A DNA stretch of 64,000 nt from assembly GCF_000472925.1 (NCBI RefSeq), contig NZ_AXAS01000002.1, positions 62,001 through 126,000 of the forward strand, given 5' to 3'. The notes beneath the pieces are model-generated. The model saw only the letters and a list, made by a program, of their open reading frames with translations, searched no databases and was not told the DNA's origin. This document shows, in pieces, positions 1 through 64,000 of this stretch; positions within the stretch are counted from its first letter, which is position 1; the number at the start of each line of letters is the position of its first letter. The position numbers and the translations under genes were made by a program. The DNA is from Bradyrhizobium sp. Ec3.3 (GTDB lineage: Bacteria > Pseudomonadota > Alphaproteobacteria > Rhizobiales > Xanthobacteraceae).

Positions 1-488
1 GAGATCGCGTAGGCGCCGAGGATGGTCGAGCCTTTGAGGCCGCCGATCGAGGAGACGATGATGACCGAGCCGTCCTTGCGCTCGATCATCTGCGGTACCA
101 CCATCGAGATCAGCCAGTTGTTGGCGACGATGTTGTTGTCGAGGATTTTTCGGAACTGATCATCGGAGATGCCGGCAAGCGGACCGTAATACGGATTCGA
201 AGCGGCGTTGCAGACCAGCACGTCGATCTTGCCGAAGGCGCGGTTGCTCTCGTCGACGAGGTTTTGCAGATTTTCCTTCGAGGAGATGTTGGCGGCAATC
301 GCGACCGCGGTGCCCTTGCTGAACCTGTCGTTGATTCCCTTCGCCACCTCCTCGCAGACGTCAGCCTTGCGCGAGGAGATCACGACCTTGGCCCCGTGCT
401 CGGCCATGCGCTCGGCGATCGCAAGCCCGATGCCACGCGTCGATCCCGTGATGACGGCGACTTTTCCCTTCATGTCGAACAAGGTCAT
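1..488 (-). CDS. SDR family oxidoreductase, C-terminus cut off by window edge
   Basis: NAD(P)-dependent short-chain dehydrogenase/reductase. About 162 residues are visible. The start is the ATG at 488 (MTLFDMKGK). The Rossmann motif TGSTRGIG lies at about residues 14-21, a CNAAS segment stands in the usual NNAG position, and the catalytic-Ser segment VSSIGG is near residue 148. The window ends inside the YxxxK active site: the Tyr of GAYAIS is seen, the Lys is not. It lies 72 nt downstream of the histidine phosphatase on the same strand and is probably its operon partner. The surrounding acyl-CoA dehydrogenase/kinase locus suggests it acts on a hydroxyacyl-CoA or fatty alcohol, but that substrate is inferred from context only. 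Confidence 0.9.
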   Translation of the reverse strand, partial: MTLFDMKGKVAVITGSTRGIGLAIAERMAEHGAKVVISSRKADVCEEVAKGINDRFSKGTAVAIAANISSKENLQNLVDESNRAFGKIDVLVCNAASNPYYGPLAGISDDQFRKILDNNIVANNWLISMVVPQMIERKDGSVIIVSSIGGLKGSTILGAYAI

Positions 489-560
489 GTTTCTCTCCCA
501 CAATTGACGACGTTGATTTGTTCGCAAGCTCGAGCCGCGGCCGCGCTCAGCGGCGACGGC

Positions 561-1262
561 TCACGCGAGCTTCTTGACTTCCGGCCCTGCGGGCTGATGC
601 ATCGCGTTGTGCCTGTCGTCCGCGATCCATGGCTGCTGGTTCACCATCGGCAGGCGCCAGACGACGCGCTCTGCTGTCGCGAAATGATCGAGCCGCGTCA
701 CCGAGACATTATCGATGTCGAAGGAGAGTCCCTTCTCAGGCTCGCCGCCGAGCGCGAGCCCCAGCGCCGCCTTGATCGTGCCGCCATGCGTAACCGCGAT
801 CACGTCCTGCCCCGCCTGCTCGCGATTGATCCGTTCGATCGTGCGGCAGGTGCGGTTGTAAAGATCCATGAAACTTTCGCCGCCTGGCGCGGGCTCGTTG
901 ATGTCGGCGAACCAGCTACTGCCCGCAGGGCGGCTCGCGACGAAGGCAGCACGATTCATGCCCTGCCACTCGCCGAGATTCTGCTCGGCGAAATCCGCTT
1001 CCCACGTCATGCTGGCTGGCTTCGGAAAGCCGGCCGCCCAGATCGCCTCCGCCGTCTGATGCGTGCGCATCAGATTGCTCGAGTACCAGACCGCATCTCG
1101 CGGCAGGATTTTTGCGACCGCCTCGAACACCTCCAGGTCGCTGGTGTCGCAGGCGAGATCCTTCTGACCGTAGATGTTGCCGCCGTCATTGCGCACCGGC
1201 GCGTGACGGACCCACCACCACCGCGTGGTGACGACTTTTGGCTTGTCCTGGTTCGACATCAT
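561..1262 (-). CDS. Histidine phosphatase family (phosphoglycerate mutase-like) protein
   Basis: Protein of 233 residues of the branch-1 histidine phosphatase superfamily. The phospho-acceptor motif is RHAP at residues 19-22 (the family usually has RHG). The second active-site His is in VTHGG at about residue 159, and the acidic segment FAEQNLGEWQG is at 91-101. Cytosolic, with no signal peptide. The start is one of two adjacent ATGs (1262 or 1259). Members like this hydrolyse phosphate monoesters of sugars or metabolites. Next to a putative acyl-CoA kinase (4672-5730) it could hydrolyse a phosphorylated intermediate, but I cannot name a substrate. Confidence 0.88.
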   Translation of the reverse strand: MMSNQDKPKVVTTRWWWVRHAPVRNDGGNIYGQKDLACDTSDLEVFEAVAKILPRDAVWYSSNLMRTHQTAEAIWAAGFPKPASMTWEADFAEQNLGEWQGMNRAAFVASRPAGSSWFADINEPAPGGESFMDLYNRTCRTIERINREQAGQDVIAVTHGGTIKAALGLALGGEPEKGLSFDIDNVSVTRLDHFATAERVVWRLPMVNQQPWIADDRHNAMHQPAGPEVKKLA

Positions 1263-1396
1263 CGAAACCCTTCCATCCCGTTTGATGTCGCTGTACGTGA
1301 GTAGCGAACGTGTCTCAAGACACTTTGCCGTTTGAAATTCTGTTTGAAATTCCGTCGCGCGGCAAGCGTCGCGCGAGAGCCACCAGGGAGAAACGC

Positions 1397-2182
1397 ATGG
1401 GCCGCCTGCAAGGCAAATCCGTCATCATCACCGGCGCGGGCAGCGGCATCGGCCGCGCCGCATCGCTTCTGTTCACGAAAGAAGGCGCAAGACTGATCGC
1501 GGTCGATCGCACCGAGGGTGTGAAGGAGACAATCGAGGAGATCAAGCGCGCCGGCGGCACCGCCGAGGCCATGATCGCTGACGCGGGTTCCGAGAAGGAC
1601 GTCATGGCCGTCATCGACAAGGCGGTGAAGACGCACGGCCGGCTCGACGTGATCTGGGCCAATGCCGGCGTCTCGGGCGGGCTCGTGCCGCTCGCCGAGC
1701 AGACGGTGGAGCATTGGCAGGAGGTGTTGCGCGTCAACCTGATCGGCCCCTTCCTCGCGGTGAAGTACGCGATGCCGCACATGGTGCAGCAGCAATCCGG
1801 CGCGATCGTGCTGACGGCGTCGGTCGCGGGCCTCAAGGCTGGTGCCAGCGGCCATCCCTACGCCGCGAGCAAGGCTGGCGTGATCAGCCTGGTGCAGACG
1901 ACAGCCTATTCGCTCTCCGGCACCGGCGTGCGCATCAACGCGGTGTGCCCCGGGCTGATTGAAACCGGCATGACGAAGCCGATCTTCGATCGCGCCAAGG
2001 AGCGCGGCACCGCCGACAAGATCGGCCAGCTCAATCCGCTCAAGCGCCCCGGCCAGCCGCACGAGCTCGCGGCAATGGGATTGTTCCTGGCGAGCGACGA
2101 GGCGTCGTACGTCAACGGTCAGGCCTTTCCGGTCGACGGCGGCCTCACCGCGTCGATGCCGTACACGGGCAAGCCGGTTTGA
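1397..2182 (+). CDS. SDR family oxidoreductase
   Basis: Classical SDR of 261 residues. The chosen start is the ATG at 1397 (MGRLQGK), preceded by an AGGGAG ribosome-binding site. An in-frame upstream start at 1310 would add 29 unconserved residues. TGAGSGIG is at residues 12-19, NAGVSGG at about 90, a TASVAG Ser segment near 140 and YAASK as the catalytic YxxxK near 156. The PGLIETGM segment after the active site is typical of the fold. Transcribed divergently from the phosphatase/SDR pair. Substrate unknown; probably a hydroxyacyl or alcohol intermediate of the same catabolic locus. Confidence 0.92.
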   Translation: MGRLQGKSVIITGAGSGIGRAASLLFTKEGARLIAVDRTEGVKETIEEIKRAGGTAEAMIADAGSEKDVMAVIDKAVKTHGRLDVIWANAGVSGGLVPLAEQTVEHWQEVLRVNLIGPFLAVKYAMPHMVQQQSGAIVLTASVAGLKAGASGHPYAASKAGVISLVQTTAYSLSGTGVRINAVCPGLIETGMTKPIFDRAKERGTADKIGQLNPLKRPGQPHELAAMGLFLASDEASYVNGQAFPVDGGLTASMPYTGKPV

Positions 2183-2191
2183 CGCTCGCGT

Positions 2192-2320
2192 ACCCCGGAC
2201 GCAGCGCAGCGCGCTAGCGATGCGCTGCTGAGCCGGGGCCCATGCTTCCCGACGACACGACCGAAGTGGGTCCCGGCTCTGCGGCGCAGCGTTACACGCT
2301 GCACCGCGTCCGGGACACGA
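2192..2320 (+). repeat. REP-like palindromic repeat, copy 1
   Basis: Two neighbouring parts: an imperfect palindrome at 2192-2243 (CCCCGGACGC to AGCCGGGGCCCAT), and a 53-bp unit at 2267-2319. The 53-bp unit begins TGGGTCCCGGCTCTGCGG and ends GCGTCCGGGACACG. The same unit recurs at 4146-4199 (inverted) and 4565-4617 (direct). The centre is itself a small hairpin (GCAGC, loop, GCTGC). It resembles the dispersed intergenic palindromes common in Bradyrhizobium genomes. Confidence 0.75.
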
Positions 2321-2414
2321 TACTTTACGTGTGGCACTTCACCGTTCCCAGCATCATCAGGACAAAATCCCAAAGCTGATCTGCCCAACGGCACCAGCGA
2401 TTCCTTTTTCCTCG

Positions 2415-2475
2415 AAAACAACCCCATGCAAAGTAGGATCGCGCCGTGTGCTACGGGCAGGTGATTTGCCCGACG
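2415..2475 (+). repeat. Two-module intergenic repeat, copy 1
   Basis: Module A is a 22-bp segment at 2415-2436 containing CCCCATGCAAAGTAG. Module B is a 16-bp segment at 2460-2475, GGTGATTTGCCCGACG. Module A recurs exactly at 46988-47009, followed there by module B in reverse orientation (47057-47072). Confidence 0.65.
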
Positions 2476-2545
2476 GGCACCGCCGTTGGTATGGTTCGTG
2501 CACGCGGCTGAGCCGCCCACCTCTCCTTTTCCCAAGAACCAGACA

Positions 2546-3718
2546 ATGCCAGGCCAAAGACCCGACCGTATTTGCAAACTGCTCGCCGACCTCGTCGCCT
2601 TCGACACCGTGAGCGACCGCTCGAACCTGCCTCTGATCGCCTATATCGAGAGCTATCTTGCCTCCTTCGGCGTCAGCGGACAGCGGATCGTGGATGTGAC
2701 CGGGCAGAAGGCCTCGCTCTGGGTCACCATTGGCCCTGAGGACCGCGCCGGCCTCGTGCTGTCGGGTCATACCGACGTCGTGCCCGTCGTAGGCCAGACA
2801 TGGACCCACGATCCGTTCAAGCTGATCGAGCGCGACGGCCGCCTCTACGGACGTGGCACCACCGACATGAAAGGCTTCGTCGCCGTGTGCCTTGCCATGG
2901 TGCCCGAGATGGTTGAGGCGAAGCTGACCACGCCGATCCATCTTGCGATCTCCTATGACGAGGAGATCGGCTGCATCGGCGTGCGGCCGATGCTGCGCGA
3001 GGTTGCCAAGAAGCCGCTGCGGCCACTCGGCTGCTTCGTCGGCGAGCCCACCGAGATGAAAATCATCATCGGTCACAAGGGCAAGCACGGCGTACGCGCG
3101 ACCTTCAAGGGTCTCGCCCGCCACTCCTCGATTGCCCCCGATGGCGTCAACGCCATCGAATATGCGGCCGAGCTGATCACCGAGATCCGCCGCCGAGCCG
3201 TTCAGCTTGCCGCAAAGGCGGAGCAGAACAGCCCCTACGACGTCCCGCACGCGACGCTGCTGACGAGCATCGTGCATGGCGGTGCCGCGCTCAACATCGT
3301 GCCGGATACCTGCACCGTCGAGTTCGAATGCCGCGGGCTCGGCATCACCGAGTCACGAGAGGTGACGGATGCGATCATCGCCTGGGCCAAGGCCGAGATC
3401 GAGCCGGCGATGAAGAAACGCCGCCCGGAATGCGGCATCGATTTCGAGGAGATCCTCGACTATCCCGCCCTCGACATGCAGGCGGACGATGCCATCGTCA
3501 CGCTCGCCAAGAAGCTCGCCGGCCGCAACGACCACGCCAAGGTCGCCTTCGGCACCGAGGCGAGCCTGTTCGTCAGCATCGCCGACATCCCATCGGTGGT
3601 GGTCGGCCCCGGCTCGATCGCCCAGGCGCACACGCCGGACGAGTTCGTGGAGATGTCGGAGCTGGAGAAGTGCGGGGATTTTGTCGCGAAGCTGATCGCG
3701 CATTGCGCGACGAGTTAG
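2546..3718 (+). CDS. argE: Acetylornithine deacetylase-like M20 metallopeptidase
   Basis: Hydrolyses an N-acyl amino acid; ArgE converts N-acetylornithine to ornithine in the cytosol. The protein has 390 residues from the ATG at 2546; an upstream in-frame start at 2486 would read through repeat DNA and was rejected. Di-metal site residues are visible: GHTDVVP (His75), GRGTTDMKG (Asp107), YDEE (Glu139/140) and GEPTE (Glu167). A dimerisation domain lies at about residues 180-290. Length fits ArgE. Rhizobia carry several M20 paralogues, so a catabolic acylase role is possible. Confidence 0.85.
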   Translation: MPGQRPDRICKLLADLVAFDTVSDRSNLPLIAYIESYLASFGVSGQRIVDVTGQKASLWVTIGPEDRAGLVLSGHTDVVPVVGQTWTHDPFKLIERDGRLYGRGTTDMKGFVAVCLAMVPEMVEAKLTTPIHLAISYDEEIGCIGVRPMLREVAKKPLRPLGCFVGEPTEMKIIIGHKGKHGVRATFKGLARHSSIAPDGVNAIEYAAELITEIRRRAVQLAAKAEQNSPYDVPHATLLTSIVHGGAALNIVPDTCTVEFECRGLGITESREVTDAIIAWAKAEIEPAMKKRRPECGIDFEEILDYPALDMQADDAIVTLAKKLAGRNDHAKVAFGTEASLFVSIADIPSVVVGPGSIAQAHTPDEFVEMSELEKCGDFVAKLIAHCATS

Positions 3719-3725
3719 ACGACAA

Positions 3726-4115
3726 ATGGCGCCCGCAGAGAAGGTTCGAGCCCAACTGAGATCGCTATACAGTCCGGAGGCGGATCCGCTCGATCAATTC
3801 ATGCCGAATGGACCGTTCGGGATTTTGGTCATGGCTATGATTGGACCTGCGGATGGCATGGGCGAAGAGTCCTTCGAGTTCATGCTCTGCACCCCCGATT
3901 GGTTCGCCTCAAAGATGAAGGGCGATATCGTCGAAGGGAGGCACTATCTCTTTGTCAAGGAATTCAACTACGCGCAGCTGGAACGGTTTGTCGAAGACTA
4001 TTGCGCTAGATACTCTGCAAGTTCCTGGCGCGAGGTGGCCGAAAGACTGGGGCGTCTCGGGAAATGGGAGTTCGAGGATTACAACGAGTACAGGCCACCC
4101 CCAGTGGCGTGGTAG
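3726..4115 (+). CDS. Imm8-like immunity protein, no toxin nearby
   Basis: Small soluble protein of 129 residues starting 7 nt after argE stops. The segment GPFGILVMAMIGP followed by GEESFEFMLCTPDW and a later GRHYLFV matches the Immunity protein 8 family, which I know from contact-dependent inhibition and polymorphic toxin loci. No signal peptide or membrane segment. No polymorphic toxin is encoded within several kb on either side, so this would be an orphan immunity gene or a retained protective gene. The family assignment rests on motif memory and is moderately confident. Confidence 0.65.
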   Translation: MAPAEKVRAQLRSLYSPEADPLDQFMPNGPFGILVMAMIGPADGMGEESFEFMLCTPDWFASKMKGDIVEGRHYLFVKEFNYAQLERFVEDYCARYSASSWREVAERLGRLGKWEFEDYNEYRPPPVAW

Positions 4116-4145
4116 CAGTAGCACGTAGCCCGCGAGACGGAACAT

Positions 4146-4199
4146 CGTGTCCCGGATGCGGTGCGGCACGAAGTGACGCGCCGCAGAGCCGGGACCCAG
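4146..4199 (-). repeat. REP-like palindromic repeat, copy 2 (inverted)
   Basis: Reverse-complement copy of the 53-bp unit: it reads CGTGTCCCGGATGCGG on the plus strand and ends CCGCAGAGCCGGGACCCA. Together with the direct copy at 4565-4617 it forms an inverted pair on either side of the broken GIY-YIG gene. Confidence 0.75.
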
Positions 4200-4260
4200 A
4201 AGGATTGGCGGCGCCGTCCGAATATGCAATCTTAGGTCGCACGTCTTGAGCATCGGCTGC

Positions 4261-4563
4261 ATGGAAATGCCCTTCTTCGTTTACATCCTCGCAAGCAAGC
4301 GAAACGGCACCCTCTATGTCTGAGTTACGAACGATCTCGTTCGCCGAATGACCGAGCACAAAGCCAAGCTCGTACCTGGCTTCACACGGCAGCATGACGT
4401 GACTTTGCTGGTTTACTTCGAGTCCTTTGCTTCAGTGCTCGAAGCGCGGTCGCGCGAACATTCGCTGAAGCGTTGGCGGCGCGCCTGGAAACTCAAATTA
4501 GTCGAGCAACTCAATCCGGATTGGCGCGATCTCACGGATGAGCTGAATTTCCTGGTGACGTGA
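4261..4563 (+). pseudogene. GIY-YIG endonuclease-like gene with in-frame stop in the catalytic motif
   Basis: Read from the ATG at 4261, the first 20 codons give MEMPFFVYILASKRNGTLYV, the usual start of a short GIY-YIG protein. Codon 21 is TGA (4321-4323) where the family has Gly (YVGVT, one base change from GGA). After it the same frame stays open: VTNDLVRRMTEHK, then a region ending LNFLVT and TGA at 4563. The intact product would be about 100 residues. The upstream half of the fold, with the Tyr pair, is separated from the conserved Arg and C-terminal half. A downstream ATG at 4348 could give a 71-residue fragment lacking the catalytic motif. Inverted REP-like copies lie on both sides. Confidence 0.88.
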
Positions 4564-4564
4564 C

Positions 4565-4617
4565 TGGGTCCCGGCTCTGCGGAGCAGCACTTCGTGCTGC
4601 ACCGCGTCCGGGACACG
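4565..4617 (+). repeat. REP-like palindromic repeat, copy 3 (direct)
   Basis: The 53-bp unit TGGGTCCCGGCTCTGCGG to GCGTCCGGGACACG starts right after the GIY-YIG stop codon. It is nearly identical to 2267-2319, differing mainly in the central hairpin loop. Confidence 0.78.
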
Positions 4618-4671
4618 CGAGTTCGCACCAAGAAGAAAGGCACGGCTTCTTCGTCCGCGCCTTCCCATTCC

Positions 4672-5730
4672 CTACGCCGCACCCGCCTTCTGCGCGTATT
4701 CCCATGATGCCTTCGACAGCGGCACGGTGCGCTTGGCGGATTCGAGCGCTTTTGCATTCGCGGCAGTGCCGTCACGGATCCGGCCTGCGATTCCTTGCGT
4801 GATGCCGGCGAGACGGAAGAGATTGTAGGAGAAGTACCAGTTGAGATCGGGCACGCTCATCCCGGTCGCGTTGCAATAGATCTGCGCCGCTTCTTCCAGG
4901 CTCGGAATGTTGAGCGCCTTGATGTCGGCGCCTTCCAGGCCCGGCATGATCCACTGCATCAACAGATAGGTGAAGTCGGCCATGGGATCGCCGAGCGTCG
5001 ACAGCTCCCAATCCAGCACGGCCTGCACGCGCGGTTCCGTCGCGTGGAAAATCATGTTGTCGAGCCGGTAGTCCCCGTGAACAATCGAGACGCGCGCCTG
5101 CTCCGGCACGGTGCGCGGCAGCCATTCGGCGACCTTCTCGAACTCCGGAATGTGCTGGGTCTCGGATGCCCGATACTGCTTGGTCCAGCGATCGATCTGC
5201 CGCGCGAAATAATTGCCGGGCTTGCCGAAATCGCCAAGGCCGATCGCAGCGGGATCGTACATGTGCAGCTTCGCCAGCGTCTCGATCTTGCTGGTGAAGA
5301 TTTGTCGGCGCGCCTCGCCCGTCTGGCTCGGCAGCGTCGGATCCCAGAACACCCGGCCCTCCTCCATCGACATGATGTAGAAGGCAGCGCCGATGATGCC
5401 GTCGTCCTGGCAGAGCGCATAGGCTTTCGCGACCGGAAAGCCCTGCTTTCCGAGCGCTGCGATCACGCGATATTCGCGATCGACCGCATGCGCCGACGGC
5501 AGCAATTTGCCGAACGGTTTTCGGCGCATCACGTAGGAACGGCCGGGCGTATCCAGCCGATAGGTCGGGTTGGACTGGCCGCCCTTGAATTGCAGGACGA
5601 CCAGCGGGCCCTGATAGCCTTCGACGTTCTCGCGCATCCAGTTCTCGAGCCGCAGCTCGTCGAAACGATGCCGCTCCTCGACGGGCTTGGTGCCCGAGAA
5701 CTCCTCGTCTTTCCTGACGCCGTCAGCCAC
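4672..5730 (-). CDS. APH-fold phosphotransferase (ACAD10/LvaA-like kinase)
   Basis: Cytosolic kinase-fold protein of 352 residues. The start is GTG at 5730 with GAGGGAG eight bases upstream. Catalytic loop HGDYRLDN is at 218-225 and metal-binding DWE at 240-242; the N-lobe has VMRRKP near residue 67. Family knowledge: proteins of this type paired with an acyl-CoA dehydrogenase (ACAD10/ACAD11; LvaA in Pseudomonas putida) phosphorylate the 4-hydroxyl of 4-hydroxyacyl-CoA. The neighbour immediately upstream on the same strand (5790-7028) is such a dehydrogenase. The substrate is inferred from that pairing. Aminoglycoside resistance is unlikely. Confidence 0.88.
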   Translation of the reverse strand: MADGVRKDEEFSGTKPVEERHRFDELRLENWMRENVEGYQGPLVVLQFKGGQSNPTYRLDTPGRSYVMRRKPFGKLLPSAHAVDREYRVIAALGKQGFPVAKAYALCQDDGIIGAAFYIMSMEEGRVFWDPTLPSQTGEARRQIFTSKIETLAKLHMYDPAAIGLGDFGKPGNYFARQIDRWTKQYRASETQHIPEFEKVAEWLPRTVPEQARVSIVHGDYRLDNMIFHATEPRVQAVLDWELSTLGDPMADFTYLLMQWIMPGLEGADIKALNIPSLEEAAQIYCNATGMSVPDLNWYFSYNLFRLAGITQGIAGRIRDGTAANAKALESAKRTVPLSKASWEYAQKAGAA

Positions 5731-5789
5731 GATGACGCTCCCTCACAGTCTTCTCGATCTTATTCGGGAGCGCCGCCGGGCTCTCCCTT

Positions 5790-7028
5790 TTAGTGCTTGG
5801 GAGAGTTTGCATACTTCCGGATTTCAAGTCTGGCAATGGCGCGATTGTGCACCTCGTCCGGACCGTCGGCGAGACGGAGCGTTCGGATGCCCGCGTAGTC
5901 CTTGGCAAGACCGGCTTCATCCGAGACACCGGCGCCGCCAAAGGCCTGGATCGCCTGGTCGATGATCTTCAGCGCCATGTTGGGAGCTGCGACCTTGATC
6001 ATGGCGATCTCGAGCTGCGCGGTCTTGTTGCCGACCTTGTCCATCATGTCGGCGGCCTTCAGGCACAGCAGGCGGTTCATCTCGATATCGGTACGGGCTT
6101 CGCCGATACGCTGCTCCCACACCGAGTGCTCGATGATCTTCTTGCCGAACGCGGTTCGCGACATCAGCCGCTTCACCATCTTCTCCAGCGCCTCCTCGGC
6201 CTTGCCGATTGTGCGCATGCAGTGATGGATGCGGCCGGGACCGAGGCGTCCCTGCGCGATCTCGAAGCCACGGCCTTCGCCGAGCAGGAGATTCGATGCG
6301 GGAACGCGGACATTCTCCAAGAGCACCTGGGCGTGGCCGTGCGGCGCATCGTCGAAGCCGAACACCGGCAGCATCTTCTCGATCTTGATGCCGGGCGTGT
6401 CGAGCGGCACCAGGATCTGCGACTGCTGCTGATGCTTGGCCGCGTTGATATCGGTCTTGCCCATCAGGATCGCGATCTTGCAGCGGGGGTCGCCGACACC
6501 GGACGACCACCATTTGCGGCCGTTGATGACGTAATGATCGCCGTCGCGCTCGATGCGGGTCTCGATGTTGGTAGCATCGGACGAGGCAACCGCCGGCTCC
6601 GTCATCAGGAAGGCGGAGCGGATCTCGCCGTCCATCAGTGGACGCAGCCATTTGCGCTTCTGTTCCTTGGTCCCGTAGCGGAACAAGACTTCCATGTTGC
6701 CGGTGTCGGGCGCGGAGCAGTTGAATACTTCCGAGGCCCAGGAGATGTGGCCCATCTGCTCCGAGAGCAGCGCGTATTCGAGATTGGTCAATCCCGCGCC
6801 GTGGAATTCGTCGTCGTCGTGCTCCTTGGACGGCGGCAGGAACATGTTCCAGAGGCCCTCGGCCTTGGCCTTCTTCTTCAGCTCTTCGAGAACCGGGATG
6901 ACCTTCCAGCGCTCGCCCGTGTGGTCCTGCTGATTGTAGACGGGAACAGCGGGGCGCACGTGCTTGGTCATGAAGGACTGCACGCGTTCGAGCCATTCCT
7001 TCTGCTTGGGGGACATGTCGAAGTCCAT
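5790..7028 (-). CDS. Acyl-CoA dehydrogenase family protein
   Basis: FAD-dependent acyl-CoA dehydrogenase of 412 residues. The start is the ATG at 7028 ([12 protein letters not shown]) behind GAGGAGCG; a start at 7193 would run into the divergent promoter. Visible features are the FAD-binding segment [14 protein letters not shown], the WWSSG strand, the FGKKI and QAFGG segments, and the [15 protein letters not shown]-terminus. This is the ACAD10/11-like subgroup, which works with a kinase to eliminate phosphate from 4-phosphoacyl-CoA. It lies upstream of that kinase with a 59-nt gap. The divergent TetR gene and PsrA-type operator suggest induction by fatty acyl compounds. Confidence 0.92.
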
Positions 7029-7190
7029 GGGACGCTCCTCGTCTCTCTCTTTGAACGATCTTTTGTGCCGGACTGTCCTCCCGCCTCGCGCGGCCTGCAA
7101 GCCGCGACAACGAGCTTGCGGGCCGCTTTTCGGAACCCGGCGTCGCTGTTGCGAACGGGTCCCGATTGCGGATTGACTTTTCCCGGCCTT

Positions 7191-7204
7191 CAAACGATAG
7201 TTTC
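7191..7204. promoter_or_regulatory. Predicted PsrA-type TetR operator
   Basis: CAAACGATAGTTTC fits the PsrA consensus G/C-AAAC-N4-GTTT-G/C. It lies between the divergent acyl-CoA dehydrogenase (start 7028) and the TetR gene (start 7247). A looser half-site (CTGTTTG) follows at 7211-7217. The neighbouring regulator has the VNLAAVNYHFGSK helix typical of PsrA-like proteins. Confidence 0.65.
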
Positions 7205-7246
7205 ATACAACTGTTTGAATTGCAACTCCCTCCCCTGAGGGCACCC

Positions 7247-7909
7247 ATGGCCAGCGATCAGACCAGATCTGCCATTCTCGCCGCCGCCGAGCGGCTCTAC
7301 GCCGTTCGCGGCTTTGGCGACGTGACGCTGCGCGACATCGTCGCCGAGGCCAACGTGAACCTTGCGGCCGTGAACTACCATTTCGGCTCGAAGGACGAGT
7401 TGATCGCCGAATTGTTCGTGACGCGGAGCATCGCCCTCAATCGCGAGCGCCTGGCGGAGCTCAAGACGGCGGAAGAACAAGGCGACGGTCGCGCCTCCGT
7501 CGACGTAATCCTGCGCGCCCTCGTCGGCCCTACCCTGCACGGCTGCCTGGGGCCGGCGAACCAGCGTTCCACCGCGGCACGCTTCATGATCCGCGCCTCG
7601 ATTGAATCCGTGCCGCCGATCCGCCGCATCAAGAACCGCGAGATCGACCATCTGCGCAAGTTTGCCGCCGCGATGCGCCGCGCACTGCCCGACCGCAGCG
7701 ACGAGGAGATCTATTGGGGCCTGCACTTCGCGCTCGCCATGGCGCACCACACCATCCGCGAGAGCGAACGGCTGACCAAGCTGTCGGACGGCCGATGCGA
7801 TCTCGACGACGTCGACGGCATCATCGAGCGCGTGGTCGGGATGGCGGTGATGGGGCTGACGGCCGGCAAGGCGGAAAGCAAGGCCCCGGCGAAGGTCGCC
7901 GCGCGCTAG
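7247..7909 (+). CDS. TetR family regulator, PsrA-like
   Basis: DNA-binding regulator of 220 residues. The start is the ATG at 7247 (MASDQTRSAI) after GAGGG; an upstream start at 7166 would cover the operator. The TetR helix-turn-helix spans about residues 10-55, with the recognition region VNLAAVNYHFGSKDELI. PsrA and relatives bind C/G-AAAC-N-GTTT-G/C sites and respond to fatty acids or acyl-CoA. A matching site lies 43 nt upstream, so it probably represses itself and the divergent dehydrogenase/kinase operon. Confidence 0.88.
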   Translation: MASDQTRSAILAAAERLYAVRGFGDVTLRDIVAEANVNLAAVNYHFGSKDELIAELFVTRSIALNRERLAELKTAEEQGDGRASVDVILRALVGPTLHGCLGPANQRSTAARFMIRASIESVPPIRRIKNREIDHLRKFAAAMRRALPDRSDEEIYWGLHFALAMAHHTIRESERLTKLSDGRCDLDDVDGIIERVVGMAVMGLTAGKAESKAPAKVAAR

Positions 7910-7916
7910 AGCCGCC

Positions 7917-8309
7917 TCACATCATTGCGATGCAATCGATCTCGACATCGAACGGGCCAAACCATTCGGGCGTGCAGACGAAGATCCGCGCCGGCGGATC
8001 GCTGGGGAAGTAGCGCGCATAGACCGCGTTAAAAGCGGCGAAGTGCTTGGTCGAGGTGCAATAGACGTTGCACTTCATGACGTTGTCGAGGCTGGCGCCG
8101 GCAGTCTCCAGGCAGAGCTTCATCTGCTCCATGATGATCTCGCTCTGCCGTTCGATCGGCGCGGATGCGATCTCGCCGGTGTCGGGATCGAACGGCGGCA
8201 GGCCAGCGACGAAGATCATGTTGCCGGCGCGCGTCACCGGCGAGGTCGGCGCCTTCCAGCGATCGAGAAAAGTCGAGATGGGTTCGACGCGCAGCGCTTC
8301 GCGTTTCAT
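7917..8309 (-). CDS. RidA (YjgF/YER057c/UK114) family protein
   Basis: Protein of 130 residues with the RidA fold: GNMIFVAGLPPFDP near residue 29, a central QSEIIMEQMKLCLE helix, and the C-terminal PARIFVCTPEW and VEIDCIA strands. Archetypal RidA deaminates reactive enamine/imine intermediates and has an Arg in the R-[SA] motif; here the matching position reads PARIFV. Many homologues in catabolic loci are specialised members. Convergent with the TetR gene, 7 nt apart. Precise role unknown. Confidence 0.85.
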   Translation of the reverse strand: MKREALRVEPISTFLDRWKAPTSPVTRAGNMIFVAGLPPFDPDTGEIASAPIERQSEIIMEQMKLCLETAGASLDNVMKCNVYCTSTKHFAAFNAVYARYFPSDPPARIFVCTPEWFGPFDVEIDCIAMM

Positions 8310-8412
8310 GGGCGGACACCCTCGTCTGTAAATATAACGAAGGCAGCCTAGACGATCCGAAGGCTTCGACGTTTCGCTTAGGATCGAAGTATGCCCGCGA
8401 GGGTTCCGCCGG

Positions 8413-8628
8413 CTACATCCGCTGCGGCATCTCCTCGGCCTCTTCCTTCGCCAGCAGCAGCAGCATCTCGATGCCCATCTCGCCTTCCTGCGGCGAGCGG
8501 ATGAACTTGATTTCCTCGGCCGACTTTTGCAGCGCCACGACGATCGCCACGGCCTGGTTGGCCGTCGCCGCCTCGGTCGCCAGAACTGCCTTCTGGTTCT
8601 TCACCTGATAACCGATCGTGTAGGACAT
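8413..8628 (-). CDS. Small conserved-type hypothetical protein
   Basis: 71 residues, start ATG at 8628 behind a strong GGGAGGAAG ribosome-binding site. The sequence is a short beta/alpha pattern (SYTIGYQVKNQKAVLAT, then an Ala-rich helix) ending in an acidic helix, AKEEAEEMPQRM. No signal peptide or membrane segment. I do not recognise a function. Similar small proteins with a YTIGYxV start are, as I recall, widespread in Bradyrhizobium. Confidence 0.65.
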   Translation of the reverse strand: MSYTIGYQVKNQKAVLATEAATANQAVAIVVALQKSAEEIKFIRSPQEGEMGIEMLLLLAKEEAEEMPQRM

Positions 8629-8763
8629 TCGCTTCCTCCCTGCCGAACACCAGTTCGTCAGATAAAGGGATCGAATACGAGTCCGGATTGCGACGAAAGC
8701 CGGGGCAACTACGGATCATCTGTGGACAAAGGAACGCTTGCCCTCTTCAACCCGCCGTCGCGC

Positions 8764-8976
8764 TCACCAGGTCACCCGGAATGTTCCCGTGCCGGCGTAG
8801 CTTTGGCGCGCGCCCGAGAACTCGCCGGTGACGCGCGCCGAGAGTTCCGACCCCGCATTTCAGCACCTTAAGGTGACATCGAATCGGGTAAAGCCGATAT
8901 CTGAGGCGGCCAAATCCATGAAGGCTTCGAACTTCCGGCCGGCATCCCGCGTCAAAGTTACGGTACCGATGTTTCC
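8764..8976 (-). pseudogene. Remnant of an autotransporter beta-barrel C-terminus
   Basis: This fills most of the 359-nt gap before the AraC gene. On the minus strand one frame reads GTVTLTRDAGRKFEAFMD, then SDIGFTRFDVTLRC, an in-frame TGA at 8860-8862, then NAGSELSARVTGEF and SYAGTGTFRVTW with a stop at 8764-8766. Alternating polar/hydrophobic strands and a terminal aromatic residue are typical of the last strands of an autotransporter or porin barrel. There is no start codon with a ribosome-binding site and no passenger domain, so I read it as a decayed fragment. Confidence 0.5.
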
Positions 8977-8987
8977 AGCGGGGGCAC

Positions 8988-9983
8988 ATGCAGGACACAG
9001 AGCCGTTTCGACGCGCACGCGTCTCCACGGATGATTTTCCGCAAGCCAAGCGGCTGCAGATGTGGCGCGAGGTCTATGGACGCGGCATCGCCAATATCGA
9101 CATCGAGCCGATCGGGGACGAGCCGTTCCACGCCGACGTGACATTCAACCTTTTGCCCAATGTCAGCATCGCCGCCGGCTCGCGCTCGCCGGCGCATTAC
9201 CGGGTCTCGAAGGAGCTCGCGACAAAGGGCAAGGACCTGGTCGCCATCAGCGTGCTGCGCTCGGGCCGCGCCAGCGCCACCCAGTTCGGCAAGGAGCTGA
9301 TCTCCGGCGTCGGCAGCGCCAGCGTGATCGCGCCGCTCGATCCCTCGACCAGCACCATGCTGACCGAGGGCAGCTTCATCACCCTTTTGTTCTCGTTGCC
9401 GGCCATTGCACGGCTCGCGCCGCATTTCTCGCGGGCATTCGGCCAATCGATCCCCAGCAACAACGAGGCGCTGCGTCTCCTCACCCGCTATGTCGACGTC
9501 CTCGACGACGGCGATCCATCAACCGATCCGGCCGTCGCGCGCAGTGTGTCGGCACACCTGATCGACCTCGCCGCGCTCGCGTTCGGTGCCCAGGGCGACT
9601 ACGCCGAACTCGCCCGGGAGCGCGGCGGCACCGCGGCACGACTGGCCGCGATCAAGTCGGACATTCTGGCCGCGCTTGGCGACAGCGAACTGGCGACCGA
9701 AACGATCGCCGCACGTCACGGCATCTCGCCGCGCTATGTGCAAAAACTGTTCGAGCAGGACGGCTCGTCGTTCTCGGCCTTCGTGCTGACCGAGCGTCTG
9801 GCAAAAGCCCAGCGCATGCTGGTCGACCGCAGGTACCGCCATCTCAACATCGCGCAGATCGCCCATGAAAGCGGTTTTGGCGACGTCTCCTATTTCAACC
9901 GCGTCTTCCGCCGCCAGTTCGGCAGCCGCCCCTCGGATGTCCGCGAGTCGGCAAAATGCCTGTGGCGGGAGCAGCGGGGCTGA
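8988..9983 (+). CDS. AraC family transcriptional regulator
   Basis: 331 residues, start ATG at 8988. The N-terminal ~200 residues look like the AraC-binding-like sensor region. The C-terminal two helix-turn-helix motifs lie around residues 235-325, with IAARHGISPRYVQKLF and AHESGFGDVSYFNRVFRRQFG as the two recognition regions. The product probably controls the adjacent, convergently read BKACE/CaiB genes or a distant target; no operator can be assigned from sequence alone. Confidence 0.9.
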   Translation: MQDTEPFRRARVSTDDFPQAKRLQMWREVYGRGIANIDIEPIGDEPFHADVTFNLLPNVSIAAGSRSPAHYRVSKELATKGKDLVAISVLRSGRASATQFGKELISGVGSASVIAPLDPSTSTMLTEGSFITLLFSLPAIARLAPHFSRAFGQSIPSNNEALRLLTRYVDVLDDGDPSTDPAVARSVSAHLIDLAALAFGAQGDYAELARERGGTAARLAAIKSDILAALGDSELATETIAARHGISPRYVQKLFEQDGSSFSAFVLTERLAKAQRMLVDRRYRHLNIAQIAHESGFGDVSYFNRVFRRQFGSRPSDVRESAKCLWREQRG

Positions 9984-9992
9984 CGGCGGGAG

Positions 9993-10871
9993 TCAGGCGA
10001 GGCCGAGCATGGCGCGCGCGTCGTCGGCCGTGGCAATGCTCGCGCCAAGGCTTTTCAGGATGCCCGCGGCATGCGCGCACAGCTCGGCATTGGTCTTCGC
10101 CAGCACGCCCTTGGACAAATAGAGATTGTCCTCCATGCCGACCCGGACATGGCCGCCGAGCAAGTACGCCTGCGCGACCATCGGGAATTCGGCGCGGCCG
10201 ATGCCGAAGCCGGACCAGATCGCACCCGGCGGCAGAAGACTGCGTGCATAGAACATCGTCTCCGATGTCGCGGAGAAGCCGTACTTCACGCCGAGCACGA
10301 GGGAGAACAGGCCGGGCCCCTTCAGTGTGCCGTCGGCCAGAAGGTCGCGCGCGAGATGGCAGTCGCCGGAATCGAACAGCTCGATCTCCGGCAGCACGCC
10401 CACTGCTCTCATCCGCTCGGCCATGATGCGGACGTTGCGAGGCGTGTTGATCACGACCTCGCCGCCTGAGTTCATGGTATTGAGATCGAGCGTGCAGATG
10501 TCGGGCTTGAGCAACTCGATATGCTCGACGCGCTTCTCCGGCTGGAGCAGTGTGGTGCCGGGACCGGCGACACGAGGGTCGTCGTGCGATGGAACAAAGC
10601 GCCCGCCCGGCCCGGTGGTGAGATTGATGACCAGGCTCCTGTTGCGGGCGCGGATGCGCTCGACGACCTCGCGATAGAGATCGATCGACATCGACGGTCG
10701 CCCCGTTGCGGGATCACGCACGTGGATATGCGCGATCGCTGCGCCGGCTTCGGCCGCTTCGAGCGCGGAGGTCGCGATCTGCTCGGGCGTAATCGGCAGA
10801 TAAGGCGACTGCTCGGGCTTCGTGAGGTTGCCGGTGATCGCGCAGGTAATGATGGTCTTGCCGGTAGTCAT
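9993..10871 (-). CDS. BKACE family beta-keto acid cleavage enzyme
   Basis: 292 residues. The Zn-binding segment AHIHVRDPATG is near residue 45, with VLGVKYGFSA near 205 and VRVGMEDNLYLSKG near 255, as in the 3-keto-5-aminohexanoate cleavage family (formerly DUF849). These enzymes condense acetyl-CoA with a beta-keto acid to give acetoacetate and an acyl-CoA. It starts 11 nt after the CaiB gene stops, so the two are probably co-transcribed. The beta-keto acid used cannot be told from sequence. Confidence 0.92.
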   Translation of the reverse strand: MTTGKTIITCAITGNLTKPEQSPYLPITPEQIATSALEAAEAGAAIAHIHVRDPATGRPSMSIDLYREVVERIRARNRSLVINLTTGPGGRFVPSHDDPRVAGPGTTLLQPEKRVEHIELLKPDICTLDLNTMNSGGEVVINTPRNVRIMAERMRAVGVLPEIELFDSGDCHLARDLLADGTLKGPGLFSLVLGVKYGFSATSETMFYARSLLPPGAIWSGFGIGRAEFPMVAQAYLLGGHVRVGMEDNLYLSKGVLAKTNAELCAHAAGILKSLGASIATADDARAMLGLA

Positions 10872-10882
10872 CCGATGTCGCC

Positions 10883-12112
10883 CTAGATCACGCCCTGCTT
10901 CTTCAGCGCCTCGATCCGCTCCGCATCATAGCCGAGTTGTCCGCCGAGCACTTCCTGCGTGTGCTCCCCTAAAAGCGGCGGCGCCCGATAGTCCGTCACC
11001 GGCGTCTCGGAGAACGTCAGCGCGTTGCGGATCAGCGACAATTCGGGCTCGAACTTGTGGTTGACCTTCACCCGCATGCCGCGCGACTGGACGTGCGGAT
11101 CGCTGAACACCTGCTCGAAATTGTTGATCGGACCTGACGGCACGCCGGCCTCCTCCAGCTTTTCCAGCCAGTAGGCCACCGGCTTCTTCAGGAACAGACC
11201 AGCGAAGATCGCCATGATCTCCTTGCCGTGCACGACGCGGTCGTTGTTCCTGATGAAGCGCTTGTCGTTGGCGAGGTCGGGCTCGCCCAGCACGGCGCAG
11301 GTACGCTGGAACTGGCCGTCATTGCCGACCACCAGCATCAGTTCGCCGTCGGTGCAGCGGAACACGCCGGCGGGCATGCCGCCATTGCCCCAGGTGCCGC
11401 GGCGCGGCGGTGTCTTGCCGTTGACGAGGTAGATCTGCAGCCAGTGCGACAACGATGCGATGACGGTATCGAACAGGCAGACGTCGATGTGCTGTCCTTC
11501 CCCGCCATTGGCGTCGCGATGGTAGAGCGCCGAGAGAATCCCGATCGAGGTGTTCATGCCGGTCATGTAGTCGACGATCGACGGGCCGACCTTCATCGGG
11601 CCCTCGCCAGGCTCGCCGTCGATATGGCCGGTGACGCTCATCAGGCCGCCCATCGCCTGCAGGATCGCATCATAGCCGGCGCGCGGCGCGTAGGGGCCGG
11701 TCTGGCCGAAGCCGGTCACCGAGCAGTAGACGATGCCGGGGTTGATCGCCTTGATCGTCTCGTAATCGAGTCCGTAGCGCTTGAGATCGCCGACCTTGTA
11801 GTTCTCCATGAAGACGTCGACGTTCTTGGCGAGCTCGCGGATGATCGCCTGTCCTTCGGGCTTGGCGATGTTGACGGTGACCGACTTCTTGTTGCGGTTG
11901 GCGCAGAGGTAGAACGAGTTGTTGTTGTTCGCCTTGCCTTCGGGGTCGGTGAGATAAGGCGGGCCGAAGGCGCGCGCGTCGTCGCCGGTGCCGGGCCGCT
12001 CGATCTTGATCACCTCAGCGCCGAGATCGCCGAGCATCTGGGCCGACAAGGGCCCGGCGAGTACGCGCGTGAGGTCAAGGATCTTGATGCCTGAAAGCGG
12101 CAAGGCCGACAT
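10883..12112 (-). CDS. CaiB/BaiF family CoA-transferase
   Basis: Class III CoA-transferase of 409 residues, start ATG at 12112 behind GGAGGAAAG. The N-terminal segment LTRVLAGPLSAQMLGDLGAEVIKIE, the NRNKKSV stretch and the catalytic-Asp region GPSIVDYMTGM (near residue 180) are clear. It transfers CoA between carboxylic acids, activating a substrate that the downstream BKACE or later steps can process. A 12-bp motif at 12171-12182, shared with the promoter of the upstream MFS gene, suggests common regulation. Confidence 0.93.
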   Translation of the reverse strand: MSALPLSGIKILDLTRVLAGPLSAQMLGDLGAEVIKIERPGTGDDARAFGPPYLTDPEGKANNNNSFYLCANRNKKSVTVNIAKPEGQAIIRELAKNVDVFMENYKVGDLKRYGLDYETIKAINPGIVYCSVTGFGQTGPYAPRAGYDAILQAMGGLMSVTGHIDGEPGEGPMKVGPSIVDYMTGMNTSIGILSALYHRDANGGEGQHIDVCLFDTVIASLSHWLQIYLVNGKTPPRRGTWGNGGMPAGVFRCTDGELMLVVGNDGQFQRTCAVLGEPDLANDKRFIRNNDRVVHGKEIMAIFAGLFLKKPVAYWLEKLEEAGVPSGPINNFEQVFSDPHVQSRGMRVKVNHKFEPELSLIRNALTFSETPVTDYRAPPLLGEHTQEVLGGQLGYDAERIEALKKQGVI

Positions 12113-12170
12113 AAGCTTTCCTCCGGGAACTGATGTTGGCGCGGCGGCCAGGGCCGGGCCGCGCTCCCTG

Positions 12171-12182
12171 CGGATACACCAT
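12171..12182 (-). promoter_or_regulatory. Shared 12-bp promoter motif, copy 1 (CaiB gene)
   Basis: CGGATACACCAT on the plus strand (ATGGTGTATCCG in gene orientation), 59 nt upstream of the CaiB start. The identical 12-mer occurs at 13497-13508 upstream of the MFS gene. The ATGGTGTATCC core resembles half of a GntR/FadR-type operator. No regulator is assigned. Confidence 0.4.
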
Positions 12183-12253
12183 TTTGGACCCTGGAGTCCT
12201 GCACTGGCGGCATGCCACCATCCGCCGGCCGCTCGTAGTATCGCCTTACGACG

Positions 12254-13450
12254 TCACGCCGCAGCAGCCGTCGCAGCTCGTGGCCGGCGGCGGCCAAGGG
12301 CGATCAGGATCAACACCGTTGCACATGAGCAGAGCATGGTCAGGCCGAGCAGGCCGCGGCTGCCGAAATGGACCAGCAGGGCTGCGAGAACCGGCGGGGA
12401 GACGGCTGCGGCAAGATTGACCGGCAGGGCGATCATCGACATCGCCTTGGCGAATTCGGTCTGGTCGTAGAAGACGAGCGGGATCGTCGCCCGCGCCACC
12501 GCCATCGCGCCGCTGCCGAGGCCATAGAGCAGGATGAAGAGCGCAACGACCCAATATGCGCCATTGCCGGCCATCAGGAGCAGCATGGCAAGCGGCAGCG
12601 CCGTGCCCGCAACCAGACCGGTCGTGATCCCGTCCCAGCGTCCGCCGCCGAGGAAATCGATGCCGCGCGCGCTGACCTGGATTACGCCCAGCGTGGAGCC
12701 GAAGCCGACGGCCTCCGCCGGCGACAGCCCCTCGGCCTTCAGGAGCTCGATGAAGACGGCACTCAAGCCGAAGTTCACGAAGGCGTTCAGCGCAACCGCG
12801 GACGTGACGAGATGGAAGGTGCTCCTGGGAACTGGAGAAGCCGGCACGTCCCGCGCCTTCGCGGCAACTTCCTCACTCGCCTTGCGCCGGCGCGGTGCAC
12901 CGAAGGCCAGGAGCGGCAGGCAGACGACGATCATCATGGCCGCATAAACCAGACACGTCCCGCGCCAGCCGGCGAGGCTGCTCAGAAACGACGTCGTCGG
13001 CCAGAAGATGCTGCCGGAAAGGCCCGTCACCAACATCAATGCGCCGATCGCGTTCTTGGCGCGCGGGCCGGCCACTTCGTTCAGCATGATGTAGGCACCG
13101 GTCGAGAGCGTGGCGCTGCCGGCCACACCGAGGACGATCCAGGCCACGAAATAAAGGATCGGCTCGTGCGCGAAGGACAGGAGCACAAAGCCCGGCGCGG
13201 TCACGACCGTGCCCACCATCATCACACGGCGCGCGCCATGCCGCGTGAAGGATTTTGCGAGCCAGGGCGCGCACAGCCCCATCGCGACGTACAGAACCGA
13301 GGTCCCCGCGAATACCGCCGGAAGGCTCATATTGAGATCGGCCGCGAGATCGCGCCCGACGATGGCGGGAAGCCCGATCGTCCCCCATCCGACGAGTTGG
13401 GTGACGGCGAGCACCGCCATGACGCCAATCAGCTTCGTATCGAATTTCAA
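12254..13450 (-). CDS. MFS transporter
   Basis: Inner-membrane major facilitator protein of 398 residues with about 12 hydrophobic segments. I choose the TTG at 13450 (LKFDTKLIGVMAV) as start, preceded by GGGGCGG. A longer reading to 13621 adds 57 Arg-rich residues with no membrane character. The first transmembrane segment contains TQLVGWGTIG, and the loop after segment 2 contains ARRVMMVG. It is on the strand of the CaiB/BKACE pair and shares their 12-bp upstream motif, so it is a likely importer of the acid they process. Confidence 0.88.
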   Translation of the reverse strand: MKFDTKLIGVMAVLAVTQLVGWGTIGLPAIVGRDLAADLNMSLPAVFAGTSVLYVAMGLCAPWLAKSFTRHGARRVMMVGTVVTAPGFVLLSFAHEPILYFVAWIVLGVAGSATLSTGAYIMLNEVAGPRAKNAIGALMLVTGLSGSIFWPTTSFLSSLAGWRGTCLVYAAMMIVVCLPLLAFGAPRRRKASEEVAAKARDVPASPVPRSTFHLVTSAVALNAFVNFGLSAVFIELLKAEGLSPAEAVGFGSTLGVIQVSARGIDFLGGGRWDGITTGLVAGTALPLAMLLLMAGNGAYWVVALFILLYGLGSGAMAVARATIPLVFYDQTEFAKAMSMIALPVNLAAAVSPPVLAALLVHFGSRGLLGLTMLCSCATVLILIALGRRRPRAATAAAA

Positions 13451-13496
13451 TCGACGTATTCCGCCCCAGCCCGGATCCGACCGATCCGGCCCTTCC

Positions 13497-13508
13497 CGGA
13501 TACACCAT
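13497..13508 (-). promoter_or_regulatory. Shared 12-bp promoter motif, copy 2 (MFS gene)
   Basis: CGGATACACCAT, identical to 12171-12182, located 47 nt upstream of the TTG start of the MFS transporter. CTGCACTG follows in both copies, at slightly different spacing (13521 and 12199). Possible operator of a GntR-type regulator encoded elsewhere. Confidence 0.4.
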
Positions 13509-13646
13509 CTCCAACCCGCGCTGCACTGCGAACGCGGTATGACCCTATCCGCCACAATGGCATTGACATGATGACAACGGCCATCAGCGCGCGATTTGAC
13601 AGTCCCGCGCGTCGCGGGCAACTCTTGCTCGTTTCGAGAATCACTG

Positions 13647-15107
13647 ATGTCTCACGCCGAGTATGCTCCCAAACAGCTCCCAGTCCTCACGAGACTGGCG
13701 ATAGCGCTGCGCCGGATCCCGGCGGTTGAATTTGCATTCGCGAAGTTCAAGTCGCTGCTGCGCGGCCGAAAGAACGACGAACCGGTTGTCAGCGAGTTTC
13801 AGGCTCCGGCTGCGGACGTCACGAAGGACGATGGCGCGCCCGGCTCGGTCGAGGCGGAAGCGGTTGAACCCGACGCCGTGCAGGCGGCTTCCGATGGAAC
13901 CGCGACCGCTGCGGCCGAGCCCGCCGAGACTGACGCTGTCGAAGCTCGGGAGATCGAGGCTCCCGCGACTGATGTCGCTGAGAGCGCAACCGCGGAGGCT
14001 GGCGCTTCCGAGATCAATGCAGATGAGCCGGCCACGACAAGCGTATGCGATGTCGTCTCCCCTGCAATGGCGTCCGACGATCTCTCCCAGAGTGAGATCG
14101 AGACCGTTGAAAGCGACGATCTCCCCGTTGAGGCCGAGATAGTTGAAATCGAGTCTCCTCAGACGCCCCTTGCCGCAAGCGCCGAGGCTGGGAAGATGGA
14201 GGCTCCTGCGACTGACGTCGCTGAGACCGCAACCGCGGAGGCTGACATCGCGGCGATCGACGCAGATGAGTCGGTCACGACTAGCGTATGCGATGTTGCC
14301 CCCCCTGCAATGGCGTCCGACGACCTCTCCCAGAGTGAGATCGAGGCCGTTGAAAGCGATGATCTCCCCGTTGAGGCCGCGACAGCTGAAATCGAGTCTG
14401 CTCAGACGCCTCTTGTCGCAATCGCCGAGGCCGGCGCGGCTGAGGCCGAGAAAGTCGAAACCGTCGCGCGTGACGCCGACGACGTTGCGGCTCATGTCGC
14501 GCCATCAGGGGATTCATCCGAGGCCGTTGTTGCCGAGACCGATGTTCTCCCGCTCGCTTGCGCCGAGACGGATATGATCGAGGTCGACGCAATTGAGACG
14601 GCGCCTTTTGAAATCAAGACCGAGAGCGAGGCCGCTCAGCCCGATGCGATTGACCCCGAGGCGGTCGAGACTGCTCCCCCTCTCATCGAAACCTTCGAGA
14701 CCGGTGCGGTTGATCCCGATGCCGCGGAGACTTTCGCAGCCATCGCTGTCGAGGCCGACGTGGTCGAGGTCGAGCTCGTCGAGGCCGACACCATCGAAAC
14801 GGCCCCAGTCGAGGCGGTCACCGCCAAAGCCGACATCGCCCCGGCCGCCGTCGCGAAATCCGACGATCTCTGTGATCGCGAGACGCTTATTCGCCGGCGC
14901 TGGAAGGAGACCGGAAGCAGGATGTGGCATGGCGCCGGGCAGTCCGTGCTGTGCATTCAAGGTCGCATCGCCCTGCTGCCGCCGAAGCCTGGCGAGACGA
15001 TGCCGGGCTACGACAGGCTAGAGTTCAGGCTGATCGACGGCCTCATCGTCTGCGAAGGGTTTGTCGTCGATCCGCCGGAACCGGCGAGACCTAGCCAGTT
15101 CGTGTAA
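13647..15107 (+). CDS. Acidic repeat protein with conserved-looking C-terminal domain
   Basis: 486 residues, start ATG at 13647 (MSHAEYAPK); an in-frame start 17 codons upstream is less likely. The N-terminal ~45 residues are basic (KFKSLLRGRKN). Residues about 60-405 are almost entirely Ala, Glu, Asp, Val, Thr and Ser and contain a tandem 81-residue duplication (DNA 13956-14198 and 14199-14441). The last ~80 residues (LCDRETLIRRRWKETG to the end) have normal composition and could be a folded domain. No signal peptide or membrane segment. The acidic region is probably disordered. Function unknown; charge scaffolding or metal/histone-like binding are only guesses. Confidence 0.8.
   Translation: MSHAEYAPKQLPVLTRLAIALRRIPAVEFAFAKFKSLLRGRKNDEPVVSEFQAPAADVTKDDGAPGSVEAEAVEPDAVQAASDGTATAAAEPAETDAVEAREIEAPATDVAESATAEAGASEINADEPATTSVCDVVSPAMASDDLSQSEIETVESDDLPVEAEIVEIESPQTPLAASAEAGKMEAPATDVAETATAEADIAAIDADESVTTSVCDVAPPAMASDDLSQSEIEAVESDDLPVEAATAEIESAQTPLVAIAEAGAAEAEKVETVARDADDVAAHVAPSGDSSEAVVAETDVLPLACAETDMIEVDAIETAPFEIKTESEAAQPDAIDPEAVETAPPLIETFETGAVDPDAAETFAAIAVEADVVEVELVEADTIETAPVEAVTAKADIAPAAVAKSDDLCDRETLIRRRWKETGSRMWHGAGQSVLCIQGRIALLPPKPGETMPGYDRLEFRLIDGLIVCEGFVVDPPEPARPSQFV
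13956..14441 (+). repeat. Tandem 243-bp coding duplication
   Basis: Two consecutive in-frame copies with a 243-bp period start at GAGGCTCC (13956 and 14199). Segments such as PAMASDDLSQSEIE and VESDDLPVEA are repeated with few changes, and silent differences are scattered between the copies, so the duplication is not brand new. Confidence 0.85.
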
Positions 15108-15113
15108 GGTCGC

Positions 15114-15848
15114 TCACTCCGGCGGATTGAACGTGCGGACGAAATACACCGGCTCCCTGCCCTTCTTCAGGCGATAGAGCTGCGCCGGCCGGTTCGGGCC
15201 GCGCCGCATCTTGGCGATCGGCTCGATCATGTCGGCTGAGAGAATCCGCGTGCGGAAGGCGCTCTTTTCCAAGGGACGGTCGAGCACGATCTCGTAGACC
15301 CGCTGGAGATCGGGCAGCGTGAATTCCGCCGGCATCAGGTAGGCCGGCAGCGAAGTGTATTCGACCTTGTTGCGCAGGCGCTCGACTGCAGCAGTGAGGA
15401 TCTCGCCGTGGTCGAAGGCGAGCTTCGGCTTGATCTTGCCCGCGACGACTGGAAACCATTGCGCGTCAGGTGCGAGCGCGGCCCGGCCCGCCTCCTCCGG
15501 CATCAGCGCGAAATAGGCGTGCGTCGCCGACCAGCCGCGCGGGTCGCGTCCAGCACTGCCCCAGCTTCCGAGCTGCTCGAGATAGGGGCTGGTCACGCCG
15601 GTCTTCTCCTTCAGCTTGCGCACCGCGCAGGCCTCGAGATCGCGGTCTTTGGCGACATCGACGAAGCCGCCCGGCAGCGCGAAGGCGAGCGGGAACGGCT
15701 CGCCAGCGCCGGCCGGCCGCTGCACCAGGAGGACGTGCAGGCCCTCGTTCCGGATCGCAAAGATCACCACGTCGACCGTGGCCAGCGGCCGCGGGAAATC
15801 CAATTGTCCCGAATTCTCAGTGCCTTGGGCTTGATCTTTCTGCGCCAT
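15114..15848 (-). CDS. NUDIX-related transcriptional regulator (NrtR-like)
   Basis: 244 residues: a NUDIX-fold domain (about 25-155) and a winged-helix C-terminal part (about 165-240, containing SAFRTRILS and RPAQLYRLKKG). The NUDIX box is degenerate: after PGGFVD the helix reads AVRKLKEKTGV, so the catalytic REXXEE glutamates are replaced by lysines. This favours ligand sensing over hydrolysis, as in NrtR regulators of NAD metabolism that bind ADP-ribose. It is divergent from an SPFH gene and a NAD-kinase-like gene, with two tandem palindromes between them. Start ATG at 15848 behind GGGAGG. Confidence 0.85.
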   Translation of the reverse strand: MAQKDQAQGTENSGQLDFPRPLATVDVVIFAIRNEGLHVLLVQRPAGAGEPFPLAFALPGGFVDVAKDRDLEACAVRKLKEKTGVTSPYLEQLGSWGSAGRDPRGWSATHAYFALMPEEAGRAALAPDAQWFPVVAGKIKPKLAFDHGEILTAAVERLRNKVEYTSLPAYLMPAEFTLPDLQRVYEIVLDRPLEKSAFRTRILSADMIEPIAKMRRGPNRPAQLYRLKKGREPVYFVRTFNPPE

Positions 15849-15886
15849 TGCGACCTCCCCTCTTTTGTCGCTTGACAGTAACCGAC

Positions 15887-15929
15887 TTAGTTGTACAGTG
15901 CAACTTACTTAGTTGCTCAGACCAACTTA
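15887..15929. promoter_or_regulatory. Two tandem 21-bp palindromes, predicted NrtR-type operators
   Basis: Site 1 (15887-15907) is TTAGTTG-tacagtg-CAACTTA. Site 2 (15909-15929) is TTAGTTG-ctcagac-CAACTTA. The arms are identical, the 7-bp spacers differ, and the repeat period is 22 bp, about two helical turns, so two dimers could bind one DNA face. They lie 13 nt upstream of the SPFH start and 38 nt from the NUDIX-regulator start. The conserved arms with unrelated spacers are what a protein-binding site looks like. Confidence 0.8.
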
Positions 15930-15942
15930 TTAGGAGAGGACC

Positions 15943-16989
15943 ATGTTCGGCGTCAGGTTCATCAAGGCCCAGCCCACCACCTATCTCATGAAGTACCGTG
16001 CCGGCGCCGTGGTCGCCGAAGGGGCGGGACTATCCGCGTTCTACTACGCGCCGGCCACCTCGCTCGTCGCCGTCCCCATCGGCAGCCGCGACGCCTCCTT
16101 CATCTTCCAGCAGATCGCGCGCGACTTTCAGACCCTGACCGTCCAGGGCCACGTCACCTATCGCGTCAGCGAGCCGAAGAAGGCGGCTTCGATGCTCGAC
16201 TTCACGCTGAAGAGCGACGGCAAGACCTATGAGACGGACGATCCGGAAAAGCTGCCGCAGCGCATCCTCGGCACCGTCGAGGTGCTGGCCCAGCAGGCGG
16301 TGAAGGAGCTGACGCTGAGAGAGGCGCTTCAGGCCTCCGACCGCATCGCCGACATCATCGCAGGTGGCTTGCGGGCCCGCGCCGACATCGCCTCCCTCGG
16401 CCTCGAAATCCTCGGCGTCTCCATCCGCGGCATCAAGCCGACGCCGGACACCGCCAAGGCACTGGAGGCCGAAGCGCGCGAAGCGATCCTGAAGAACGCC
16501 GACGAAGCGATCTTCGCCCGCCGCAATTTTGCGGTCGAGCAGGAGCGCGCCATCCGCGAGAGCGAGCTCGACACCGAGATCGCGGTCGAGCAGAAGAAGC
16601 GCTCGATCCGCGAGACGCAGATGGACGCGGAAGCCAGCGTCGCCGCCAAGAAGAACGAGCTGCGCCAGTCCGGCATGGTCGCGGACATCGCTCTCGAAGG
16701 CAAGCGCAAGGACTTCGTCGGGCTTAACGCCGAAAACACCCGCACGCTGGCCGATGCCGAAGCCTATCGCGTCGGTGCGCTGATGAAGATTTTCGAGGGC
16801 GTCGACACCCGCGTGATCCAGGCGCTCGCCTCTGCTGGCATGCAGCCGGGCCAGCTCATCGCGCAGGCCTTCACCGGCATTGCCGAGAAGGCGGAGAAGA
16901 TCGGCCAGCTCAACGTCTCGCCGGACCTGCTTAGCCAGTTGATGGAAAAGCCCAGGATGGCGGAGGCCGCCAATGCCCGCCGGCAATGA
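15943..16989 (+). CDS. SPFH/Band 7 domain protein
   Basis: 348 residues, start ATG at 15943 behind GGAGAGG. An N-terminal stomatin/prohibitin/flotillin-type domain covers about residues 1-180, followed by a highly charged coiled coil (about 180-265, with AVEQKKRSIRETQMDAEA) and a C-terminal flotillin-like tail containing MQPGQLIAQAF. There is no clear N-terminal transmembrane helix, so it probably associates peripherally or assembles into cytosolic rings. The next gene overlaps its end by 17 nt, indicating one transcript. Its link to a NAD-kinase-like enzyme is unusual. Confidence 0.88.
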   Translation: MFGVRFIKAQPTTYLMKYRAGAVVAEGAGLSAFYYAPATSLVAVPIGSRDASFIFQQIARDFQTLTVQGHVTYRVSEPKKAASMLDFTLKSDGKTYETDDPEKLPQRILGTVEVLAQQAVKELTLREALQASDRIADIIAGGLRARADIASLGLEILGVSIRGIKPTPDTAKALEAEAREAILKNADEAIFARRNFAVEQERAIRESELDTEIAVEQKKRSIRETQMDAEASVAAKKNELRQSGMVADIALEGKRKDFVGLNAENTRTLADAEAYRVGALMKIFEGVDTRVIQALASAGMQPGQLIAQAFTGIAEKAEKIGQLNVSPDLLSQLMEKPRMAEAANARRQ

Positions 16990-17908
16990 CCGCAAGATCG
17001 TGCTGGTGACGCGCAAGACCAGGCTGGAGGACCTGGTCGCGCGTTACCTGACCGCAGCGCAGGCGCGCTTCTATGTCGAGCATCTCGGCGCCGACTTCTC
17101 CGACTATGAGCGCGAGCACGAGGCCTATCGCGCGCAGCAGCACCTCGCTTTGCAAGTGCTGGAGCAATGGGGCCGCTACCAGGTGATCGAGCGCAGCTTT
17201 TTGCCGAACTTCATCTTTGCGCCCTCCGACATCGTGGTCGCGCTCGGCCAGGACGGCGTCGTCGCCAACACCATGAAATATCTCGATGGTCATCCGCTGA
17301 TCGGGCTCAACCCGGACCCGGCGCGCTACGACGGCATCCTCCTGCCCTTTGCGCCGCGCGACCTCGCAAAGCTCCTGCCAGAGGTCGCTGCCGACAAGCG
17401 CGACAGCCAGGCGGTGACGATGGCAGAGGCGCGTCTCTCCGACGGCCAGGTCCTCCATGCCGTGAACGACCTCTTCATTGGTGCCCGCACGCACACCTCC
17501 GCGATCTACGAGATTGCGACCGGCGAGACGAAGGAGCGGCAATCCTCGAGCGGGCTGATCGTCTCGACCGGGCTCGGCTCGACGGCCTGGTTCAAGAGCA
17601 TCGTCACCGGCTCGCTCGCGATCGCAGGACAGTTCGGCCAGCCTTCAGAACCTGTGGCTTACGGCGCCCTGCCCTGGGACGCGCCGGAGCTGCGCTTTGC
17701 CGTGCGCGAGCCCTTCCCCAGCCGCAACTCGCAAGTGGGTCTCGTCTGCGGCTCCCTCGCCTCCTCAGAACAACTGCGCATCCGCTCGCTGATGCCGGAA
17801 AACGGCGTCATCTTCAGCGACGGTATCGAAGCCGATCGGCTGGAGTTCAACGCCGGCGCAGAGGTCGCGATCGGGATTGCGGCGCGACGGGGACGGCTGA
17901 TCGTGTGA
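16973..17908 (+). CDS. NAD kinase-like protein
   Basis: 311 residues. The segment VVALGQDGVVANT matches the GGDG motif of NAD kinases with the second Gly changed to Gln but the key Asp kept. HPLIGLNPDP and SSGLIVSTGLGSTAWFKS correspond to the later NAD-binding motifs. The N-terminal ~70 residues are not typical of NadK. Such proteins are often labelled sugar kinase or ATP-NAD kinase-like. Whether it phosphorylates NAD or another metabolite is open. It overlaps the SPFH gene by 17 nt and shares its NrtR-type promoter, which supports a nucleotide-cofactor role. Confidence 0.82.
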   Translation: MPAGNDRKIVLVTRKTRLEDLVARYLTAAQARFYVEHLGADFSDYEREHEAYRAQQHLALQVLEQWGRYQVIERSFLPNFIFAPSDIVVALGQDGVVANTMKYLDGHPLIGLNPDPARYDGILLPFAPRDLAKLLPEVAADKRDSQAVTMAEARLSDGQVLHAVNDLFIGARTHTSAIYEIATGETKERQSSSGLIVSTGLGSTAWFKSIVTGSLAIAGQFGQPSEPVAYGALPWDAPELRFAVREPFPSRNSQVGLVCGSLASSEQLRIRSLMPENGVIFSDGIEADRLEFNAGAEVAIGIAARRGRLIV

Positions 17909-17909
17909 C

Positions 17910-18737
17910 TTACCTCGCGATCCGCAGCGCCGATCTTGCCTCCGCCGGTGTAGCGACGCGTCGGCCGTGGCGAACAACCGCCTCACAAGCGAAAGTCACG
18001 AGCTCCGCGTTGCTCTTCGCCAGACGGTTCTTGTCGATCCTGATGTTGTCCTCGAGCCCGGTGCGAACCGCGTCGGCGCCCCGCGACAGCGCCCAGCCCA
18101 TGACCTCGGCTTGATGACGGCCGATCCCTGCCGCGGTCCACGTCGATTTCGGCATCAGCCGCTTGAGTTCCGCCAGAAGGATGTCGAGCACGTGCTCGTC
18201 CGCCGGCATCGCGTTCTTGACACCCATGACGAACTGCACGTGGGGATGCTCGTCGATCAGTCCCGCCTCGATCAGGCGGCGCGCGCCATGGAGGTGCGAG
18301 AGATCGAAGATCTCGATTTCGGGGCGGATCCCGCCTGCCTTCATACCGGTGGCGAGATGCTCGACCAGAGCGGCGCTGTTCTCGTAGACGATGGTCGGAA
18401 AGTTCACCGATCCGGTCGAGAGAGACGCCATGTCCGGCTTCAGATAGAGCGCCGACCCGCGCGCCGACGGATCGCGGCCGCGCCCTCCGGTCGAGAACTG
18501 AACGATCATCCCCGGACAATGCTTCCTGATGCCCTCCTGCACCTCTGCAAAGCGCTGCGGATCGGAGGACGGCGTTTCGTCGTCGTTGCGAACGTGAATA
18601 TGCGCCAGCGTCGCGCCGGCCTCGAAGGCCGCATGCGTCGACTCGATCTGCTCGGACGGCACGATCGGCACTGCCGGGTTGTCCTTCTTGCGCGGAACGG
18701 AACCGGTGATTGCGACAGCAACAACAACGGGATTCAT
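17910..18737 (-). CDS. BKACE family beta-keto acid cleavage enzyme, second copy
   Basis: 275 residues. The Zn motif AHIHVRNDDETPS is near residue 44, with FVMGVKNAMPADEH near 190 and VRTGLEDNIRIDKNR near 245. It is clearly distinct from the paralogue at 9993-10871. It lies downstream of an MHS-type transporter on the same strand with a hairpin between them. It ends 2 nt from the end of the NAD-kinase-like gene (convergent). Substrate unknown. Confidence 0.9.
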   Translation of the reverse strand: MNPVVVAVAITGSVPRKKDNPAVPIVPSEQIESTHAAFEAGATLAHIHVRNDDETPSSDPQRFAEVQEGIRKHCPGMIVQFSTGGRGRDPSARGSALYLKPDMASLSTGSVNFPTIVYENSAALVEHLATGMKAGGIRPEIEIFDLSHLHGARRLIEAGLIDEHPHVQFVMGVKNAMPADEHVLDILLAELKRLMPKSTWTAAGIGRHQAEVMGWALSRGADAVRTGLEDNIRIDKNRLAKSNAELVTFACEAVVRHGRRVATPAEARSALRIAR

Positions 18738-18820
18738 CTCTCAACTCCTTGGCAGGCGATATGCCGTCCGGCGCACGCCGGTGAAATTCGACATCGTGCG
18801 TCACGGGACTTCCGTGAAGC

Positions 18821-18854
18821 CTGCCGCTGCTGGCCTGTCTGGCCGCAGCGGCAG
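18821..18854. terminator. Strong intercistronic stem-loop between transporter and BKACE genes
   Basis: CTGCCGCTGCTGGCC (18821-18835) pairs with GGCCGCAGCGGCAG (18841-18854), with one bulged base. In the direction of the minus-strand genes no T-run follows, so it may be an attenuator, mRNA-stability element or weak terminator lowering BKACE expression relative to the transporter. The remaining ~195-nt gap holds no gene. Confidence 0.45.
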
Positions 18855-18932
18855 TCGTTTCTCTCATATGCGGGAGGACGGCGATATGCGAGATGTTTGC
18901 ATCATCATCGCGTGACCTCTCTTCCCTGGCCG

Positions 18933-20330
18933 TCAGGTCGGAACGGCCGCGGCCCCGTTCGCGGTCTCCGCGCGCCTGCGCTCATAGTCCGCCCTTGGCA
19001 TCGGAACGGCATCCGGCTTGCCGAGATCGTCAAGGCCGATCCGGTATGTCTCCCTGGCAGTCACCGCTGCGAGGGCGGCAATCACCGTGATGCCAAAGGC
19101 GATCGCGCCCACCGTGACCGGGATGTTGGCCGAGCCGGGAGGCGCCACGGTCGCAAACAAAGCGGGAAGCAGCGCGGTGATGGTCGTGCCGATGTTTTGC
19201 GAGATCGCCATCGCCGAAACCCGGGTGCGCGTCGGAAACAGCTCGGGATAGAAGCTCGGGAAGATCGCGTTGTAGCCCTGATAGACCACACCCCACATCA
19301 ACAGCGACAACAGGATCGCCAATGGCACGTTCCTGATGCTGATTGCGTAGAGGTAGCCGAATGCGAGCAGGCCGGAGCAGAGCGCGCCGACGATGATCGG
19401 AGGCTTGCGGCCGATCTTGTCGGACAGATTACCGACGAAGGGAATGACGAACACCGCCAGCATGTTTCCGAGGACCGGAATCCAGAGATAGACGTCCTTC
19501 GCAAAACCGATACCGTAGGCTGACTGGACTGCATAGGCCGCGCCGAAAATCGTCGTGACGACCGGAATGACATTCATCAGCGCCATGCAGATGACCCTGA
19601 GCATGTCCTTCCAGTTCAGCTTGATGGCCTGAATGATCGGAGCCCGCGGGGTTTCTCCGCGCTCATCCTCCCTGGCAAAGGCAGGTGTCTCGTCGACCTC
19701 GCGGCGGATGATGTAGCCCGCGACGATGACGAAGAAGCTGAGCAGGAAGGGTATCCGCCAACCCCAGCTGTTGAAGGCCTCGGTGGGCATGTAGGCCGCG
19801 AGCGGCAGAAAGACCGCCGCCGCAAGGATCTGTCCGGCCTGCACGCCCTGGAGCGTGAAGCTCGCATAGAATCCGCGCCGCCCGAATGGCGCATGCTCAA
19901 GGATCATCGAGCTTGCGCCGGAGATCTCGCCGGCAACGGCAAAACCCTGCACGAGACGTAAGGTGACGAGCAGGATCGGCGCCCAGATGCCGACCTGCTG
20001 GTATGTCGGCAGGATGCCGACGGCCATCGTCGAGATGCCCATCAGGAACATGCAGACGATGAGAACCGTTTTGCGGCCATGGGTATCGCCCCAGTGCCCG
20101 AGAACGAAGGCACCGATCGGGCGGGCCACATATCCGACACCGTACGTTGCGAGGGATGCGACGATGGCAACGGTCGGATTGTCCGACGGAAAAAAGATCT
20201 GCGGGAAGATCAGCGACGCTGCCGTCGCGTAGATAAAGAAGTCATAATATTCAAGCGCCGATCCAATCCAGCCGCTCGCAGCAGCCTTCTTGGACTGACC
20301 CATGTCGTGGATCGCTCGAGCCGTGGTCAT
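18933..20330 (-). CDS. MFS transporter, metabolite:H+ symporter type
   Basis: Inner-membrane transporter of 465 residues. The start is the ATG at 20330, with GGAGG nine bases upstream; an in-frame TTG two codons earlier is not needed. The first segment ALEYYDFFIYATAASLIF, the loop GHWGDTHGRKTVL and the GDRIGRK-type loop (NLSDKIGRKPP) mark the metabolite:H+ symporter (ShiA/ProP-like) group that imports organic acids or betaines. It is upstream of BKACE copy 2 and probably imports its substrate or precursor. Confidence 0.92.
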   Translation of the reverse strand: MTTARAIHDMGQSKKAAASGWIGSALEYYDFFIYATAASLIFPQIFFPSDNPTVAIVASLATYGVGYVARPIGAFVLGHWGDTHGRKTVLIVCMFLMGISTMAVGILPTYQQVGIWAPILLVTLRLVQGFAVAGEISGASSMILEHAPFGRRGFYASFTLQGVQAGQILAAAVFLPLAAYMPTEAFNSWGWRIPFLLSFFVIVAGYIIRREVDETPAFAREDERGETPRAPIIQAIKLNWKDMLRVICMALMNVIPVVTTIFGAAYAVQSAYGIGFAKDVYLWIPVLGNMLAVFVIPFVGNLSDKIGRKPPIIVGALCSGLLAFGYLYAISIRNVPLAILLSLLMWGVVYQGYNAIFPSFYPELFPTRTRVSAMAISQNIGTTITALLPALFATVAPPGSANIPVTVGAIAFGITVIAALAAVTARETYRIGLDDLGKPDAVPMPRADYERRRAETANGAAAVPT

Positions 20331-20647
20331 GTGCAAGTTTCCTCCGACCTGTTTGCTGGCGTCCCGTGAGCGGGCTTCATGGATATGTTGGGCAGCACTG
20401 TCCGATCGCGCGGCGGGCTTTCCGCTTGCGTTTATCGACTGCCGGGACGTGTCTGGTTCGCTGCAACAATAGGCTTTCGGCGGGCTAACACAATTACCCA
20501 GTTATGCGATAAACCTAACATCATGTTATTCGCAGCCGACGCGCGGTCCGGGCGGCGAATGCGCGTCAGACGTTCCTTCAGGCGTTCAATTTGAACGCCT
20601 GCTTCCGATGCTCAATGGAATCCGGATGGGGCGTATTCAGGCCCGGC
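20331..20647. other. Intergenic region of 317 nt with a 13-bp palindrome
   Basis: No gene is supported. It contains the transporter's ribosome-binding site and, at 20516-20528, the perfect palindrome TAACATCATGTTA inside an AT-rich patch unlike its surroundings. TGCGATAA before it and TTATTCGCA after it extend an imperfect dyad. It lies ~185 nt upstream of the transporter and could be an operator. The DUF operon ends at its other side. Confidence 0.4.
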
Positions 20648-21109
20648 TCATTTCATGGAGATCGTGATCGCGCTGAGGTTGGCGGCGACTTCCATCCCTG
20701 CCTTCGGACCTTGCAGCACGATCGTCACGCCCTTCTCGTTGCGCAAATGGACGCCGTTGACGCCGCCGACCAGTGCGAAGCCGCCGCCGACCGAGCTGTA
20801 GGTGCCGGTGAAATCCTTGACCTCACGGATGCCGGAGGCCCAGCCATCCAGGCGGCTGATCGTGGCTCCGGCCGTGATTCCAAGGCTGAGACCGGACACG
20901 CTGAACGGATAGTTGCGGCCCCGCCAGGTCAGCACGCCGCGGCCGGTGCCGCCGCCGATCAAGAGGCCCGCTTTCACGATCTTGACGCGGACGTGGCCGG
21001 CTGCCTGTGCAAAGGACGGCGTCGCCGGCATGACGAAGGCGAGCAATATCGTTGCCGCCAGACAACACAGGAAGGAGCGCCGCGTTATCCTCTCATTGTT
21101 TTGCGGCAT
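20648..21109 (-). CDS. Exported protein with Tat-like signal, paralogue of 29675-30109
   Basis: 153 residues. The N-terminus has a twin-arginine motif (TRRSFLC) and hydrophobic core ending AQA, so export, probably by Tat, is predicted. The mature part carries KAGLLIGGGTGRGVLTWRG then YPFSVSGLSLG, a Gly-rich pattern shared with the protein at 29675-30109. It recalls the core of SYLF/YSC84 domains but is too short for me to assign. It overlaps the DUF2950 gene by 17 nt and is the third gene of the DUF3300 operon. Function unknown. Confidence 0.72.
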   Translation of the reverse strand: MPQNNERITRRSFLCCLAATILLAFVMPATPSFAQAAGHVRVKIVKAGLLIGGGTGRGVLTWRGRNYPFSVSGLSLGITAGATISRLDGWASGIREVKDFTGTYSSVGGGFALVGGVNGVHLRNEKGVTIVLQGPKAGMEVAANLSAITISMK

Positions 21110-22007
21110 CCACTTTCTTCCAGGTCTGGTCCGGATTGAACAAGATCATGCGGCTGGCAATGCTTTCGGTGCGCGGACCGAGATCCTTCTGGTAGACGGT
21201 CCCGCCGTGATTGACCACGAAGGTCATGACGCCGGAATTGCCGTACTCGGCGGGATAGGCGACGAGCGCATAGCCGCCGATCATCTTGCCTTTGACGACA
21301 TAGTCGAGGCTGCCGCCGGCGGCGTTGGGACCCTGCCCCTTGAGGATCCTGAAATAGTAGCCGTGATAGGGCGCGCCCTGCCCGTCCACCTTGTAGCCCT
21401 CGCGCGAGGCTTCCGCCACAAATTCGCCGAGCGGGCTTGGGTCACTATCGTCGCGCCAGAACAGCCCATCCTTCTTGCCGGGCGTCGAGACGATGCGTTG
21501 CGCATAAACGCCGACGCCTTCGCCGCGGTCTTTCTCGGCGTAGTCGTTCTGGGCATCGACATAGGCGAGCGCGGCCTGGATCGCATCGAGCTCGTTGCGG
21601 CCGATGCGGCGATAGAGCACCTCGATCCGCCCCTGATCCACGTCGAATTCCCAGCCCGTCTTGGAGTTGACCAAAGGAATCGGGAACGGAAAATCGTCCG
21701 GGCCGAGCATCAGCGTGGCCTTCTTGTTGCCCTCCGCCTTGATCGCATGCTTGGCGTCGTACATCGACGTGAAGCGTTGACGAATGTCGGCGTCGGCAAC
21801 CTCGTCACCGGAGGAGACGATGTCGTCGGCGTTCCTGCCGAGCACTTTCAGGATATCGCTCGGTCCGCTCTTCACAGCCGCGGCGAGCGCTGCGGCTGCA
21901 TCCTCCGGAGTCGGATACGCTTGCTGCGCTTGCGATGGCAAGCTGAACAATGCGAGCGTCATGACGGCCGGCAAGGCCGCGCGTTGAAGCGCATTCAGAC
22001 CGATCAT
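21093..22007 (-). CDS. DUF2950 family periplasmic protein
   Basis: 304 residues, start ATG at 22007 behind GGAGGTGA. The ATGA overlap with the DUF3300 stop codon shows translational coupling. A signal peptide (ALFSLPSQAQQA) precedes a mature part with TPEDAAAALAAAV, then GYYFRILKGQGP and VTYPAEYGNSGVMTF-like strands typical of DUF2950. DUF3300 and DUF2950 genes commonly pair, as I recall. A periplasmic or surface role is likely; the biochemical function is unknown. Confidence 0.85.
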   Translation of the reverse strand: MIGLNALQRAALPAVMTLALFSLPSQAQQAYPTPEDAAAALAAAVKSGPSDILKVLGRNADDIVSSGDEVADADIRQRFTSMYDAKHAIKAEGNKKATLMLGPDDFPFPIPLVNSKTGWEFDVDQGRIEVLYRRIGRNELDAIQAALAYVDAQNDYAEKDRGEGVGVYAQRIVSTPGKKDGLFWRDDSDPSPLGEFVAEASREGYKVDGQGAPYHGYYFRILKGQGPNAAGGSLDYVVKGKMIGGYALVAYPAEYGNSGVMTFVVNHGGTVYQKDLGPRTESIASRMILFNPDQTWKKVDAAKQ

Positions 22008-23716
22008 GGCGTCACCTCCGCAGGGATTTTTGCGCCGCCGGCGAGCCAATCGCTGTACGTGCGGAATTTCAGACCGAGCTTTTCGTAGTAGACGCGCAAG
22101 TACCCGTCGTTGCCGCGGGTCACCGCGTCCGGCATCACGCTCTCGACCTCCTGCGCCATGACGCCGACATAGGCCTTATGGCTGCCGAGATAGCTGAAGC
22201 GGTAGTAGCCGAGGCCATTGGCGAGATGACCGAGCAGCACGATGTCGTGCTTCAGCGCGATGTCCGAACGTCGGCCACCGCCGCCACCGCGCCCGCCTCC
22301 ACCAAATCCGCCTCCTCCACCGCCGCGCATCGCCATTCCGCCACCACCGCCGCGCCCAGCGAAGCCACCGCCGCCGCCACGGGGCATGCTCGCCATGCTC
22401 GAGCGCCCGCGTGCCGATGCTGCGGCAGCCGCGCGCCCGGACGAGACGTTCATGGCGCCACCGCGATTGCCGCCACCGCCGCGGTTGACATTTGCGGCGC
22501 GATTGCCCGCGCTGGCGCCGCCGCGGTTGGCGGCCTTGGCGCGGTCGCCACCGCCCTTCGCGCCAGCGCGATCGCCGCCACCTTTGGCACGGTCCGCGCC
22601 GCCCTTGGCGCGATCGCCGGCGCCCGCGCGATCTCCACCACGATCACCTGCGCGATCGCCGCTGCGATCTCCCGCTCGATCGCCTGCGCGGTCCCCTGCA
22701 CGATCGCCCGCACGATCTCCTGCACGATCTCCGGCGCCTGGCCGATCCTGTCCGGGCTTCAGTACCTGCTGGCCATCGCGGCCGCGGAAATCCATCCGGT
22801 CGGCCGCGCCGGCCTTGATGTTGGTGTTGCCGAAGCGCTGCTGCACGTTCACGTTATTGTAGCGCACGCCCTGGCGATGCGCCGGATTGTGCTGCCAACC
22901 GTTTGCGATGTTGGTGGTCCGGTGATTGACGTAGACGTTGCGGTTGCCCCAGTTGCAGCCGCCGCCCCAGTAGTTGCCCCAGCGTCCGATCGCCCAGGCG
23001 GTACCGAAAGCGAGACCCGCCGCCACCACGCCTGCGCCGATATACGAAGGATATCCAAAGTAGTACGGCGGATATTCGGCGTAAGGCCACGCGCCGTAGA
23101 CGGTCGCCGGCTCGTAATAGGGCACGTACATCGTACCGGCCTCGGCCGGCTCGATGACGATCACCTGCTTGTTTTCCTGGGTCTGGACGCTGACCTTTTG
23201 CTGCTTGGTCGTGACCAACATCTTGTTGTCATAGGCCTTGTTGCGCAGGCGCTGGATCGCATCCATCACGTCAGGCTGCTGCGCGAGAAAGGCGTCGCCG
23301 AGGTTCTTGGTCCATTCGAGCTTGTCGCTCATCATGGTCAGGACATCGGCCGTGCTGGCGAGCGCCTTGACGCTGTCGTCCCAGGATTGCTTCTCGACCT
23401 CTGCCTTCAGCGCGTCGCCCTTGACGTTCTTGCGCTCCTTCAGCCAGCGATCGGCCTGCACGACCTCCAGCGGATATGTCGATGCCGCCAGCACGTTGGC
23501 GAGCAGCTCGTCCGGATAGAGCGCGATCGGCGCGACCAGCGCCTCGAGCTGCTCTGGCTTCAACAGCTCCGCGGCCGGCTGTGCCTGACTTGCTGGCGGC
23601 GCCTGACTTGCTGGCGGCGCCGACGTGCTCGGGGCGGCCGGGGTCTGCGCCGATGCGGCGACGGGCATCGCCATCATCAGCGCAAGCGCGATCAGGGTCT
23701 TGCCGCAGCGAAACAT
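22004..23716 (-). CDS. DUF3300 protein with RAGD repeats and S74-type chaperone domain
   Basis: 570 residues, start ATG at 23716 behind GGGAGGG; upstream in-frame sequence covers the promoter. Order: signal peptide (ALMMAMPVAASAQ), DUF3300 (about 50-230; IALYPDELLANVLAASTYP), a Gly/Tyr-rich stretch, about nine RAGD-type repeats (about 340-395), Gly/Arg-rich linkers, then a last ~86-residue domain. That domain starts RRSDIALKHDI and continues YVGVMAQEVESVMPDA, matching the Peptidase S74 intramolecular chaperone of phage tail fibres; the Ser and Lys of its cleavage dyad are retained. A FixK box lies 58 nt upstream. Self-cleavage is inferred, not shown. Confidence 0.85.
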   Translation of the reverse strand: MFRCGKTLIALALMMAMPVAASAQTPAAPSTSAPPASQAPPASQAQPAAELLKPEQLEALVAPIALYPDELLANVLAASTYPLEVVQADRWLKERKNVKGDALKAEVEKQSWDDSVKALASTADVLTMMSDKLEWTKNLGDAFLAQQPDVMDAIQRLRNKAYDNKMLVTTKQQKVSVQTQENKQVIVIEPAEAGTMYVPYYEPATVYGAWPYAEYPPYYFGYPSYIGAGVVAAGLAFGTAWAIGRWGNYWGGGCNWGNRNVYVNHRTTNIANGWQHNPAHRQGVRYNNVNVQQRFGNTNIKAGAADRMDFRGRDGQQVLKPGQDRPGAGDRAGDRAGDRAGDRAGDRAGDRSGDRAGDRGGDRAGAGDRAKGGADRAKGGGDRAGAKGGGDRAKAANRGGASAGNRAANVNRGGGGNRGGAMNVSSGRAAAAASARGRSSMASMPRGGGGGFAGRGGGGGMAMRGGGGGGFGGGGRGGGGGRRSDIALKHDIVLLGHLANGLGYYRFSYLGSHKAYVGVMAQEVESVMPDAVTRGNDGYLRVYYEKLGLKFRTYSDWLAGGAKIPAEVTP

Positions 23717-23773
23717 TGCACGCCCTCCCTTGGCATTTCGGCAGGGAGCATCGGGCCGGGACGAATGCGTTCT

Positions 23774-23787
23774 TTGACGAAGATCAA
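23774..23787. promoter_or_regulatory. FixK/FNR box (DUF3300 operon)
   Basis: TTGACGAAGATCAA, a perfect TTGA-N6-TCAA site, is centred 64.5 nt upstream of the DUF3300 start. A class II activator at -41.5 would give a leader of about 23 nt. Confidence 0.75.
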
Positions 23788-23834
23788 AGAAAGCGGATGC
23801 CCGATTGTTGCGGCGCGAAGGTCCTGCGACCGAT

Positions 23835-25727
23835 CTAGCGCGTGAGCGGCAGTTTGATCGTAAGCAGCGCACCACCCGACAGCCTGTTCTCCGCGATGAT
23901 CTGTCCGCGATGGGCCTCGATGATGGTCTTGGCGATGGCGAGACCCATGCCCATGCCTTGCGGCTTGGTGGTGAAGAAGGGATCGAAGACGTTCTTGAGA
24001 TCGCCGGCGGCTATGCCGGGTCCGCTGTCGCCGATCCTGATTTCTGCGAAGGAGCCGGACAGCGCCGTCGTGACGGTCACCTCCCGCATCTTCGCCTCCG
24101 CCTCGGAGATCGCGTCGATCGCATTGATGATCAGGTTGAGAATGACCTGCTGAAGCTGGACCGGATCGCCCCTGACGCGCAGCGCGCTAGCGACGGGTGT
24201 GAACTTCAGGGCGATCTTGTGCCGGTCGGTCACGGCGGTCAGAAATCCGATCGCCTCGCCGACGGTTTCGTTCAGATCGATATCGGCGATCTCGAACGGT
24301 GTCTTCTTCAACACGCTGCGCAGCCTGCGGATCACTTCGCTGGCCCGCTGATCGTCGCGCCTGATGTCGGCAAGGATCTCCCTGATCTCGTCGAGATTGG
24401 GGGAAGCCCCCTTCAGCATAAGCTCGGCCGTCTCGGCGTTGGTGAGGATAGAGCCAAGCGGCTGGTTCAATTCATGCGCGATCGACGTCGTCAGCTCGCC
24501 GGCCGCCGCGTAGCGGTTGACGTGCGCGAGCTCCGCCAGGCGCTGACGCGACTCGACCTCCGCGACGCGGCGACGCCAGCGCTCATGAAGCAGGCCGCTG
24601 ATCAGGCCGGCCTGCACCAGGATCACCGCTGCGATCAGCGCCATCTGCCAGCGATATATCTCCCAAACGCTCGGCTCGCGAAACAGGACCTCACTGCCAG
24701 GAGGTAGACTGCTTTCGCTGATGCCCCAGCGCTGCATCTCACGCCAGTCATATCGAGGTGGCACAAATTGGAGCGTTTCGATCTTGATGTTGCCCGGCTT
24801 CTCGCCACCGAGGATACGGATAGCAACGTCGACCGTCTTCCGGCTGGTTGCGGCCGTTGAATGCATGGGGCCACCGACGGTCTGGCCATCGAAGAAGGCA
24901 TCCTGATAGGAAAAGATGGGCGCATTGGCGACAGCTCGCAATTGGCGCAAGGCGATGTCGCCTTCATGCGTGACGCCTGCCCCGTCGACCGACATCAGGC
25001 CCCAGAACAAGACCGTGTGCGGCGCAAGCGATGAGGCGCGCTTGAGGATGTCCCGGAACGAAAGCCCCGAATACCAATCAAACGACACCCTGTTTTCGAA
25101 CGGCTTCGCATCCTTCTTGATCTCCTCAAGCCAGAACTTCTCAACGGGAGAGGCCCCCAGCACGACGGCGATCGTCTGCGTGGCGGGCAGGACATGAAGG
25201 ATGCCGGCAAAAATTGCCTGAAAGTCATTGTGGATCGAGATAACCGTGTCGTTGTCGGTCAGTCCCGTGCGATCGACCAGGCGCTGCTCGACCGCAGTCA
25301 GGACCATCGGTGTGGCGGGGAAAAGCTGCTTGCGGTACTTCTGGGCGAATCTTGCCGCAGGCGCCCCGACGCTGACGACGATATCCGGCGGACAACTCTC
25401 GTAGAGCGAGCGCAGATAATCGACGAAGGGCTCTTCAGGACCTGGATTGTTGAACCGCGCCGTCAGAAGCGTGTGCTCCTGAATGTCCAGCGGCCACGGC
25501 GCCTGCCGCTCGAGATCGGCCTTGATGGCCCGCGCGAACTCGCTCCACGGACGAAATTCCCGTCCGAAGGAATGCAGCAGCAGCACGCGCTTGGGCTGGC
25601 CCTGATCGGCAGCCCTCGCCGGTCCGAGCCCGGCAAGGGCCAAGACCAGCACGCACAGACAGAGCCGTGCGGCCGCCGCCCGCCAGCCCCGCCTGACCGC
25701 AGCAACGATCGGGATGCGCCCGCTCAT
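23835..25727 (-). CDS. Orphan sensor histidine kinase with periplasmic binding-protein-like sensor
   Basis: 630 residues from the ATG at 25727 (AGGAAGAGG just upstream). Order: signal anchor, a periplasmic ABC-substrate-binding-like sensor (about 40-330, starting KRVLLLHSFGREF), a transmembrane helix near 350-370, HisKA with SIAHELNQP (phospho-His near 424), and HATPase with NLIINAID, DSGPGIA and GMGMGLAI. No response regulator is adjacent. The nearest candidate is the FixJ-like protein at 37588-38220. Small-molecule sensing is likely; the ligand is unknown. Confidence 0.9.
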   Translation of the reverse strand: MSGRIPIVAAVRRGWRAAAARLCLCVLVLALAGLGPARAADQGQPKRVLLLHSFGREFRPWSEFARAIKADLERQAPWPLDIQEHTLLTARFNNPGPEEPFVDYLRSLYESCPPDIVVSVGAPAARFAQKYRKQLFPATPMVLTAVEQRLVDRTGLTDNDTVISIHNDFQAIFAGILHVLPATQTIAVVLGASPVEKFWLEEIKKDAKPFENRVSFDWYSGLSFRDILKRASSLAPHTVLFWGLMSVDGAGVTHEGDIALRQLRAVANAPIFSYQDAFFDGQTVGGPMHSTAATSRKTVDVAIRILGGEKPGNIKIETLQFVPPRYDWREMQRWGISESSLPPGSEVLFREPSVWEIYRWQMALIAAVILVQAGLISGLLHERWRRRVAEVESRQRLAELAHVNRYAAAGELTTSIAHELNQPLGSILTNAETAELMLKGASPNLDEIREILADIRRDDQRASEVIRRLRSVLKKTPFEIADIDLNETVGEAIGFLTAVTDRHKIALKFTPVASALRVRGDPVQLQQVILNLIINAIDAISEAEAKMREVTVTTALSGSFAEIRIGDSGPGIAAGDLKNVFDPFFTTKPQGMGMGLAIAKTIIEAHRGQIIAENRLSGGALLTIKLPLTR

Positions 25728-25820
25728 CCTCTTCCTCAGCAGCTTCGCCCGGCTGCACCTTGATCTCATTCTAGCGCAAAACGGGCGACGGCCAACGGCT
25801 TTGCCGAGCCCTCCTCGGTG

Positions 25821-27053
25821 TCAGTGGCCGCTCAGCACGAGCGTCTTGATCGGCAGCAGCAGCGCCTGGATCCGCAGCAGCAGCGCGTGCACGAGGCCGA
25901 CGCCGTCGACGACGTGCAGCGCGATGGCCCGGCCGGTGCTGGTGTCCTTTGCGGAAATCTCCTCGTGATTGCTGGTATAGGCGTTAACGAGGCAGCTACT
26001 CCCCGGTGTCACGCCTTCGAGGCCCCCTTTGTAGAGCGGCTCCAGGAACACGAGGATCGTGCCGGGCTTCACGGCGTTTTGCGCTTCGAGCAGCTGCTCC
26101 CCGGCGCGGAACTGTCCGGCTGCGATGTAGTCCTGCACCGTCGTGACCACCATCGGAATGATGACCCATGGCCTGGATATGCAGGTCGCTTCCGCCACCA
26201 TGCCTTCCTTCATGACGCCCGCCTCGATCTGACCGAAGCCGGCCTGAAGCACCTTTCTGCCGGCGCCTTCCGGAATCAGCACACCCGCCGGCCGCATCAA
26301 CTGATTGACGACATCACCAACGCGAAGCAGGAATTGCTCGACCCGGCCATCGACCCCGGCGCGGACGATCGTCTTGTCGAGATCGACCTGGGCCTGCTCG
26401 AGAACGGCTTGAGCGCTCGCTTTCTGGGCCGGCAGGAGTGTCGACACCTGCAAGGCGGCCGACTCCTTCACGGCGGTCGCCGCATCGATGCCGGCCTGCC
26501 GTTGATCGACCAGCACCTGGAGCTTTTCGATGTCCCGTTGCGGCACGATGCCGGGGTTGCGGCGCTGCAATTCGGATTTGGTGTCGAGCTCGTCCTTGGC
26601 TTGCTGATAGTTGGCCTTGGCTTCCTGGATCTGGGCTTCGGCCTTGATGACATCGGACTGCGCCGTCGTCATTGCGGCATCGACCTCCGCGACCTTCCGC
26701 CGGGCGGTCTCGTAGGCGGCCTGTTGCTTGGAGCTGTCCAGCGTGAACAGCACGTCACCCTTCTTCACGTCCTGGCTGAAGCCGACCTTGACCTCCGCAA
26801 CCCGCCCCGATCCTTCGGGCAGGATGGGCACGGTGCGGAAATAAAGCGTCGCCGAGTCGGTCGCCGGGTGGAAATAGAAGATCATGGTGATGAGCGACAC
26901 CGTGAGCATCAGGCAACCCGTGATGCCCCATCGCAACTCGTACCAGACCGAGAAGAACGTGATCTCCTTGCCGAAGCGCTTGCCCTGGACATAGCGGCGG
27001 TAGAGATAGTCCGGCACGATGGTGAGGAGCGAGCAGAACATGAGCTCAAACAT
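25821..27053 (-). CDS. HlyD family membrane fusion protein
   Basis: 410 residues, start ATG at 27053 behind GGAGAGGGAG. The N-terminus (MFELMFCSLLTIVPDYLYRR) has a cytoplasmic/membrane stretch, followed by a transmembrane helix near 48-68, a lipoyl-type half (VGFSQDVKKGDVLFTLD), a long alpha-hairpin (about 125-215) and the second half with the HlyD-like VRAGVDGRVEQF. It overlaps the preceding membrane-protein gene by 8 nt. This gene pair resembles the E. coli yiaW-yiaV and yibI-yibH pairs. A substrate or outer partner is not encoded here. Confidence 0.88.
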   Translation of the reverse strand: MFELMFCSLLTIVPDYLYRRYVQGKRFGKEITFFSVWYELRWGITGCLMLTVSLITMIFYFHPATDSATLYFRTVPILPEGSGRVAEVKVGFSQDVKKGDVLFTLDSSKQQAAYETARRKVAEVDAAMTTAQSDVIKAEAQIQEAKANYQQAKDELDTKSELQRRNPGIVPQRDIEKLQVLVDQRQAGIDAATAVKESAALQVSTLLPAQKASAQAVLEQAQVDLDKTIVRAGVDGRVEQFLLRVGDVVNQLMRPAGVLIPEGAGRKVLQAGFGQIEAGVMKEGMVAEATCISRPWVIIPMVVTTVQDYIAAGQFRAGEQLLEAQNAVKPGTILVFLEPLYKGGLEGVTPGSSCLVNAYTSNHEEISAKDTSTGRAIALHVVDGVGLVHALLLRIQALLLPIKTLVLSGH

Positions 27054-27504
27054 GGCTGTGCTCCCTCTCCTTCGCGACGCTGGACTTGTCTGCCGGCGGC
27101 GGGCTGACCGCCGCATCGCCGGTTTGTGAGGTCGATGTGGTCTCGCCGGCCTCTCCCGGCGTCGCATCGGCGATCTTTTCGACGGAGTCGGCGATGCTGC
27201 GCAGCGGCGTGCCGAAATCGGGGATGTCGATCAGCGCAAGCAACAGGCCCGCCACCCAGAAGATATGCATATGCGTGAACAGCGAGATCAGGCCGAGCAC
27301 CGCGACGAATTCGAATTGCAGCTTCTGCGATTTGTGCGCCATCCGCTCGGGCATGCTATGCAGCTTCCAATACAGCGTGCCGACCCAGAGCACGGTGCCA
27401 ATCAGGAATATCCCCATCACCACCATCAGCGGGTCGACCCCGCTTCCAGGCGCGAGAAAGAACGGCAGATGGTGCGGAGCCATCGGATGAAGCTGGTCGT
27501 TCAA
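27046..27504 (-). CDS. Small inner-membrane protein partner of HlyD (YiaW/YibI-like)
   Basis: 152 residues from a TTG at 27504 with GGGAGAGA eight bases upstream; a start at 27591 would overlap the FixK box. Hydrophobic segments lie at about 22-42 (LMVVMGIFLIGTVLWVGTLYW) and 63-85, followed by a Ser/Thr/Pro-rich hydrophilic tail ending HSHV. The gene stops inside the HlyD start (8-nt overlap, ATGTTTGA). DUF3302-type membrane proteins occupy this position in the E. coli pairs. A FixK box lies 80 nt upstream. Confidence 0.72.
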   Translation of the reverse strand: MNDQLHPMAPHHLPFFLAPGSGVDPLMVVMGIFLIGTVLWVGTLYWKLHSMPERMAHKSQKLQFEFVAVLGLISLFTHMHIFWVAGLLLALIDIPDFGTPLRSIADSVEKIADATPGEAGETTSTSQTGDAAVSPPPADKSSVAKEREHSHV

Positions 27505-27577
27505 TGGTCTCTCCCAATCTGGAGCGGAGTTGCGCATCGCGTTGCGGCCACTCTGACTACCCCAGTGTGGATTTTGC

Positions 27578-27591
27578 TTGATTTGAATCAA
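27578..27591. promoter_or_regulatory. FixK/FNR box in divergent promoter
   Basis: TTGATTTGAATCAA is centred 80 nt from both divergent starts (TTG 27504 on minus, ATG 27664 on plus), so one box could serve both directions. Confidence 0.75.
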
Positions 27592-27663
27592 GGGAAGGCT
27601 TGCCGCCGCGCCTAGCTTTCCGCGAACGCCGAACTGCCAACACCCAATCAGGAGCCGTCAGCC

Positions 27664-28119
27664 ATGCCCGGCCTCGATGATCTCATTCCCAGTGCCACGC
27701 AGATCCGCAAAGAAGCAGCCCTCAAGGAGGCCCAGAAGGCCGAGGAATATGCCCGCCTCGCCGCGGCCGCCGAGGCCGAAAAGCACGCCCTGATCGAGCG
27801 GCTGACCAAGCCGTCCGGCAAGACCGAGGAGGAGAAGGTCAAGCTCGCCTCGACCATCATCCAGCGTGCAGTGCGAAACGGCCTGACCGAGGTCCAGGTC
27901 TATCGCTTCCCCAACACGCTGTGCACCGACAAGGGCCGCGCCATCAACCAACGGGAAAAGGGTTGGGAGAACACGCTGACCGGCATCCCCAAGGAAATCT
28001 TCCAGCTCTGGACCGACCACCTGAAGCCGCGCGGCTATCGCATCGCCTACCAGATCATCGATTTTCCCGGCGGCGTCCCCGGCGATATCGGTGTCACCAT
28101 CTCCTGGGGAGACGATTGA
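27664..28119 (+). CDS. Hypothetical protein upstream of ppk2
   Basis: 151 residues, start ATG at 27664 behind AGGAG. The first ~60 residues form a charged Ala/Glu/Lys-rich helix (KEAALKEAQKAEEYARLA). The rest is mixed, with VYRFPNTLCTDKGRAIN and a C-terminal YQIIDFPGGVPGDIGVTISW segment. Cytosolic, no known domain recognised. It is 42 nt upstream of ppk2 and shares the FixK-box promoter, suggesting a role linked to polyphosphate or low-oxygen stress. Confidence 0.75.
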   Translation: MPGLDDLIPSATQIRKEAALKEAQKAEEYARLAAAAEAEKHALIERLTKPSGKTEEEKVKLASTIIQRAVRNGLTEVQVYRFPNTLCTDKGRAINQREKGWENTLTGIPKEIFQLWTDHLKPRGYRIAYQIIDFPGGVPGDIGVTISWGDD

Positions 28120-28161
28120 CGGCCCCAGCCGCATTCCAGCTGAAGCAGCGAAAGGACAGGC

Positions 28162-28965
28162 ATGGCCAAGGATGATGAGTCCGACAAACGAATGAAGCGC
28201 AAGGAATACGAGAAGGAGCTCGAAAAGCTCCAGGTCGATCTTTGCCATCTCCAGGACTATGTGAGGGAGAAGAAGCTCCGGGTGATCGTCCTGTTCGAGG
28301 GCCGGGATGCCGCCGGGAAAGGCGGCACCATCAAGGCGATCACCGAGAAGGTCAGTCCGCGCGTGTTTCGCGTCGTTGCCCTTCCGGCGCCGTCGGATCG
28401 CGAAAAGACCCAGATGTTCTTCCAGCGCTACATGGAGCAGTTTCCCGCCGGCGGCGAGATCGTGATCTTCGACCGCAGCTGGTACAACCGCGCCGGCGTC
28501 GAATATGTGATGGGCTTCTGTTCGCCCGCCGAGCACGATCGCTTTCTCGCCCTCTGCCCCCAAATGGAAAAATACGTCATCGAAGGCGGCATCATCCTCG
28601 TCAAGATCTGGCTCGAGGTCGGGATGGACGAGCAGGAGCGCCGATTCAGGGCCCGCATCGAGGATCCGGTGCGGCAGTGGAAACTGAGCCCGATGGATCT
28701 GGAATCCTACCGGCGCTGGTACGACTACTCGCGGGCTCGCGACCTGATGCTCAGGAAGACCAGCACGAAGCACGCGCCCTGGCACATCATCCGCTCCGAC
28801 GACAAGCGTCGGGCGCGGCTGAACTGCATCGCGCACCTGCTCAAGGCGATCCCCTACAAGCGCGTCAAGAAAGACAAGATCAGGCTGCCACCGCGCTCGG
28901 ACAAGGGCCGTTACAACGATCAGGCCAGCCTGCGCGGGCTGAAATTCGTCCAGGAGCGCTATTGA
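28162..28965 (+). CDS. ppk2: Polyphosphate kinase 2
   Basis: 267 residues. It transfers phosphate between polyphosphate and nucleoside phosphates (typically making GTP/ATP from NDP) in the cytosol. Walker A is GRDAAGKGG near residue 47-55, and the Walker B/lid region is DRSWYNRAGVE near 105-115, followed by WLEVGMDEQERRF. Length fits class I single-domain PPK2. Co-transcribed with the small upstream gene from a FixK-type promoter. A hairpin follows the stop codon. Confidence 0.95.
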   Translation: MAKDDESDKRMKRKEYEKELEKLQVDLCHLQDYVREKKLRVIVLFEGRDAAGKGGTIKAITEKVSPRVFRVVALPAPSDREKTQMFFQRYMEQFPAGGEIVIFDRSWYNRAGVEYVMGFCSPAEHDRFLALCPQMEKYVIEGGIILVKIWLEVGMDEQERRFRARIEDPVRQWKLSPMDLESYRRWYDYSRARDLMLRKTSTKHAPWHIIRSDDKRRARLNCIAHLLKAIPYKRVKKDKIRLPPRSDKGRYNDQASLRGLKFVQERY

Positions 28966-28971
28966 GCGGAC

Positions 28972-28994
28972 CAGGCCGCGCGGGTGGCGGCCTG
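28972..28994 (+). terminator. Hairpin after ppk2
   Basis: CAGGCCGC (28972-28979), 7-nt loop, GCGGCCTG (28987-28994), just after the ppk2 stop at 28965. No long T-run follows, so it may terminate weakly or serve both convergent genes. Confidence 0.5.
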
Positions 28995-29008
28995 ATCAGT
29001 CCTTTGTC

Positions 29009-29500
29009 TCAATAGTTATACGGATATTGCTGCGGGCAGACCCAACTGCCGTAGGAGTCTTGATAGCAGCCGTTGTTGTTGTAGTTGTTGTAATAGCCGT
29101 AGGCACCATACGCACCGGCCGCTGCGGCTCCGACAGCAGCGGCGCCATAAGCGGGTCCGCGCCAGCCATAGCCATAGCCCGGACGACCGGGATAGCCGGC
29201 GATCGGACGCCCCGGATAACCCGGCCGGCCTGCGATCGGACGACCGGCTATCGGATGGCTCGGACGCACGCCTCCGGCGACGCGATAGCCGCCACCGCCA
29301 ATACGTCCGGCATGAACGGCGCCGCCCCGGTACCCACCAGCTGCGAAACCGCCTGCGCGCATACCACCGCCGTGGAAACCGCCACCGCCGCCGCGGAAGC
29401 CGCCACCACCGCCGCCCCGGCGCGCGAAGGCATCGTCTGGAACGAGGCAGGTCGTGAGAAGAACGAGCGCCGCAATAGCAGCGAGAAGATAACGAAGCAT
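29009..29500 (-). CDS. Exported glycine-rich protein
   Basis: 163 residues from the ATG at 29500 (GGAGGAGACG upstream). A signal peptide (LLAAIAALVLLTTCLVPDDAFA) is followed by a Gly/Arg-rich region (GGGGGFRGGGGG), then Gly/Tyr/Pro-rich repeats (GRPGYPGRPIAGYPGRP) and a YNNYNNNGCYQDSYGSWVC end with two or more Cys. Low-complexity, probably periplasmic or surface-located. Its linker composition resembles the middle of the DUF3300 protein. A FixK box lies ~112 nt upstream. Function unknown. Confidence 0.7.
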   Translation of the reverse strand: MLRYLLAAIAALVLLTTCLVPDDAFARRGGGGGGFRGGGGGFHGGGMRAGGFAAGGYRGGAVHAGRIGGGGYRVAGGVRPSHPIAGRPIAGRPGYPGRPIAGYPGRPGYGYGWRGPAYGAAAVGAAAAGAYGAYGYYNNYNNNGCYQDSYGSWVCPQQYPYNY

Positions 29501-29605
29501 GGCGTCTCCTCCATTGATTGGGGTGCCGTCGTTCGCTCTTCGATGATGCCGCGCGACGAGCGACCAGCACCCGACGCTACCGTCGAGTGCTGGTCGTGCT
29601 AGAAC

Positions 29606-29619
29606 TTGACCTAGATCAA
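29606..29619. promoter_or_regulatory. FixK/FNR box (glycine-rich protein)
   Basis: TTGACCTAGATCAA, a perfect TTGA-N6-TCAA site, is centred 112 nt upstream of the glycine-rich gene start. This implies a longer leader (about 70 nt) than the other sites in this window. Confidence 0.65.
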
Positions 29620-29674
29620 CGGAACCGAAGCATTTGGACAAAACGCAGTGTTCCGTCAGGCTGCGATCACCGAA

Positions 29675-30109
29675 CTACTTCAGCCGGATGGTAACCCCAC
29701 CGACCGCAGCCGACACTTCGGCACCGACCTTCGGCCCGGTGAGCTGCAGGATGACACCGTTGGCGTTTTGCAGCTGAACGGCACCGGCGCCCGCGGCAAC
29801 CGCGCCTCCCGCTCCACCTGCCGCATATGATCCCTCGATGGAGGCTGGCCCCTTGAGATTGAGAGCTCGTCCGACCAATTTTGTCGTCGAGGCACCAATC
29901 GTGAAGCCGACGCTCATGCCGGAGACCGTGAACGGATAATCCTTGCCGCGGAAGCGGAGCACACCCTCGCCGCCGCCGACCCCGACGATCAGCCCGCCTT
30001 TGGTGAAGACGACTGCGACCTGGCCGGTCTCGGCCCGTGATGGCGTGCTGAAACCGGCAACGCCTGCGAGCAAGGCGACCAGAGCGGCGCGGATGGCAAG
30101 TTTTTTCAT
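29675..30109 (-). CDS. Exported protein, paralogue of 20648-21109
   Basis: 144 residues with a Sec-type signal peptide (ALVALLAGVAGFSTPSRA). The mature part has TKGGLIVGVGGGEGVLRFRG then YPFTVSGMSVGFTIGAS, matching the pattern of the Tat-signal paralogue 8.6 kb away, followed by an Ala/Gly-rich segment and a C-terminal LTGPKVGAEVSAAVGGVTI strand set. It follows the decarboxylase gene and a possible 23-codon ORF on the same strand. Function not recognised. Confidence 0.75.
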   Translation of the reverse strand: MKKLAIRAALVALLAGVAGFSTPSRAETGQVAVVFTKGGLIVGVGGGEGVLRFRGKDYPFTVSGMSVGFTIGASTTKLVGRALNLKGPASIEGSYAAGGAGGAVAAGAGAVQLQNANGVILQLTGPKVGAEVSAAVGGVTIRLK

Positions 30110-30145
30110 GACTTTGGTTTTCCCTTTGGTTTTGACGTCGGACTG

Positions 30146-30217
30146 TTAAGCCAGGATCATCGCGAAATAGCCGAACACGGTGAGCAAAATGCCCGAGACG
30201 GCACGTCCCCTGTTCAT
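30146..30217 (-). CDS. Possible 23-residue single-span membrane peptide
   Basis: Starting one nucleotide after the decarboxylase stop codon, ATG at 30217 opens a 23-codon frame ending TAA. It encodes MNRGRAVSGILL, then TVFGYFAMILA: two Arg followed by one hydrophobic helix, the layout of small bacterial membrane proteins. The tight spacing suggests translational coupling with the FixK-controlled decarboxylase. Too short to judge by coding statistics. Confidence 0.4.
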   Translation of the reverse strand: MNRGRAVSGILLTVFGYFAMILA

Positions 30218-30218
30218 C

Positions 30219-32972
30219 TCAAGAGGCGGCCTTCAGCTTCGGCTGAGCGCCGGGCTTGGGCCGACCGATCTTCGCCAAGGCCTCGGTGCGCACGAGCTTC
30301 AGCCCTTCCTTCGCGTCGTAGCCGTGGATCTCCTTCACATCGAGCTTGCGCATGAAGTCGATGGTCTCCTGTGTGATGACCTGCCCCGGCACCATGATCG
30401 GGAAGCCCGGCGGATACGGGATCACGAAATTGGCGGAGACGAGCTCGGGCCCCGCCTTCAATCGCCGGTCGATCTCTGGATCGTTGAGGCGAATGTGTTC
30501 ACAACCCGCCGCGTCATAGGCCGAATAGAATCCACTGCGGATGTCGCCTTCGTTGGTCTTGCTACCGGCATCACCGCGGAACGCGGGATGGAAATGCGAG
30601 AAGTTCGGCAGGTCGGGCACATCCTTCATCAGGCTGTTGACCCGGGCCTCGAACGTCTTCCTCGCGTTAGCACCGCCCTGCGCCAGGCCGCGATCGACCT
30701 CGCCAGCGATCTCGGCGAGGACGCGGATGAGATGCGCGACGTCGCTGCGGGTGTTGTTGATGTTGGACTGGACAAGGACCGAGTTGCGCGAAGTCTTGTT
30801 GACCTGGATGTTGTACTCGTTGGCGAGGATGCCCTTGAACTGGGTGCCGTCGTAACCCGCCATGCCGCACACCAGCGTCATGCGGGTTGGATCGAGGCAG
30901 AACTCGTCCTCGTCGAGGCTCTTGAGCGTATTCACCCAGTTCACGCCGGCTGAAAGATAGTCGGTGAAGCCGCTCTGGCGGTATTGCGCCGGCACCATGA
31001 CGTCAGCGCCGAGGATCCGGAAGTATTTTGAGATCAACGGATTGTTGTTGACGGCCTGGCGGATCGCGAATGCGATCTCCATCGCGTTGGCGACGAGACC
31101 ATAGCCCTCCAGCTCCATCTGGCGCCGCGATATGTCGAGGCTGGCAATGAGCTGCTGGTTGGGGCTGGTCGACGCATGCGTGAACACGGCCTCCTTGAAT
31201 TGCTGCTCGACCGTGTGGAATTCGACGTCCTTGACCGAGAGCATGGAGCCTTGACGGATCGCGGACATCGACTTGTGGGTCGAATTCGTCTGGTAGACGC
31301 GCAGTCGGATCTGGCGCGGATCGGGGATGAGCCGGGTCTTGAGCAGAACCTCGTCCGACGGGTTCTTGCCGAGCTCCGCCTGCTGCTTCTCATAGGCCGC
31401 GACCGACTTCGGGTCGTGCATCCACGCCTCGATCTCGTTGGCGGCGCCCATCGCGGTGCGCCGCCGCAGGAACGGCGAGAACCGCGCAAAACCGAACCAG
31501 GCTTCGTCCCACAGGAAGATCAGGTCCGGCTTGATGGCGAGGCATTCCTCCATCACGCGGCGGGTGTTGTAGATGTGGCCGTCGAAGGTGCAGTTGGTCA
31601 GATCAAGCATCTTGACGCGATCAAGCCGCCCGTCGGGCTTGGCGCCCAACAGCGCTTGCTTGATCGTCTTCAGCGGCACCGCGCCATACATCGAATATTC
31701 CGTCATCGGGAAGGCTTCGACATAGAGCGGCTGGGCGCCGGCAAGCACCATTCCATAGTGGTGCGACTTGTGGCAGTTGCGGTCGACGATGGCGATATCG
31801 CCGGGCGCGAGCAGCGCCTGCACCGCCATCTTGTTGGAGGTCGAGGTGCCGTTGGTGACGAAGAAGACGCGGTCAGCTCCGAGCGCCCTCGCCGCCTTCT
31901 CCTGCGCCTTCTTGATGTTGCCCGTCGGCTCCAGCATGCTGTCCAGGCCGCCGGTGGTCGCGCTGCTCTCCGCCAGGAACAGGTTCGGGCCGTAGAACTC
32001 GCCCATGTCGCGGATCCAGTCGGACTTGAAGATGGACTTGCCGCGGGCGATCGGCAGCGCGTGGAACGTGCCGATCGGGCGCTGTGCGTATTTCTTGAGA
32101 TTGTCGAAGAACGGTGTGTCGTAGCGATCCTGGATGCCTTCGAGAATCGACAGATGCAGCTCGAGGAGCTCCTCGATGGAGTAGAAGATCCGGCGGACCA
32201 CGTTGGCTTCGGGGTTGCCGGCCATTTCCTCAACATCGCGGTTGGACATCAGATAGATGTCGAGCTCGGGCCGCACCCGCTTGATGATATGGGCGAGCCG
32301 GAGTGCATCCGCGTCGGATTCATCGTTGAGACCGGCCGCGGCCGTGATGGAGCGGAGGATCGGCGCATTGTGGCGCGAGCGCAGGCCGAAGCCCTCGTTG
32401 ATGACGACGGCCGCGATGTTGGGATTGAGCATGCTAGCGCAGAACGCGTCTTCGAGACTGCCGACGATGACCGGCTCATAGACGAACGAATCGACCGGGC
32501 GACGCAGCTTGCGCCATTCGGCGGCGAGCGCCGGCCATTGGCTGGACGAGAGGCCCGTGACGATCAAAGTCTCGAAATACGGCCGCCGCGCCGCGTGCGA
32601 TCCGAAGGTGGGCGGCACCAGATCCGGCGCATCCCCGTTGCCCTCGTCCTTGAGATTCCAGTCGCCGGCGTGCTGACGGAACGACCTTGTCGTCAGCGCC
32701 TGTGTGATCCGTGTTGCATGGGCCAGTGACGTTGCCGCATCGCCCGCTGAAGCGGCCTCCCGCAATGCTGCCATCAGCTGAAGGCCGGGGTAGCCGTGAA
32801 ACTCCTCAGTCACCGACAGATCGGCGAGCGCTGCATCATATTTCGCGCGATCGCCGCCACGGGCCCACGCCTTCGCAGCCTCCACCAGATCGCGCCAGCC
32901 GTCCGCCCGCGCTCCGGGTCCGGAAAAGAACTGATCAATGCGCTTTTGCGCAAGCTTCGTGTCCTTGGACAT
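30219..32972 (-). CDS. Orn/Lys/Arg decarboxylase family protein
   Basis: 917 residues from the ATG at 32972; the track-length start at 33050 would lie within the FixK box. PLP-dependent fold-type I decarboxylase of the bacterial acid-stress class (arginine, lysine or ornithine decarboxylases). The PLP Lys is K567 in STHKSMSAIRQGSM. Also visible are FFVTNGTSTSNKMA, DRNCHKSHHYG and LWDEAWFGFARF. The N-terminal ~250 residues form the response-regulator-like wing domain. It produces a polyamine or agmatine and consumes a proton. Substrate specificity cannot be settled. A FixK box lies 71 nt upstream. Confidence 0.92.
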   Translation of the reverse strand: MSKDTKLAQKRIDQFFSGPGARADGWRDLVEAAKAWARGGDRAKYDAALADLSVTEEFHGYPGLQLMAALREAASAGDAATSLAHATRITQALTTRSFRQHAGDWNLKDEGNGDAPDLVPPTFGSHAARRPYFETLIVTGLSSSQWPALAAEWRKLRRPVDSFVYEPVIVGSLEDAFCASMLNPNIAAVVINEGFGLRSRHNAPILRSITAAAGLNDESDADALRLAHIIKRVRPELDIYLMSNRDVEEMAGNPEANVVRRIFYSIEELLELHLSILEGIQDRYDTPFFDNLKKYAQRPIGTFHALPIARGKSIFKSDWIRDMGEFYGPNLFLAESSATTGGLDSMLEPTGNIKKAQEKAARALGADRVFFVTNGTSTSNKMAVQALLAPGDIAIVDRNCHKSHHYGMVLAGAQPLYVEAFPMTEYSMYGAVPLKTIKQALLGAKPDGRLDRVKMLDLTNCTFDGHIYNTRRVMEECLAIKPDLIFLWDEAWFGFARFSPFLRRRTAMGAANEIEAWMHDPKSVAAYEKQQAELGKNPSDEVLLKTRLIPDPRQIRLRVYQTNSTHKSMSAIRQGSMLSVKDVEFHTVEQQFKEAVFTHASTSPNQQLIASLDISRRQMELEGYGLVANAMEIAFAIRQAVNNNPLISKYFRILGADVMVPAQYRQSGFTDYLSAGVNWVNTLKSLDEDEFCLDPTRMTLVCGMAGYDGTQFKGILANEYNIQVNKTSRNSVLVQSNINNTRSDVAHLIRVLAEIAGEVDRGLAQGGANARKTFEARVNSLMKDVPDLPNFSHFHPAFRGDAGSKTNEGDIRSGFYSAYDAAGCEHIRLNDPEIDRRLKAGPELVSANFVIPYPPGFPIMVPGQVITQETIDFMRKLDVKEIHGYDAKEGLKLVRTEALAKIGRPKPGAQPKLKAAS

Positions 32973-33036
32973 GTGTCTCTCCCGATCCCAGCGGCAAAGG
33001 TGACGCGGGATCGTGGGTACCGCGCGGAGTGCTCCA

Positions 33037-33050
33037 TTGATCCAAGTCAA
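33037..33050. promoter_or_regulatory. FixK/FNR box (decarboxylase)
   Basis: TTGATCCAAGTCAA is centred 71.5 nt upstream of the decarboxylase start at 32972, giving a ~30-nt leader if bound at -41.5. Confidence 0.72.
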
Positions 33051-33147
33051 CGGTCATCTGCGATGTAATGAAGCCTTTGACTGCGCAGGCGTCGTCCCTT
33101 CGCAATGCAACACAGTTTCGGCGAACGATAAGGAAGCAGTCGGGAGA

Positions 33148-34857
33148 TCAGAGCGCTCTTTGGGCAACATCGGGCTGCCCCATGCCGAGAACGCTGTCGA
33201 GCGAGCGCAGCCACTGGCCGCTGTCGGTCTTCTCCGCCAGTCCTTCGGCCCGCAACAGGTCGCGCAACTGCGCATGTGCCCCGACGATGCAGAAAGCGAC
33301 CCGCCGCGACGCGAGCTCGTCATAGAGATCGCGCAACATGCGCGCGCCGGCGAGGTCAATATAGGGGGATGCCGAGAGATCGCATGCGACCAGCCGGATG
33401 TCAGGCGACCTCTTGAGCGCGATCAGGACCGTATCGAGGATCGTCTCGGCATTGATGTAGAGCAGCGAAGCTTCGGGCCGGAACGCGATGACACCGACGA
33501 GGGGCTCGACACCTTGATGCCTCGCACTGTCGGAGTAACGGCCGCTGCCGGGCAGCCGGCCGAGGAACGCCACGTTCGGCTGCGAGGCACGCGCCAGCAG
33601 CAGGAAGATCGAGGCAATCGATGCCAGCAGGACGCCTTGCAGGATGCCGAGCAGCAGCACTGATACAAGGGCAATCGCCGCAGCGTAGAAGTCGATCCGG
33701 CTGACCTGCCACATCCGCAGCAGCGCGCGGACGTCCACCAGCTTGTAGACGGCGGCAAAGACGATGGCCGCGAGCACGGCCTTAGGTAGGTTGGTCAACA
33801 GCCCCGTGAAGAACAGCAGACACAGGCCAAGCGTCACCGAGCAGATGATCAACGCCAGCGGCGTCCGCGCGCCCGCGTTGTTATTGACGGCGGATTGCGA
33901 CAGGCCGCCGGCGACGGGATAGCCGTGACCGAAGGCTGCGGCGAGGTTTGCAGCACCCAGCCCCAAGAATTCCTGCCGCACGTCGAGGGGATAACCGTGC
34001 TTGGCAGCAAAGCTGCGCGCCGCTGAAACGCCTTCGATGTAGGCCAGCAACACGCATCCTGCCGCGAGCGGAAAGAGGTCGTCGAATTCCAGAAGACCAA
34101 ATGTCGGCACCCCAATTGCAGGTAGCCCCTCGGGAATCTTGCCGGTCACGGGGACGCCATGGGACGCAAAGCCGAGGAGTGTCGCAACCGCGATCGACAG
34201 CGCCACGATGGTGATACCGACCGGCCGTCCCGGCAGAAAGCGCTCGCCAAGCAGGAGGAGCAAAAGCGCAACCGCGCCGATCGCCAGAATGAGAGGATTG
34301 ACCGCGCCAAGCTGGCCGGCAAGCTTGATGACGCGGTCGAAAAAGTTGTGGCCGCCGCCGGCAACGCCGAGCAGGCTCGGCAACTGGCTCATGATGATGG
34401 TGAGCCCGGCTCCGGCCTTGAAGCCGACGAGGATGCTGTCGCTGACCAGGCGGACGAGAACGCTGAGCTTGAACAGCCACGCAATGAAGCACAAGACCGC
34501 CACCGCGAACGCCGACAAACTCGCGATCTGCGCATATCGCACCGCGTCCCCACCCGCGAGCACACCGACGGTGCCGGCAATCATCAGCGAGATCGCCGAG
34601 GTCGGGCCGACCGCGAGCTGCCGCGACGAGCCGAGCAGCGCATAGCCAATGCCGCCGAGCAGATAGCCGTAGACACCGACCTGCGGCGGCAGGCCGGCCA
34701 ACGCGGCATAGGCTAGCGAGACCGGAATGGCGTAAGCGGCGAGCGTGACGCCGGCGATCGCGTCCGAGGCCAGCCACTCGCCGCGATAGGCGGCGAGCCA
34801 GCCGGACGGCGGAAAGAGCCGTATCCAGCCCGCGCGCGGCTCGGATGGTCCATTCAT
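33148..34857 (-). CDS. SulP family anion transporter with STAS domain
   Basis: 569 residues from the ATG at 34857, behind GGAGGTGCG and overlapping the previous gene's stop (ATGA). The sulphate-transporter signature region is YAIPVSLAYAALAGLPPQVGVYG, followed by about 10-12 membrane segments and a cytosolic STAS domain from about residue 440 (SLLYINAETILDTV, DLSASPYIDLAGARML). SulP proteins carry sulphate, bicarbonate or dicarboxylates; the substrate is not resolvable here. Probably co-transcribed with the small upstream ORF from the FixK-box promoter at 35127. Confidence 0.92.
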   Translation of the reverse strand: MNGPSEPRAGWIRLFPPSGWLAAYRGEWLASDAIAGVTLAAYAIPVSLAYAALAGLPPQVGVYGYLLGGIGYALLGSSRQLAVGPTSAISLMIAGTVGVLAGGDAVRYAQIASLSAFAVAVLCFIAWLFKLSVLVRLVSDSILVGFKAGAGLTIIMSQLPSLLGVAGGGHNFFDRVIKLAGQLGAVNPLILAIGAVALLLLLLGERFLPGRPVGITIVALSIAVATLLGFASHGVPVTGKIPEGLPAIGVPTFGLLEFDDLFPLAAGCVLLAYIEGVSAARSFAAKHGYPLDVRQEFLGLGAANLAAAFGHGYPVAGGLSQSAVNNNAGARTPLALIICSVTLGLCLLFFTGLLTNLPKAVLAAIVFAAVYKLVDVRALLRMWQVSRIDFYAAAIALVSVLLLGILQGVLLASIASIFLLLARASQPNVAFLGRLPGSGRYSDSARHQGVEPLVGVIAFRPEASLLYINAETILDTVLIALKRSPDIRLVACDLSASPYIDLAGARMLRDLYDELASRRVAFCIVGAHAQLRDLLRAEGLAEKTDSGQWLRSLDSVLGMGQPDVAQRAL

Positions 34858-35060
34858 ACGCGCACCTCCGATTGCCTGGCTTCGCAGCACAGCGCTACGA
34901 CCAAAGGCGCGATCACGGGAACGCCGAGCGCGAGATTGGGAATTGTCTTGATCCAGGTATAGGCATCAATGTAGCCGCCCGCGAACGCGAGCAGCAGCAC
35001 GATCTCGACGGTTTCATCGCGGCGTATCGACGAACCGGCGGCGATATTCAGAGCGCCCAT
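34854..35060 (-). CDS. Small membrane protein coupled to the SulP gene
   Basis: 68 residues if started at the ATG 35060; a GTG at 35090 would give 78 residues but leaves only ~2 nt of leader from a FixK box used at -41.5. One or two hydrophobic segments are visible (VEIVLLLAFAGGYIDAYTW and LALGVPVIAPLVVALCC). GGYIDAYTW resembles the start of DUF1275 (YoaK-like) membrane proteins, so this may be a shortened relative. The stop overlaps the SulP start by 4 nt. Confidence 0.55.
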   Translation of the reverse strand: MGALNIAAGSSIRRDETVEIVLLLAFAGGYIDAYTWIKTIPNLALGVPVIAPLVVALCCEARQSEVRV

Positions 35061-35126
35061 GTCCGGGATATCGGCTGTCGCAAGTCGCACATGATGTCAT
35101 AGGCAACGCCTTACCCTCAGCGAGGC

Positions 35127-35140
35127 TTGATCTGGATCAA
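35127..35140. promoter_or_regulatory. FixK/FNR box in divergent promoter
   Basis: TTGATCTGGATCAA lies between the small ORF/SulP genes (minus) and the AspT remnant/hydrolase genes (plus; start 35199 is 65.5 nt from the centre). Confidence 0.75.
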
Positions 35141-35198
35141 GCATTCAGCCGCTTTTCGGGACTGACTTTCCGCAAACGCACCCGGGGGAAATGCGATC

Positions 35199-35534
35199 AT
35201 GGAGACCATCAGCTGGATCATCTCCACCGCTCCGGAAATCTTTCTGCTGTTGGCGGTCGCGCTCGGGACGATTCTCGGCCGCATCAAGATCCGCGAATTT
35301 GCGATCGGCACCACGGCCTACCGCGTCACGATCGCCGCAGGTCTGACCGTCGGGTCGATCGAAGAGAAGATCGGAAGCCGAACCGTCCTCGAACGGATCG
35401 TCCGCAAGGGAAGCGACGTCAAACCGCAGCTCCAGACCGTGCTTGAGGCCGGCGACGATATCGTCCTCGCAGGCCGGTCCGCCACCATACTCGCCGCGGA
35501 TCCGATCATCGTCGCCTCCACTTTCGCGGGCTGA
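35199..35534 (+). pseudogene. Internally deleted AspT/YidE-type antiporter remnant
   Basis: 111 residues. Residues 1-40 (PEIFLLLAVALGTILGRIKI then FAIGTTA) look like the first membrane segment of the aspartate:alanine antiporter (AspT/YidE/YbjL) family. Residues ~41-105 (AAGLTVGSIEEKIG, VLERIVRKGSDVKP, TVLEAGDDIVLAGRSA) look like an RCK_C/TrkA_C domain from the middle of that protein. Full-length members have over 500 residues, so most membrane segments are missing although the frame is open. It retains a FixK-box promoter and ribosome-binding context, so it may still be expressed. Confidence 0.65.
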
Positions 35535-35553
35535 AGGAATGGAGAGCTGAGCC

Positions 35554-36441
35554 ATGCGTCAGCAAACCCTACGAAGCCTGACAGCCCTGCTGCTGTTTGT
35601 GTGTGTCGGCCTGATTGCGCCGTCGCACGTCGTTGCGGCCGACGATCGTCCCATTCAGGAGGAGGTCTGGGCACTACCTCTGCAGCTTCCGATGTTCGCC
35701 TATGTCGTGCGTCCGGTAGGAGACGGCCCCTTCCCGCTCGTGATCATGAACCACGGCGTCTCACTCAACCCGACCGACCGCAGCTTCTTCCCGCTGGTGG
35801 AATTCCGCGATGCCGCCAAATGGTTTGCCAGGCGCGGCAACTTCGTGGTGGCCCCTGTCGGCACGGGATATGGCGCCTCCGCCATCGATATCCCTGAACG
35901 CGGGATCTACGGTCCGTTCTTCTCCAAGGTCGGCAAATGCACCCACCCGAACTTCCGTGATCCCGGGCTCGCGGTGGCGCAAGTCGACCTCTGGATCATC
36001 GACTATCTGGCCGCCGAAAAGCGCATCGTGCCGAAGGACGTCGTCGTCGTTGGGCAATCGGCCGGCGGTTGGGCATCGATCGCGCTCTCAAGCTTCAATC
36101 CCCCGCAGGTGAAAGCCAGTATCGTCTTTGCGGGTGGCCGCGGCGGCCGTGTTGGCGGCTTGCCGAATCACAATTGTGCGCCGGACAAGCTCGTCGCACA
36201 GACCGGCGAGTTCGGCCGCACCTCGCGCGTGCCGATGCTGTGGATCTATATCCAGAACGACACTTATTTCGGGCCGGTTCTGACGAAACGCATGCACGAA
36301 GCCTTCGTCGCTGCCGGAGGCAACGCCGAATACCACTTGATGCCGCTGTTCGGAAACGAAGGACACTTCTTCATCGGCTCGCCCGATGCGGTGCCGATCT
36401 GGTCTCCGCTGGTGACGAAGTTTCTCGACGCGCAGAAATAA
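35554..36441 (+). CDS. Exported alpha/beta hydrolase (dienelactone hydrolase-like)
   Basis: 295 residues with a signal peptide (ALLLFVCVGLIAPSHVVAA), so periplasmic. The nucleophile elbow is GQSAGG (Ser near 171), the acid is probably in YIQNDTYFG, and the catalytic His is in GNEGHFFIG near 271. An oxyanion-type NHGVSLN occurs near 71. Start ATG at 35554 behind GGAGAG. It follows the antiporter remnant and precedes an IalB-family gene by 29 nt. Substrate unknown. Confidence 0.85.
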   Translation: MRQQTLRSLTALLLFVCVGLIAPSHVVAADDRPIQEEVWALPLQLPMFAYVVRPVGDGPFPLVIMNHGVSLNPTDRSFFPLVEFRDAAKWFARRGNFVVAPVGTGYGASAIDIPERGIYGPFFSKVGKCTHPNFRDPGLAVAQVDLWIIDYLAAEKRIVPKDVVVVGQSAGGWASIALSSFNPPQVKASIVFAGGRGGRVGGLPNHNCAPDKLVAQTGEFGRTSRVPMLWIYIQNDTYFGPVLTKRMHEAFVAAGGNAEYHLMPLFGNEGHFFIGSPDAVPIWSPLVTKFLDAQK

Positions 36442-36470
36442 ACCGGACGCCCGAGGCTTGGAGGCGAACC

Positions 36471-37055
36471 ATGTTCAACGCTCGTTATCGTGTCGCGGGG
36501 CTTTTGCTCGTCACCATGGCTGTCGCCACCACGACACTCGACACCGCGGCACCAAAGAGCGCACCAGCCAAAAAAACACCCGAAGCGGCAGCGCGCGGCC
36601 AGCGCGAGGCCAAGGACATCACCTACGGCGATTGGCAAAAACTCTGCTTCAAGGCAGGCGGCGCGCCGACGCTGTGCCGGACATCGATCACCGGAAAGTT
36701 TCCGACCGGGCAAATGGCGGTGCGGGTGGACCTGATCGAGCGCGACGGCGACCGCACGGCACGGCTGCAATTGTTCGTGCCGGTCGGCATGTACCTGCAA
36801 CATCCGGCCAAGCTGACCGTCGACCAGGGCAGCCCTTATCAGGTGCCCTATAGCTGGTGCCTGACCAATGCCTGCATCGCCGCGGATGTCGCTGATCCCA
36901 AGATCATCAAGGAGATGGAAGGGGGAAAGACGCTAGTCCTCGAGATCGTCGATTCCAATCTTCTGGCGCTCACGACCTCGATGCCGCTGGCCCAATTCGC
37001 TTCGGTTCACAAGGGCGCACCGGCGAAGACGCTGGAGCAAGACATCGAGGAATGA
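36471..37055 (+). CDS. Invasion-associated locus B (IalB) family protein
   Basis: 194 residues from the ATG at 36471, behind GGAGG (the frame is open much further upstream but overlaps the hydrolase). A signal-like hydrophobic N-terminus precedes YGDWQKLC, two Cys pairs (LCFKAGGAPTLC and SWCLTNAC), and the IalB-type GMYLQHPAKLTVDQG stretch. Rhizobial members are periplasmic proteins of unclear role; the name comes from Bartonella. Likely co-transcribed with the hydrolase. Confidence 0.88.
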   Translation: MFNARYRVAGLLLVTMAVATTTLDTAAPKSAPAKKTPEAAARGQREAKDITYGDWQKLCFKAGGAPTLCRTSITGKFPTGQMAVRVDLIERDGDRTARLQLFVPVGMYLQHPAKLTVDQGSPYQVPYSWCLTNACIAADVADPKIIKEMEGGKTLVLEIVDSNLLALTTSMPLAQFASVHKGAPAKTLEQDIEE

Positions 37056-37073
37056 ACAGGCGCGAAAGCGACT

Positions 37074-37529
37074 TTAGATCCTGCTTTCGCCGGCGCGTTC
37101 GATCAGATCGACGAGTGATTGCGCCGCAAAGGGCTTGCTCAGGTAAGCCACGCATCCCGATGCGACCGCGGCCGAGCGCTTCCTCTCGCAGTCGTTTCCG
37201 GTGATATAGATCACGGGCGCCGAGACGCCCTTGTCTGCGATCCGCCGACGCAGGTCGATGCCGGATTGATCGGACAGATCAATGTCGATGATGATGCACA
37301 TGGCGCTCTCGAACTCGGCATGATCGAGCAGCGCGGCCGCGGAGTCGAACAACAGCGTCGTAAACCCGTGCTCGCGCAGAAGCCGTTTGATGCTGATGCG
37401 CACTGACGCATCGTCGTCGACAATGAACACGGATCTGCGGGTCGGCACGAGCGTCGGGCCTTCTGGTGAATGAGGAGCCAACAAGCCAGGCAGAGCTTGT
37501 ACGCTCCCATAGAGCACGTCGTCGTTCAC
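37074..37529 (-). CDS. Single-domain response regulator receiver
   Basis: 151 residues, GTG start at 37529. The first ~33 residues are non-receiver sequence; the receiver runs from about residue 34 to the end. The acidic pair is in FIVDDD, the phosphorylatable Asp in IIDIDLSD, the Thr in YITGND and the Lys in YLSKPF. No output domain. It follows the FixJ-like gene on the same strand by 58 nt; the pair may form a phosphorelay or share a kinase. No cognate kinase is adjacent. Confidence 0.85.
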   Translation of the reverse strand: MNDDVLYGSVQALPGLLAPHSPEGPTLVPTRRSVFIVDDDASVRISIKRLLREHGFTTLLFDSAAALLDHAEFESAMCIIIDIDLSDQSGIDLRRRIADKGVSAPVIYITGNDCERKRSAAVASGCVAYLSKPFAAQSLVDLIERAGESRI

Positions 37530-37587
37530 ATTTCATATTGTCCCTGGGTATAGGGTATCCGGCACAGCCTCGACGAACGGACCCCGA

Positions 37588-38220
37588 CTAGTCGCTCCGA
37601 TCGCCCTTGGGATCAAGCATCCCTAGGCGCTCCGCAATCGACACCAGTTCCGCAAGTGAATGGACCTGCATCTTTTCCATCACCTGATGCCGATGCGCCT
37701 TCACGGTGCGCTCGGTGGTTCCGAGCTCGTGAGCAACCTGTTTGTTGATCTTGCCGCGCACGATCAGATCGAACACCTGCCGCTCGCGGGGGGTCAGCGC
37801 GGCCACCAGCGCCTTGAGCGAGTCGAGCCTGCTACGCTGGTTACGTGCGGCTTCATGCCGGGCCATGGCGCGCTCGATGGCGTCGATCAACTGCTCGGAC
37901 GAGACGGGCTTGGTCAGAAAATCTTCGGCGCCAGCCTTGATGGCCCGCACGGTCGTTGCCGTGTCGGCGTGGCCGGTGAGGAAGACGATCGGCAGCACCG
38001 AGCCAAGCTCGATCAGGCGGCGTTGCAGCTCCGGACCGCTCAGCCCTGGTATCTGCACGTCGAGCAGGACGCATCCCAGCCTGTCAGGGTCAGGTAATCG
38101 ATCGAGCAGCTCCTGCGCCGATGCGTATGTTGCGACATCATAGCCGGCAAGCTTCAGCCGGCGTTCGATCGCCGTCCGAAACGGAGCGTCGTCGTCGACC
38201 ACGTGCACCAGCCCTGGCAA
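37588..38220 (-). CDS. FixJ-like response regulator with LuxR-type HTH
   Basis: 210 residues, TTG start at 38220 with AAGAGG upstream. Receiver: HVVDDD, phospho-Asp in VLLDVQIPGLSG, FLTGH, FLTKPVS. Output: LuxR/GerE helix-turn-helix from about residue 140, with LTPRERQVFDLIVRGKINK and TERTVKAHRHQVMEKM. This architecture (FixJ/NodW group) activates fixK-type promoters in rhizobia. It is divergent from a FixK-like gene, an arrangement that suggests direct control of it. Its kinase is not here; the orphan kinase at 23835-25727 is a candidate. Confidence 0.9.
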   Translation of the reverse strand: MPGLVHVVDDDAPFRTAIERRLKLAGYDVATYASAQELLDRLPDPDRLGCVLLDVQIPGLSGPELQRRLIELGSVLPIVFLTGHADTATTVRAIKAGAEDFLTKPVSSEQLIDAIERAMARHEAARNQRSRLDSLKALVAALTPRERQVFDLIVRGKINKQVAHELGTTERTVKAHRHQVMEKMQVHSLAELVSIAERLGMLDPKGDRSD

Positions 38221-38548
38221 GTTAACCTCTTGACGCAGCGAGCGACATTCTCCGCCGCACTGAGACTCAAAGTCGGTCGGCGATCAAGTAACCCATATGG
38301 ATGATACCGGGCACAGTGGACAATCCCTCGATAGAACCGAGAGTATCAAAATGCACTCCCGCATCGCGCATATTCTCAATCCGTGCAAGATATTGCAGCG
38401 CCTGTCCTTTGGTACAATGGCCCTTGAGACAATGGCTGGAAATGTCGCCTTCGTCGTAAGTCAACCCAAGCGGGAGTGGGATAGCGTGGCACATTCCTCG
38501 CCATGAATCGCACGAGACCAATTCAGCAATGGATTGAGGAGTTGGCCC
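38221..38548. other. Intergenic region of 328 nt between FixJ-like and FixK-like genes
   Basis: No gene is supported: short frames on both strands lack ribosome-binding sites and recognisable sequence. By position it must hold divergent promoters, but I find no clear TTGA-N6-TCAA box, -24/-12 sigma-54 site or sigma-70 pair. A FixJ-type site would be expected and cannot be assigned by eye. Confidence 0.5.
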
Positions 38549-39232
38549 ATGTTCGTACGCATCACGACCGATCCGCTGCCTCGCCCCAATTCGCTGCACG
38601 ATCTCGGAATGAGCAGTGATTCGAATCCGATCGTCAGTCTAAGCGAGTTTACCTACAAGAAGGGCAATGAGATCTACGGCGAGAAGGAGCCCGCCGAGTA
38701 CATCTACCAGGTCAAGACAGGCGCGGTACGAAGCTACAAGCTGCTGTCTGACGGGCGCCGCCAAATCGGCGCGTTTCACCTCGCCGGCGATATCTTCGGG
38801 CTCGAGAACGGCCACACGCATCGCTTCACCGCAGAAGCCGTCGTCGATACCACCGTGCGCCTGATCAAACGGCAGAGCCTGGAGACCGTGGCCGAGATTG
38901 ACGCCGTGGTGGCCAAGAACCTGCTCCGCATGACCACGACCAATTTACAGCACGCGGAAGATCACATGCTGCTGCTCGGCCGCAAGACGTCGCTGGAGCG
39001 GGTCGCCGCGTTCCTGATCGAGATGGATACGCGGCTAACCGCCGCAGGGGTCCTGGCGCTGCCGATGTCGCGGCGCGACATCGCCGACTATCTCGGCCTC
39101 ACCCTTGAGACGGTCTCGCGGGCGATATCGCACCTGCACGGGCTCGGCATCCTCGGCTTCGTCGGCAACACCCAGCGCCAGATCGTGCTGCTGGACCGCC
39201 GGCAGCTTGCTAACCTCGATCTCCAGAACTGA
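38549..39232 (+). CDS. Crp/FNR family regulator, FixK-like
   Basis: 227 residues from the ATG at 38549 (GAGGAG upstream; a TTG five codons earlier is less likely). A cyclic-nucleotide-binding-fold sensor domain (about 30-145) is followed by a helix-turn-helix with recognition helix TLETVSRAISHL. The E-xx-SR pattern reads TTGA-N6-TCAA sites. There is no cysteine anywhere, so no Fe-S cluster like FNR and no redox Cys; activity must be set by its own transcription. Nine matching boxes lie within 38 kb on both sides. Confidence 0.9.
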   Translation: MFVRITTDPLPRPNSLHDLGMSSDSNPIVSLSEFTYKKGNEIYGEKEPAEYIYQVKTGAVRSYKLLSDGRRQIGAFHLAGDIFGLENGHTHRFTAEAVVDTTVRLIKRQSLETVAEIDAVVAKNLLRMTTTNLQHAEDHMLLLGRKTSLERVAAFLIEMDTRLTAAGVLALPMSRRDIADYLGLTLETVSRAISHLHGLGILGFVGNTQRQIVLLDRRQLANLDLQN

Positions 39233-39667
39233 AATCTTTGGCATGATCGCCCCGAGGTGCTCCAGCGTCCTGCGCAGCACCTCGAACAGCACGGCGGTCG
39301 ACCAGCCGAACAGCAGGATGCCGTTCATCGCGGTCGTCGGGCCGACCAGGCGCCAGTCCGGGACCGGCGTGATATCGCCGTACCCGAGCGTGGTGTAGTT
39401 GACGAAGGCGAAATAGAGCAGATCGCTTCCGACCGGCGCTGCACCGACCACCCGATATGCGAGCGCCGAGACGAGAATTTCGAGCGTGTGGGCTACCATC
39501 AGGGCAGCCGCGGTCGCGACCATCACGGCCATCAGGTGCGCTCGCGGCCAGATCGTACGGCGCAGGCCGGCCGAGCGCGCGATACCGATCGCGCCGACGG
39601 TCACCGATGCGTGGATCATGATATTGGCGAGGCTGACGATGGTGCCGACCAGGAATTGAAGCGCCAT
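39035..39667 (-). CDS. Two-TM ion channel protein (K+ channel type)
   Basis: 210 residues, start ATG at 39667 behind GAGAGG. About three or four hydrophobic segments, with a pore motif TTLGYGD (near residue 91) like the K+ selectivity filter TxGYGD. After MNGILLFGWSTAVLFEVL the C-terminal ~65 residues are hydrophilic and lie antisense to the last 198 nt of the FixK-like gene, which suggests an extended or readthrough tail. Last gene of the hydrolase-phasin operon. Inner membrane. Confidence 0.82.
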   Translation of the reverse strand: MALQFLVGTIVSLANIMIHASVTVGAIGIARSAGLRRTIWPRAHLMAVMVATAAALMVAHTLEILVSALAYRVVGAAPVGSDLLYFAFVNYTTLGYGDITPVPDWRLVGPTTAMNGILLFGWSTAVLFEVLRRTLEHLGAIMPKISVLEIEVSKLPAVQQHDLALGVADEAEDAEPVQVRYRPRDRLKGEAEIVGDVAPRHRQRQDPCGG

Positions 39668-39707
39668 CGTCCTCTCTCGAATCGGGGATTGCGTCTCTAT
39701 CGGTTGC

Positions 39708-40055
39708 CTAGCTCTTCGGCGTGAACATGCCGCTCGCCGCCTTCATCGCGGATTCACCCATGTTGCGCGCCTGGTCGGTCAGCGAGCGCATCTGGTCCTG
39801 GAAGAATTCGGACTGGATCTTGAGTGCTTCCTGCATGTCTTTGGCCTGGACGAGCTTGTCACCCAGATCGAAGGTCGCGGAGACGTTGCGCTGCATATGG
39901 CTGCAGAACTCCTTGGCTTGATTCGCGATCGGCAGCGGCGAGGAGCTCAGACCTCTTTCCAGCAAGTCAAAATACTCCGTATTGGCCTTGCGCAGACGGC
40001 CAAGCGCTTCGCTCATCATCGCACGCATGTTCTCGGTCGATGGGATGTCCGCCAT
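39708..40055 (-). CDS. Phasin family protein
   Basis: 115 residues, almost all helical, start ATG at 40055 behind AAGGAG. The pattern NTEYFDLLERGLSSSP, HMQRNVSATFDLGDKLVQAKD and IQSEFFQDQMRSLTDQA is typical of rhizobial Phasin_2 proteins, which coat polyhydroxybutyrate granules or occur as stress-linked relatives. It sits between an alpha/beta hydrolase and an ion-channel gene in one minus-strand operon, linking that operon to PHB metabolism. Confidence 0.88.
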   Translation of the reverse strand: MADIPSTENMRAMMSEALGRLRKANTEYFDLLERGLSSSPLPIANQAKEFCSHMQRNVSATFDLGDKLVQAKDMQEALKIQSEFFQDQMRSLTDQARNMGESAMKAASGMFTPKS

Positions 40056-40073
40056 GATGTTGCTCCTTAGGGG

Positions 40074-40937
40074 TTACGCTGCAAGCCCGCCGAACCACGC
40101 CCCAAAATAGCCGGCGTACAAGGCCGGCAGTTCGAGATTCATTGAATGCCCGATGCGGGGCACGACGACAAGCCGGCAGTCCGGCATCGCCTCGGCCATC
40201 GCACGAAGATCGGCAGGCGGGATCCAGCCGTCCCACTCGCCCCACAGCACCAGATGCGGATGCCGGATCTCCGCCATGCGACGCTCCAGCTCCCGGCTCT
40301 CTTTTTCACGGGTGAGGTTGACGGGCGTCCCGATCCAGATGCCTTCAGAGACACTAAAGGTCTGCTCGATGATGCGGTCGAACAGCGCCGGGATATCTCC
40401 GAGCCCGTCACGGAATCGAGGAACCTCGCCTGGTGCCATGCTCTCCGGCACGAAGAGCGAGGAGGCCGCGGTCGCCATTACCGTCCGTGTCAGCTCCTTG
40501 CTCGCCATCATCGCACGGAAAAGCCCGATCTGATCGGCATTGAAGGCCATGCCGAGCGGCGTCACCGGATCGAGCGCGAACACGCGTCCGAATCGCTGCG
40601 GCTGCATCAGGAGCATCCGCGCGGCGATGATGCCGCCGGTCGAATGCGTGGCGAGATGGCAATAGCTCACGCCCAGCGCATCGAGCGCCGCCAGCATGTC
40701 CTGCGCGTGCTGCTGCATCGAGTAGTTCGAATAATCGGCCGCGGGCTTCGGCCGGTCGCTGTCACCACAGCCACGCCAGTCGATGCCGATCACGCGGAGG
40801 CCCGAGGGAAACATCGGCGCGGCGAGCTCGATCCAGTCCTTGCTGGCGAGATTGCCGTGGATGAAGACGACGGTGACGTCGCCCTCTCCCCATTCTCGCC
40901 AGCTCAACTGAACCTCGCCCGCCTGCACCCTTGGCAT
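40074..40937 (-). CDS. Alpha/beta hydrolase
   Basis: 287 residues, cytosolic. Oxyanion segment FIHGNLAS is near residue 26; the nucleophile elbow reads HSTGG (ATHSTGGIIAARM; Ser near 97); the acid is in WGEWDGWIP; the His is in IGHSMNLE near 270. It is 8 nt downstream of the tandem-hydrolase gene and 18 nt upstream of the phasin gene. Substrate unknown; the setting suggests esters or hydroxyacyl compounds. Confidence 0.88.
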   Translation of the reverse strand: MPRVQAGEVQLSWREWGEGDVTVVFIHGNLASKDWIELAAPMFPSGLRVIGIDWRGCGDSDRPKPAADYSNYSMQQHAQDMLAALDALGVSYCHLATHSTGGIIAARMLLMQPQRFGRVFALDPVTPLGMAFNADQIGLFRAMMASKELTRTVMATAASSLFVPESMAPGEVPRFRDGLGDIPALFDRIIEQTFSVSEGIWIGTPVNLTREKESRELERRMAEIRHPHLVLWGEWDGWIPPADLRAMAEAMPDCRLVVVPRIGHSMNLELPALYAGYFGAWFGGLAA

Positions 40938-40945
40938 GAGCGGGC

Positions 40946-43453
40946 CTATTTGTTCAGGCCGGCCGTGGGCGCAGCACCTGCCGGCGTCGGCGCCACCGGC
41001 AAGGCCGATACCACGGCTCCCTTGATCATGCGGTCGATGCCCTGCGGCGACGAGGTGTCGACGCTGCCCTTGGTCACGAAGTCCACGACGTCCACCGAGA
41101 ACTCGACCGGATTGTCCGTATGGATGAAATGCCCTGTTTCCGGATAGATCTTCAGGATCGGCCGGTTGCCGGCATTGGTCATGCGCGTCATGAACGGCGA
41201 GATGACGTCGCGCCCAAGATCGGTCAGCCCGTTGAACGCGGGCGTCGGGATGAAGGGCTCCTTGTCGCCGAACGCGAGGAAAATCGGCGCCTTGATCTGG
41301 GTGAGCCGCTCGTAGAGGTTCTTCGGGTCATCCTGCTGGAGCTCGGAGCCGATCGTGTAGATGTCATAGATGAAGACGTTGCACCATTGCTCGAGCTCCT
41401 TCGGATTGCCCTTGGTCAGCCCGACGCGCTGCTCGGTATGGAAGCGGGCATATTCGCTGTCGCTGAAGAAATAGCCGCTCTTGGCCGCAGACACCGCGCC
41501 AGTGTTCGGATCACGCTTCTTGAAGTAGAAGAAGTCGCGGATGCTCTGCTCATCGCGCGCCTTCTCCGCGGCCAGAATGCCGGTCTGGTCCCAGGTCGCC
41601 TTCCACTTGTCGAAGTCGTGATCGAAGGCTTCGTCGAACAGGCGAGCCTTCTTGTCCTTGGCGATGGTGATGTCGCGCGGATACTCCTCGAGGCCCGATG
41701 GCGCCTCCAGCGCAAGGCCCTGCACCGCATCCGGCCAGGTCAGGGCATAGCCCATCACGAACTGCCCGCCGAGCGAATGGCCGTGATAGTAGGCCTTCTT
41801 GACGCCGAGCTGGTTGACGACGAGGTCGTAGATCACCTCGCGCATGTCCTGCATGGTGCGTGCCGGGCTCTTGTCGAGATTGCCGGGCCCGGACATGCCG
41901 TAATGCGGCAGGTCGGGCACGATCACGCGCAGGCCGCTGCGCAAGGCATACTGCATGACGTTGCCGTAGTGCCCGCCGAACGCGCCCTTGCCATGGATGA
42001 TGACGAGCACCTTCGGATCCTTGGCGGTGCCGGCATATTCATCCATGTAACCGATCTGCCAGGAGTTGCCGCTCTTGTCCTTGGCATTGGCGAATTTGAC
42101 CGGATAGGGATAGGTCACGAAATCCTTCCAGAAGGATTTTTTGGGATCGATGTTCTCGGCGACGCCCGGCACGCTATAGTTCTTGTCGACGAACTGTTGC
42201 GCGCGGTCGAGGCTCGCGACGTCGTCCATGAAGGCGACGAACTTCGGATCGTTCTTGCGGTTGTTGATGAGCGGGAAGACGCCATAGTGGGCAACCGGGC
42301 TTTCCTCGGCGATGAGGTCTGCGCCTGGCACACGATCGACGGCCTGCTGGGCGAGCTTGAAGTTCAGCCAGAGGTCATTGGTGATGTGCATCACCAGCGT
42401 GCGGGCCTGGATGCGACCGAGATAGGCATTGATGTTGTGCGTTTCCCCGACCCGGTTGCGCCAGACCAGATCGACGGCGTCATAGAGTTTGGCACGGTTG
42501 GTGACGTTCAACCCCGCCTTCTCATTTGGCGGATCCCAATAAAAGATCTCGGGCTGGACAGCGGTGAAATTCTGGGTCGTGCGATAACCAAAGTCGTAGC
42601 CGGTCATTCCAAGGATGGACCAGCCGAACGCAACACCCGGCACGGGATGCTTTTCCTTGGGCAGCTTGTAGTAATCGCCGTTCGTGGCCTGCCACACGGG
42701 GTCGGACTCGATCGCGGCAGTCATCATCTGGAACGTCCAGTTGCCGACGGGATCGCCCGCGTCAGACTGCGTGGTGCCGCCGATCGGCATCAGCGCGTTT
42801 ATGAACTCCGGATGCATCACGCCCCAGACATAGGTCTGCGTGCCGCCCATGGAGACGCCGGTCACCAGAGCCACGCGCGCGACCTTCAGATGATCGCGCA
42901 GCAGGCGGTAGTTCGCCTGCACCATGTCGAAGTAGCTGTATTGCGGAAACTTCACGCCCAACCCGTCGGACGGCTTGCTGTCGCCCCAGGTGCCGAGCGG
43001 ATCGACCATGATGACGAAGTAGCGATCGGTATCGATCGGCCGGCCCGGCCCGATGATGGGCACGCCGCCTGACAAGGCAGCGCCCTTGACCCACTGCTCG
43101 AACATGTCGGTGGAGTCGCCGGAGTAGTAGGAGTTGATGACCACGGCGTTTGTGATCTCGTCATTGGCATTGCGCCGCGCCTTGCCGACAGCGATGTACG
43201 AGGCGCGCAGCTTGCCGGCGCCGAGCGATTCCAGCGTCACGCCGCCCTCGCCGCCATTCTCCCATTTCGACGGATCGGACAGATCGTACTTGCCGCCGAG
43301 GCGGAAGTTGGCGATCTCGTAGGTCTTCTTCAGCCCATCATGCTGCATCTGCGATGAGCGGCGGGTGAAGGGTTGCGCGACAGCGAGCGCCGTGCCGACC
43401 AGCAACACGATCAGGCTGACCAAGCAACGTTTGAGCATGTCTCTCCCGGTCAT
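40946..43453 (-). CDS. Exported protein with two alpha/beta hydrolase domains
   Basis: 835 residues, start ATG at 43453 behind AGGAGG. A signal peptide (LVSLIVLLVGTALAVAQ) is followed by domain 1 (about 90-390), similar to homoserine O-acetyltransferase-like hydrolases with GVSMGGTQTYVWG (Ser201), then domain 2 (about 450-800), a standard alpha/beta hydrolase with HGKGAFGGHYG, GHSLGG (Ser560) and a late His in ETGHFIHTD. Each domain has its own nucleophile. First gene of the FixK-box operon running through the phasin to the channel. Periplasmic; substrate unknown. Confidence 0.85.
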   Translation of the reverse strand: MTGRDMLKRCLVSLIVLLVGTALAVAQPFTRRSSQMQHDGLKKTYEIANFRLGGKYDLSDPSKWENGGEGGVTLESLGAGKLRASYIAVGKARRNANDEITNAVVINSYYSGDSTDMFEQWVKGAALSGGVPIIGPGRPIDTDRYFVIMVDPLGTWGDSKPSDGLGVKFPQYSYFDMVQANYRLLRDHLKVARVALVTGVSMGGTQTYVWGVMHPEFINALMPIGGTTQSDAGDPVGNWTFQMMTAAIESDPVWQATNGDYYKLPKEKHPVPGVAFGWSILGMTGYDFGYRTTQNFTAVQPEIFYWDPPNEKAGLNVTNRAKLYDAVDLVWRNRVGETHNINAYLGRIQARTLVMHITNDLWLNFKLAQQAVDRVPGADLIAEESPVAHYGVFPLINNRKNDPKFVAFMDDVASLDRAQQFVDKNYSVPGVAENIDPKKSFWKDFVTYPYPVKFANAKDKSGNSWQIGYMDEYAGTAKDPKVLVIIHGKGAFGGHYGNVMQYALRSGLRVIVPDLPHYGMSGPGNLDKSPARTMQDMREVIYDLVVNQLGVKKAYYHGHSLGGQFVMGYALTWPDAVQGLALEAPSGLEEYPRDITIAKDKKARLFDEAFDHDFDKWKATWDQTGILAAEKARDEQSIRDFFYFKKRDPNTGAVSAAKSGYFFSDSEYARFHTEQRVGLTKGNPKELEQWCNVFIYDIYTIGSELQQDDPKNLYERLTQIKAPIFLAFGDKEPFIPTPAFNGLTDLGRDVISPFMTRMTNAGNRPILKIYPETGHFIHTDNPVEFSVDVVDFVTKGSVDTSSPQGIDRMIKGAVVSALPVAPTPAGAAPTAGLNK

Positions 43454-43511
43454 GGCGGATTCCTCCTGGCGGTGTTTTGCGAAAACGCTAGGGACGTCAC
43501 CCGGGAGAGGT

Positions 43512-43525
43512 TTGATTTAGCTCAA
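43512..43525. promoter_or_regulatory. FixK/FNR box in divergent promoter
   Basis: TTGATTTAGCTCAA is centred 65.5 nt from the minus-strand start (43453) and 67.5 nt from the plus-strand start (43586), an almost symmetric divergent arrangement. Confidence 0.75.
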
Positions 43526-43585
43526 TGGAATTCCCGACCAGAGATTGAAGATCGCTGCGATCAGACACGGCAGCCGGTCGTCGCA

Positions 43586-44512
43586 ATGCCCTTCCTCAAT
43601 CACGGCTCATATCGGATACGCTATGAGCTCGAGGGGCCGCCGGATGCCCCGGCCTATGTTCTGGTTAACGGCCTCACGCAATATGCCGAGCTCTGGGCCG
43701 CCTATCGCGAAGCCCTGGTCGCCCAGCACTTCCGTGTGGCGACCTTCGATCTGCTTGGCCAGGGCGGCTCAGACAAGCCAGCCCTGTACATTAACCAGGA
43801 CGACCAGGTTACCGCGCTTCATCGCCTGATCGGCGAGCTCGGCGATGGACCGATCTTCCTCACGGGCATCAGCTTCGGCGGTCTCATTGCACTCCGCTAC
43901 GCGATCGAGCACGGCGAGCGGCTGTCCGGCCTTGTGCCGATGAGCTGCTTTGCGGAGCTCTCCCCGCAACTGCTCCTGATCGGCAACGCCTTGCGCACCG
44001 GCCTGATCCTGGGCGGCACCGGCTATCTCCAGGACCTGCTGCTGCCGATGAACCTGTCCGACCAATGGTTGAAGCCGCTCCTCGACAAGCTCGACAGCGT
44101 CAAGCGGCAGGGCTGGCTCGTCAACGACGTCTATGCGCTCCAGAACCTGATGGAGTCCTTTCTCGACTTTCAGCCGTTGACGCCGAAGCTCTCGTCGATC
44201 ACGCTCCCGACCATGATCCTGAACGGCGAGTTCGACTTCCTGACGCCGCGTGCGCTGCACGAAACCCTGCGGGTCGAAATTCCCAACAGCTCGCTGGTGA
44301 TCATCCCGAAGGCCTATCACGCCTTCACGCTCGAGAAGGGGGCGCTGACGGCCGACCTGCTCGCGCGCTTCGCCAAGGATGTACTCGCCGGACGCTGGCA
44401 AGGCAACAAGGCAGTCTGGGTCGCGCCGGAAGAGCCCGGCGACGAGCTCATGCCGTTCCCCGAGGGCTACGATCATCTGCGTGCGATCCCTGTACGGAGG
44501 GCGTCCACATGA
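43586..44512 (+). CDS. Alpha/beta hydrolase
   Basis: 308 residues from the ATG at 43586 (MPFLNHGSYRIRYE); the open frame upstream covers the promoter. Oxyanion region VLVNGLTQYAELW, nucleophile GISFGG (Ser near 94), acid in LNGEFDFLTP, His in AYHAFTLEKG. Cytosolic. It overlaps the next gene by 4 nt (ATGA). A FixK box lies upstream and the CoA-transferase operon downstream; a role in ester or polyester turnover is possible. Confidence 0.88.
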   Translation: MPFLNHGSYRIRYELEGPPDAPAYVLVNGLTQYAELWAAYREALVAQHFRVATFDLLGQGGSDKPALYINQDDQVTALHRLIGELGDGPIFLTGISFGGLIALRYAIEHGERLSGLVPMSCFAELSPQLLLIGNALRTGLILGGTGYLQDLLLPMNLSDQWLKPLLDKLDSVKRQGWLVNDVYALQNLMESFLDFQPLTPKLSSITLPTMILNGEFDFLTPRALHETLRVEIPNSSLVIIPKAYHAFTLEKGALTADLLARFAKDVLAGRWQGNKAVWVAPEEPGDELMPFPEGYDHLRAIPVRRAST

Positions 44513-45123
44513 GCGGATTTTTTGGACCGCTCGACACCGAGGGCCGCGTGCCGCCGCACCAGCAGACGCGTGTCGCCGCATTCCTCATCTCCGCCCACGG
44601 CGCGCTGGCGCGACAATCCGCATTCACCTTGCCCACAAAGCTCGAGTCCGCTTGGCAGACCGAGCTGAACACGCAGCTCTTCCGCGAGACCGAGATCGTC
44701 TCGCTTCTGATGCGCGCGACGAGTTGGGCACCTGACCCTGGCCTGGGCTATATGACCGTGGCATGGGAAAGCGCCTGGTTTCCGGCGCCGGTCTACGAGA
44801 TTTCAGACTGGCCCCTGGCTGTGGCAGCCGGTCTTGCGACGCTCGCCCACGCCGTTCACGCGGCTATCCGGCCGGCAGCATTGTTGCCGGTCGAAGCAAA
44901 TTCCGAGGATCCGTTCGCAATGGCGCTGCGCCGCATCGAGTTCGAAAGCGGCCGCCTGCTCCAGGCACAAATCCTGTCGCTGAAGGGTCCCGACCTCGTT
45001 CCATTTCGCGACGCCGTCAACTCCGCCCTTGAGCGGCGTCACACCGAGGTGCGCAAGCTGTGGCGCGAGATGCTGCAAAGCGTCGGCATCGCCGTCGGCA
45101 ATTCAAATGATGGGGAGCATTGA
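44509..45123 (+). CDS. Hypothetical protein coupled to hydrolase gene
   Basis: 204 residues, start ATG at 44509 overlapping the hydrolase stop, so translation is coupled. No domain recognised. It is mixed alpha/beta with WAPDPGLGYMTVAWES in the middle and a helical C-terminus (ALERRHTEVRKLWREMLQ). No signal peptide or strong membrane helix. A FixK box for the next operon overlaps its stop codon. Confidence 0.78.
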   Translation: MSGFFGPLDTEGRVPPHQQTRVAAFLISAHGALARQSAFTLPTKLESAWQTELNTQLFRETEIVSLLMRATSWAPDPGLGYMTVAWESAWFPAPVYEISDWPLAVAAGLATLAHAVHAAIRPAALLPVEANSEDPFAMALRRIEFESGRLLQAQILSLKGPDLVPFRDAVNSALERRHTEVRKLWREMLQSVGIAVGNSNDGEH

Positions 45124-45133
45124 TGCAAATCAA
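45120..45133. promoter_or_regulatory. FixK/FNR box (CoA-transferase operon)
   Basis: TTGATGCAAATCAA overlaps the stop codon of the previous gene and is centred 74.5 nt upstream of the CoA-transferase A start at 45201. Confidence 0.72.
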
Positions 45134-45200
45134 AGGCTCGCAGTGACAGCCGGCAAACATCCGGTTGCTGCTGCCCTCACGTCGCATCGGAGTTACCGCC

Positions 45201-45848
45201 ATGAAGGCCGTTTCAGTCGAAGAAGCTGTTGCGATGATCCCGGCAGGCGCGAGCGTCATGGTTGGCGGGTTCATGGCTGTCGGGACACCGGAGCGCCTGC
45301 TCGATGAAATCGTCCGGCAGCAGAAAAACGGCCTGACGCTGATCTCAAATGACGCAGCCACGCCCGGCAAGGGCGTCGGCAAGCTGTTCGATGCGGCGCT
45401 GGTCTCGCGGCTGATCGCGACCCATATCGGCCTCAATCCAAAGGCGCAGCAGCAGATGCTGGCGAATCAGATCGCCGTCGATCTCATTCCGCAAGGCACC
45501 TTCGTCGAACGCATTCGAGCGGGCGGATGTGGCCTCGGCGGCGTTCTGACCCCGACCGGCGTCGGCACACTGGTCGCCGAAGGCAAGCGACAGATCGAAG
45601 TCGACGGCAAGCCCTTCCTGCTCGAGACTGCGCTGCGGGCGCAGTTCGCGCTGGTGCATGCCTTTCTCGCCGACTATCTCGGCAACCTCGCCTACGCCCT
45701 GACGTCCCGCAACTTCAATCCCGTGATGGCGATGGCCGCCGACACCGTCATCGTCACGGCCGATAACATCGTGCCGGTCGGCGTCATCGCGCCGGATCAC
45801 GTCGTGACGCCGGCGCCGCTCGTCGATTTCCTCATTACCAACGGGTGA
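45201..45848 (+). CDS. 3-oxoacid CoA-transferase subunit A
   Basis: 215 residues, start ATG at 45201 (MKAVSVEEAV) behind GGAG. The glycine-rich segment ASVMVGGFMAVGTPERLL and the later GTFVERIRAGGCGLGGVLTPTGVG are typical of the alpha subunit of SCOT/AtoD-type CoA-transferases. With subunit B, four nt downstream, it moves CoA between acetoacetate or another short acid and acyl-CoA. FixK box upstream. Confidence 0.92.
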   Translation: MKAVSVEEAVAMIPAGASVMVGGFMAVGTPERLLDEIVRQQKNGLTLISNDAATPGKGVGKLFDAALVSRLIATHIGLNPKAQQQMLANQIAVDLIPQGTFVERIRAGGCGLGGVLTPTGVGTLVAEGKRQIEVDGKPFLLETALRAQFALVHAFLADYLGNLAYALTSRNFNPVMAMAADTVIVTADNIVPVGVIAPDHVVTPAPLVDFLITNG

Positions 45849-45852
45849 GATC

Positions 45853-46503
45853 ATGGATGCACAGACCATCATCGCCCGACGCGTCGCCAAGGAACTGAAG
45901 AGCGGCAACCTCGTCAATCTCGGCATCGGCATTCCGACGCTGGTCGCGAACTACGTTCCGTCCGATCTGAAGGTGTTCTTTCAATCGGAGAACGGCCTCA
46001 TCGGCACCGGCCCGATCCCGGAACAAGGCATGGCCCATCCGACACTGACGGATGCCGGCGGGCGCCCGATCAGCGCCCTGCCCGGCGCCAGCACCTTCGA
46101 CAGCGCGATGTCGTTCGGGCTGATCCGCGGCGGCCATGTCGACGTCACCGTGCTCGGCGGCCTCCAGGTCGACGCACACGGCCACCTCGCCAACTGGATG
46201 ATCCCCGGCAAGATGGTGCCGGGCATGGGCGGGGCGATGGATCTCGTCAGCGGCGCCAAGCGCGTCATCGTCGCCATGCAGCACGCGGCCAAGGGCAAGT
46301 CGAAGATCGTCGCAAAGTGCACACTGCCGCTGACGTCGGCGCGGCCGGTGAGCCTGGTGGTCACCGACATGGCCGTGATCGGCTTTCCCGACGGCAAAGC
46401 GACGCTCCTGGAAACCGCGCCGGGTGTCAGTGTCGGCGAAGTGATGGCCGTAACGGATGCCGAACTCGCCGTTCCCGACAGCGTGCCGGAAATGAAGATC
46501 TGA
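45853..46503 (+). CDS. 3-oxoacid CoA-transferase subunit B
   Basis: 216 residues. LVNLGIGIPTLVANY near residue 21 and SENGLIGTGP near residue 47 (catalytic Glu of the beta subunit) are diagnostic, with a later VIVAMQHAAKGKSKIV. Forms a heteromer with the subunit A product. Stop-to-start gap with A is 4 nt; the MaoC gene follows by 12 nt. Confidence 0.93.
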   Translation: MDAQTIIARRVAKELKSGNLVNLGIGIPTLVANYVPSDLKVFFQSENGLIGTGPIPEQGMAHPTLTDAGGRPISALPGASTFDSAMSFGLIRGGHVDVTVLGGLQVDAHGHLANWMIPGKMVPGMGGAMDLVSGAKRVIVAMQHAAKGKSKIVAKCTLPLTSARPVSLVVTDMAVIGFPDGKATLLETAPGVSVGEVMAVTDAELAVPDSVPEMKI

Positions 46504-46515
46504 CGGGGCCAGGCC

Positions 46516-46974
46516 ATGCGGATATTCAGCGACTTCAAGGAGATCAAATCCGCTGTCGGCACCGAGATCGGCGCCAGCGACTGGATCGAGATCACCCAGC
46601 AGCGCATCAACCAGTTCGCCGAGGCGACCTGCGACGAACAGTGGATCCATGTCGACCAGGAGCGCGCGAGCAAGGAAATGCCAGGCGGCAAGACCATCGC
46701 GCACGGGCTGTTGTCGCTGGCGCTCGCCCCGCTCTTCATCCGCTCCGTGATTGGCCTGAAGGGCCTGCGCAACACCCTCAACTATGGCGCAGACCGGATA
46801 CGCTACCTGGCTCCAGTCCCTGCCGGCTCAAAGCTGCGCGGCCGCGTCACGGTCGCCGAAGCCGAGGACGTGCCGCCGGATGGCCTGCGCGTGAACTATC
46901 ATCTCGTGATCGAGATCGAAGGCGGCAAGAAGCCGGCCTGCGTCGCCGAGCTGATCGCGCTGCACTACCGCTGA
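46516..46974 (+). CDS. MaoC family (R)-enoyl-CoA hydratase-like protein
   Basis: 152 residues, single hot-dog domain. The hydratase-2 motif region is DEQWIHVDQERA followed by TIAHGLLSLALAPLF, with the active-site Asp/His pair. (R)-specific hydration of crotonyl-CoA gives (R)-3-hydroxybutyryl-CoA, a PHB precursor, which suits the CoA-transferase operon and the nearby phasin. Substrate chain length not determined. Confidence 0.9.
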   Translation: MRIFSDFKEIKSAVGTEIGASDWIEITQQRINQFAEATCDEQWIHVDQERASKEMPGGKTIAHGLLSLALAPLFIRSVIGLKGLRNTLNYGADRIRYLAPVPAGSKLRGRVTVAEAEDVPPDGLRVNYHLVIEIEGGKKPACVAELIALHYR

Positions 46975-47313
46975 AAACAAAAACTGAAAAACAACCCCAT
47001 GCAAAGTAGCCCGGGGTCGGCACGACATCATGCGGAATATCCGAAACGACTTGACACGTCGGGCAAATCACCGGCACGATGCCATGATCAGCCGCAACTG
47101 TCCTGACCGGGTGTCCTAGCTAGGCCGTGTGCCCCATAAATGGGTTGGTCCAGCGGCACGTCTGACGTCCGCTTGTCGGCTCCTGGCATTCTCGTTCTTC
47201 CTGCTGGCGCCGCCGTTCTACTTTGCGCGCGACACAACCTGCAGGGAGCTGACCGACTTCGTGGGCGAGAAAGGACATCGTCACGCCGGCTCGTGAGTGA
47301 TAAACTCCGGCAT
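46975..47313. other. Intergenic region of 339 nt before the giant kinase gene
   Basis: Holds the two-module repeat at 46988-47072. The rest (47073-47313) is open in the kinase frame back to 47140, but no ribosome-binding site or conserved sequence supports translation there. The kinase promoter must lie here. No FixK box is present, unlike most neighbouring units. Confidence 0.5.
46988..47072 (+). repeat. Two-module intergenic repeat, copy 2
   Basis: Module A (46988-47009, containing CCCCATGCAAAGTAG) is identical over 22 bp to 2415-2436. Module B (47057-47072, CGTCGGGCAAATCACC) is the exact reverse complement of 2460-2475, so the second module is inverted relative to copy 1. Confidence 0.7.
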
Positions 47314-50300
47314 ATGAACCCATCATCCAAGTTCGGCGCTGGTGGGGACGGCGGCCTCCGGGTGTTGTGGCAGGACAGCGAACGCGTCGTCTGCCGGGAA
47401 TGGACGCTGGGCGCCGATGGCCAGCGCAAGGCCGTGCTGGCCGTGCGGCCCGCCGCCGAGCACCCAACGCCCGCCAGCCTCGATCGCCTTGGCCACGAAT
47501 TCGGATTGAAGGACGAGCTGGACGGTGCCTGGGCGGTGCGGCCGCTGGACCTCAGGCGCGATGGCCGGCGGACCATGCTGGTGCTCGAGGACCCCGGCGG
47601 CGAGCCGCTCGCCGCGCTGCTCGGCGCCCCCATGGAGGTGGGACGGTTCCTGCGCCTCGCCATCGGCATCTCTTCGGCCCTGGGTCAGCTCCACCAGCGT
47701 GGTCTTGCCCACAAGGACCTCAAGCCGGCCCACATCATGGTGAACGGCGCGGACGGCGAGGTGCGGCTCACCGGCTTCGGCCTCGCCTCGCGCCTGCCGC
47801 GCGAGCGACAGGCGCCCGATCCGCCCGAGTCGATTGCGGGGACGCTCGCCTACATGGCGCCCGAGCAGACCGGACGCATGAACCGCTCGATCGATTCCCG
47901 CAGCGACCTCTACGCGCTCGGTGTCACGTTGTACCAGATGCTCACGGGCTCACTGCCGTTCACCGCGTCCGATCCCATGGAATGGGTGCACTGCCATGTC
48001 GCCAGAAGGCCGGTTGCACCGAGCGAGCGGTTGGAGAATGTCCCGGCCACGCTCTCCCAGATCATTATGAAGCTGCTCGCCAAGGCCGCTGAGGAGCGTT
48101 ACCAGACCGCCGCCGGCGTCGAGAGTGATCTTCGGCACTGTCTGGCCGAATGGAAGCGTCAGGGGCGCATCGACCCGTTTGCGCTCGGCGACCACGACGC
48201 GCCGGACCGGCTGTTGATCCCCGAGAAGCTGTACGGGAGAGGACGCGAGGTCGAGACGTTGCTCGCCGCCTTCGATCGCATCGTCAAGAGCGGCTCGCCG
48301 GAGCTGGTCCTGGTCTCGGGATATTCCGGCATCGGCAAATCCTCGGTCGTCCATGAGCTGCACAAGGTGCTCGTGCCGCGACACGGCCTGTTTGCGTCCG
48401 GCAAATTCGACCAGTACAGGCGTGACATCCCATATATGACGCTCGCTCAGGCTTTTCAGAGCCTCGTCCGGCCTCTTCTCGGCAAAAGCGACGCCGAGCT
48501 AAACGGTTGGCGCGACGCCCTGCAGGAGGCGCTGGGCCCGAACGGACGGCTCATGATCGACGTCGTCCCCGAGTTGAAGCTCATCATCGGAGAACAGCCA
48601 CCCGTCCCTGAGCTTGCGGCACAGGACGCGCAACGGCGCTTCCAGCTGGTGTTTCGGCGACTTATCGGTGTCTTCGCACGGCCGGAACATCCCCTGGCAC
48701 TCTTTCTCGACGACTTGCAATGGCTCGACGCGGCGACGCTCGATCTGCTCGAGGATCTGTTGACCCGGTCGGATCTGCAGCACCTCATGCTGATCGGTGC
48801 CTATCGCAACAACGAAGTCACTGCCGCCCATCCATTGATGCGGAAGCTCGACGCCATCAAGACGACTGGCGGAAAGGTGGCGGAGATCACGCTTGCACCG
48901 CTCGCTCGTGAGCACCTTGGGCAGCTCTTGGCGGACGCTCTGCGCTGCGAGCCGGAGAGCGCCGCGCCGCTCGCGCAACTGGTGCATGAGAAGACCGGTG
49001 GTAATCCGTTTTTTGCCGTTCAGTTCATTTCTTCGCTGGCCGAAGAGGGAATGCTCGCCTTCGATCATGATGCTGCGAGCTGGTCCTGGGATCTCGACCG
49101 CATTCAATCCAAACGATATACCGACAACGTCGTGGACCTTGTGGTCGGCAAGTTTGCCCGCCTGCCGATCGAAACGCAGAACGCATTGCGGCGCCTGGCC
49201 TGCCTCGGAAACATCGCCGAGATCAAGACCCTTTCCCTCGTCCACGGGACGTCGGAGGAGCACATCCACGCGGCCCTGCAGCCGGCCGTCCGCCAGGAAT
49301 TTGTCGAGCGCCTGGCCGGCAGCTACCTGTTCGTCCACGATCGCGTTCAGGAAGCCGCATATTCGCTGATCCCGGAGGCGCTGCGCGGCGAAGCGCACCT
49401 TCGAATCGGGAGACTGCTCGCGGCGCACATCCCTCCCGAGAAACGCGAGGAAGCGATCTTCGACATTGTCAATCACCTCAACCGCGGCGCCACGCTGATC
49501 ACGGCACCGGAGGAGCGCGAGCGGCTGGCCGAGCTCAACCTGATCGCGGGCAAGCGCTCCAAGGCCTCTACCGCCTATGCCTCGGCGCTCACCTATCTCG
49601 CCGCCGGCGCGGCACTGCTGCCGGAAGACCGGTGGGAGCGCCGGCATGAACTGACTTTCGAGCTGGAGCTGCACCGGGCCGAATGCGAGTTCGTGACGGG
49701 TGCTCTGACGGAAGCGGACGAGCGCCTGGCTGCGCTTGCTCCGCGCACCGCAACGACGGTCCAGCGAGCAACCGTGGCGTGTTTGCGCGTGGATCTGTAT
49801 ATGACCATCGATCAGAGCGACCGCGCCATAGCAGTCGGGCTGGACTACCTCCAGCACCTGGGCATCGACTGGTCCTCGCATCCGACAGAAGAGGAGGCAC
49901 ACCGCGAATACGAGCGCATCTGGTCGCAGCTCGGGAACCGCACGATCGAGGGCCTTGTCGAGTTGCCCTTGATGAGCGATCCGGAATCGCTCGCGACCGT
50001 CGACGTCCTGATAAGGATCGCACTGCCCGCCTTCTTTGCGTCATCCCATTTGGGAACCCTGGCAACCTGTAGAGCCGTCAACCTCAGTCTCGAGCACGGC
50101 CACAGCGACGCCTCGTGTCCCGCCTATGAGCTGCTTGCCATGTTGGCCGGGCCGTATTTCGGCAACTACGATGCCGGATTTCGATTTGGCCGCCTCGGCT
50201 GTGAGCTCGTCGAAAAACCGGAGCTGAAGCGCTTCCAGGGCAGGACGCTCGAGATTTTCGGGTTCGTCGTGCCCTGGACGAGACATGTCCGGACCGGCCG

Positions 50301-53300
50301 TGATTTCCTCCGTCGCGCGTTTGAAATCGCAAACCGTGTCGGCGATCTCACATATGCGGGATACAGCTGTGCCCAGCTGAACACCAATCTTCTCATGGCA
50401 GGCGATCCGCTCGTGGAAGCGCAAAGCGAAGCAGAAAGGGGGCTCGAATTTGCACAGAAATTCGGGTTTGGTCTTGTCGTTGGTTGGATTACCGGGCAGC
50501 TCGCCCTGATCCGGACGTTGCGTGGCCTGACGGCGAAATTCGGTGCCTTTGACGATGGGCAGTTCGATGAATGCGCGTTCGAGCGCCATCTGTCGAACCA
50601 CCCGGCATTGAGGCTTCCCGAATGCGGGTACTGGATACGAAAGCTGCAGGCACGCTTTCTTTCCGGCGACTATACGGCTGCTGTCGATGCTTCGTCGAGG
50701 GCGCAACCGCTGCCTTGGCCATCGCTGACACACCCGGAAACGGCGGAGTATCACTTCTATGGCGCACTGTCGCGCGCCTCATCGTGGGACATCGCAGCGG
50801 CCGGCGAGCGGCAGCAGCATTTGGAGCCCCTGGCCGCGCACCACCGACAGCTCGAGATCTGGGCAGCGAATTGCCCGGAAAACTTCGAGAACCGCGCCGC
50901 GCTCGTAGGGGCCGAGATCGCGCGGATCGAAGGCCTGGAGCTCGAGGCCACGCGTCTATACGAGAAAGCGATCCACTCGGCGCGCGCAAACGGCTTTGTT
51001 CACAACGAGGCGCTTGCATACGAGCTTGCCGCGCGCTTCTACGCGGCGCGCGGGTTCGAAGAGTTCGCGCGCGTGTATCTAACAAGCGCGCGCGATGGCT
51101 ATCTCCGTTGGGGTGCCCTTGGCAAGGTGCAACAGCTCGATGAGATGTATCCGCACCTTCGTAAGGAAGTAACGGCGCCCGCTGCGACGGGTACGATCGG
51201 CACCCCAGTCGAACATCTCGACCTCGCGACCGTGATCAAGGTGTCTCAGTCCGTCTCGGGCGAGATCGTACTGGATAAGCTGATCGACACACTCATACGC
51301 ACCGCGATCACTCAGGCGGGCGCCGAGCGCGGCCTGTTGATTCTTTCGCAAGGGCTTGAGCAACGGACCGCGGCAGAAGCCACGACCAGCGGCGACGCGG
51401 TCATCGTGCAACTGCGCGAGGAGACCGTAACTGCAGCCATGTTGCCGGAGTCGGTTCTGCATTGCGCCTTGCGCACGCAAGAGAGTGTGATCCTCGATGA
51501 TGCCGCGACCCAGAATCCATTCTCCGCGGATCCGTACATCCATCAGCACCGTGCTCGTTCGATCCTCTGCCTACCTTTACTCAACCGGGCCAAGCTCATC
51601 GGGGTGCTCTATCTGGAGAACAACCTGACTCCTCGCGCCTTCGCGCCGGCCCGCATCTCGGTGCTGAAGTTGCTGGCCTCGCAGGCGGCGATCGCGCTGG
51701 AGAATAACCGTTTGTACCGTGATCTCGCTGAGCGCGAAGCGAAGATCCGGCGCCTGGTCGATGCCAATATCATCGGGATCTTCATCTGGGATTTCGACGG
51801 TCGGATCATCGAAGCCAATGACGCATTTCTCCGCATGGTAGACTACGACCGAGAGGATCTCCTCTCGGGCCGCGTACGCTGGACGGAGCTGACGCCGCCG
51901 GAATGGCTCGACCGCGACGAACAACGCTGGGTACCCGAGTTGAAGAGGACCGGAAGCTTGCAGCCGTTCGAGAAGGAGTATTTTCGGAAAGACCGCGGCC
52001 GCGTTCCTGTACTGATCGGCGTGGCGACCTTAGAAAGCGGGAACCAAGGCGTCGCTTTCGTGCTCAATTTGACCGAGCGCAAGCGCGCAGAGGAACGCCT
52101 TCGCGTGCAGCACATGGTCGCGCAGATCTTGGCGGAAGCGGTCACGATCGAAGAGGCCACTCCGAGAATATTGCGGGCCATGGGCGACTGTCTGGGATGG
52201 GACGTGGGCGCGCTCTGGTGCGTGGACCGAGAGGCCGGGGTGCTGCGCTGTGTCGAGCTTTGGCATCAAGCGTCGATAGAAGTCTCGGAATTTGAAAGAG
52301 TCGCTTGGGAGTTCACCTTCGTTCCAGGGTTGGGACTACCGGGCCGGATATGGTCCAGCCTCAAGCCCGAATACGTTCCCGATGTCGTTCCTGATCAAAA
52401 CTTTCCGCGCGGACTGATCGCCCAACGCGAAGGACTGCACGCGGCCGTTGGCTTTCCTGTCCTGCTCGGGGGGGAACTCTTTGGCGTGATCGAGTTCTTC
52501 AGCCGCGAGATCAGGCAGCCCGATCAGGAGCTGCTCAATATGCTGGCGACCGTCGGCAGCCAGATCGGTCAGTTCATCGAGCGCAAGCGCGCCGAGACGG
52601 AATTGCGCGATTCGGAGCAGAATTACCGCACGTTGTTCGACTCGATCGACGAGGGTTTTTGCACGATTGAGGTCTTGTTCGACCAGAACGAAAAGCCGGT
52701 CGATTATCGGTTTTTGCAAACCAGCCCGTCGTTTGAACGGCACACGGGAATCAAGAATGCAGCCGGCAGACGGATGCGCGAAATCGCGCCACAGCACGAA
52801 GAACATTGGTTCGAGATTTACGGCAGGATCGCCCTGACGGGCGAGCCGGTGCGCTTTGAAAATGAAGCCAAACAACTCGGACGCTGGTATGACGTTTACG
52901 CCTTCCGGGTCGAAGACCCCAGGCGCAGACGCGTTGGAATCCTTTTCAAGGATATTACCGAACGCAAGCAGGCGGAAGCCGAAGCACGAGACAGCGAGCG
53001 CCGCTATCGCGAGGTGCAGGCGGAGCTGGCCCACGCTAGCCGCGTCGCGACGATGGGGCAGCTTATGGCCTCGATTGCCCATGAAATCAGACAACCGATT
53101 GCTGCGACTGTCACCAACGCACAGGCCGGGATGAACTGGCTCGCTGCTCAACCGCCGAATCTGGAGGAGGTCCGAAAGACGCTTGGTTGGATCGTCAGCG
53201 ACGGCATGCGAGCCGACGACGTCATCAGCCGGATCCGGGCCCTTATGAAGAAGACGCCGCCGCGAAAGGAGGTCCTGGACATCAACGAGGCGGTGCTTGA

Positions 53301-53715
53301 GGTCATAGCCCTGACTCGTGCCGAAGTCGTGAAGAACGGTGTCTCGGTGCGGACGGAACTCGCGAAAGGATTGCCGCTCATTCAAGCAGATCGGGTCCAA
53401 TTGCAACAAGTGGTCATCAACTTGATCGTCAACGCCGTCGAAGCAATGAGCGGCGTCGGCGAAGGGGCGCGGGAGTTGCTGATCAGCACCGGCAGAGATG
53501 GGTTGAATGGCGTGCTCGTCAGCCTGCGGGATTCGGGTCCGGGACTGGATCCGGCGAACATTGAGCACATCTTCAACGCATTCTACACGACCAAGTCCGG
53601 TGGCATGGGCATGGGATTATCAATTTGCCGTTCAATCGTCGAAGCGCATGGGGGACGGATATGGGTGGGCGCGAATGAGCCTTGTGGCGCAGTCTTTCAA
53701 TTCACCCTGCTCTAA
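47314..53715 (+). CDS. Giant pseudokinase / AAA ATPase / sensor histidine kinase fusion
   Basis: 2133 residues from the ATG at 47314. Order: protein-kinase-like domain (1-270; HKDLKPAH at 133-140, but TGFG at 153-156 replaces DFG and His replaces the metal-binding Asn, so probably a pseudokinase); AAA ATPase (about 320-560; GYSGIGKS at 336, FLDDLQWLD near 470); a long helical TPR-like region (575-1270); GAF (1315-1470); PAS (1476-1595); GAF (1597-1765); PAS (1766-1890); HisKA with AHEIRQP (His1923); HATPase (DSGPGLD, GMGMGLSI) to the end. Soluble. Similar fusions occur in cyanobacteria and rhizobia. No response regulator nearby. Confidence 0.93.
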   Translation: MNPSSKFGAGGDGGLRVLWQDSERVVCREWTLGADGQRKAVLAVRPAAEHPTPASLDRLGHEFGLKDELDGAWAVRPLDLRRDGRRTMLVLEDPGGEPLAALLGAPMEVGRFLRLAIGISSALGQLHQRGLAHKDLKPAHIMVNGADGEVRLTGFGLASRLPRERQAPDPPESIAGTLAYMAPEQTGRMNRSIDSRSDLYALGVTLYQMLTGSLPFTASDPMEWVHCHVARRPVAPSERLENVPATLSQIIMKLLAKAAEERYQTAAGVESDLRHCLAEWKRQGRIDPFALGDHDAPDRLLIPEKLYGRGREVETLLAAFDRIVKSGSPELVLVSGYSGIGKSSVVHELHKVLVPRHGLFASGKFDQYRRDIPYMTLAQAFQSLVRPLLGKSDAELNGWRDALQEALGPNGRLMIDVVPELKLIIGEQPPVPELAAQDAQRRFQLVFRRLIGVFARPEHPLALFLDDLQWLDAATLDLLEDLLTRSDLQHLMLIGAYRNNEVTAAHPLMRKLDAIKTTGGKVAEITLAPLAREHLGQLLADALRCEPESAAPLAQLVHEKTGGNPFFAVQFISSLAEEGMLAFDHDAASWSWDLDRIQSKRYTDNVVDLVVGKFARLPIETQNALRRLACLGNIAEIKTLSLVHGTSEEHIHAALQPAVRQEFVERLAGSYLFVHDRVQEAAYSLIPEALRGEAHLRIGRLLAAHIPPEKREEAIFDIVNHLNRGATLITAPEERERLAELNLIAGKRSKASTAYASALTYLAAGAALLPEDRWERRHELTFELELHRAECEFVTGALTEADERLAALAPRTATTVQRATVACLRVDLYMTIDQSDRAIAVGLDYLQHLGIDWSSHPTEEEAHREYERIWSQLGNRTIEGLVELPLMSDPESLATVDVLIRIALPAFFASSHLGTLATCRAVNLSLEHGHSDASCPAYELLAMLAGPYFGNYDAGFRFGRLGCELVEKPELKRFQGRTLEIFGFVVPWTRHVRTGRDFLRRAFEIANRVGDLTYAGYSCAQLNTNLLMAGDPLVEAQSEAERGLEFAQKFGFGLVVGWITGQLALIRTLRGLTAKFGAFDDGQFDECAFERHLSNHPALRLPECGYWIRKLQARFLSGDYTAAVDASSRAQPLPWPSLTHPETAEYHFYGALSRASSWDIAAAGERQQHLEPLAAHHRQLEIWAANCPENFENRAALVGAEIARIEGLELEATRLYEKAIHSARANGFVHNEALAYELAARFYAARGFEEFARVYLTSARDGYLRWGALGKVQQLDEMYPHLRKEVTAPAATGTIGTPVEHLDLATVIKVSQSVSGEIVLDKLIDTLIRTAITQAGAERGLLILSQGLEQRTAAEATTSGDAVIVQLREETVTAAMLPESVLHCALRTQESVILDDAATQNPFSADPYIHQHRARSILCLPLLNRAKLIGVLYLENNLTPRAFAPARISVLKLLASQAAIALENNRLYRDLAEREAKIRRLVDANIIGIFIWDFDGRIIEANDAFLRMVDYDREDLLSGRVRWTELTPPEWLDRDEQRWVPELKRTGSLQPFEKEYFRKDRGRVPVLIGVATLESGNQGVAFVLNLTERKRAEERLRVQHMVAQILAEAVTIEEATPRILRAMGDCLGWDVGALWCVDREAGVLRCVELWHQASIEVSEFERVAWEFTFVPGLGLPGRIWSSLKPEYVPDVVPDQNFPRGLIAQREGLHAAVGFPVLLGGELFGVIEFFSREIRQPDQELLNMLATVGSQIGQFIERKRAETELRDSEQNYRTLFDSIDEGFCTIEVLFDQNEKPVDYRFLQTSPSFERHTGIKNAAGRRMREIAPQHEEHWFEIYGRIALTGEPVRFENEAKQLGRWYDVYAFRVEDPRRRRVGILFKDITERKQAEAEARDSERRYREVQAELAHASRVATMGQLMASIAHEIRQPIAATVTNAQAGMNWLAAQPPNLEEVRKTLGWIVSDGMRADDVISRIRALMKKTPPRKEVLDINEAVLEVIALTRAEVVKNGVSVRTELAKGLPLIQADRVQLQQVVINLIVNAVEAMSGVGEGARELLISTGRDGLNGVLVSLRDSGPGLDPANIEHIFNAFYTTKSGGMGMGLSICRSIVEAHGGRIWVGANEPCGAVFQFTLL

Positions 53716-53821
53716 TTAGCTGGACGAGACCGTTTCCGCTGAATGCGGCGGCCAATGCTGGCGGCATGAGAGAGCCGATGCGGGGCGGTTGCCTCCTGCG
53801 GTCTGGTACCGCCGCCTCTCC

Positions 53822-54610
53822 TCAATCGATGATGTGATAGCCGCCGTCGATGTAGAGAACGCTGCCGGTCATCAGCTTGGCGCCGTCGAGCGCCAGGAAC
53901 GCCGTGGCATGGCCGACGTCGTCGATGCTGACGAGGCTCCGTGCCGGCGCTTTCGACTGCGCCTTGTCCATGAGCTCGTCAAACTCCGGAATGCCTGATG
54001 CCGCGCGCGTCGCCAGCGGTCCCGGCGAGATCGCGTGGACGCGGATGCCCTTCGGCCCGAGCTCCGCTGCGGCATAGCGAACGGCCGATTCCAGCGCCGC
54101 TTTCGCTACGCCCATGATGTTGTAGTTCTCCACGACCATCTGACTGCCGTAATACGTCATGGTGAACATGGTACCGCCATTCTTCATCAGCGGCTCCGCC
54201 AGATGAGCCATGCGCAGGAAGGACCAGCAGGAAACCTCCATGGTCTTGAGAAAGCCCTCGCGGCCGACGTCGACGACGCGTCCGTGCAGCGCTTCCTTCG
54301 GCGAGAAGGCGATGGAATGCAGCAGGAAATCGAGCTGGCCCCATTCCTTCTGAATGCGCTCGAACACCTGCTCGATCTGGCCTTCGACCATCACGTCCAT
54401 CGGCATGAAGATAGGCGCCTCGAGCGCCTGCGCCAACGGCTCGACATGCTTCTTGGCGCGATCGTTCAGGTAGGTCACGGCGAGCTCGGCGCCGAGCGCG
54501 CGAAACGCCCGTGCGCAGCCCCAGGCGATCGACTGATCGTTGGCGATGCCGACGACGAGACCCTTCTTCCCCTTCAGCGCAACCTTCGTCTCCGGATACA
54601 CGGGAATCAT
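53822..54610 (-). CDS. fabI: Enoyl-[acyl-carrier-protein] reductase, FabI type
   Basis: 262 residues. Reduces trans-2-enoyl-ACP with NAD(P)H in fatty acid elongation. [11 protein letters not shown] near residue 21, the [11 protein letters not shown] stretch near 93, and the catalytic YNIMGVAK (Tyr-x6-Lys) near 157 define the divergent SDR group. C-terminal [12 protein letters not shown]. Start ATG at 54610 overlaps the ackA stop by 4 nt, so this copy is translated as part of the DUF3141-pta-ackA operon. Probably not the housekeeping fabI. Confidence 0.93.
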
Positions 54611-55821
54611 GACACCCTCATAGATCTGGCGTTTTGCGATTTTCCGTTCATCAACAGCGCCAACGTGTGCTGCGCGATCATCAACTCCTCGTCCGTCGGC
54701 ACGACGTAGACGGGAATGAGGCTGTTCGGTCGCGAAACCAGCCGCGAGTGACGCGCGTTCTCGGCAGCATCGAGCGCGACGCCCAGCCAGCCGAGTTGCT
54801 CCGCAACGCGAGCTCGAATGCTGGCGGAGTTCTCACCGATGCCGGCGGTGAAGACGAAGGCGTCGAGGCCCTGCAAGGCCGCCGCGAGCATCCCGGTGGC
54901 GAGGCCGATCCGATAGACGAAGTAGTCGATCGCGAGCTTTGCGCGCGGGTCCGCGCTCGCTTCCAGCTCGCGCATATCGTTGCTGACGCCGGACAGGCCC
55001 TTCAATCCGCAATCGCGGTAGAGGAAGTCCTGCACTTTCGCGGGTGACATGCCCTTCTCGGAGATCAGATAGAGCACCACGCCGGGATCGAGCTGACCGG
55101 GACGCGTGCCCATCGGCAGACCGTCCAGCGCCGTAAAACCCATGGTGCTCTCGACGCTCTGCCCGCCCTTCATCGCGCACATCGAAGCGCCGCTGCCGAG
55201 ATGCGCAACGATCACCCGCCGCCTGGCGATGTCGGGCGCGATCTGCGGCAAGGTCTTCGAGATGTATTCGTAGGACAGGCCATGAAAGCCATAGCGCCGC
55301 ACGCCTTCGGCATGCAGTTGATGCGGGATCGCGTAATGATCGGCAAGCGGCCCATGGCTGCGGTGAAACGCGGTGTCGAAGCAGGCGACCTGCGGAAGCG
55401 AAGGAACGTTGGCAAGGATCGAGCGGATTGGCGCGAGATTATGCGGCTGATGCAGCGGCGCCAGCGGGATAAAGCGTTCCAGATGCGCCACCACTCCGTG
55501 GTCGATGAGGACGGGTCGCTCGTATTCCGGCCCGCCATGGACGACGCGATGTCCAACAGCCAACGGTTGAATGCGAGCCTCGTTTCTTAGCCACTCGCCC
55601 GCGACCTCCATCGCGGCCGGAACGTCCGGGATCGCCTCGATCGGATAGGCGCGATCGGCCAGGGGATCGCCACCCGCTCCGCTCGCCCGCAGGCGCGGCC
55701 GGCTCCCGATACCGTCCATCTGCCCCTTGATCTGCCGGCGAAGCGTGCCCTCGCCCTCGACCGAGAAGACCTGGAACTTGACGCTCGAGGAGCCCGCATT
55801 GATGACGAGGATCGTATCCAT
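54607..55821 (-). CDS. ackA: Acetate kinase
   Basis: 404 residues from the ATG at 55821. Converts acetyl phosphate and ADP to acetate and [16 protein letters not shown] at residues 4-16, GHRVVHGG near 90, DTAFH near 145, [10 protein letters not shown] near 175 and [10 protein letters not shown] near 235 are all present. Start lies 5 nt after the pta stop. It couples translationally to fabI downstream. Confidence 0.96.
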
Positions 55822-55826
55822 GGCAG

Positions 55827-56789
55827 TCACGCGGCAACTGTCGGCGCCTTCTGGCGCCGTGCATGGGCGTACAGCGCGGCCACGGCGCATGACGCCATCC
55901 GCGCCCGCGGGCTGTCCGCCCGCGACGTCAGGACAACAGGCACCCGGGCGCCGAGCACGATGCCGGCGCTATCCGCCTTGGCGAAGTAGGCGAGATTCTT
56001 CGCCAGCATGTTGCCGGCCTCGAGATCAGGCACGACCAGAATCTGTGCCCGGCCCGCCACCTCTGACTTGATGCCCTTGATCCTCGCGGCGTCGACATCG
56101 ATGGCGTTGTCGAAGGCCAGCGGACCGTCGAGCAGGCCGCCGGTAATCTGGCCGCGATCGGCCATCTTGCAGAGCGCGGCAGCCTCGATCGTGGACGGAA
56201 TCTTCGACGTGACAGTCTCGACTGCCGACAGGATCGCCACCCGCGGCGTCTTGCCGAAGCCGGCAAGGTTGTAGAGGTCAATCGCGTTCTGGATGATGTC
56301 GCGCTTGGCATCGAGATCGGGAAAGATGTTGATGGCCGCGTCGGTGACGAAAATGGTCTCGGCATAGGCCGGCACGTCCATGACGAAGACGTGGCTGATG
56401 CGCCGGTCGGTGCGCAGGCCGCCGACCTTCGCGGTCACCGCGCGCATCAGTTCGTCGGTGTGCAGGCTGCCCTTCATCAGCAACTCGCCGCGGGCCTCGT
56501 GAATCAACTCGACGCCCTTGGCTGCTGCCGCGTCGCTGTGCGGCGCGTCCACGATCTCATACCCGGCGATGTCGAGACCAAACCTGCTCGCTGTCTCCCT
56601 GATCTTCCGCTCCGGACCGACGAGCACGGGCCGGATGATCCCGGCGCTCGCGCTGTCGACGGCGCCACGCAGCGATGTCTCGTCGCAGGGGTGGACCACG
56701 ATGGTTGGCGTGGATGGCACGGCCTTGGCGGCCGCGATCAGACGGTCGTATTTGTTGCCCGCTCGCGTTTGCGTCGTGTCGGCCGACAT
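55827..56789 (-). CDS. pta: Phosphate acetyl/butyryltransferase
   Basis: 320 residues, the short phosphotransacetylase type without the N-terminal DRTGG part. Converts acyl-CoA and phosphate to acyl phosphate, feeding Ack[14 protein letters not shown] near residue 103, [25 protein letters not shown] near 133, [13 protein letters not shown] near 220 and a C-terminal SADSAG-like [23 protein letters not shown] are visible. Whether it prefers acetyl- or butyryl-CoA is uncertain. 29 nt after the DUF3141 gene. Confidence 0.92.
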
Positions 56790-56818
56790 GGTGCTGCTCC
56801 CAATTCTGCCAATCTGCG

Positions 56819-59068
56819 CTACGACGCTTTTGCTCTGGGATCGAAAGGGGCGACGTTCGAGTCGCCTTCCTCACCGACACCGAAGAGCCCGGCAACCTGC
56901 TTCAAGCGCCTTGCCCGCTCGCCGGTGATGTCCTCGCTCGCGGACAGCACTTCGCGCATGGCCGCGAAGGCTCCGCGCCGCTGATTGACGTCGTCGGGCA
57001 ACATCTTCGGGATCGCAGCCAGGGCTCCGTCCCGATCGAGCAGCAACATGAAGAATTGCTCGCGAACCAGCATCTTGAACTCAGCCAGCGTCAACCGGGT
57101 TCCGGTATGGTCGCGCCGCACCTGGCGCAACGCCTCGATGCTTCGCTCATCAACCATGCCTCGCGCCGATCCGACATAGAGCAGCGCACGAATGGCCGCC
57201 TCGCGAAGGCCGCCTTGGCCGATCTTCGACTTCAGCTCGGCGATCCGCTTCTGAAGCATCGCCCGGTGTTCGCCCGTCATCTCCCGCCGGCCGGATGGCG
57301 CGGCGTTCGGGTCGACTCCGACCGCCGTCTGCAAGGCCGGCGAACCATAGACATTGAGGAAGATGGCTTCGCTCAGCGCCTCCTGCGAATCCCGCCAGCT
57401 ATCCAGCGCGTGAACGATCTGCTTGGACATCTGTTCCTGGAACGCCAGGAACGGATTGTCCTTCGAGGCCGGCTTACGCTTGTCCTCGACCGCGTCGGCC
57501 GCCGATTTCACTACCGACATCCAGGGATTCTGGCTGCTGAAGGCCTCATATTGCAGCCGCAGCGGATGCATGTTGCGCGCCAACTCCGCCATCTGCGGGG
57601 TCACCATGCCCTTGATCCAGGGCTGTACGTATTTCTGATAGGCCGCGAGGTTGAGCTCCGAGACGCGCTTGGCGGCGGCAAACCGCCGCTCGTCCTCGGG
57701 CGAATTGCCGCCCATGGCGCGGATATCGTCGAGCGTCCGCGCCTCACAGCGCATGATCCACTGGCCGGTCGCGAGATCGGCATTGACGGTATCGGAGCCC
57801 CTCGCCTCGAACGTGGCCTCATAGAGCCCCGGCGGCAGCACGTCGATCAGATCGATATTGCTCGAGAATTCCGCGTGCTCCTTCTTGGCGACACCGCCGG
57901 ACACGAAGATGCCGAGATGGCCGACACTTTCATGCACGGTATAGACGATCGTCTGCCCATAGGCCCTGATCTCATCGACGTCGGCATAGCATTCGAGGAT
58001 CCAGTGCAATGCCTGCTGTGGCGGCGTGATGTTGTCGCCCTTGGAGCAGAACACCACGATCGGCGAGCGGATATTGCGCAGATCCACCTTCTTGCCGTCG
58101 GACATCTCGATCTTGCCGGCCGCGAGATTGTTGCCGACGAACAGCTCGTCGACGATGAACTGGATCTCCTCGGCATTGAGGTTGACGTGCCCGCCCCACC
58201 AGCGCTCGAATTCGAGGTAACGATCGGCCTCGGTGTCCACCTTGGAATAGACGTTATATTGCTTGGTCCAGAGCGTGTTCGACGGATTCTGGTTCTCGAA
58301 GTTTTGAACCAGCCAGGCGCCATCGAATTTGCCACCGCCGAGATCACTCGCGAGCGCCGTGAGCCAGCTTCCGCCGAGCAGCCCGCCGGAATAGCGCATG
58401 GGATATTTGCCATGCACGCCTGCCCAATAGGCGAGCGGCGCACCGGCGATGACGAGCGGCCCGAACAGTTCCGGCCGCTGCGAGGCCAGGATCATGACCG
58501 CCCATCCGGCCTGGCAATTGCCGATCACGCACGGCTTGCCGTCCGCCTCGGGATGGCGACTGATCACCTTCTCGATGAACAGCGCTTCGACGCGCGCGAT
58601 GCGTTCGATTGTCTGTCCCGGCATCGGTTCCGGGAGGAAGCCGATGAAATAGCAGGGATGTCCCGCCTTCATGGCAACGCCGATCTCGCTGTCGGCCTTG
58701 AAACCGCCAATGCCCGGCCCATGGCCCGCGCGGGGATCGACCACGATGAATGGCCGCCGCTTCATATCGATGTCGACGCCCTTGGGCGGAATGATGCGAA
58801 CGAGCGCATAGTTGACCGGCTCGTCCAGCTTGCGGCCGTCCATGATCAATTCGGCGGCATATTGCAGAACATGCGGCGCGGTCTGCGAGACATGTTCCCG
58901 GTACTGGTCACCGCGCTGTCGCATGATGTCCAGGAACAGGACGCTGCGCTGGCCCGCATCCACTAGATATTCGACCGCCGACGCAACCAGTCCAGACATG
59001 GGGCCGCCGGGGAGTTGTGGTTTGTCCAGTTGTGGTGTGTCCAGCTGCTGTGCTTTGTCCATGGGCAT
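56819..59068 (-). CDS. DUF3141 protein (PHA-synthase-related alpha/beta hydrolase)
   Basis: 749 residues from the ATG at 59068 (MPMDKAQQ, GAGG upstream). The ATG at 59101 would lie upstream of the transcription start predicted by the FixK box, so I prefer 59068. The nucleophile elbow is GNCQAG with Cys185, as in PHA synthases (GxCxG), followed by GAPLAYWAG, and a hydrolase His near 350 (ESVGHLG). The C-terminal half is helical and DUF3141-specific. Family function is unproven; the order with pta-ackA-fabI recurs in rhizobia as I recall. Confidence 0.87.
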   Translation of the reverse strand: MPMDKAQQLDTPQLDKPQLPGGPMSGLVASAVEYLVDAGQRSVLFLDIMRQRGDQYREHVSQTAPHVLQYAAELIMDGRKLDEPVNYALVRIIPPKGVDIDMKRRPFIVVDPRAGHGPGIGGFKADSEIGVAMKAGHPCYFIGFLPEPMPGQTIERIARVEALFIEKVISRHPEADGKPCVIGNCQAGWAVMILASQRPELFGPLVIAGAPLAYWAGVHGKYPMRYSGGLLGGSWLTALASDLGGGKFDGAWLVQNFENQNPSNTLWTKQYNVYSKVDTEADRYLEFERWWGGHVNLNAEEIQFIVDELFVGNNLAAGKIEMSDGKKVDLRNIRSPIVVFCSKGDNITPPQQALHWILECYADVDEIRAYGQTIVYTVHESVGHLGIFVSGGVAKKEHAEFSSNIDLIDVLPPGLYEATFEARGSDTVNADLATGQWIMRCEARTLDDIRAMGGNSPEDERRFAAAKRVSELNLAAYQKYVQPWIKGMVTPQMAELARNMHPLRLQYEAFSSQNPWMSVVKSAADAVEDKRKPASKDNPFLAFQEQMSKQIVHALDSWRDSQEALSEAIFLNVYGSPALQTAVGVDPNAAPSGRREMTGEHRAMLQKRIAELKSKIGQGGLREAAIRALLYVGSARGMVDERSIEALRQVRRDHTGTRLTLAEFKMLVREQFFMLLLDRDGALAAIPKMLPDDVNQRRGAFAAMREVLSASEDITGERARRLKQVAGLFGVGEEGDSNVAPFDPRAKAS

Positions 59069-59123
59069 GTTCCGACCTCGCTGTCGCGCGGCGTCATTCA
59101 AGTTGCGCGGCCCGCGGCCGACG

Positions 59124-59137
59124 TTGATCTAGGTCAA
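59124..59137. promoter_or_regulatory. FixK/FNR box in divergent promoter
   Basis: TTGATCTAGGTCAA inside a longer palindrome (GACGTTGA to TCAACGTC). Centred 62.5 nt from the DUF3141 start and 84.5 nt from the GNAT start. Confidence 0.78.
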
Positions 59138-59214
59138 CGTCGGAGGGCCTTTAAAGCGATGTCGAAATATGGCGCTCGGCAGCGATCACGGCCGCGGCGG
59201 TATTGGGACCCAAA

Positions 59215-59736
59215 ATGGCAGAGGCAGCGAACTATTCAGCCGAGGAGTTTCTGAAGGACGGGAGCCCAGTCGAGATCAGGGCGCTGCGTCCCGCGGACGA
59301 GGCGGAGATGCTGGCCGCGATCGAGCGGACGAGCCCGCAATCTCTGCAACGTCGCTTCTTTGCCATGAAGCGCCACTTCTCGGACAAGGAACGGGTCTTC
59401 TTCATGCAGGTCGATTTCAAGAATCACGTCGCGCTTGCAGCACTCGTCCGAGAGGGCGACGAACAGATGATTGTCGGAGGCGGCCGATTCATCGTGTTCG
59501 AGCCAGGGGGCGCAGAAATGGCCTTCGTCGTGATCGATGCTTTCCAGGGACGCGGACTCGGCTCGCTCCTGATGCGGCACCTGATCCAGATTGCGCGCGA
59601 CAGCGGATTGCAGCAGTTGACGGCGGAAGTCCTTCCCGAGAACACGGGCATGTTGAAAGTGTTCGAAAGGTCCGGCTTCAAGCATGCCGCTCGCCGTGAC
59701 CCGCAGACGGTCCATCTGGTCCTCGAGTTCGGCTAA
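59215..59736 (+). CDS. GNAT family N-acetyltransferase
   Basis: 173 residues from the ATG at 59215 (an in-frame TTG lies four codons upstream). The acetyl-CoA-binding loop is FQGRGLGSLLM near residue 114. The N-terminal SLQRRFFAMKRHFSDKER segment resembles the GNAT domain of bacterial Pat-type protein lysine acetyltransferases. Divergent from the acetyl-phosphate operon and sharing its FixK box; control of protein acetylation is a reasonable but unproven role. Confidence 0.85.
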   Translation: MAEAANYSAEEFLKDGSPVEIRALRPADEAEMLAAIERTSPQSLQRRFFAMKRHFSDKERVFFMQVDFKNHVALAALVREGDEQMIVGGGRFIVFEPGGAEMAFVVIDAFQGRGLGSLLMRHLIQIARDSGLQQLTAEVLPENTGMLKVFERSGFKHAARRDPQTVHLVLEFG

Positions 59737-59739
59737 ACC

Positions 59740-60828
59740 TCAGCCGCTCGTCGCTTTTTCCACTGGCGTGCCGCTGTCGATGCGTATCCACGCCGCGGCG
59801 AGTTCCCAGGCCACCGACAGGATGATCGGCCCGATGAAAAGGCCGATGATCCCGTGCGCGAGCGTTCCTCCGATCACGCCGATGAGGATGACGAGCGTCG
59901 GCGTGGTCAGGCCACGTCCCATCACGAGCGGCTTCAGGATGTTGTCGAGGAAACCGACAAGGACGAGGAACACCGTCAATAGCAACGCCGTCGTCACGTC
60001 CTTGTCCATCCAGATCCAGATGACCACGGGCAAGAGGACGATGAGGGGACCGATCTGCACGATCGACAGCAGAAGGACGACGAAAGCCAGCAGGCCTGCG
60101 CTTGGAATATCGGCCAGCTTGAAACCGATACCGGCCAGCAAGGCCTGAATGATCGCGACGCCGATCACGCCCTGCGCCACCGCACGGATGGTCGCACCCG
60201 CGAGCTCCAGAAAATGCTCGCTCTGCTCCGGCACGATCCGGAACAGGAAACCTCGCGTCACCGCCACGAGTTGCGGCCCGAAAGGAAGGAGAATGCCGGA
60301 GACGAGGACGGAGACCAGGAACTGGAGCGTGCCGAGACCGGCGTCGCCTGCAAAGGACAGCAGCGGTCCCGCGAGCGACTTCAGATAGGGCGCGACCTCG
60401 CGCAACACCGCCCGCACGTTGGTGTAGGCCAGATCCCAGAATTGATAGAGCTGCGGGCCGATTAATGGCCACGTCTTGACCCGCTCCGGCGCCGGCTGAA
60501 GCGCGAGTTCACCGCTGCCGAGCTGGCTTGCCAGATCCTTCACGCCCTCCACCGCGCTCACGCCGAGCCAGGCCGCCGGGCCGACAACGATGCCGAGCGC
60601 GATGAGCGTCAGAATCGCTGCCGCAGTCCGGGGACGTCCGCCGAGCAGTTTCGCAAGCCAGCTGAAGGCGGGATAGAACGCGACTGCAAGCACCGCGCTC
60701 CATGTTAAAATCGACACGAAGGGACGGATGATGACGAACGTCCACATGATCAGCAAAGCCAGCAGGCCAAGCCGGATCAAGAGCTGGATGATATCTTCTG
60801 CGGACAAGAGCTGACGGAGCGTCTTCAC
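59740..60828 (-). CDS. AI-2E family (PerM/TqsA-type) permease
   Basis: 362 residues, GTG start at 60828. About eight membrane segments: two near residues 15-60, a pair near 65-90 with AAAILTLIALGIVVG, a hydrophilic middle (about 95-190), and a C-terminal cluster with VLVGFLDNILKPLVMGRG, the family signature, and ILIGVIGGTLAHGIIGLFIGP. Transported substrate unknown; the autoinducer-2 name comes from E. coli TqsA. Convergent with the GNAT gene; a FixK box lies 67 nt upstream. Confidence 0.9.
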   Translation of the reverse strand: MKTLRQLLSAEDIIQLLIRLGLLALLIMWTFVIIRPFVSILTWSAVLAVAFYPAFSWLAKLLGGRPRTAAAILTLIALGIVVGPAAWLGVSAVEGVKDLASQLGSGELALQPAPERVKTWPLIGPQLYQFWDLAYTNVRAVLREVAPYLKSLAGPLLSFAGDAGLGTLQFLVSVLVSGILLPFGPQLVAVTRGFLFRIVPEQSEHFLELAGATIRAVAQGVIGVAIIQALLAGIGFKLADIPSAGLLAFVVLLLSIVQIGPLIVLLPVVIWIWMDKDVTTALLLTVFLVLVGFLDNILKPLVMGRGLTTPTLVILIGVIGGTLAHGIIGLFIGPIILSVAWELAAAWIRIDSGTPVEKATSG

Positions 60829-60888
60829 GGCGGACTCTCATCTCAAGGCAGCCTTCGCAAAAATATCGATCGGCCTCGCCCGGTCCTG

Positions 60889-60902
60889 TTGACCCAGATC
60901 AA
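60889..60902. promoter_or_regulatory. FixK/FNR box (AI-2E family permease)
   Basis: TTGACCCAGATCAA is centred 67.5 nt upstream of the GTG start at 60828. Confidence 0.72.
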
Positions 60903-60990
60903 TGATCGCCGCCTCCGCGGTTCCCGGCCGAACTGCCCCAAAAGCGCGATGAGATTGGGATCAATCGTCGCCGCGCTTTAGTTATTGTTT

Positions 60991-61060
60991 GAGCATGATC
61001 TTTTCGGAAAACCGCTTCGCACTTCGCGCTAACGCGGCCCTTCGGGTCCGGATCATGCTC
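60991..61060. repeat. Palindromic intergenic repeat with GAGCATGATC arms
   Basis: Perfect 10-bp arms GAGCATGATC (60991-61000) and GATCATGCTC (61051-61060) enclose TTTTCGGAAAACCGCTTCGC and a GC-rich insert. I recognise the arms and the flanking TTTTCGGAAAACCGCTTCGCACTT as a repeat dispersed in many Hyphomicrobiales genomes. It abuts the stop codon of the TonB receptor gene, so the hairpin probably forms at that transcript's 3' end. Confidence 0.75.
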
Positions 61061-63387
61061 TAGAACGCGCCCGCCATCGTCACCCGGAATGTCAGCGGCT
61101 CGACCGGGTGCAGCACGTAGTCCATCACGCCATTCTGGCACACGGCCGCCGGCGCGGTCTGTTGCACGTAGCAAAGATTGTAGAGGGAATCCGTCTTCAG
61201 CAACGAGCCATAGGCATAGGTGATCTGGTTCGCCTTCGTGTTGAAGAGATTGAGCACGTCGAGCTGAATGCGCCAGCCGTCGCCGGTTCGGTAGCCGAGC
61301 CGCCCGTTGACGATGCTGGTCGGCTGCGAGCGGAACGCGTTGTCCTCGGTCAGCGGACTGGATGCGAGATAGCGCCAGCGCATACTACCGAACCATCCGG
61401 TCTTCTCGCCGATCGTGATGCCGGCCGACGCCACCATCGCCGGCGCGTTCGGAATGTAGTTGCCGGGCGCGTTGCCGATCTGCGCCTCGGGGAAGCCCGC
61501 GAGCGAGGCATAGACCGCCGCCTGCTCGCTATCGTAGCCGCGAAAGCGCGCATGCGTCATCGCGAGATCGGCGTCGATGTCGATCCAGGTTCTTGGGCGA
61601 TAATGGTTGGTCCACTCGAAGCCGAAACGTCGGCTGGCACGGCTCGCCGAGGTGTCGCCGGCATCGCCGGAGAACAGGATCTCGGAATCCTGATCGAGGA
61701 TGAAGACGCTGAGCGAGGTGTCGAGATCGGGGACGATCCTGCTGCGGACGCCGACCTCGGCGCCCCTGGTGCGCACCAGCAGCGGTGACGGCGAGAGTTT
61801 CGTGCCGGGATCGCCGGGGTCTTCGGTCGTCGTCGCGCCGCGCGCGTCGTTCGAGTGCATGCCGTAGCCAGCGCCGAAGAAGAACTCGATCTTGTCAAAG
61901 GGACCGAGCACCATCCGGAACTTGGGACTGCCGATCGCCGCGTTGGCGCGGCCGCTGTTGTTGGCGTCGTAAAGCGAGGTGACGTCGGCCGCATAGTAAT
62001 CGCCGCGCCAGCCGGCCGTAGTCCGAAGCCAGTCCGTCCAGCGCACCGTGGTCTCGGCGTAGACGCCGACGCTACCCTCGCCCACCTTGTCACTGCGGAT
62101 GTTCGACAGGAAGTCGCGCTGAAACGTTCGCGTCAAGGCGAGATCGATCGCATCGTAGCGCGATTGCAGGCCGATGGTGGTTTCGACGGGCAGGCCCGCA
62201 AACGATCCGTTCAGCGTGCGCGCGACGTTGGCGCCGGCCATCAGCCGGTCGTCATGCTGGTGGAACTGGTCGCCAAAAGTCTGGTCGCTGAGGACATAGG
62301 TGAAATTGTTGTAGAGATCGAGCTCGCTCTTGACGACATAGGCGTTCGCTTTCCACGCCCCCTTATCGTCGCTTTGCGCAAGGCGCGCCGACAGCGCCAA
62401 GCGATTGGTGTTGCCGCCATCGCTCGGGTCCTCCGACCCGAACCGGCCGAGCAGGCCCGACGTGATCGCGCGCTGTGGCACCTGGTCGGTCGAATTCCAT
62501 TTGTTGGCATAGGCCATGCCGGTGACCGTCAGGCCGTCGGTCGCCGTGCCCTGACTGTAACGCACGAGCCCGTTCAGCTTGCGCATGTTGTCGGGATTGT
62601 CCCAGGGACCGTTGTAGGTGCCGGCCTCGCCGGCGATCAGCAGCGAACCGTCGCCGAGCTTCACCGAATCCATGCCAAGGAAGCGGCGATAGCCGAAACT
62701 GCCGGCGGTCATCAGCGCAAGGCCCTTCACGGTGCGATCGATCAGGCTGATATGCGCGCTGCCGACCGAGGAGAAATCACCTTCATCGGCGAAGTATGGT
62801 CCCTTGCGCACGTCCATCGCGGCGATCGTTTCCGGGATCAGCCAGTTGAGATCGGCATAGCCCTGGCCGTGCGCGTGCGTGCGCATGTTGACGGGCACGT
62901 CGTCGACATAGATCGCAAGATCGGTGCCGTGATCGAGGTTATAGCCGCGCAGAAAATACTGGTTGGCTTTGCCTTCGCCGGAGTGCTGGGTCACAATCAG
63001 GCCGGGCACGGCCTCCAGCAGTTCGCCTGGACGCGCGACGGGCCGTGCGCGCAGATCTTCGCCCGATACGGTCGTCTCGCTCGCCATGGACGGCGACGCT
63101 GGCGGACCAGAGGCGACGCCGCTGACGCCCGAGCCCGCGACCGCAGCCGGATAGACAACGAGCCGCGTCGCGGTGTCCGCGGGCTTCCTGGAGCGCTGCG
63201 GCGAGCGTCTGGCCGTTTGCCGGGATGGCTCGCTAGGCGTCACCTCGATTGGCGGCAATTCGCGCGGGACAGGAACAGCCTGCGCGAAGGCGCCCTCGCC
63301 TCTAGCGCATGCGAGGCAGACCACGAGCATCGACAACGTGACCGATGCCCGCCTGCTCGCAAAAAACTCAGGCCACCTCGACGGCAT
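61060..63387 (-). CDS. TonB-dependent outer-membrane receptor
   Basis: 775 residues with a signal peptide, a Pro/Arg-rich linker, then a plug domain (about 95-200; RPGELLEAVPGLIVTQHSGEGK and FLRGYNLDHGTD, ending RKGPYF) and a 22-strand barrel ending in Phe. It imports a metal chelate or cofactor using TonB. The gene overlaps the upstream NiCoT permease gene by 20 nt, so the ligand is probably a nickel or cobalt complex rather than iron. No TonB-box regulator or Fur site can be assigned here. Confidence 0.92.
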   Translation of the reverse strand: MPSRWPEFFASRRASVTLSMLVVCLACARGEGAFAQAVPVPRELPPIEVTPSEPSRQTARRSPQRSRKPADTATRLVVYPAAVAGSGVSGVASGPPASPSMASETTVSGEDLRARPVARPGELLEAVPGLIVTQHSGEGKANQYFLRGYNLDHGTDLAIYVDDVPVNMRTHAHGQGYADLNWLIPETIAAMDVRKGPYFADEGDFSSVGSAHISLIDRTVKGLALMTAGSFGYRRFLGMDSVKLGDGSLLIAGEAGTYNGPWDNPDNMRKLNGLVRYSQGTATDGLTVTGMAYANKWNSTDQVPQRAITSGLLGRFGSEDPSDGGNTNRLALSARLAQSDDKGAWKANAYVVKSELDLYNNFTYVLSDQTFGDQFHQHDDRLMAGANVARTLNGSFAGLPVETTIGLQSRYDAIDLALTRTFQRDFLSNIRSDKVGEGSVGVYAETTVRWTDWLRTTAGWRGDYYAADVTSLYDANNSGRANAAIGSPKFRMVLGPFDKIEFFFGAGYGMHSNDARGATTTEDPGDPGTKLSPSPLLVRTRGAEVGVRSRIVPDLDTSLSVFILDQDSEILFSGDAGDTSASRASRRFGFEWTNHYRPRTWIDIDADLAMTHARFRGYDSEQAAVYASLAGFPEAQIGNAPGNYIPNAPAMVASAGITIGEKTGWFGSMRWRYLASSPLTEDNAFRSQPTSIVNGRLGYRTGDGWRIQLDVLNLFNTKANQITYAYGSLLKTDSLYNLCYVQQTAPAAVCQNGVMDYVLHPVEPLTFRVTMAGAF

Positions 63388-64000
63388 CGACGGGCCCGAC
63401 GCGGGCGAACGCGACGCGATAGGTAACGATGGAGACGATCCAGGCGAGCACGAACAGGGCGATCACCGCGAAGCCGAAATTGGCGAGCGAGCCGTTGAGG
63501 CTTTCAATCAGCGTCCACAACGCGCCGTCGAGGCCAAAGCGCTGGCCGATCAGGCCGAGCGCCTCGACGCCGCCGATGAACAGTGCGACCACCACGGAGG
63601 CGCCGGTGATGGTGAGGTTGTACCAGAGCTTGCGGATGGGATCGACGAAGGCCCAGCGATAGGCGCTCACCATCAGCGTCGAATCGGCGGTGTCGACCAG
63701 CGCCATGCCGGCGGCGAACAGCGCGGGAAACACCAGCACATCCGACAGCGACGCGCCGCGTGCGGCTTCCGTCGCCGAAATGCTCAAGAGCCCGATCTCG
63801 GTCGCAGTATCGAATCCGAGGCCGAACAGGAAGCCGAGCGGATACATGTGGTGGGATTTCGAGACCATGCGGAACATCGGCGAGAGCAGCCGCGCCAAGA
63901 GGCCGCGGCCGGCCAGCAGCGCCTCGATGCCTTCTGCATCATGGGTGCCATGGACGCGCACCGCGCGCAGTGTCCGCCACAGGTCGACGAAGATCGCAAG
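63368..64000 (-). CDS. NiCoT (HoxN/NixA) family nickel/cobalt permease, N-terminus outside window
   Basis: The visible ~210 residues are the C-terminal part of an inner-membrane nickel/cobalt transporter. The signature LGFDTATEIGLL is followed by the FAAGMALVDTADSTLM segment and several membrane helices. The family's HX4DH metal motif would lie in the missing N-terminal part. It ends inside the TonB receptor start (20-nt overlap), so both steps of envelope transport are encoded together. Nickel would serve hydrogenase or urease, cobalt would serve cobalamin. Confidence 0.92.
   Translation of the reverse strand, partial: LAIFVDLWRTLRAVRVHGTHDAEGIEALLAGRGLLARLLSPMFRMVSKSHHMYPLGFLFGLGFDTATEIGLLSISATEAARGASLSDVLVFPALFAAGMALVDTADSTLMVSAYRWAFVDPIRKLWYNLTITGASVVVALFIGGVEALGLIGQRFGLDGALWTLIESLNGSLANFGFAVIALFVLAWIVSIVTYRVAFARVGPVDAVEVA

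Follow-up and report, generated by a model that had tools for sequence, protein, structure and literature searches.

Organization of the locus

The window, which is the whole 64,000-nucleotide stretch of Bradyrhizobium sp. Ec3.3 DNA that was analysed, carries an NrtR-type regulator gene that is divergent from a gene pair for an SPFH protein and a kinase, with two palindromic elements and a promoter between them (Table 1). The positions of the three open reading frames proposed in an earlier, sequence-only reading were borne out. The SPFH and kinase genes overlap by 17 bp, and a two-frame overlap of this kind was found in 78 of 100 loci.

Table 1. Features of the nrtR/SPFH-kinase locus (positions in the window)
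Feature	Position	Strand	Basis
NrtR-type regulator, 244 aa	15114..15848	-	PF00293 and PF21906 above cut-off; SoNrtR, 2.1e-46
-35 hexamer TTGACA, SPFH-kinase promoter	15872..15877	+	Consensus match
Predicted operator 1, 21-bp imperfect palindrome TTAGTTG-N7-CAACTTA	15887..15907		Genome pattern search and locus matrix
-10-like hexamer TACAGT, within operator 1	15894..15899	+	Consensus match
Predicted operator 2, arms as operator 1, 22 bp downstream	15909..15929		Genome pattern search and locus matrix
SPFH/Band 7 protein, 348 aa	15943..16989	+	PF01145, 4.6e-14; model; alignment
NADK2-type kinase, 311 aa	16973..17908	+	Profile searches, fold comparison

Conservation of the gene trio

Conservation of the palindromes and of the trio in relatives had been set beforehand as a test that could refute the reading. 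The trio was found in alpha-, beta-, and gammaproteobacteria, with NrtR adjoining the SPFH-kinase pair in 77 of 80 related loci, and the palindromes were conserved as described in the next section. In a second sample of 38 loci, the SPFH gene was adjacent to the kinase gene in all 38 and an NrtR gene lay within 4 kb in 28. The order of NrtR and SPFH genes was divergent in 84 cases, co-directional in nine, and distant in one, and the linkage therefore survives rearrangement. When 41 loci were clustered, the three families were the only widely recurring ones; the next real neighbor occurred in seven loci, and flanking genes were unshared. The distribution is patchy, covering 52 of 195 genomes of the genus (five with fragments only), 31 of 397 in the order, and, with respect to real kinase orthologs, five of 149 in the family, where kinase-search matches between E 1e-6 and 1e-3 were discarded as canonical NADKs. 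The trio was also found on plasmids, and Bradyrhizobium sp. BTAi1 carries it (L128). This self-contained set of three genes has probably moved between lineages.

The SPFH-kinase pair can dispense with this regulator, because it lacks a nearby NrtR gene in seven of the 38 loci that are not cut by a contig end, and also in L165 and L166. On inspection by eye for another regulator, the pair was seen behind an ABC-transporter operon in L173–L175 and behind a channel-like gene in L205, and no alternative regulator common to the NrtR-less loci was seen.

Predicted tandem operators and promoter

The two 21-bp palindromes with a 22-bp period that the sequence-only reading placed between the divergent transcription units do exist, and their arms are identical between the sites, while the palindromes are not fully complementary, as the arms TTAGTTG and CAACTTA pair at six of seven positions. 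The 7-bp spacers differ between the two sites as claimed, but within Bradyrhizobium each of them varies little. In the whole 10.03-Mb genome, the exact pattern TTAGTTG-N7-CAACTTA occurs only at these two sites, and the reversed control pattern does not occur at all. With up to three mismatches there was no genome-wide enrichment (48 + 55 matches versus 135 + 127 for the control).

A generic test that compared palindromes with shuffled sequences locus by locus and assumed a constant period of 22 gave a weak result: 17 of 44 Bradyrhizobium loci and four of 35 others reached p ≤ 0.01. Part of the reason is that many betaproteobacteria have a period of 23. The test was superseded by a matrix derived from Bradyrhizobium sites alone. 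This matrix, whose 34 distinct training 21-mers were picked for a TTAGTTG start and then symmetrised, so that it presupposes the arms and the 7-base spacer, predicted operators in all 31 other divergent loci (L132–L163, leaving out L147, which lies at a contig end), with a second site in 30, and in none of 55 control regions; counts of arm complementarity across loci are biased in the same way. Through the matrix, the distance between the sites was 22 in 56 of 81 loci, 23 in 18, 25 in three, and 24, 26, 36, and 47 in one each. A single central palindrome, CAACT-N5-AGTTG, was dropped as a description of the repeat because the variable site distance seen in this way would break such a frame. In 73 of 76 loci, operator 1 starts 15–17 bp after the first base of the -35 hexamer, which agrees with the expectation for a repressor.

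Operators of this type were absent upstream of the SPFH gene in all four of the loci L164–L167, scores were below the threshold in 15 of the 20 loci L170–L189, and the operator sequence drifts with more distant NrtRs. Among 13 genomes scanned, 12 had matches with at most one mismatch, all of them at the operon's own promoter save one in G064. That stray site adjoins MarR-like and SDR genes and was judged by eye to be the palindrome of another regulator. Control of other genes by NrtR was rejected on the basis of the absence of extra exact sites in the own genome, the lack of enrichment at three mismatches, and this attribution of the stray site. With no further operators of this type in the own genome, the predicted regulon is local. 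Palindromic operators at the target promoter, a feature of the NrtR family, are present here at the level of sequence, and the predicted regulatory link from NrtR to the SPFH-kinase operon is strong.

The regulator and its predicted effector pocket

NrtR is a known regulator of NAD synthesis and salvage. The identity of the regulator as an NrtR-type Nudix winged-helix protein was confirmed by its matches to NrtR_WHD at 8.5e-22 and to SoNrtR from Shewanella oneidensis (3gz5, 3gz6, 3gz8) at 2.1e-46 for 3gz5; it consists of an N-terminal Nudix-like domain and a C-terminal NrtR winged helix, and residues 13–239 align with SoNrtR. The two proteins share 41% identity. The degenerate Nudix box noticed earlier is also real, with RKLKEK in place of REUXEE and LRKLAEK as the SoNrtR counterpart. 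According to statements in PMC4666351, however, members of the NrtR family usually have an impaired Nudix box, and the one here is nothing special. The score against NCBIfam NF050029 (ADPR responsive repressor, equivalog) was 218.7 bits, below the curated cut-off of 400; by sequence, the regulator is a family relative and not the equivalog itself.

With the roles of the SoNrtR pocket residues taken from the account in PMC4666351, the counterparts of Arg41 (92/92), Lys76 (88/92), Arg98 (92/92), and the pocket His (92/92) are kept among the homologs, while Tyr10 and Asn43 are unconserved in the same set. The retained charged residues, which hold ADP-ribose in SoNrtR, include a lysine that replaces a Nudix glutamate. 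Judging from these charged residues, ADP-ribose would be the effector of the regulator. The regulator itself would bind DNA and act as a repressor. What differs from SoNrtR is the target: the sole targets found here are the adjoining SPFH-kinase operon and probably nrtR itself, via two tandem operators. Recruitment of an NrtR-type regulator beyond NAD biosynthesis has a parallel in Bacteroides BtAraR, and tandem sites are described for araM orthologs in PMC4666351; BtAraR, however, binds arabinose according to the same source and lacks the counterparts of Lys76 and Arg98, both of which are kept here.

The SPFH protein

The model and alignment revealed an SPFH domain, a 117-residue helix (residues 168–284), and a conserved C-terminal tail (residues 299–331), and PF01145 (Band_7) was matched at 53.3 bits against a cut-off of 23.6. 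The Band_7 domain and long helix are shared with HflK/C, stomatin, flotillin, and prohibitin, which gave the best Foldseek matches of the model, whereas the present protein has its own conserved tail, a kinase partner, and no clear transmembrane helix. Its maximum mean hydropathy over 19 residues is 1.25, and a value of at least 1.6 was reached by seven of 99 homologs. The protein may contact the kinase, act as a scaffold, and be located at the membrane.

The kinase

Human mitochondrial NADK2 is a proven NAD(H) kinase. The proposal that the third protein is NAD-kinase-like was upheld by profile and fold searches, with the qualification that the fold is of the mitochondrial NADK2 type. The model (pLDDT 91.1, pTM 0.86) had NAD kinases as its best fold-search matches: the first seven Foldseek rows were NADK2, and the best 50 VIA matches listed were all NAD kinases, with Z 26.2 for NADK2 (rmsd 3.2, 280 aligned) against 22.7 for the best other NAD kinase (2.9, 245). 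NADK2 was also the best PDB match by profile (53.6 bits), while the canonical NADK profile scored NADK2 at only 14.6 bits in the reciprocal comparison. By sequence and by model, the kinase is closest to human mitochondrial NADK2 and not to the housekeeping NAD kinase. The two resemble each other in stretches near IGxNxDPxR, NxxFIG, SSG..xxTGxGSxAW, and REP; they differ in that identity is 24% in the structural alignment, GQDG stands here for GGDG, and the present enzyme is bacterial and encoded in an operon with an SPFH gene.

The canonical bacterial NAD kinase (PF01513, PF20143) has the same fold (hhalign probability 96.5, 155 columns) but a motif set not shared with the kinase here, and a separate canonical copy sits elsewhere in the own genome. 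A canonical enzyme was rejected as the nearest kin on the strength of the two profile scores and the unshared motifs. Pfam gave no NAD-kinase match for the window protein and five weak NAD_kinase matches, the best at 0.012, among 43 kinases of this type. A passage in PMC8553519 describes the GGDG motif for all NAD kinases; here it is replaced by GQDG in 40 and GPDG in three of the 43, with the Asp retained in all. The short NE/D motif is present as ND in 41 and NE in two, and the catalytic Asp, the NE/D-motif Asn, and the region II Thr are retained. Reciprocal profile scores and fold favour the view that this kinase and NADK2 may share a line of descent separate from that of canonical NAD kinases, and NAD would be the substrate, to judge from sequence and model.

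Discussion

The best explanation of the NrtR membership, operator conservation, promoter overlap, absence of other such operators in the own genome, gene linkage, and NADK2-type fold, all observed by computation, is probably that NrtR represses the SPFH-kinase operon, that ADP-ribose relieves the repression, and that an accessory NAD(H) kinase is then made with its SPFH partner. NrtR dimers would occupy the two tandem operators, which overlap the SPFH-kinase promoter and take up the short interval before nrtR, and so keep the operon off. Cleavage of NAD+ would raise ADP-ribose, which would bind the degenerate Nudix pocket and release NrtR, and the overlapping gene pair for the SPFH protein and the accessory NADK2-type kinase would be expressed. 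The kinase would convert NAD(H) into NADP(H) and would probably do so while associated with an assembly of SPFH protein.

The same circuit might respond to another signal, NAD+, NADP, or another nucleotide, and serve NAD/NADP balance rather than a response to NAD cleavage. The Corynebacterium glutamicum NrtR homolog is described in PMC6800001 as binding DNA better with NAD+, BtAraR binds arabinose, and the SoNrtR contacts Tyr10 and Asn43 are not conserved here. The phosphate-holding counterparts of Arg41, Lys76, and Arg98 are nearly invariant, however, and two of them are missing in BtAraR; we regard this alternative as unlikely. It seems just as unlikely that the kinase acts on another nucleotide or on a membrane lipid, to which the SPFH protein would bring it. 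The GQDG motif, the missing Pfam match, the partner of membrane-scaffold type, and a remark in PMC8553519 that GGDG is common to diacylglycerol kinases too would fit such an activity, but NAD kinases fill the best 50 VIA rows with NADK2 nearest, the regulator comes from an NAD-linked family, and ADP-ribose is reported in PMC8553519 not to be phosphorylated by human NADK2-type or other ATP/poly(P) enzymes.

The patchy distribution, varied neighbors, plasmid presence, and regulator of an ADP-ribose-sensing type are also what a conflict or stress cassette might display, in which the SPFH protein and kinase respond when toxins or anti-phage NADases deplete NAD+, with ADP-ribose as the alarm. We set the trio aside as a defence system, since PADLOC gave no matches for the three proteins and no phage records were found, and the recurring neighbors among the 41 clustered loci include no defence gene family; this reading appears quite improbable. 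It is highly improbable that NrtR is a mere bystander and that a different regulator uses the palindromes: although binding by NrtR is predicted from sequence and some SPFH-kinase loci lack NrtR, all 31 of the divergent NrtR loci have the operator type, the two nearest named NrtR-less loci, L165 and L166, showed none, and the operator sequence shifts alongside more distant NrtRs.

No description of the NrtR/SPFH/NADK2-type trio was found in the literature searched, while an earlier mention is possible in the founding NrtR work, which lies outside that search. No paper in that literature mentions both SPFH and NAD kinase; papers mentioning SPFH and Nudix did not concern this trio, as far as their titles and abstracts tell; searches pairing band 7 with NAD kinase or Nudix, and mixed searches, gave nothing relevant among the matches listed; and "NAD" and "Nudix" are absent from the main text of the SPFH surveys PMC2636767 and PMC13086221. 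A figure legend in PMC8553519 credits bacteria usually with one NAD kinase, and "mito-clade" NADK2 is described in a passage of PMC6675116 as being of unknown provenance. A bolder proposal, which we hold only tentatively and consider rather unlikely, is that the trio is an ADP-ribose-triggered, transferable module that restores the NADP pool on an SPFH platform, with a kinase of a prokaryotic lineage that either gave rise to the eukaryotic mito-clade NADK2 or lies beside its origin. More generally, an accessory kinase of mitochondrial type that is widespread and stays with NrtR and SPFH despite repeated changes of gene order would tie the breakdown of NAD, the production of NADP, and SPFH scaffolds together in one small unit. 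That would provide a metabolic partner for SPFH proteins and bacterial sequences that bear on the origin of the mitochondrial NADK.

Results

The cassette lies in a 10.03-Mb genome, and its nearest named relative is the locus of Bradyrhizobium iriomotense, with a protein identity of 96-97%. The 94-bp gap between nrtR and the SPFH gene contains TTGACA and, 16 bp past it, the -10-like hexamer TACAGT, together the sole promoter-like match within this stretch, as well as two 21-bp sites of the pattern TTAGTTG-N7-CAACTTA that stand 22 bp apart, the first covering TACAGT. The exact pattern has two matches in the whole genome, both in this gap.

Features of the cassette and its surroundings in window coordinates
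Feature	Position	Strand	Product	Remarks
Open frame	13596-15107		503 aa	Ala/Glu/Asp-rich, repeated stretches; no Pfam family match
nrtR	15114-15848	-	NrtR-like regulator, 244 aa
Operator 1	15887-15907
Operator 2	15909-15929
SPFH gene	15943-16989	+	SPFH protein, 348 aa	shares 17 bp with kinase gene
Kinase gene	16973-17908	+	kinase-like protein, 311 aa	shares 17 bp with SPFH gene
DUF3300 gene	22007-23719		DUF3300 protein	low-complexity middle; C-terminal Peptidase_S74 (endosialidase chaperone) domain

The gene trio, whose conservation in relatives the sequence-only reading had proposed as a check, does recur: the SPFH and kinase genes were matched in all 80 retained loci and NrtR in 77, always adjacent, one miss being cut by a contig end (L147) and two lacking NrtR (L165, L166). 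When all open reading frames of 41 loci were clustered, the three cassette families recurred in 40, 40 and 38 other loci; the other large clusters were alternative frames of the cassette genes, and the next real neighbour was found in 7 loci. Samples taken across the family, the order and the phylum gave another 38 loci: SPFH was adjacent in every one, and 28 had NrtR within 4 kb. Of the ten misses, three (L206, L207, L215) lie at contig ends. NrtR and SPFH genes were divergent in 84 cases, co-directional in 9 and far apart in one. In three Methylopila-like loci (L173, L174, L175), the SPFH-kinase pair stands without NrtR behind what appears by eye to be an ABC-transporter operon (ATPase, permeases).

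Tandem sites upstream of SPFH were seen by eye in Bradyrhizobium and also in Ralstonia, Burkholderia, Thiobacillus, Gallionella and others, with both arms changing in step between loci (e.g., AGTTG..CAACT to AGTGG..CCACT). With Bradyrhizobium sites as its only training set and thresholds from shuffles (99% for the first site, 95% for the second), a matrix placed the first site over threshold in 31/31 of the loci L132-L163 and the second in 30, versus 0/55 control regions downstream of the kinase gene, and the palindromes are thus conserved in relatives as well. The same Bradyrhizobium-trained matrix found the operator in 0/4 of L164-L167 and 5/20 of L170-L189; single weak sites are no proof because the top shuffle score, 14.05, exceeds those of some accepted sites. 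In 73 of 76 loci, the first base of a -35 hexamer (TTGACA, TTGACG or TTGCAG) lies 15-17 bp ahead of operator 1. Allowing at most one mismatch, 12 of 13 genomes scanned had a site, at the cassette operon's own promoter, and one extra stray site occurred in G064. In the co-directional nrtR-SPFH-kinase class, a different repeated sequence was seen by eye beside TTGAC upstream of nrtR; this element, of the ATATCCAT ... TAAG type in L181-L185 and L187, probably serves as operator for the NrtRs of that branch.

Both the NUDIX and NrtR_WHD domains of the regulator scored over the Pfam cut-off; against the NCBIfam NtrR equivalog it reached 218.7 bits, below the 400-bit cut-off. Its best PDB relative is SoNrtR, the NrtR of Shewanella oneidensis (2.1e-46), whose ADP-ribose-holding residues are listed in PMC4666351. 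When 92 NrtR sequences from cassettes were aligned, redundancy left in, counterparts of Arg41, Arg98 and the pocket His were present in 92/92; the Phe15 position carries F in 73 and either Y or H in 11, and neither Tyr10 nor Asn43 is conserved. The Nudix glutamate reported earlier as lost corresponds to Lys76 of SoNrtR, and the position holds K in 88/92 and E in 4/92. The NrtR of L189 (9121-9786) has the Nudix box RELKEETG, in which REXXEE is complete; hydrolysis of ADP-ribose may therefore persist in some members. The genome's only other NrtR_WHD protein (L168, G000:C65:78201-78383), inside a 334-aa open frame, is perhaps NadQ, the NAD regulator of alphaproteobacteria according to PMC5343134.

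A Pfam search with the kinase-like protein at 0.001 returned nothing. In the PDB, human mitochondrial NAD kinase, NADK2, was the top sequence match (2.6e-9), and the kinase profile gave it 53.6 bits versus 19 or fewer for other NAD kinases; conversely, when 14 canonical NAD kinases from relatives were made into a profile as a control, many NAD kinases scored 39-79 bits and NADK2 14.6. The predicted fold (pLDDT 91.1, pTM 0.86) likewise matches NADK2 best: NADK2 filled the first seven Foldseek rows and reached Z 25.1-26.2 in VIA, where the highest value of any other NAD kinase was 22.7. Across 43 kinase sequences, Asp94, Asn165, Thr199 and Trp206 never vary, the Asp166 position is D in 41 and E in 2, and the GGDG position reads GQDG in 40 and GPDG in 3. 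The same genome separately encodes a canonical NAD kinase, which scores above the Pfam cut-off. The origin of the eukaryotic mitochondrial clade is described as unknown in PMC6675116.

The Band_7 domain of the SPFH protein scored over the Pfam cut-off, and its sequence has no clear transmembrane segment. Its model (pLDDT 80.4, pTM 0.49) has a helix of 117 residues and a tail that is poorly predicted yet conserved. Foldseek rows comprised HflK/C, QmcA, stomatin, erlin, flotillin, prohibitin and vault, of which only the SPFH domain match is trustworthy because full-length rmsd values are large. Major vault protein entries with ADP-ribose and with PARP4 were included, and these matches probably reflect a shared SPFH-like fold only.

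Discussion

Matches occurred in 52/195 genomes of the genus (5 with fragments only), 31/397 of the order and 12/398 of the phylum, in partly overlapping samples. Kinase-gene fragments in genomes of the genus (G152, G212, G252, G330, G334) and fragmentary second copies (G189, G196) are seemingly remnants of lost copies. In a tree of 62 kinases, Bradyrhizobium sequences are placed amid those of beta- and gammaproteobacteria, and two same-family genomes (L171, L172) branch elsewhere, which suggests spread of the gene by transfer between lineages, although the flagged long branches and many open forks keep this from being proof. Matches were present in 69 plasmid records, 57 of them spanning at least 80% of the protein, and absent from phage records; the RefSeq name is "sugar kinase" in several of the plasmids listed, and one record has "ATP-NAD kinase PpnK-type".

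Regulators of the NrtR type are already known. The literature searched, which included SPFH surveys and had the founding NrtR papers outside its scope, yielded no description of a local unit that joins NrtR to SPFH and an NADK2-type kinase. As to the effector, ADP-ribose is the likeliest candidate by sequence, because the charged SoNrtR contacts Arg41, Lys76 and Arg98 are nearly invariant, unlike Tyr10 and Asn43, and BtAraR, the arabinose-binding NrtR-family regulator of Bacteroides, lacks counterparts of Lys76 and Arg98, whereas the cassette NrtRs retain both. Most likely, NrtR would repress the SPFH-kinase pair from two operators, which the spacing of 22-23 bp, two helical turns, would put on the same face of the DNA, and ADP-ribose would most likely relieve this repression; the derepressed pair would then produce NADP(H) from NAD(H).
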